Below are positions 1 through 20,560 of a stretch of 20,560 bases of DNA, in pieces. Both the position numbers and the translations under genes were made by a program. The stretch is taken from positions 1 through 20,560 of IMG/VR virus record IMGVR_UViG_3300029953_000174; one strand, 5' to 3'. The notes below the pieces were generated by a model. It did not search any database and was not told the DNA's origin. It saw nothing but the letters and a program-made list of their open reading frames with translations. Numbering within the stretch: the first letter of the stretch is position 1; each line of letters starts with the position of its first letter. Source of the DNA: a virus.

Positions 1-397
1 AAGGGGTTGTTGCTGTGGCCCAGGTCACCCCTGCATTAGAGGAATATTGAACTCCGCTAGTCCCCGCAACCCCTGGGGCCACGATATTTGAGCCATTTAC
101 TGCAAGAGCCGAAGAATTAGGAACAGCGGAAAAGGACCTAGACGTGGGAGTAAAAGTTCCGACACCATTGACCCCCCCGAAGGCTGCGGATAGTTTGGGG
201 TACTGTAATCGACTGATAATCGATCCATCACACCGTAACCAATAAGGATCAGGAAATCCGGCTACTACAGCGGGAAGACCGTTTGGAGGTCCAGAAGGGA
301 GGGTGGAAGAAGCAATTGGAATACCAGCGAATTGTTGAATGGCCCCCACATCCCACTGCGGAGGACCAATAACCGCCTTCTGATCAAAGGAACCCAT
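1..397 (-). CDS. Tail-collar receptor-binding/fibre protein, 3' part missing
   Basis: I translated this frame directly from the ATG at 397. It stays open for 132 codons and runs off the window, so the C-terminus is missing. Residues 52-82 read YWLRCDGSIISRLQYPKLS, then a glycine-rich turn and GTFTP. This is the phage tail-collar pattern (W-L-x-C-D-G-S, then YP-x-L), found at the base of short fibres and adhesins. The last visible residues, SSNAGVTW (119-126), resemble an Asp-box (S-x-D-x-G-x-x-W) with Asn in place of Asp, so a BNR-type beta-propeller may follow; this is inference. The start overlaps the stop of the upstream gene as TAATG, which suggests translational coupling. The likely role is host recognition at the baseplate or fibre tip. 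The collar call is fairly sure and the propeller is not. Confidence 0.7.
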   Translation of the reverse strand, partial: MGSFDQKAVIGPPQWDVGAIQQFAGIPIASSTLPSGPPNGLPAVVAGFPDPYWLRCDGSIISRLQYPKLSAAFGGVNGVGTFTPTSRSFSAVPNSSALAVNGSNIVAPGVAGTSGVQYSSNAGVTWATATTP

Positions 398-816
398 TAT
401 AGATCTCCACCCGATGCGGTGACCGCAATATATGCGGCAATAGCCGTTCCTAGGGTAACGTTGAGCTTATAACCCGCTGGAAGGGTGCGGCCAATGGGCC
501 ACACGATATCTGGCTGAGCCAGATTCTGAGCAAAGTTGGTCACTGCAGGGATCTGGATCTCAGTGAAGAAACCATTATTTGTAGCAGTTCCGTTTGAAGA
601 CCCATTATTCCAGAATACCCGGAGCACGGATTGAACGCAATTTCCAGAGAACTTGATACAAATCTGGTCTACCTTACTACCATTTGCTCCAGCTGTATAA
701 ATGGTAGAGACCGTACCTGTACCATCCGTTGCCGTATTAGCGGCTGAGACCTGGATGCCACCGGCCCCAAAATTGGGAGTTTGGGGGGTAATAACTGAGT
801 TGGGAGTAGTAGACAT
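397..816 (-). CDS. Small phage virion-domain protein of the fibre locus
   Basis: This is a 139-residue protein with no signal peptide and no membrane segment. It opens with a low-complexity stretch (NSVITPQTPNFGAGGIQVS). It then has STIYTAGANGSKVDQI, a cysteine pair near residues 53 and 60, a WNNGSSNGT turn, and a C-terminus ending in TASGGDL. From family knowledge, this layout (TAGANGS near the start, beta-rich core, terminal gly-gly-asp) is common in small phage structural proteins encoded beside tail fibres, but their function is not established. The start overlaps the preceding stop as TAATG, and the stop overlaps the collar gene in the same way, so the three genes are probably translated together. 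An accessory subunit of the fibre or adhesin is plausible. I do not know its exact role. Confidence 0.7.
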   Translation of the reverse strand: MSTTPNSVITPQTPNFGAGGIQVSAANTATDGTGTVSTIYTAGANGSKVDQICIKFSGNCVQSVLRVFWNNGSSNGTATNNGFFTEIQIPAVTNFAQNLAQPDIVWPIGRTLPAGYKLNVTLGTAIAAYIAVTASGGDL

Positions 817-1292
817 TAGTTAAAGGCTCCGTAAAAGGTATATATGTTAAGGGTAGTTCCAATTCCCACAGCTCCAGCCGCCGTAGCACTACCGGCAGCT
901 GAGGTGGCGGAGATTGCCGCATTAGTGGCACTGGTGGCTGCGTTTGTAGCCTGTGTGGTGGCTAGCCCCGCCTGGGCGGTAGCTGTAGCTGCACTTGCAG
1001 TAGCGGAGACCGCCGCAGCAGTGGCCGTGCTGATATAACCTGCTGTAGTGGTCGCACTATTAGCCGCTGCTGTTGCGGATGTGGCCGAAGAAGCTGCTGA
1101 GGTGGCAGCGGTCGTTGCGCTGTTTGCGGCCGCCGTAGCGGATGAAGAGGCCGCATTTGAGTATCCTAAGGCGGTAGCAATGAGCGTATTAATTGCACTT
1201 GTGGCCGATACAACCATCGAGTTTAGAGTAGCTGCGAAGGCATTAAAATCGGCTGCTGAAGGTACTTGTCCGTTTGAAAAGGGCCAACCCAT
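816..1292 (-). CDS. Ala/Ser/Thr-rich tail fibre shaft protein
   Basis: This 158-residue protein begins MGWPFSNGQVPSAADFNAFA, a type of N-terminus seen in phage tail fibre and tail accessory proteins. Residues about 44-140 are almost only Ala, Ser, Thr and Asn (for example ATAAANSATTAATSAASSA). Such tracts form trimeric coiled-coil-like shafts in phage fibres. The C-terminus turns to IGTTLNIYTFYGAFN. The underlying DNA is repetitive and makes long open frames on the other strands, which I regard as artefacts. A good ribosome binding site, AAGGAG, lies 6 bases before the ATG. The stop overlaps the next gene as TAATG. It is probably a short fibre or a connector between baseplate and adhesin. Unlike most such shafts it is a separate short protein rather than part of a long fibre. 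Confidence 0.7.
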   Translation of the reverse strand: MGWPFSNGQVPSAADFNAFAATLNSMVVSATSAINTLIATALGYSNAASSSATAAANSATTAATSAASSATSATAAANSATTTAGYISTATAAAVSATASAATATAQAGLATTQATNAATSATNAAISATSAAGSATAAGAVGIGTTLNIYTFYGAFN

Positions 1293-1301
1293 ATTATCTC
1301 C

Positions 1302-2216
1302 TTAAGAGGCAAATCCGAAGGAGCCAATAGAGACCCCATCCATATATACAGTGGTAGAACACGAGGTATCCGTTCCCCAACTGGATGTTCCACTAAATGA
1401 GAAGTTACCTGTAGGACTGGAAGTCCCCAGGGTAACAGGTCCCACGATACTTCCCGATGGGTAAAAAACTGTGGTCTCAGTAACGGTAGCACTACACCAG
1501 GAACTAGCGATATTCAGGGTGATAGTGGTTCCAGTAGGAGCAGTGGATGGACCATAGCTATATGTGGGAGTATATTGACCGAAGTTGGCATAGTTATAGG
1601 TATAGACGGGGGTTCCTCCCACAGATAACACTGCAGTCCCTGTCCAACCTCCAGCAGGCCAACTGGCTGTCCCGGTGTAGCTGAAATTCCCGGAGCCATC
1701 CGTGGTTCCGAGAGTAACTGGGGGGGCACTAGTAACAACCCCACCAGTGGAGTTATAAATGGTCTGAGTATAGGAAACAGCAGCAAGCGGGGTAGACCCC
1801 GTAATGCTAAGGTAAGTACTTGCTCCATTGGGGGCATCATAAGGAGCCCAGCTATAACTCGGAGGAGATGCTGAGCTAATGGAGTAGGTAGACCCCACAG
1901 TTACGGTGTTTCCCGAGCTATCCACCGCCTTCACCTGAAGGGTATGAGAACCCGCACCAATTTGACCGGCATTTCCCCCGCTATAGTTAACCGAGGCTCC
2001 AGCAGTGAACGAAAAATTATTCCAAGAACCACCGTCGAGCTCCCATTGAATAGTGGAGATAGCCCCCGCAGTGGTAGTGGCTACCCCAGAAATGGCCTCA
2101 GGGGTAGAGTTGCTGATAATGGTACTCCCATTAGCGGGAGTATTAATGGAGAGGGTAAGAGGGAAGGCTCCACCGTTTCCTAGTATTCCTGCATTTAGAC
2201 ATCCAGGAACGATCAT
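1302..2216 (-). CDS. Ig-like tail/fibre protein with duplicated C-terminal module
   Basis: This 304-residue protein has three parts. Residues about 20-115 resemble a bacterial Ig-like domain (INTPANGSTI at the start; GSHTLQVKAVDSSGNTV, as in Ig folds that bind surfaces). Residues 117-211 and 214-304 are two copies of one beta-rich module. Both have P-[ST]-YS, then PVTLGT, then GNFS[YF][ST]GT[AS]SW. The cysteines at 241 and 286 are only in the second copy. Despite being extracellular in kind it has no signal peptide, as expected for a virion protein assembled in the cytoplasm. The start overlaps the upstream stop as ATGA. In phages, Ig-like domains usually help weak binding to host surface sugars. 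The role as a host-binding accessory tail protein is inferred from content and position. Confidence 0.65.
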   Translation of the reverse strand: MIVPGCLNAGILGNGGAFPLTLSINTPANGSTIISNSTPEAISGVATTTAGAISTIQWELDGGSWNNFSFTAGASVNYSGGNAGQIGAGSHTLQVKAVDSSGNTVTVGSTYSISSASPPSYSWAPYDAPNGASTYLSITGSTPLAAVSYTQTIYNSTGGVVTSAPPVTLGTTDGSGNFSYTGTASWPAGGWTGTAVLSVGGTPVYTYNYANFGQYTPTYSYGPSTAPTGTTITLNIASSWCSATVTETTVFYPSGSIVGPVTLGTSSPTGNFSFSGTSSWGTDTSCSTTVYMDGVSIGSFGFAS

Positions 2217-2872
2217 GATATATTCCCTGCGGCGGATAAGACTATCCGGTTATCATAATCCACAAAGTACAGAAGGGAGTCCTGGCCATTCGCTCCAGCT
2301 GTCAGGTTAACTCGAGCTCCGTTGGCTCCTACCCAAGACGTAGATCTACTGGTAATCGTACGACCTCCCGTGGAATCCTGTAAAAAGGTAATGATTCCAC
2401 TTTGACCGGGGACTACGTTTGTGGGAGTCCCGAGAACGAAATTTCCCGTAACGGCGTTAGTTACTCCGGTTCCTGCCCCTACACTGAAATTATTAGAAGC
2501 CCCAAAATTCAGGGTCAAAGTTCCGGCAGGGGCCGCAGGTTGAACGGGCAAGAAAGCTCCACGTTGACCGACAGTCCAGTTATTATTATTGGTTGTTAGG
2601 GAGTTCTGAACAGCCAGAAGAAAGTTTCCTACCAACTCTGACATATTATTATCATCATTAGCGCTATTCCCAGACTCATTAACGATGAATTGACCTATCA
2701 TTGCGGCTACAAAAGCCGATTGACGAATGGTGGTATTGATCTGTTGAGAGCTGGCTGTTCCAGTCTGATATCCATTCAGTAGCAAACTAGTGAGGGCTGC
2801 ATAGGCCGTGGGGGACAGGGTGTTAGCTGATCCACCTGTTGCGAATTGTTGAAACTGATTAACAGCGGTCAT
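2213..2872 (-). CDS. Tail fibre-like protein
   Basis: This is a 219-residue protein with no signal peptide. The N-terminal half (MTAVNQFQQFATGGSANTLS, then AYAALTSLLLNGYQTGTASSQQINTT) is helical. It matches the N-terminal part of many phage tail fibre or tail tip proteins, where it attaches to the baseplate. The C-terminal half is beta-rich and ends in NGQDSLLYFVDYDNRIVLS, a closing segment I associate with phage fibre proteins. The gene follows the DUF2612 baseplate gene, with an AGAGGA ribosome binding site before the ATG. It is coupled to the Ig-like gene by ATGA. Length is well below that of a full receptor-binding fibre, so it is likely one subunit of a several-part fibre or the adaptor for it. 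The fibre assignment is moderately sure; receptor specificity cannot be read. Confidence 0.7.
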   Translation of the reverse strand: MTAVNQFQQFATGGSANTLSPTAYAALTSLLLNGYQTGTASSQQINTTIRQSAFVAAMIGQFIVNESGNSANDDNNMSELVGNFLLAVQNSLTTNNNNWTVGQRGAFLPVQPAAPAGTLTLNFGASNNFSVGAGTGVTNAVTGNFVLGTPTNVVPGQSGIITFLQDSTGGRTITSRSTSWVGANGARVNLTAGANGQDSLLYFVDYDNRIVLSAAGNIS

Positions 2873-2882
2873 ATTATCCTCT

Positions 2883-3569
2883 TTATGCTATAAGTCCGGC
2901 CCAGGATCCACTATCGAATCCTGCGAAATTGGGTGTGTTTAAATCAAATGCAAATAATGGCCCAGGAACTAGTTGGTAAAAATAATCCGTAATCAATACC
3001 CCAGCCGGCCTCAAGTTCAGGTCCCCTTGAGTAAACAAGGCCAACATCAGGGCATCAGGAGTGGTTTGCCCGATAAGTCCCATCTGCATGGTCAAGTTCG
3101 CGGGGTCTTGAATAAATACTGTGAACCCCAGGGGAGTAAAAAGTATCTCCGCTATTTCATAAGCTTGGGGTAAACTACCGTCCCATTGGTTATTCAGGAT
3201 TTTGGCGTAGACTACCAAACGATAGTGGTCATCGGGAAGATTCACGAGACCAGAGGTGGGGTCTGTAGGTCCTTGCCAAACCCCCTGATCAAATCCTAAC
3301 CCCGGAGTATCAAAAGCAAAATAGACTCCAGTAATGGGTTCCTCTAATTGTCTGCTTACTCCCACCCATTGACCAACCACATCCAGTTGACTCCCCACAG
3401 CAACATCCACATCATACAAACCGTTCATCACCTGGTAGAGTGCAATCATGTCAGCGAAAGGCTGACAGGTAGCAGAGACCATTGAGGTGAAGTTAGGCTT
3501 ATTGGAATGCTCAGAGGTGATTAGATTTGTATATGGGTAACTGAGGCCCGTAACGTTAGTTATGGACAT
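2883..3569 (-). CDS. DUF2612-type baseplate protein (Mu gp48-like position)
   Basis: This 228-residue protein carries the hallmarks of the DUF2612 phage family. These are a helical N-terminal third (ADMIALYQVMNGLYDVDVAVGSQLDVVGQWVG), a middle FDTPGLGFDQGVWQGPTDPTSG, and a DDHYRLVVYAKILNNQWDGS segment. In related phages it lies directly after baseplate J and forms the outer part of the baseplate wedge, linking it to fibres, as gp48/gpI proteins do in Mu and P2. Here its ATG follows the J-gene stop with no base in between (TAAATG). A second FDxxxxFxGFDSGSW segment near the C-terminus echoes the middle FDTPGLGFDQG segment and may be a small internal repeat. The fibre-like gene follows after 10 bases. 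The family call is confident; the structural role is taken from homologous systems. Confidence 0.85.
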   Translation of the reverse strand: MSITNVTGLSYPYTNLITSEHSNKPNFTSMVSATCQPFADMIALYQVMNGLYDVDVAVGSQLDVVGQWVGVSRQLEEPITGVYFAFDTPGLGFDQGVWQGPTDPTSGLVNLPDDHYRLVVYAKILNNQWDGSLPQAYEIAEILFTPLGFTVFIQDPANLTMQMGLIGQTTPDALMLALFTQGDLNLRPAGVLITDYFYQLVPGPLFAFDLNTPNFAGFDSGSWAGLIA

Positions 3570-4751
3570 TTAAGCCACCGACAATTGGATATTAGCTGCC
3601 GTACAGCTAGCTGCAGCGTTATAGGCAATGGTAACATTCCCCGTTCCTGTGGGACTAGCGCTCGTTCCTAAATAGAAGGTAGAGATGTAGAAGGTAGCTC
3701 CTAAGGACCCCCCGAGAGAGGCCACTGCGGAGGCCTGTGAGGCATAAACATCCTCTCCAATCCCCAGAGCTGCGGTGAATGCGGCTAGGGCATTCATCAA
3801 GGCGACTCCCGTAGTCGATACATAGCCATTTAATGGCTGAATGGTCACCGCATAATAGATCGGAACTTCCATTAGTTCAAAGAAGTTAATAGTAGTGGGA
3901 AGCCCCACCTGGTCCACACTGATATACTGAGTGGTTCCGTAGGTCTGAATACCGGGGGGCTTCTCAAGAGCGATAGCCTGACCGATCAATGTTACTGAGC
4001 CGCCCTCCACAATGGGGGCAATACTATGGGCCGGAACTCCATTACTATCGGTGGCCCCCGTGGCATTCTCATATATGTAAGACCTTCCCACCCCAGGGAC
4101 ATTGGCTACGTTTGCTGCGATAGCGTCAATGATTGACCGGGCCGGTATTGCAGTCGAGTTACTTTGGCGAATTCGAAGAGCCCCATCCGTTTCAAGTGGG
4201 TTTCCCACAGTGGCCGCAGCAGTATTCGTAAATGTCTGCCAACCCGACTGGGGGTTATAGATGGTGTTAATCTGTCCAATGCCTGCGGCAATCGATCCAG
4301 GGGCCTGGGCCGTAACGGTAACGGTGGTGGACCCGGAAATCCCTATGGTTACTGAGGGAGGAAGCCCCCACATATTCCCATTGACGTCTTCCACCACTCC
4401 GTTAAGTATGACGGTTCCGACTGTTCCTCCGACATTACCAACGGCCTGAGAGTTAGTAGGAGCTAGTCTCTGCATTCCATTGATCTTCACCAGGGAAGAT
4501 AGATTCGTTCCTTGAGAATAAGAGGGTGAGAAAGATTGAAAGACTGAAATGGCAGCCTGGTTACAATCATTAATGGCCGAAGCGATAGCCGCTATCCACT
4601 GTCCATCCTGAGAATCAGGGTCGACATAAATGTCCGATCCGTAGATACCCTGGAAGGTAGCAATTAAGCTATTGTAAATGTCATTAAACAGGGGAGCCGA
4701 GATACCCGTAGAAGAGATAGTCGGTCCAAGTGTCGCAAGAGGGTAGGTCAT
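3570..4751 (-). CDS. Baseplate J-like protein (Mu gp47 / P2 J family)
   Basis: This 393-residue protein forms the baseplate wedge that surrounds the hub and transmits the trigger for sheath contraction. The N-terminus (LGPTISSTGISAPLFNDIYN, then GIYGSDIYVDPDSQDGQWIAAIASAIND) and the following SYSQGTNLSSLVKINGMQR are typical of the Baseplate_J domain. A beta-rich middle (TVGTVILNGVVEDVNG) and the RIRQSNSTAIPARSIIDAI segment also fit. Length is normal for the family. Its ATG overlaps the stop of the gp25-like gene as TAATG and its stop abuts the DUF2612 gene, so the order gp25-like, J, DUF2612 is the canonical wedge cassette. There are no obvious defects. The call is confident. Confidence 0.92.
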   Translation of the reverse strand: MTYPLATLGPTISSTGISAPLFNDIYNSLIATFQGIYGSDIYVDPDSQDGQWIAAIASAINDCNQAAISVFQSFSPSYSQGTNLSSLVKINGMQRLAPTNSQAVGNVGGTVGTVILNGVVEDVNGNMWGLPPSVTIGISGSTTVTVTAQAPGSIAAGIGQINTIYNPQSGWQTFTNTAAATVGNPLETDGALRIRQSNSTAIPARSIIDAIAANVANVPGVGRSYIYENATGATDSNGVPAHSIAPIVEGGSVTLIGQAIALEKPPGIQTYGTTQYISVDQVGLPTTINFFELMEVPIYYAVTIQPLNGYVSTTGVALMNALAAFTAALGIGEDVYASQASAVASLGGSLGATFYISTFYLGTSASPTGTGNVTIAYNAAASCTAANIQLSVA

Positions 4752-5164
4752 TAGGTCACCGAAGAAATTCCAAGGGTATAAGTATATCCAATTGAGTCCC
4801 CGATATTCGAGACATTCAGGTTGGACAGGATAACTTGTCCATAGACAGTATCTACCGTGCAGGCTACAAAAGCCCGACGAGTCTCTGTGTTGACTCCGCT
4901 AACATAATCAACGATTTCGTTGACTCCCTGCGTATCCAGAATTGCCCCCTGGATAGCCTGATCATAAGAGGCCATTCGATCCATCCCCAGGATTTTGGTG
5001 TCATAGGGGACTCCCACAGTGGGGTCAAGGAACCATTCCCCCTGAACAAGTCCGAGCCGGGTCTGGATAGCCTGAGCCACCGCTTCCGGCTGATTGACCC
5101 AAAAATTCCCAGACTGTTGCCCGAAGGTATAATCACCACGAGAATCAAGTTTTCTGTAGATCAT
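4751..5164 (-). CDS. gp25-like baseplate wedge / sheath initiator protein
   Basis: This 137-residue protein is in the place where gp25/gpW-type wedge proteins are found, between the spike and baseplate J. Residues 1-20 are polar. Then QPEAVAQAIQTRLGLVQGEWFLDPTVGVPYDTKILG matches the common phage pattern in which a helix is followed by G-E-W-x-x-D-x-x-x-G-(V/I)-P-Y. The remainder (AIQGAILDTQGVNEIVDYVSG and a beta-rich tail) completes the lysozyme-inhibitor-like fold of the family. In contractile tails this protein joins the wedge to the first sheath ring. The ATG overlaps the spike stop as ATGA and the stop overlaps J as TAATG. The call is confident by motif and synteny. Confidence 0.85.
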   Translation of the reverse strand: MIYRKLDSRGDYTFGQQSGNFWVNQPEAVAQAIQTRLGLVQGEWFLDPTVGVPYDTKILGMDRMASYDQAIQGAILDTQGVNEIVDYVSGVNTETRRAFVACTVDTVYGQVILSNLNVSNIGDSIGYTYTLGISSVT

Positions 5165-5853
5165 GTTGGAGGCCCACTGTTATTGCTTCCACTCTGTACC
5201 CCACTATGTTCATGGGTACTTCCAATGGAGTGGCCATTGTTAGTAAAGGTTCCTGTAGAAGCCACATTGCCATTTAAGGCGATAGTTCCAGAGGAGTTTA
5301 TTGTAGTGTTCGTGGTATTTAGTACCACATTGGCTGAGGTGACTGTAACGGTTCCCGTGCCACTGGTTTCTTTCAAATCGATCAGGGTGTTACCCGTCTC
5401 TGACCTAAGCTGAGTTGAGGTAGCGCTGACATTAGTTAAGAGCCGGGTCTGCGACCGGATACCAACAAAAGCAAATCCATCCGATAGGTCATGCATCCTG
5501 AGCTCTGTGGGGTTCACGTTTCTTCCATAGTACCACCAAGAGTCAATACACCGAGAGGCGAATATTACTAAGGCTTCATCCCCCTTCGCTATGGGGAAGG
5601 TTAGTGTATAACCCCCACCATTCGGGAAATAAACAGGAACATCAATTAATAGGGGGAGATTCACCCAGTTATTGGCCCCCGTTTGAGGATCCTCTACAGG
5701 AACGGGTATCTGGGGCAATGCCGTGCACGTTAGGGCCGTTGTATTGAAGCTCTGGATGATACAGGGGAGGGCCGTCCATAACTCTCTCTGGCGCCCATCC
5801 AGGGCCGCTATGAACAGCTCTTGGAGATTCTCAAATCTTTCTCTACGGTCCAT
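5161..5853 (-). CDS. Gp138-family membrane-puncturing spike
   Basis: This 230-residue protein is the central needle under the tail hub that pierces the outer membrane. Residues about 25-130 form the OB-fold of the gp138 family (PCIIQSFNTTALTCTALPQI, DVPVYFPNGGGYTLTFPIAKGDEALVIFASRCIDSWW). Residues about 140-205 are a repetitive beta-strand region (TVTVTSANVVLNTTNTT) consistent with an intertwined trimeric beta-helix. The tip is STHEHSGVQSG; H214 and H216 form the HxH motif that in related spikes binds an iron ion at the apex of the trimer. A GGAA ribosome binding site precedes the ATG, and one base separates it from the hub stop. The stop is ATGA-coupled to the gp25-like gene. The usual apex form is HTH; here it is HEH, which should still bind metal. 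Confidence 0.9.
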   Translation of the reverse strand: MDRRERFENLQELFIAALDGRQRELWTALPCIIQSFNTTALTCTALPQIPVPVEDPQTGANNWVNLPLLIDVPVYFPNGGGYTLTFPIAKGDEALVIFASRCIDSWWYYGRNVNPTELRMHDLSDGFAFVGIRSQTRLLTNVSATSTQLRSETGNTLIDLKETSGTGTVTVTSANVVLNTTNTTINSSGTIALNGNVASTGTFTNNGHSIGSTHEHSGVQSGSNNSGPPT

Positions 5854-5854
5854 T

Positions 5855-6808
5855 TTAGGTTCCGGTTACCACAGCTTGGTTTATGGGGGCCGAGGTATCA
5901 ATGGCCAGGCAAACAAGCTCAGTATACCAAGCATTCCCCCGTGTGTCACCTTCATGTTCTGCTACATAAATTCGATAGGTCCCATCTTTTGATAAGGCCG
6001 TGTTGTGTTGAAAAGCCGTCCAGGAATTATAGGAAATGGGAGCCCCGGTAGCATCTTTGAACATAGTCTGAGTAATATCATTATTGTTCAGCTTTACTAG
6101 CCCACCGATCTTCAGTTTACTATTGAGTAAACACTTAACCTTAATCCCGCCATCCGTTTGTTCTGGTATCCCTACCATCCCCGTTAGTCGATTAATCTCG
6201 ACGGCTTGACCAGGAAGATACCCTCGATCAAGTAGGATGTTAACCTGTCCGTTTTGAATTGACCAAGAGGTATTCATTGTATTCATTGAATTCCGCATTT
6301 GAGTCCTGGCCATACCAAACATCACCTTGCCACGGAGATTAGGAACATGCTGGGCGTCCCCGAAGTCGGGCATATATCCAGCCTGAGTCTGGGGCATACT
6401 CTTGATGACCTCGTTCACTCGATCCACATTACTGGCCGAGGCCCCTATGGAGGTGTTTATGAACCCCTGATTGTATCCGATATCCCCATCAGAGGCTAGG
6501 ATATCTAGAAAGGTATCCGTGGCATTTTCTCGACCTACTCTAAACTGTTTGATGGTTCCTTGGAAGATTACCCCATAGGACCCATTTTGATATCCGGCAT
6601 TCAGTACTACCTGATCGAATTCCCCGCGAGTAACCACAGAGGTAATGGTGTCTCCACTGACGTTATAAACTCGAATAGCCGCTGAGTTAGGGCTTTCTAC
6701 ATCAGCCGCCTGGATCTCGAATCGAATTCTCATTTGAGATAGATCTAAGCCTTTGGCCCCCGTATAGAGAACCAGTCCTACCTTCCTAACCCATTGGTCT
6801 GGTGTCAT
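5855..6808 (-). CDS. Baseplate hub protein (gp27-like role)
   Basis: This 317-residue protein lies between the plug and the spike, the fixed position of the hub. The start, WVRKVGLVLYTGAKGLDLSQMRIRFEI, followed by NSAAIRVYNVSGDT and QVVLNAGYQNGSYGVIFQGTIKQFRVG, matches phage hub proteins of the Pam3-like and related myoviruses, which carry tube-like barrel domains. The next segment (DTFLDILASDGDIGYNQGFINTS) is also characteristic. The C-terminal LSKDGTYRIYVAEHEGDTRGNAWYTE is well conserved in these hubs. It should form the trimer that adapts the six-fold tube to the three-fold spike. The ATG overlaps the plug stop as ATGA. The call rests on order plus sequence character. No enzymatic residue is apparent. 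Confidence 0.82.
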   Translation of the reverse strand: MTPDQWVRKVGLVLYTGAKGLDLSQMRIRFEIQAADVESPNSAAIRVYNVSGDTITSVVTRGEFDQVVLNAGYQNGSYGVIFQGTIKQFRVGRENATDTFLDILASDGDIGYNQGFINTSIGASASNVDRVNEVIKSMPQTQAGYMPDFGDAQHVPNLRGKVMFGMARTQMRNSMNTMNTSWSIQNGQVNILLDRGYLPGQAVEINRLTGMVGIPEQTDGGIKVKCLLNSKLKIGGLVKLNNNDITQTMFKDATGAPISYNSWTAFQHNTALSKDGTYRIYVAEHEGDTRGNAWYTELVCLAIDTSAPINQAVVTGT

Positions 6809-7119
6809 GGCGTAGTTACAAAATAAAGATGTCCGGTAGACCCAAGATTGTTAATGGTCGGGGGAATGTAGACATCCCCATCGGTTTGAGCAATTAGTTG
6901 ACCCCCCCAGTTCATGTACCCATATTGACCCAATAAATCACACCCTGTCACTAGGGGAATAGCGGTCAATTGAGGAATAGTACCAGTCACGTCATAGATG
7001 TCTATATTCCAGCAGTCGGACGGGTCACACCAATAAACCGTGACCTGGTACTCAGTTCCCCCCAGAGAGATATTAAATATCTGTGGGTTGGGGCTAAGGG
7101 GGATTTCATAAGGGGTCAT
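6805..7119 (-). CDS. Pam3 gp18-type baseplate plug protein
   Basis: This small 104-residue beta-rich protein has the features of the cyanophage Pam3 plug domain. These are an N-terminal YEIPLSPNPQIFNISLGGTEYQVTVYW, then DCWNIDIYDVTG, PLVTGCDLLGQYGYMNWGG and a final HLYFVTTP. In Pam3-like baseplates the plug sits inside the hub and seals the tube. It has three cysteines (31, 36 and 59). It is ATGA-coupled on both sides, to the Dit-like gene upstream and the hub downstream, which fits stoichiometric co-synthesis. The length is as expected. The call is confident for the family; the plugging role is from the Pam3 structure and not from this sequence. Confidence 0.85.
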   Translation of the reverse strand: MTPYEIPLSPNPQIFNISLGGTEYQVTVYWCDPSDCWNIDIYDVTGTIPQLTAIPLVTGCDLLGQYGYMNWGGQLIAQTDGDVYIPPTINNLGSTGHLYFVTTP

Positions 7120-7808
7120 GGCAATGGGCTATATGTCGGAGTACTGGATGATAAACTACTCACCCCACTGGGAGTGGGAGCATTCAAAGCCGGGTTAGCG
7201 GCATTGTTAATGGTTACCACTGAGGTATTCACTAGGATGACCGCTCGCATCGTAATGGTTAGGTAGAGGGCATTTTCAGTCTTGTTATCATTCTCCAGAG
7301 AGACGGATTTAATCAGCATGTTTTGGTAGACTCGGCGACCCGTATAAACACTACAGAGTACCCCATTGGCCTGAGTGGCTATTAGCTTATTGTAGATAGC
7401 ATTCATCTGGGAAGTTCCCTGCCCAGAAATGGAAGACAGAATGGAGCCAGCGGCCCCGATAGCCCCGGATACTTGCTGATACAGGTTGACCGCTTGTCCT
7501 ACCACAGGGCTCACTGAGGCAGCCGCTGCCACTGCAGAGTTCACCAGACTACTAGAACCCGATGGGCTGTTTGACCAAGCCGCCTTAATAATCACTTCAG
7601 CTGGTCGTTTAATGAAATGGTCCGAGATTACGGCTCCCTGCTCTATGGGGTGATCCGTAATCTCGATATCGTCAGTCTGTCTTTCTTCGATAGTGGCTTG
7701 AGGAATGAAACTACTCCCATCGGCCCCCATTATCCCTCTTTTGGGTTTCACAATAAGGGAACCCAATCCCATCTGGACACCGGCACTTACGAATCCGCTG
7801 AGGCTCAT
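7116..7808 (-). CDS. Dit-like baseplate/tail-end protein (DUF6046-like)
   Basis: This 230-residue protein lies directly after the tape measure. The N-terminal half (FIPQATIEERQTDDIEITDHPIEQGAVISDHFIKRPAEVIIKAAW) is the signature of the Dit-like N-terminal domain: D-I-E-(I/V)-T-(D/E)-H-P-(V/I)-E-x-G-x-x-(I/V)-(S/T)-D-H. The C-terminal part (GRRVYQNMLIKSVSLENDNKTENALYLTITMRAVILV) is the matching barrel segment, which takes part in ring assembly at the distal end of the tail tube. A linker rich in Ala, Gly and Ser (about 75-125) is less conserved. The ATG overlaps the tape-measure stop as ATGA. The call is confident. Confidence 0.87.
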   Translation of the reverse strand: MSLSGFVSAGVQMGLGSLIVKPKRGIMGADGSSFIPQATIEERQTDDIEITDHPIEQGAVISDHFIKRPAEVIIKAAWSNSPSGSSSLVNSAVAAAASVSPVVGQAVNLYQQVSGAIGAAGSILSSISGQGTSQMNAIYNKLIATQANGVLCSVYTGRRVYQNMLIKSVSLENDNKTENALYLTITMRAVILVNTSVVTINNAANPALNAPTPSGVSSLSSSTPTYSPLP

Positions 7809-9541
7809 CCTTTTACTGCTCCGCTTAGGTCACGAATGGCATTCCCGTATATTCTCGACTGAGAAGAGGCCACCTGATCTGCGATGGCCTTTGATTCAGT
7901 TCCAGTGACGTTGATGACTGTGGAGTTGGTAAAAGTCACCGACTTACTCCCCGAATTATCCCCCAGCTTAGCCTGATCCATCATGGAGAGAAGCTTCGAC
8001 GCATACAGGGGGTCTGTGGCGTAGGTTCCCTGAAGGGACTTAGCGAAAGCCCTTGGATCGTCCTCATGTTTTCTGGCTTCAGAATAGGCGGGATGCGTGG
8101 CTAAAAGTTTAGCGTGGGCCTCAAAGGCCTCTTCGATAGAATCGAACTTCTTGAACTTTTGAGCTACCTTAACATCCACACCATTGGGGTGTTCAGTGGT
8201 CATCGCCTCTACAAAATTACCTGCCTTGATGTCCGCTTTACTGGCTTTGATACCAAATGGGTTGTTGCTCCCTACCGGCATCTTCCTACCGTTTCCACTC
8301 TCAAGTTTCCACTGAGCCAAGGTCACCTCGGCTGGGATGTTGTATTTAGACTGACCAGCTAAGGCCAAATCGGTAATCTGTTGGGGAACGCTCCCGGATG
8401 GTGTGGTCGGAATAGGCGGGGCTTTAGTTTGAGTACTAAGCAGATCAGGACCTTGAGAAACTCCAGACGGCAACCCTGAGGGTTGAATGGTTAGGCGTTT
8501 GGCCAGACGATCATTAAAGGCCTGGTTATTCTCTGCTTCTCCCTGTAACAGGGAGTTGGATGCGGGTTTCTTCAGGGCTAATCGTTTAGCCAGCTTATCA
8601 TTGAAGGCCTTCTGAGCTTCTGCTTCTCCAGGAAGCAGGGTTCCGGTAGGGGCCTTTTGATCCATCGCGTCCAACTGAGCCTGAGCCTCGGGGGTCAATT
8701 TCCCATCAGGACCCAAACGAGAGTCCTTAGTCGACTTTACTTTGTCTCTGGTAAGGTCATCCACTAATCCCTTGAAGGGGTTTTTTCCCTTTTTCTCGAT
8801 ATTCATGAAGTAATGAGTCCACCAGCCCATAGCTTCCAGTAACTGACCGTTCAACCATTTAAAGCTGGGTTCGAGGCCAATCATCATAGCCGATCCCAAA
8901 ACTTTAAAATGAGCCTCAAGATTATCCAGACCTGAGGTGTATTCCAACATCGTGCTCTTTTGCTTGTCGATGTCAACACCAAATTGAGAGTAGAGATCTA
9001 GGTTTTCTTTTTTCTTCTTGGTTAGCTCGTCCAGATGGTCACGCATCTGATGGTATGTATCCGCATCGATACCGAACATCGATGCATATTGCGCACCGAT
9101 ATACTCAGGCATCTGTTTTGTGGCCCCCACCAGGTCCAGCATGACGTCAGAAACGTCTCGGCCAGTGACTTTAACCCCCATAGCCTCTAACATTCCCTTG
9201 AGACCCGGATTCAGCCGCAGCGCTTGGGCCACTCCGTGGATAGCGCTACCCATTGCCTCGCCTTCGATACCGACTTGCTTGCCAGCATAGGCCATAGCAG
9301 TTAGGTTCTTAACTGTGCTACCCGAAAGCTCAGCTTGAAAATACATCTTTCTCATGCTGTAAGCGAATTCGGTTACTGCAGCATCCACAGCTGCAACAGC
9401 AGAAGCCGCAACGGTTCCCACCTTCATTACTTTGGCGCCAGTAGTTTCCAAACCGGCGAACATCTTTTTGAAGGAGACCTGGTCGACTACATAGCCCAGC
9501 TTGACCATGTACTCCTGCATCACCTCTGTGGTACCGGACAT
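7805..9541 (-). CDS. Tape measure protein with GH73-like peptidoglycan hydrolase domain
   Basis: This 578-residue protein sets tail length and carries a cell-wall cutting domain. Residues about 1-270 are helical with Ala-rich segments (VGTVAASAVAAVDAAVTEFA) and phage tape-measure sequence. Residues about 390-525 (AGQSKYNIPAEVTLAQWKLE, SNNPFGIKA, FKKFDSIEEAFEAHAKLL, YATDPLYASKLL) form a GH73/FlgJ-type glucosaminidase. E414 in KLESGNG is the expected catalytic acid and YATDP (507-511) the expected C-terminal motif. Between them, residues 302-350 hold two 20-residue copies of LLxGEAExxxAFNDxLAKRL, 29 residues apart. At about 0.15 nm per residue the tail would be roughly 85 nm long, less if the enzyme domain does not count; this is inference. 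Its ATG overlaps the stop of the frameshifted chaperone as TAATG. Confidence 0.92.
   Translation of the reverse strand: MSGTTEVMQEYMVKLGYVVDQVSFKKMFAGLETTGAKVMKVGTVAASAVAAVDAAVTEFAYSMRKMYFQAELSGSTVKNLTAMAYAGKQVGIEGEAMGSAIHGVAQALRLNPGLKGMLEAMGVKVTGRDVSDVMLDLVGATKQMPEYIGAQYASMFGIDADTYHQMRDHLDELTKKKKENLDLYSQFGVDIDKQKSTMLEYTSGLDNLEAHFKVLGSAMMIGLEPSFKWLNGQLLEAMGWWTHYFMNIEKKGKNPFKGLVDDLTRDKVKSTKDSRLGPDGKLTPEAQAQLDAMDQKAPTGTLLPGEAEAQKAFNDKLAKRLALKKPASNSLLQGEAENNQAFNDRLAKRLTIQPSGLPSGVSQGPDLLSTQTKAPPIPTTPSGSVPQQITDLALAGQSKYNIPAEVTLAQWKLESGNGRKMPVGSNNPFGIKASKADIKAGNFVEAMTTEHPNGVDVKVAQKFKKFDSIEEAFEAHAKLLATHPAYSEARKHEDDPRAFAKSLQGTYATDPLYASKLLSMMDQAKLGDNSGSKSVTFTNSTVINVTGTESKAIADQVASSQSRIYGNAIRDLSGAVKG
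8492..8638 (-). repeat. Two direct repeats in the tape-measure gene
   Basis: The copies at 8579-8638 and 8492-8551 lie 87 bases apart and encode LLPGEAEAQKAFNDKLAKRL and LLQGEAENNQAFNDRLAKRL. Sixteen of the 20 residues are identical. The codons have diverged in places, so it is an old duplication under protein-level constraint. The repeat sits in the linker between the helical ruler region and the GH73-like domain. Confidence 0.8.
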
Positions 9542-10112
9542 TATTGGTCTCGCTTCAAAAGATTAACATTATGTGCTTCTACATCTAAGGCTTCATTCAA
9601 CTTCACGACATCCAATAGGCTAAGTGACCCATTCTTCAGGGACTCGTAGGAACAAAGATGTCGGAGAACCGGCCTCATCAGCCAGTCCTCCTTACTGGCC
9701 ATCGACACCAGGCTTACTGAGCCGCCCCCTCCGCTACTGCAGAAAGGGCGGTACGAAAAAAATCACCCAGGTTCTCCAGGATTACCTCAGTCACGATATT
9801 GACCATCGTCTTCATGGTGATATCCTGGAACATCATGACTCCGTCGGATGTTTGGAGTTTGGCCCAATCCTTTCCCTGGGATCGAAGAACCACAGATAAA
9901 CATTTGTGAGTGACATAATCACTGTCTTCATCCGATAGTTTGGACAACAGGAGGATCACCATGATCGTGTGATCTTTCTCCACGTTCTTGGGGTCCATCA
10001 TTCCCTGGATGGCAAAGGAGAATGGGGTTAGCCGCCGAGCCAGATTCAGCTGATCGAAGACGCTCAGTTCCCCGATCCTGAAGCTCTCCCCATTAATGGT
10101 GGAGATTCTCAT
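9541..10112 (-). CDS. Tail assembly chaperone, -1 frameshift fusion product (lambda GT-like)
   Basis: This is the long form predicted from the frameshift site. It has 119 codons in the first frame up to the second TTT of the T7 tract, then 71 residues in the -1 frame, 190 in all. The second frame contains SKEDWLMRPVLRHLCSYESLKNGSLSLLDVVKLNEALDVEAHNVNLLKRDQ (about 127 onward in the fusion). This is the kind of sequence found in the downstream ORF of phage tail chaperone pairs (DUF6889-like). It ends in TAA that overlaps the tape-measure ATG as TAATG. In lambda-like and Mu-like phages the short and long forms bind the tape measure and recruit tail tube subunits. An independent start at ATG 9702 is possible but has no convincing ribosome binding site. 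I rate frameshift as the better explanation. Confidence 0.8.
9714..10112 (-). CDS. Tail assembly chaperone, short form (lambda G-like)
   Basis: This 132-residue protein lies between the tail tube and tape measure, the standard place for tail assembly chaperones. It begins MRISTINGESFRIGELSVFDQLNLARRL and then has FAIQGMMDPKNVEKDHTIMVILLLSKLSDED, a helical, acidic profile typical of the family. A longer frame extends upstream to 10160. I chose ATG 10112 because it has GGAG just upstream and overlaps the tube stop as ATGA. The zero frame ends at TAA 9714-9716, shortly after the slippery sequence. Its ratio to the fusion product is set by slip frequency, usually low in other phages. The family assignment is from position, size and the frameshift. 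Confidence 0.85.
   Translation of the reverse strand: MRISTINGESFRIGELSVFDQLNLARRLTPFSFAIQGMMDPKNVEKDHTIMVILLLSKLSDEDSDYVTHKCLSVVLRSQGKDWAKLQTSDGVMMFQDITMKTMVNIVTEVILENLGDFFRTALSAVAEGAAQ
9722..9762 (-). promoter_or_regulatory. Programmed -1 ribosomal frameshift signal
   Basis: The heptamer T TTT TTT lies at 9756-9762 in the correct phase (GAT TTT TTT CGT). Four bases later a stem-loop begins: CCGCCC (9746-9751) pairs with GGGCGG (9722-9727), followed by two G-U pairs and one U-A, with a 12-base loop. Slippage by -1 opens a 71-codon frame that ends as TAATG at the tape measure. The 4-base spacer is a little short compared with known stimulators. Confidence 0.85.
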
Positions 10113-10552
10113 GCTCCGTTGCCCAGAGTACGGTCGATGATGCCACAGTCGAATTCCCAAACATTCGTTCCTCCGTCCATCGCATATTTGATCTCCGGAG
10201 CTTTCTTGAAGGCCACGATCTGAGCAGTGATTGCGTCACCCGTAAGGGTGTTGGAGAGGCTGACGGTGTTCTGACCGTGACTCGCACCGGAGGATGTTTG
10301 GAGGGCATACATCAACGACAGCTGTTGGTTGACTGGAGAGGTCTTTAGCAGGGTCACGGTCAGGTGACCCGATTTATTGGCATGCAAGGAATGCATGACC
10401 GCACCATCCGCACCCACAGTCATCGTATTGATGTCCGTAGTTGGGGTGATCGTGATGCCCTCTTCAGCGGTTGCTGCACCAGCCGCCAGATTGACTGATC
10501 CGCCAGGACCGACAATGGAGGCGTTTGTATCTAGAAACGAGTAGGTTGCCAT
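10109..10552 (-). CDS. Tail tube protein (DUF3277-like)
   Basis: This 147-residue protein follows the sheath gene, the standard order for contractile tails. Features of the DUF3277 group are visible: TYSFLDTNASIVGPGGSVNL, then GAATAEEGITITPTTDINTMTVGADGAVMHSL, and SGHLTVTLLKTSPVNQQLS, SGASHGQNTVSLSN. The C-terminus ends in NVWEFDCGIIDRTLGNG, with the W-x-F-D/x-C-G pattern common to these tube proteins. It stacks as hexameric rings inside the sheath and is the conduit for DNA. The AAGGA ribosome binding site overlaps the sheath stop (TAAGGATAAGAAATG). The stop is ATGA-coupled to the chaperone. The call is confident. Confidence 0.9.
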   Translation of the reverse strand: MATYSFLDTNASIVGPGGSVNLAAGAATAEEGITITPTTDINTMTVGADGAVMHSLHANKSGHLTVTLLKTSPVNQQLSLMYALQTSSGASHGQNTVSLSNTLTGDAITAQIVAFKKAPEIKYAMDGGTNVWEFDCGIIDRTLGNGA

Positions 10553-10561
10553 TTCTTATCC

Positions 10562-12379
10562 TTAGCGATTAACATTTATCACAACGCCAATCGTATGAAT
10601 GGCGCCAGCGAGTTTTGCAGCAATCTGGAACACCACCGATTGTCGAGCGGCCCGATTCGTTGGATTCTGTGACGAAATCGGGGGGGCATAGACGTAGAAG
10701 CCCTTCGGTAGGAAGTCGCCTTGGTTCAACGTGCCAAATCCTGCAGTGTTCCAGACTCCCGGAGCCAGCAGACCATTCTGAACACCCTGAGACAGTACTG
10801 CCTCGATGGTGTTCACGATGATGTGGTTTCCGTTGTCAGTCTGTGGAATCTTCGTAGGACTGGTGTACAGCAGGTTGTAGCAGGATGTCTGGATGTCCAA
10901 TGCCAACCAATCGGTGCCCGTCACTGTATCCAAGAAGTTACCCGAAACAACTACACCAGGCTCGAAGATTGCGGTGTTGTTATTGTAGGCCAAGAACACG
11001 TTGCAGTTGAACCCTTCGAGTGCGGTCACCTGAGTGGCCGACAAAGACTCTGGTACGATCCCCGGCTCTTGCTTATACATCAGGGTGATCGTGGTGTTAT
11101 TGCCATTATAGTTCGTGGTCAGAATACGAGCCAAAGCAGAGGCCACCGCATGGGGATTGGAACTGGAATACTGAACCATCGTTCGATTGTATCCCAGCTG
11201 TTGCAACTTATAAGCCAGGTTAGTGGTATCGGCTGCAACCAGTACCGCAGCCTCCTGGGTGGTAGTACCGAAGATGTGTTTATTCGTTGCTCCTTCGATA
11301 TACCCGGCCACTGCGATACGGTCAGTGTCTACTCCAGTGACCAGTTGGCAGGCATACCAAGCCTGACCAAACATGTTATCGAATAGTGCGACCATCGAGG
11401 CAGCGGTTTCTGCGGCAATACCTACAGCGGCATAGGAACCCGACGAAGCCAGGGTCATTCCCGTAATCGTGGATGAATCGGTGCCTGTACCACCTGCGAG
11501 GGTAGCACCGGACAGGGTAATAGCCGTGGAAACCTTTGTCAGGGTCAGGGAATTGCCAGCAGTACCCGTAGCGACCGAAGCAAAATACAATGTGGTTCCT
11601 ACCACGTAGTAGGTAAACTTAACCAGATTGGTATCGGCAGACCCAGATAGGAAAGTCAGGGCATTCTGCAGGGTTGCTGCAAGACTCGACCCGATCAGGG
11701 TCTGATTGCCCGAGGTAAGGGCTGAGACGAATGTAACCGCAGAACCCCCGATAGTAATGGTATCAGCTGCAGTGGGTTGACCACTGAAGGCAGCCGAACC
11801 CGTAGCTGTTGGGGGGTTCAAGAATCCCGCAGTTGAGGCAATTCCTGTGCTGCCCGCTGTCTCGATTTCAAACCGTTGGAAGACTGAATTCCATACACAG
11901 GTGGTGCCAGTTACCGCAGCCGCTAAGGCAGTTTGAATAATTGCCGCCACCCCGTTCAATGTTGTGGCCGATGAGAAATTAAGGCCAGTAATTGAGGTTG
12001 GGATTCCGTTCAATAATAGTTCAAAGGCCCCGGATACGATACCCGTAAAATTGGTAAGTGCCTGTTGGGCAGTTGATAGCGTACCACCCAGCAGTTTACC
12101 CGAGGTAGCTGTTTGAGCCCAACGACCTATGGACAACGTAGTGGGCTGAGGGGACTGTTCAAACCACAGGGCTGCAGCAAGGTATTCTGGGGCCGAGGTT
12201 CCGAAGTCAGAAGCTACCGCTCCCAGGGTTAGGTAGTTGCGAAGCCGCTCGGTGGTGTTGATGACATCCGAGTTTCCCAACAGGAGCAATGTGCTCAGGT
12301 TCTGCATCTGGGCCGGGAGGGGTGCCAAGTTAACCGAGACGCTAATGAGTCGGCTAATAGGCAAAGAGTTATTGCTCAT
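10562..12379 (-). CDS. Tail sheath protein (DUF3383-like) with an inserted domain
   Basis: This 605-residue protein is the contractile sheath. The N-terminus (SVSVNLAPLPAQMQNLSTLLLLGNSDVINTTERLRNYLTLGAV) and the C-terminal half (EGFNCNVFLAYNNNTAIFEPGVVVSGNFLDT, DIQTSCYNLLYTSPTKIPQTDNG) match DUF3383 sheath proteins, which are often about 480-500 residues. The excess comes from an extra segment of roughly 110 residues at about 190-300 (ADTITIGGSAVTFVSALTSG to ITLSGATLAGG). This resembles a small beta domain found in other phage tail proteins and is probably displayed on the outside of the tail. A strong AGAAGGAG ribosome binding site precedes the ATG. The gene starts 12 bases after the tail terminator stop. 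The sheath call is very confident; the boundary of the insertion is approximate. Confidence 0.93.
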   Translation of the reverse strand: MSNNSLPISRLISVSVNLAPLPAQMQNLSTLLLLGNSDVINTTERLRNYLTLGAVASDFGTSAPEYLAAALWFEQSPQPTTLSIGRWAQTATSGKLLGGTLSTAQQALTNFTGIVSGAFELLLNGIPTSITGLNFSSATTLNGVAAIIQTALAAAVTGTTCVWNSVFQRFEIETAGSTGIASTAGFLNPPTATGSAAFSGQPTAADTITIGGSAVTFVSALTSGNQTLIGSSLAATLQNALTFLSGSADTNLVKFTYYVVGTTLYFASVATGTAGNSLTLTKVSTAITLSGATLAGGTGTDSSTITGMTLASSGSYAAVGIAAETAASMVALFDNMFGQAWYACQLVTGVDTDRIAVAGYIEGATNKHIFGTTTQEAAVLVAADTTNLAYKLQQLGYNRTMVQYSSSNPHAVASALARILTTNYNGNNTTITLMYKQEPGIVPESLSATQVTALEGFNCNVFLAYNNNTAIFEPGVVVSGNFLDTVTGTDWLALDIQTSCYNLLYTSPTKIPQTDNGNHIIVNTIEAVLSQGVQNGLLAPGVWNTAGFGTLNQGDFLPKGFYVYAPPISSQNPTNRAARQSVVFQIAAKLAGAIHTIGVVINVNR

Positions 12380-12391
12380 TGATTTCTCCTT

Positions 12392-12970
12392 CTAGGAAGC
12401 TGTTACGATGGTAGTACGAACAGGTTGATCTGTTATGATTTCTGCCTCTGCAGCGAGCAGATTCAGTACGTTGTAGGTTCCGACAAGCTGTCGCTTAACT
12501 AGGAACTCCACGTCAAAGCGATATAGCCATCTCTCCTTCATCAGGGTGGGGATAGCCTTCACCGTTCCACTCTTGACCAGGCCCATGTTACTGAGGCTGA
12601 ATACTTCTCGATTCTGAGCTACCTGCAGCCCCATACTAAACTGGGTTGCCCATTGGTTCCCGTTAGGTCCATAGAAAGAGGCCAGGATCGTAAGGACCTC
12701 ATGCCGTCGAATCTCTGTGGATCCGTCCCCATTGGGGTGGTGAATCTCAGCCGCGTAGGTGTCCGGGTCTTGATCCGTGATTCCGATACCACACCAATCT
12801 ATCCCGAAGGCCGGGATATCGGGGGCCTCAGGCTGCCAACGAGGCCTCACCATATTAGCCGGCAGGTTAGTGATGCCGACTACGAGAGCAGAAAAAAAGT
12901 CCGTTAGCGGATCACCGACTAACGGACTAGAAGCGGGTAGGAGGTACCCACCCGTGGAGGAATCGGTCAT
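12392..12970 (-). CDS. Tail terminator / neck terminator protein (gp12-like)
   Basis: This 192-residue protein closes the tail tube and joins it to the neck. Residues about 20-190 follow the pattern of the gp12-like neck terminator family: TDFFSALVVGITNLPANMVRPRWQ, IPAFGIDWCGIGITDQDPDT, EIRRHEVLTILASFYGPNG, GLQVAQNREVFSLSNMGLV, IPTLMKERWLYRFDVEFLVKRQLVG. It starts at ATG 12970, overlapping the upstream stop as ATGA. The first 27 codons include a perfect inverted repeat followed by seven T, which may stop transcription inside this gene (see the terminator entry). It is placed directly before the sheath, the canonical position. The family call is confident. Confidence 0.88.
   Translation of the reverse strand: MTDSSTGGYLLPASSPLVGDPLTDFFSALVVGITNLPANMVRPRWQPEAPDIPAFGIDWCGIGITDQDPDTYAAEIHHPNGDGSTEIRRHEVLTILASFYGPNGNQWATQFSMGLQVAQNREVFSLSNMGLVKSGTVKAIPTLMKERWLYRFDVEFLVKRQLVGTYNVLNLLAAEAEIITDQPVRTTIVTAS
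12892..12928 (-). terminator. Intrinsic terminator-like hairpin inside the tail terminator gene
   Basis: The transcript reads AGUCCGUUAG, an 11-base loop, CUAACGGACU, then UUUUUUC. The 10-bp stem is perfect and three further CGG/CCG pairs can form in the loop. The T tract is at 12892-12898. It is in frame in the coding sequence (PLVGDPLTDFF), so it must be compatible with the protein. It could lower expression of sheath and downstream genes relative to head genes. Confidence 0.7.
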
Positions 12971-13356
12971 GGAGAAGCATCCGTGAGATCAATACTGCTG
13001 CATGTGGCTTGGTAGAACCCTGATCCAAACTGTGGATAAGGGCTGCACCTTTGAACAACGTAATTGTCGCCTCTCCACACTACGAGGTCTGGTTGGAACC
13101 CGGTCACGGCTGTTTGAAGTTTCTTCTTGCAGACGATGCTGATGACGTTCGTGGCATACTGCATTTCAGGGAACTGCTCACGAATCAACTCACGGTCGGA
13201 GAACATGTCGACCACACCACAGACGTTGTTCGTCGTGACATTCGTGGTCGAAGAGCGACCGTTGACAGAGCTAACTGTCTCAGTGCGTCGAATGATATTG
13301 AACTTGTCACTGATCAACGGATCAAGGACAACGTCCATCGCAAGTTCCATGGCCAT
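12967..13356 (-). CDS. Head-tail joining / neck protein
   Basis: This 129-residue protein lies between the gp10-like cluster and the tail terminator. Recognisable features are an N-terminal segment AMELAMDVVLDPLISDKFNIIRRTETV, then TNVTTNNVCGVVDMFSDREL and a C-terminal DLVVWRGDNYVVQRCSPYPQFGSGFYQATCSSIDL. The last motif (D-x-V-x-W-x-G-x-x-Y-V-V, then Y-x-x-(F/Y)-G-x-G-F-x-x-A) is common in phage head-tail connector and stopper proteins. GAGG lies upstream of the ATG, and the start is near the upstream stop (3 bases). The stop overlaps the terminator gene as ATGA. It probably forms a ring of the neck; which ring is not decided. Confidence 0.75.
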   Translation of the reverse strand: MAMELAMDVVLDPLISDKFNIIRRTETVSSVNGRSSTTNVTTNNVCGVVDMFSDRELIREQFPEMQYATNVISIVCKKKLQTAVTGFQPDLVVWRGDNYVVQRCSPYPQFGSGFYQATCSSIDLTDASP

Positions 13357-13359
13357 GGC

Positions 13360-13569
13360 CTATTCACCTCGTTTGGCGTTCTTCGCCCAGATACCCAAAG
13401 AGGTTTCAGCTGAGGTGAAGTAACGAGCCGCGAGATCGAAATCTTTTTTCTTAGCCGCTCCCTGACCATCTTTGATGGTTCTAATAATCGCTTCAGTAGC
13501 TCTTTGAATGTCCCCTGAGAGGTCGACATCAGCAGTATGAACGTGTACCACGATTTTCTTAGCCATCAT
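13360..13569 (-). CDS. Small neck-region protein of unknown function, HVH motif
   Basis: This is a 69-residue, Lys- and Ala-rich, mostly helical protein. It begins MMAKKIVVHVHTADVDLSGD, with alternating histidines (H9, H11) in a predicted beta-strand, then a helix rich in charged residues. It is coupled to the upstream neck gene by ATGA (13566-13569). A second ATG is directly in frame at 13566, so the start could be either. AAGGAAGAA lies before the first ATG. I do not recognise a family. Similar short HxH strands occur in the unknown protein at 14044 and in the protease. It is a probable real gene because of coupling and spacing. Confidence 0.65.
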   Translation of the reverse strand: MMAKKIVVHVHTADVDLSGDIQRATEAIIRTIKDGQGAAKKKDFDLAARYFTSAETSLGIWAKNAKRGE

Positions 13570-14051
13570 TTCTTCCTTATAACGTAAGTTACTGAATTCC
13601 TGAATTGTCCGGTGTCGACTAAGGGCTTCGTACCAGCCCGACCCCTGCGTTGACGAGCTACGAGAGTTGAGTCGGACAGCAAAGGACTAATGCCAGCGTT
13701 GATGTATGCACGAACCGCGTTTTGGCCCACTAGACCGGCGCGATTCAATGCTTGGTCTGGTCCTTCCATGTTCCCTGCTAGCGCCTGCTGGGCACCCCAT
13801 TCCAGCTGTTTAATGATCTTCGGCTGAGCACCAGCGATAGCAGGCCGGAGCCACTCACGAGCCGGGATATTCTGCTCAGGAGCACCATGGTCCATGATAT
13901 AGCCGATTGTTGCATTGTTGATCGGAGCATCATCGTCACGAGCATCCTTGTCCTGTGGGATGCCAACAAAAGCGGCCTGTGAAGTCAAGGCCTGATTTGA
14001 TGCGAGGAGCTTACCAATGTTGTTCTTGAGGAGCTTGGCAGCGTTAGCCAT
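13566..14051 (-). CDS. Neck protein, gp10 / Mu gpG-like
   Basis: This 161-residue protein follows the pattern of the phage neck and virion morphogenesis family (HK97 gp10/Mu gpG type). It has a helical N-terminal region, then ATIGYIMDHGAPEQNIPAREWLRPAI, where the (G)-A-P-x-x-x-I-P-(A/S)-R-x-(W/F)-L motif is diagnostic. The C-terminal half has ISPLLSDSTLVARQRR, then KPLVDTGQFRNSVTYVIRKK, which is the usual end (P-L-x-D-T-G-x-(L/F)-x-x-S). It helps join the capsid to the tail. The ATG lies 8 bases inside the upstream gene and has only a weak ribosome binding site (GAGAAGATGA), which fits translational coupling. The call is confident. Confidence 0.88.
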   Translation of the reverse strand: MANAAKLLKNNIGKLLASNQALTSQAAFVGIPQDKDARDDDAPINNATIGYIMDHGAPEQNIPAREWLRPAIAGAQPKIIKQLEWGAQQALAGNMEGPDQALNRAGLVGQNAVRAYINAGISPLLSDSTLVARQRRGRAGTKPLVDTGQFRNSVTYVIRKK

Positions 14052-14601
14052 TCATCTTCTCGAGCTCAGCCTTGCACTCAGCCGGGGTATACTCGAAGAA
14101 CTTCGCCTTCTGGAACTCGTTGTAAACATCCTTGGGCAACTTACCCTTATCGGGGCCGACAAAGATGGGCTCGTTGTTGAACTCATTCACGTTCTTCTGA
14201 GCAGAGGCCTTCGTGTAATAGGCAGTGTGTGACCCCGCCTGTTCGTAAAGGAAGATACCGGAACCTTTGGCCCCGCGTTCAAGTGCCTGCTTCTGGAAGA
14301 GACCGTGGATGTTCGGTTTTGATGAATCCTTCGTTCCGATCATTTTCTCATATCGAGAAATTCCCCAATCAATCCCCTTCTTTGCTAACTCTAGAGTGGG
14401 GTAATAGGAATTGGTAGGACGGAAACGGTCACTCTTAGTAAAGAACCGCTCTTTTGGGGTACGAGTGGGGTCCTCGGTAATTTTAAAACCCCTATAGGTT
14501 TCTACTAAACGAGAGGTTGATCCATAAGTCCAACCTTTCTCCTTTTTCTCCTTAACATTCTTTTCAAAATCGGAGTCCAGATGAATGTGAATATGTGCCA
14601 T
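14044..14601 (-). CDS. Unknown protein, possible accessory (moron-like) gene in the neck cluster
   Basis: This is a 185-residue, basic, mostly soluble protein starting MAHIHIHLDSDFEKNVKEKKEKGW; H3, H5 and H7 alternate. The N-terminal part has ETYRGFKITEDPTRTP and NSYYPTLELAKKGIDWGISRYEK, which looks like a small beta-beta-alpha module. The C-terminal half has GIFLYEQAGSHTAYYTKASA and ends TPAECKAELEKMNG. I do not recognise a family. A hand count gives 40% GC for 14341-14640 (gap plus the first half of the gene), against about 53% for the upstream and downstream neighbours, while the second half of this gene is about 52%. This may mean a hybrid gene. A sigma70-type promoter lies just upstream. 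GGAG lies 7 bases before the ATG. It is the only gene here with its own visible promoter. Confidence 0.75.
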   Translation of the reverse strand: MAHIHIHLDSDFEKNVKEKKEKGWTYGSTSRLVETYRGFKITEDPTRTPKERFFTKSDRFRPTNSYYPTLELAKKGIDWGISRYEKMIGTKDSSKPNIHGLFQKQALERGAKGSGIFLYEQAGSHTAYYTKASAQKNVNEFNNEPIFVGPDKGKLPKDVYNEFQKAKFFEYTPAECKAELEKMNG

Positions 14602-14617
14602 GTTTCGCTCCAGTAAA

Positions 14618-14663
14618 TTAATGGTTTATTTTATGAGTTCTGCAGTCGAATGTAAACCATTAA
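14618..14663 (-). repeat. Perfect 11-bp inverted repeat around the promoter
   Basis: The arms TTAATGGTTTA (14618-14628) and TAAACCATTAA (14653-14663) are exact inverted copies separated by 24 bases. One arm covers part of the -35 box and the DUF4054 stop; the other starts at the end of the -10 box. It could be two operator half-sites, or an RNA stem in read-through transcripts. It lacks the GC content and T tract of a terminator. Confidence 0.7.
14628..14656 (-). promoter_or_regulatory. Sigma70-type promoter upstream of the unknown neck gene
   Basis: Read on the minus strand, TTTACA (14651-14656), a 17-base spacer and TAAAAT (14628-14633) match the consensus in 5 of 6 positions each. The expected start of transcription is near 14620, giving a short leader with GGAG and then the ATG at 14601. 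It lies in a low-GC gap of 58 bases. Confidence 0.65.
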
Positions 14664-15130
14664 CACGAGGGGTTCGGGTAGTTCGCAAACCAAGGGCCGG
14701 CATAGGGAGTTCCATCTGAGTTCAGAGGAGCACACCCGATACCGATCTGCACAGGACCAGCGCCGATCATACGAGCCATGCGGATGTAGCGAGTGCCGTA
14801 GATCGTTGTATTCCAGTGTCCGCCTTTTTCCTCTGTCGAGTTGGCTGTATCGAATCCCACAGACACCTTGTCGGCAGACTTGCTGTTAATGGCACCTGTC
14901 GTTATACCAGGGGTTGCGCCATTCGTGGCTTCCATAATAGCTCGAGACTCAAGGACCAGGTTGTGGGCCATCCACAGCTCAGTTCCCATGTCTAACCAGG
15001 TACCCCAACGACCCGCATCTAGACTCAACCCGGCGTAGTTCAGCCAGTAATTGATTTGCGGATCAGGGAAGGCAGTGATATCAGCAAATTCTGGGTAGTC
15101 GCCTCGAAAGGAAGCGTTAGTAACCGTCAT
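14660..15130 (-). CDS. DUF4054 head-tail connector protein
   Basis: This 156-residue protein is of the DUF4054 type, a connector under the portal. Typical segments are [30 protein letters not shown], then [16 protein letters not shown] and [10 protein letters not shown], followed by [20 protein letters not shown] longer frame begins at GTG 15142, but I chose ATG 15130. It has GTGGAG upstream and overlaps the upstream stop as ATGA (15127-15130), which is the junction style of this operon. The stop at 14660-14662 lies inside the inverted repeat that flanks the promoter of the next gene. The call is confident. Confidence 0.9.
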
Positions 15131-15312
15131 GGGTTTCTCCACCGACTGTTCATCAGTTCAATCTCATTCAAAACTTGTGATGCAGCATCAGAAGCATGCC
15201 GTTGAATCGAATAAGCAATAGCTTCAGCCTGCTTGGGGTCCTTCCCGGCCTTGATCTCGGTGGCGATGTTTTCAGACTTCGCTTCCTCAGACTTGCTTTG
15301 ATTCAACGGCAT
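15127..15312 (-). CDS. Small conserved phage protein (DUF6496-like)
   Basis: This 61-residue, charged, helical protein starts [20 protein letters not shown], followed by [19 protein letters not shown]. The pattern M-P-L-x-x-(S/G)-K-S-x-x-x-x-S-x-N-I then G-(K/R)-x-x-K-Q-A-x-A-I-A is a widespread short phage protein whose function is unknown; it is often encoded near structural genes. AGGAG is present 6 bases upstream of the ATG and overlaps the stop of the upstream gene. The end is ATGA-coupled to the DUF4054 gene. It is a real gene by spacing and ribosome binding site; no activity can be inferred. Confidence 0.75.
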
Positions 15313-15321
15313 GTTATTCTC

Positions 15322-15546
15322 CTAACGGCGTTTCTTGCGCGACACAGGGGCAGAGGGCTCGCCTTCCTCACTGGATTCCTCCGTCTCGATGACGTTACCT
15401 TCATCATCTACGGGTTTGGCTCCGCAGGCATCGAAGTACCAGTGGTTTTCAAACTCTTCAGCTACCTCGTGAACACCCGGCTCGAAGTGGATGACCGCAT
15501 GTTCAGCATTGAAGATGCTGACCTTCTTGGTGAAAAGATATCTCAT
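15322..15546 (-). CDS. Small acidic-then-basic protein after the major capsid gene
   Basis: This is a 74-residue protein starting MRYLFTKKVSIFNAEHAVIHFEPGVHEV, followed by an acidic stretch (IETEESSEEGEPSAP) and a basic end (VSRKKRR). A longer frame from TTG 15558 exists. I chose ATG 15546 because TTGGAG lies 6 bases upstream. The N-terminal half (FEPGVHEVAEEFENHWYFDACGAKPVDDEG) resembles short phage proteins sometimes placed between major capsid and connector genes; they are not functionally defined. It directly follows a terminator structure, so its expression is probably lower than that of the capsid protein. I cannot assign a function. Confidence 0.7.
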   Translation of the reverse strand: MRYLFTKKVSIFNAEHAVIHFEPGVHEVAEEFENHWYFDACGAKPVDDEGNVIETEESSEEGEPSAPVSRKKRR

Positions 15547-15556
15547 AACACACTCC

Positions 15557-15582
15557 AAAAATCGAGGAGCCTAGACCCCTCG
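15557..15582 (-). terminator. Intrinsic terminator after the major capsid gene
   Basis: The transcript forms CGAGGGGU-CUAG-GCUCCUCG (eight pairs including two G-U), then A and UUUUU. It sits in the gap between the capsid stop and the next gene. This is a usual site for a partial terminator that raises capsid dosage relative to downstream genes. The T tract is short, so read-through is expected. Confidence 0.65.
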
Positions 15583-15589
15583 GGTTTGA

Positions 15590-16657
15590 TTACAGACCGT
15601 CGTAGTACCCGACTGTTTCCGGGTAGACGATTTCAGTGCGACCCAGGCGGCAGTAGTACGTCGTCTTGTGGTAGATCGAGTCGTATTGAATCGGAGTGCG
15701 TTGCAGGAGAGTCATCGGGAAGCGCAGCCGTTGATACTCCTTGAGATAGACCACAGCACGGTCCACAGTACCAGCAGTACCGACTGTGCCACCTGAACCC
15801 GCGCCGAGTAGCCACTTGACCGGGAAGATCACCAACTTGCCTTGGCCTGAAGTGGAGAGAATGTTGTTCTCCAAAATATACTTCAGGATGGAGACGTTGC
15901 CGGCATTCGACACCTTCGCAGTAGCGATGAAGCCGAACTGTGACGGTGGCAGCAGCAGACGATCTGGCATTACGGCCAAGGCCGAATTGTTCCAGTTGGT
16001 CACCAGCATGTTGTTGACGTCTGCCAGGATCTCATCCGGGGTTTTCTTAGCCCAGGTTGTGGAACCGGAAGCACCGGCAGGCAGGGCAACCGGAGTCACC
16101 AGGGTGCTGTTGACCAGGCCGTAGCACGCTGTCTTGCTGGTATCACCGATGTAGACCTGCTCATCGATGTCCATCTGGTGCTTGAGCTGCAGACCTTCGT
16201 ATTTCTGTTGGTCCACAGGACGACCAAGGCGAGCAGCCGATTCGAGCTCAGGAATGGTGTATTTCAATTCCATACCCCAGAGTTCCAACGGGTTGGCCAG
16301 CTTGGCGATATCCACACCCATGCCGCCGATTTGATCGGATGCTTTGCCGATCCAAGCCTTACCGTTGCCGATACCGTTGCCGGCACCCAGGCCACCCGCC
16401 GAAGCGAACGTGGACAGTGTATAGCTGGTAGCTTCATCGGCGATTGTGGCATCTCCACGCAGGTCGATATCGCGAGGATATGTCACCGCTGCCAGAGGCA
16501 TGTGAAGGGTTTGATCGAGGCGTTCTAGCTCACCGACCAAGAAGGCGCCAGTGGAGTCGACGAACTTTCCGTCTCGGGTTTGTACCGCGTGAGGCAGCTT
16601 CTTACCAGCCTGAGTCCCGTTGGCGTCGATGGTTTGGAAACCATTGTCAAATGTCAT
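15590..16657 (-). CDS. Major capsid protein (DUF2184-type)
   Basis: This 355-residue protein is the main shell subunit. The N-terminal half has LVGELERLDQTLHMPLAAVTYPRDIDLRGD, then EATSYTLSTFASAG and LANPLELWGMELKYTIPELESAARLGRPVDQQK, a hallmark of DUF2184 capsid proteins. The C-terminal part (AVMPDRLLLPPSQFGFIATAK, RAVVYLKEYQRLRFPMTLLQRTPIQYDSIYHKTTYYCRLGRTEIVYPETVGYYDGL) is also diagnostic, in particular the R-(L)-G-x-x-E-(I/V)-x-x-P-E end. GTG 16660 is directly before ATG 16657; the AAGGA ribosome binding site lies 7 bases from GTG and 10 from ATG, so either could be used. The fold is HK97-like by family. It is preceded by the cement gene and followed by a terminator. The call is very confident. 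Confidence 0.95.
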   Translation of the reverse strand: MTFDNGFQTIDANGTQAGKKLPHAVQTRDGKFVDSTGAFLVGELERLDQTLHMPLAAVTYPRDIDLRGDATIADEATSYTLSTFASAGGLGAGNGIGNGKAWIGKASDQIGGMGVDIAKLANPLELWGMELKYTIPELESAARLGRPVDQQKYEGLQLKHQMDIDEQVYIGDTSKTACYGLVNSTLVTPVALPAGASGSTTWAKKTPDEILADVNNMLVTNWNNSALAVMPDRLLLPPSQFGFIATAKVSNAGNVSILKYILENNILSTSGQGKLVIFPVKWLLGAGSGGTVGTAGTVDRAVVYLKEYQRLRFPMTLLQRTPIQYDSIYHKTTYYCRLGRTEIVYPETVGYYDGL

Positions 16658-16674
16658 CACGATTCTGTCCTTTC

Positions 16675-17205
16675 TTAGTTGTTGAACCGGATTTCAACGT
16701 TGCCTGAAGCATCCGGCGAACCATTGAAGAAAGCGTTTGCTACGACAGAAGTGTTGCCAGCGGAGTAGCTGGTTTCAAATCCACCCAATACGTGTGAGCC
16801 AGTCGATGCAGCAGCCCAGACATAGACAGTACCACCCTTGACCGGCGCCTGACCAGCAGGAACCGTGGTCATGATGTAACCCGCAGTCAGGACGTCAATG
16901 ACGCCAGAGACCGGAGGAGCAACAGAACCGAACGGAGCCGCACCGAAGTTCTGGTTGGTCTGATTCTGTTGGGTCGGGTAGGCACGAACCGTGATGCCCC
17001 AGGTGACCACAGGGACGGTGTTGCTCTGGTCGCCAGCTGCGAAGGGACGAACCCCTTGCGTAGTGGCATCGACCAGGACTGCTTGGCCATATGCAGTCGG
17101 TGGGGAGTTAACATCGATGAGGTCGGCCTCGATTGATGCCGGATGGGTGCGATTCACATCACCGGGAAACCCGGCATTCATCCGATATAGGATTGCGGTA
17201 GACAT
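16675..17205 (-). CDS. Capsid decoration / cement protein
   Basis: This 176-residue, beta-rich protein is encoded directly upstream of the major capsid gene, the usual place for decoration proteins. Segments such as GFPGDVNRTHPASIEADLID, PTAYGQAVLVDATTQGVRPFAAGD and VVTWGITVRAYPTQQ are typical of the phage structural cement family (gp24-like/DUF2190-like). There the (F/Y)-x-G-(D/E)-x-x-R and G-(I/V)-x-V-R patterns recur. It should bind the outside of the capsid at lattice points to stabilise it. AAGGAAAT lies upstream of the ATG. The stop is 17 bases from the capsid ATG. The call is confident for a decoration role and less so for the exact family. Confidence 0.82.
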   Translation of the reverse strand: MSTAILYRMNAGFPGDVNRTHPASIEADLIDVNSPPTAYGQAVLVDATTQGVRPFAAGDQSNTVPVVTWGITVRAYPTQQNQTNQNFGAAPFGSVAPPVSGVIDVLTAGYIMTTVPAGQAPVKGGTVYVWAAASTGSHVLGGFETSYSAGNTSVVANAFFNGSPDASGNVEIRFNN

Positions 17206-17219
17206 GTGGATTTCCTTTC

Positions 17220-17990
17220 TTAGTTAAACTTCTTGGCGTTATCTTCAGCCCAGACCTTGCCGATGTCAGCGACGGACTGGATTCGGGAGGTACGGATTTC
17301 TTGACTGTGGCCCATATGATCTTGGCCGCGTGTGGCATCCGTATTGATGGCCTTCTTCATGGCACCGACTGCTTTGAAGATTGTGCGGATGGCATCGCAG
17401 GACATTTTCTTGGTATCCAGCTGTTTGCCCCCCATAACTTCCTCGACCAGGCTACGAGTAGCCGGTTGAACGAAGGCCAGGTCCAGAGCTTGGCGACGTA
17501 GGCCGCAGATGTTCTTGAACGAGACCTTTGGAGCGGCCTTGTGATCGAACGTAGGGACTTTGATACCGGGTGCAATGATTTCGGCCAGGGCGATGGTGTC
17601 GCGGTAGCTGTCAGCTAAGTAAGCGGAGTCAGTGGCTTTACGGGCACGGTCACCAGTGCCGACTGGAGCTTCTTCTTCCAGTTGACCTTCAGTTTCCTTA
17701 TCATCATTCGCCGAAGGAGTTTCTCCCTCGCCAAGCTTGGCTTCGATTGCATCCAGGCGATCACGGAACTCCTGATGTTCCTGGGAGTTCTGAGCGATAT
17801 GCTCCTGAAGTGCAGTATCATCGTCCATCGCAGGAGCGGGAGTCTCTCCTTGGCCGTGGATATGGATGTGGGTAGCTTCTTCGTTGCCCTCGTCCTTTGT
17901 TTCCCCTTCCTTCAGGGCTTCCTTAAGGCCTTCTTCGTCCTGTGACTTGAAGGCGGCCATCGCCCGATCAATCCAGCTTCTCTTTGCCAT
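17220..17990 (-). CDS. Probable nested scaffold protein from an internal start
   Basis: ATG 17990 is in frame with the protease and preceded by GAGGAGAAAGAA, a near-perfect ribosome binding site with six bases of spacing. It is better than the one at the main start. The product would be 256 residues, starting MAKRSWIDRAMAAFKSQDEE and covering the whole region after the protease domain, including the coiled coil. In lambda and similar phages the scaffold (Nu3) is made this way inside the protease gene C. The match in layout supports this, but expression is not shown by sequence alone. Confidence 0.55.
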   Translation of the reverse strand: MAKRSWIDRAMAAFKSQDEEGLKEALKEGETKDEGNEEATHIHIHGQGETPAPAMDDDTALQEHIAQNSQEHQEFRDRLDAIEAKLGEGETPSANDDKETEGQLEEEAPVGTGDRARKATDSAYLADSYRDTIALAEIIAPGIKVPTFDHKAAPKVSFKNICGLRRQALDLAFVQPATRSLVEEVMGGKQLDTKKMSCDAIRTIFKAVGAMKKAINTDATRGQDHMGHSQEIRTSRIQSVADIGKVWAEDNAKKFN

Positions 17991-18560
17991 TTCTTTCTCC
18001 TCAAATTTACGGTCACCGATAGCACAGCGCCATCCACATCGACCAGACTCAACTAATGCTACGTGGTTACCAACAATATTCTCTTGCTCTCCGACTCCTG
18101 GGCTAGTTTCCTTATAGTCAGCTTCGTAACCGCAGCTAACCTCCCGTTTTCCTGCTCGAACCGCTTCGATGGCTTCTGGGGTTGTAATCAGCAAGTCCGC
18201 CAGCATCAGGTCATCCTGCGCACCCGACCCCCGGCGAACGTTCAACACCAGCCCGACTGTCAGCTCTTTCCAAGTGACTGGAGTGACTGAGCCGGCTACT
18301 GGATGGTCGTCAGTTACTGACTTGCCGTTGAAACTAGCCAGCGTCTCAGGACGGAACACCTCTCTCGGAGACCTTACGATCCTGACTAATCCATCGGGGT
18401 CAGGGGTAATGACTGGAGTTCCGTCCTCGTTCTGAAGCTCAACACCCCCATACACCATGTCGCCGGTTCTGGCGATGGGCACCTCTTCGCAAAGCAGGTA
18501 ACCCTCAGGAGTGAGGCTCTGCTTATTGCTGAGTTGCGCTATGGTGTAAAACTGTTTCAT
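17220..18560 (-). CDS. Prohead maturation protease (DUF2213) with C-terminal scaffold region
   Basis: This 446-residue protein has a protease domain in residues about 1-185. SVTDDHPVAG holds H86, REVSCGYEADY holds S142, and QENIVGNHVALVESGRCG holds H166. These are the family's conserved histidine, probable nucleophilic serine and following histidine. It should cut scaffold and capsid proteins during maturation. Residues about 190-446 look like scaffold, with an acidic Glu/Gln-rich helix and coiled coil at 247-277. HIHIH is at 231-235. The frame has an internal ATG with a strong ribosome binding site at residue 191 (next entry). The start is ATGA-coupled to the secreted-protein gene, with no good ribosome binding site of its own. 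The call is confident. Confidence 0.9.
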   Translation of the reverse strand: MKQFYTIAQLSNKQSLTPEGYLLCEEVPIARTGDMVYGGVELQNEDGTPVITPDPDGLVRIVRSPREVFRPETLASFNGKSVTDDHPVAGSVTPVTWKELTVGLVLNVRRGSGAQDDLMLADLLITTPEAIEAVRAGKREVSCGYEADYKETSPGVGEQENIVGNHVALVESGRCGWRCAIGDRKFEEKEMAKRSWIDRAMAAFKSQDEEGLKEALKEGETKDEGNEEATHIHIHGQGETPAPAMDDDTALQEHIAQNSQEHQEFRDRLDAIEAKLGEGETPSANDDKETEGQLEEEAPVGTGDRARKATDSAYLADSYRDTIALAEIIAPGIKVPTFDHKAAPKVSFKNICGLRRQALDLAFVQPATRSLVEEVMGGKQLDTKKMSCDAIRTIFKAVGAMKKAINTDATRGQDHMGHSQEIRTSRIQSVADIGKVWAEDNAKKFN

Positions 18561-19330
18561 TGCTGGACGTATGTCATCACGCCTTGAACGCTGGTGGTAG
18601 CAGCAGTAGTCAGGCAGACTTGATACCCCGCAGCTGCCGACATGATCGTGCCGCCATACTCACCGAGACTGATGACCCCGATGGTAGCCGATGGAATCAT
18701 TGCACCAGTCAGTGTGGCAGCAGTGGTGTCGCAGTCCGCAGATGTGCGGGTTCCAGAAGTCACCGTGACTGTCGGATTGGTACCCGCAGCTGTCAGAACC
18801 AGGCCACAGACATACACCGAGGTAGTGCCGGAGGTGTCCACGACCTTGGTGGTAGCCGATGAGCTTTGGTTGATGACCTTGCTCAACTTCTGAACTGCCG
18901 GGTCTGCGCAGGGGTCAGTCTTAACCACCCCAGTCGGTGTAGCAGCCATCGTCACGGTACAGGAAGCGGTCAATGCCGTGATGTTCAGACGCACTTGGCT
19001 GAAGCCTCCGATATCCGAACGCCAGAAGCCTGGAGCCGAGACCGACATCGAACTAGTACCGGCAGGGATAGCCGCCAAGTTCAGGTTGGACCAGTTGGTG
19101 CCGTCATTCGATCCCTGCAGTGTACCGGCCAGCGAAGTACAGGTGCCGGTAATCCGGGTGCTGAGAACCGCTTGACCCTGACTGACGAAAGAGTAGACCG
19201 CTGGAGCAGAGTAGGTCTTCGTCGGGCCAATGGCCGAGGGGATGTAGGTCGGATTGGTGTAGGGATAGGTCTGAGCAAAGGACAGAGCTGCCACAACCGA
19301 CAGCATCAGACCGAGGAGTATTTTCTTCAT
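18557..19330 (-). CDS. Sec-exported phage protein with two virion-like domains and six cysteines
   Basis: This 257-residue protein has a clear signal peptide: MKK, a hydrophobic core (ILLGLMLSVVAALSFA), and cleavage after SFA with Q20 first in the mature form. Residues about 40-135 (LQGSNDGTNWSNLNLAAIPA, GFWRSDIGGFSQVRLNITAL) resemble a beta-sandwich domain common in phage structural proteins. Residues about 139-257 (DPCADPAVQKLSKVIN ... GVMTYVQQ) form a second domain that I associate with phage genomes. Cysteines are at 64, 124, 141, 175, 200 and 239, an even number, consistent with disulfides outside the cytoplasm. ATG 19330 was chosen because AAGGAA precedes it; a longer TTG-start frame lacks the signal at its N-terminus. 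It is ATGA-coupled to the protease. Function unknown; a host-envelope target is inferred. Confidence 0.8.
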   Translation of the reverse strand: MKKILLGLMLSVVAALSFAQTYPYTNPTYIPSAIGPTKTYSAPAVYSFVSQGQAVLSTRITGTCTSLAGTLQGSNDGTNWSNLNLAAIPAGTSSMSVSAPGFWRSDIGGFSQVRLNITALTASCTVTMAATPTGVVKTDPCADPAVQKLSKVINQSSSATTKVVDTSGTTSVYVCGLVLTAAGTNPTVTVTSGTRTSADCDTTAATLTGAMIPSATIGVISLGEYGGTIMSAAAGYQVCLTTAATTSVQGVMTYVQQ

Positions 19331-19354
19331 GATTGTTTCCTTATCTTGGGGGGC

Positions 19355-19378
19355 TCTGGATTTTGACGGCAATCCAGA
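19355..19378 (-). repeat. Perfect 8-bp hairpin between the two secreted-protein genes
   Basis: TCTGGATT (read on the minus strand) pairs with AATCCAGA across an 8-base loop. It lies in the 58-base gap before the second secreted-protein gene. There is no T tract after it, so it is not a typical terminator. It may affect RNA stability or ribosome access, but nothing more can be said. Confidence 0.5.
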
Positions 19379-19388
19379 ATGGCCGAAT

Positions 19389-19814
19389 TCAATAAACTAG
19401 AAGTGCGTCAACGGAGAAGGTCATGCTGGGAGTCGAGGCCCCGGCCAGAGTTACTCGCCAAGCGGGTGGGAGCATATCGGATACGGCCACGTTAGCTGCT
19501 GGGGTGATCGATGGACAGACCTTAAGCACCGTGGTACCGGTGCCAGCGATTGCAGCCCCAGTCAGGAGCGTGTAGTAGACGTTGGCCACAGCATCATAGC
19601 CCTGCACTGTGGGGGTATAAGTGCCACTGGTGAACGAGGTCACGTTGACGACCACATGAACGCACTTGCGAGCCCCGTTGAGCTGAACTGGAGTATTGAC
19701 GGTAGTCGCAGTCTGTGCGGCAGAGGCCAAGATATTAACTGTGGCGTTCGATACCTGCGCGAATGCTTGCATTGAACAGGCCAGAAGCAGCAGGGAAAGT
19801 AGAATTTTCTTCAT
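19389..19814 (-). CDS. Sec-exported small phage virion-domain protein
   Basis: This 141-residue protein starts MKKILLSLLLLACSMQAFAQ, a signal peptide with cleavage expected after AFA. LLAC inside it could be a poor lipobox, but signal peptidase I fits better. The mature part (KCVHVVVNVTSFTSGTYTPT, then TGAAIAGTGTTVLKVCPSIT, LPPAWRVTLAGASTPSMTFSVDALLVY) is the same type as small phage structural domains that usually have no signal. It holds exactly two cysteines (51 and 100), which may pair. The ATG overlaps the minor-head stop as ATGA, with GAGGA 8 bases upstream. It starts like the next gene (ATGAAGAAAAT), so the two signals may have a common source. Function unknown; see findings. Confidence 0.8.
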   Translation of the reverse strand: MKKILLSLLLLACSMQAFAQVSNATVNILASAAQTATTVNTPVQLNGARKCVHVVVNVTSFTSGTYTPTVQGYDAVANVYYTLLTGAAIAGTGTTVLKVCPSITPAANVAVSDMLPPAWRVTLAGASTPSMTFSVDALLVY

Positions 19815-20560
19815 TTATAATCCTCAGGGATAATAGGTTCGCAATAACAACGACAGTTGGGGAAAGATCCGGCGTGATAGTGTTTGCCAGGGTCGACTTC
19901 AGGAGCCTCGTTGAAGGCGATAACTTTTCCGTTCATCTTGCGATGACTCTTGCGTACATCCGAGTCCATAGAGGTGCGCCAGATGTAATGGGTGATGCCG
20001 GCAGACTCAGCCCTGACCTTTGTCAGTTCAGTAGCGGTACGTCCTACCTCAGTGCGAGCGATCATTGTTGCTCGGCTCTTGGTAACGTTGCCAGTGTCGA
20101 AAATCTCTTTCGCTATCTCAGAGGCCCGTGTAGAATCAGAGAGGCCAAGGATAGTGAGATCATGAACTCGCTGAGCGGCTTCCAAGGGTAAGGACTGAAT
20201 AAGCTTGACCTGATCGTTGAGGGCCTGTGCCATCGCGCGACCAATTGGGGCGTTCTCGATGAGGGCCTGTAGGTCACGTCCCATTTCATTACTAAACTGC
20301 TTCCACATGTCAGCATCGCGTCTCGCAATATCTTGGAGCATTCGTTTGGCCACAGACTCGGCCCAGGGGGTTATGGTTTCCGCATACCTGTGTAACGACC
20401 GGGTTAGCTCCCCTAGGTCCCCTACGACCCCGTTTGGGGCCAATCCCCGTACAATATGGTCGATTTGTTTAGCAACAGAGCGCAGCTTGCGGGCATAATC
20501 CAGCTCAGCCTTCCGGCTCTTTATGAATTTCTGCTGAGCGTTACGATCCGGCTTCTTCAT
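19811..20560 (-). CDS. Minor head protein (SPP1 gp7 / Mu F-like), start at window edge
   Basis: These 249 residues cover a minor capsid/head morphogenesis protein. The C-terminal half is diagnostic: ATMIARTEVGRTATELTKVRAES, then GITHYIWRTSMDSDVRKSHRKMNGK and the end HYHAGSFPNCRCYCEPIIP. This is the Phage_Mu_F/SPP1 gp7 motif series (A-R-T-E, W-x-(T/S)-(S)-x-D-x-x-V-R-x-x-H, and N-C-R-C). It acts at the portal vertex during assembly and early DNA ejection. The first codon is an ATG that coincides with the window end; the sequence after it (MKKPDRNAQQKFIKSRKAELDYARK) looks like a natural N-terminus, but upstream bases are not visible, so a longer protein cannot be excluded. It is ATGA-coupled to the secreted-protein gene. 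Confidence 0.9.
   Translation of the reverse strand: MKKPDRNAQQKFIKSRKAELDYARKLRSVAKQIDHIVRGLAPNGVVGDLGELTRSLHRYAETITPWAESVAKRMLQDIARRDADMWKQFSNEMGRDLQALIENAPIGRAMAQALNDQVKLIQSLPLEAAQRVHDLTILGLSDSTRASEIAKEIFDTGNVTKSRATMIARTEVGRTATELTKVRAESAGITHYIWRTSMDSDVRKSHRKMNGKVIAFNEAPEVDPGKHYHAGSFPNCRCYCEPIIPEDYK

Follow-up and report, generated by a model that had tools for sequence, protein, structure and literature searches.

XepA (PBSX) and YomS (SPbeta) of Bacillus subtilis are phage-encoded proteins with a common C2-like beta-sandwich fold, and their solved structures are pentamers. Neither has a signal peptide, and their genomic surroundings differ, XepA being encoded in a lysis cassette and YomS beside tail genes. 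XepA has been reported to be exported during phage development and to be missing from mature particles (PMC6834076). Capsid decoration and turret proteins, such as the turret head of HFTV1, are virion proteins and are not known as exported. Here we describe two consecutive genes of an uncultured phage, A and B, which lie within a head operon and encode proteins with Sec signal peptides. The first domain of B shares the fold of XepA and YomS, but B differs from both in its signal peptide, in a conserved cysteine pair, in a four-cysteine second domain and in its place in a head operon.

The window, i.e. the whole stretch of DNA analysed, is an entire virus record of IMG/VR, 20,560 bases long and possibly a fragment of a larger genome. 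Its minus strand encodes a phage module of the contractile-tail type, in the order MuF-like minor head protein, A, B, DUF2213 protease, cement protein, major capsid protein, DUF4054 and sheath. The MuF-like gene (19811..20560; PF04233, E 1.4e-17) is the upstream neighbour of A (19389..19814, 141 aa), which is followed by B (18557..19330, 257 aa), the DUF2213 head maturation protease (17220..18560; E 6.6e-46), a capsid cement protein of the E217 gp24/Pam3 gp6 type (16675..17205; PF22758/PF23982) and the major capsid protein (15590..16660; PF09950, 2e-70). A first-pass annotation had placed A and B correctly, and the minus strand does contain the two ORFs. It had also described them as coupled to the head genes by ATGA overlaps, which is true of the MuF/A and B/protease junctions; a 58-base gap separates A from B, and B has its own ribosome-binding site. 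The number of promoters and terminators around the two genes was not above chance. That A and B may be made at capsid-like levels is an idea based on operon position and overlapping codons. In the usual view, tailed phages build their heads entirely inside the cytoplasm.

Both proteins display the features of a Sec signal (a positively charged start, a hydrophobic core and small residues at -3/-1) by sequence and by a rule-based test. In A the signal peptide is MKKILLSLLLLACSMQAFA, followed by Q, with cleavage expected after residue 19 (between AFA and Q), and it precedes a beta domain of about 122 residues. The LLAC motif of A does not pass the PROSITE lipobox pattern, so that cleavage by signal peptidase I at this site is likelier than lipidation, and A was rejected as a lipoprotein. 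Structure prediction, proposed in the first-pass annotation as a check, gave for A an all-beta model of low confidence (mean pLDDT 56), with best matches at background level in the PDB and mostly to unnamed proteins of uncultured phages among viral models. Searches recovered no relatives of A beyond near-identical contigs, and since no diverged relatives were found, what we say of A derives from its own sequence and setting.

The longest ORF of B starts at a TTG (19372); we took instead the ATG at 19330, which yields the signal and has the ribosome-binding site. The signal peptide is MKKILLGLMLSVVAALSFA, again followed by Q, with cleavage expected after residue 19 (between SFA and Q), and no lipobox passes the PROSITE pattern. 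Just past the expected cleavage site begins a conserved arm, TYPYTNPTYIP, followed by the XepA/YomS-like first domain (about residues 30–135, with Cys64 and Cys124) and a second domain (about residues 138–257, 4 cysteines). The cysteine counts of the mature parts, 2 in A and 6 in B, were as the first-pass annotation had given them. In the AlphaFold2 model of B, about residues 30–135 are of good quality, and the second domain was poorly modelled. Neither protein had a significant match in Pfam or PHROGs.

Scanning viral contigs with B, we gathered and read, besides the window, 17 loci with the N-domain in the slot between the MuF and protease genes, all of them uncultured phage contigs (L004, L006, L007, L014, L015, L016, L019–L022, L024–L026, L051, L057, L058 and L062; L019 and L020 are close to each other). 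Wherever the downstream side was readable the B relative directly preceded the protease, save for one extra exported gene in L062 and L051. With curated starts, 17 of the 18 slot homologues, window included, passed the rule-based signal test, and the remaining one (L026) is signal-like by eye. Among their neighbours in the same loci only 1 of 61 passed (MuF 0/15, protease 0/18, cement 0/14, capsid 1/14). With automatic starts 24 of 32 B-like matches passed, and at least some of the misses had a start placed too far upstream or were the signal-less relative L008. The signals and slot of the B family are thus beyond chance, which bears out the earlier description of exported proteins between the minor head protein and the protease. 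No relatives of A or B appeared in isolate phages (tblastn, also with diverged members as queries, E limits up to 10), nor when the genomes of 84,980 bacterial and archaeal species were scanned twice, with a method that misses diverged members because it needs short, nearly exact peptide patterns. In L007 a small signal-less protein free of cysteines (4574-4888), weakly F5/8 type C-like, lies immediately upstream of the exported relative of B and possibly has the same fold, as judged by eye.

The signal peptide is retained in same-slot relatives down to 29% identity (the other members of a set of 14 aligned relatives are 29–82% identical to B), and its type is kept while its sequence drifts. 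This speaks against the signals being non-functional, in which case A and B would stay in the cytoplasm and enter the virion with the hydrophobic segment retained. Head-operon position and virion-type domains would suit such a fate, yet the conserved arm begins just after the cleavage site, and cysteines are even in number in signal-bearing proteins while the pair is absent from signal-less relatives, all of which makes it highly improbable.

Only 11 positions are invariant among the 14 aligned relatives, Cys64 and Cys124 among them. Three loci (L058, L062 and L051) do not have this pair and carry another one, so that mature cysteine counts stay even; mature N-domain proteins have 2 or 6 cysteines throughout, L026 being counted as 3 only since the cysteine of its signal was left uncut. 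Proteins with the second domain have 4 cysteines in it, to which extra modules add cysteines pairwise, and the mature count was even in 18 of 18 that were scored with signals removed (cut by eye), whereas L074, a near-copy of L073 whose signal was left uncut, was counted as odd. In L008, where a signal-less relative of the B N-domain follows the major capsid gene, the conserved pair is absent. A second exported family shares the slot (L015, L024 and L025) and is also found elsewhere (L092); L024, L025 and L092 have the signal and both cysteines, L015 has the signal and neither cysteine, and in L094, which is signal-less and adjoins a head protease, both cysteines are missing. Even, paired cysteines in company with a signal are the pattern expected of disulfides formed outside the cytoplasm, the bonds themselves being predicted from it. 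Judging by these sequence features, A and B are very probably exported, with oxidative folding. The homologue search suggested in the first-pass annotation found relatives of B both with the signal and without it (L008). Its view of the mature domains as virion-type agrees with the position of the signal-less relatives, which adjoin capsid or head genes (L008 for the B N-domain, L094 for the second slot family), and there is good support for its idea that domains of virion type acquired a signal for export.

The B N-domain model matched XepA with Z 15.7 (1.9 Å over 103 residues) and YomS with Z 15.0, the next row having Z 10.0. The C2-like beta-sandwich of these proteins was found, as a predicted model, in the B N-domain only, and B is known here from monomer models. 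A profile of 14 relatives found no match among PDB sequences at E up to 10. Since XepA has no signal or transmembrane segment and the profile matched no PDB sequence, the link to XepA is one of fold alone. A viral fold match of the N-domain is a 293 aa protein of Caulobacter phage Percy, which by its length fits gp52. Percy gp52 (L084:20790-21671) is signal-less and sits directly before a SAR endolysin and spanins, much like the place of XepA in its lysis cassette.

Taken together, the best explanation is that A and B are exported, disulfide-folded proteins with a XepA-like late role outside the cytoplasm, a reading to which we assign a probability of roughly 0.45. A and B would be translated alongside the head genes, pass through the Sec machinery of the host, lose their signals to signal peptidase I, and then fold outside the cytoplasm with disulfide bonds. 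The TYPYTNPTYIP arm would become the new N-terminus after cleavage and probably drives assembly or docking. Ring-shaped periplasmic assemblies may then bind the envelope late in infection and help lysis or alter the envelope, a Gram-negative envelope being assumed for the host on the appearance of the signals. The tools gave us the order of the genes, the signals, the pairing of the cysteines and the fold, and from these we infer export, disulfides and oligomers. The specific role at the envelope follows by analogy from the fold of B and the reported location of XepA and is tentative, its target and effect being weakly supported. Against it, A and B are encoded among head genes and not in a lysis cassette like that of XepA, and a role in the virion would agree just as well with where the genes lie, with their strong conservation and with their virion-type relatives.

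The main rival of this XepA-like envelope role is decoration of the virion, timed by lysis: A and B, exported and oxidised in the periplasm, would bind progeny heads once the inner membrane opens, export having kept them from capsid assembly until then. Selection on B is as strong as on the neighbouring head genes (dN/dS about 0.06 against L004, a strong purifying selection, with synonymous sites near saturation), which speaks for decoration, and to this can be added the place of B before the protease in all readable loci, the signal-less relative after the capsid gene in L008, and the conservation of the arm right behind the cleavage site, which suggests a conserved partner. The slot of L004 also holds a polysaccharide-deacetylase-like protein (3284-4939; PF01522 above cut-off), and such a domain is found on the HFTV1 capsid turret head (PMC12494034). 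However, no precedent was found in the literature searched, XepA is reported absent from virions, and binding would have to occur in the short interval of lysis, so that we consider decoration possible but rather unlikely. Unlikely too is its extension to a widespread class of tailed phages of uncultured hosts, which would form part of their virion surface outside the cytoplasm, from decoration proteins that receive their disulfides in the periplasm after export and join the heads only when lysis opens the cell. In L004, the gene before the deacetylase-like one (2767-3279) encodes a lipobox that passes.

Exported phage proteins may also act on the receptor, as T5 Llp, a superinfection exclusion lipoprotein, reportedly does by blocking its own. 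The first-pass annotation had thought of such roles for A and B. Late in infection, on the cell or on what is left of it, the exported domains could occupy or shield a receptor or serve as decoys. Export is itself supported, the N-domain is weakly similar in fold to carbohydrate-binding modules (Z about 7), and related loci encode exported proteins with lectin-like or tail-fibre-like domains. Unlike Llp, however, A and B have no receptor link, and they do not belong with exclusion lipoproteins of its type because no lipobox passes; a late-read position in the head operon suits exclusion poorly, and an arms race would not be expected to leave such strong purifying selection. XepA, the closest solved structure, points instead to a late exported protein with a link to lysis. 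We regard superinfection exclusion or receptor masking as distinctly unlikely. Sequence does not decide among envelope, decoration and exclusion roles.

Exported proteins from other phage lineages also contain the second domain of B, and several of these are encoded close to portal, capsid or terminase genes. Some exported proteins have a lectin-like domain or domains with matches in virion structural families. Given these proteins and the runs of exported proteins at other loci, virion-type domains with export signals recur beyond the window. Such runs of consecutive exported proteins lie in the phage structural region of L061 (1624-5589) and L063 (2190-6487); a lectin-like domain is among them, and L063 has a clear twin-arginine signal, SRRGFL, at 5072. 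In L092 a protein with a signal peptide (1328-3454) matches the PHROG tail-fibre-assembly family phrog_863, with two more exported proteins nearby. Exported proteins with virion-type domains apparently form a wide and undescribed set in phages, and we found no report, in the papers searched, of exported disulfide-type proteins in a head operon. An exported disulfide family in the head operons of several phage lineages would point either to an overlooked late-infection job outside the cytoplasm or to virion parts that come from there, and XepA, whose role is unsettled, would gain a larger set of fold relatives.
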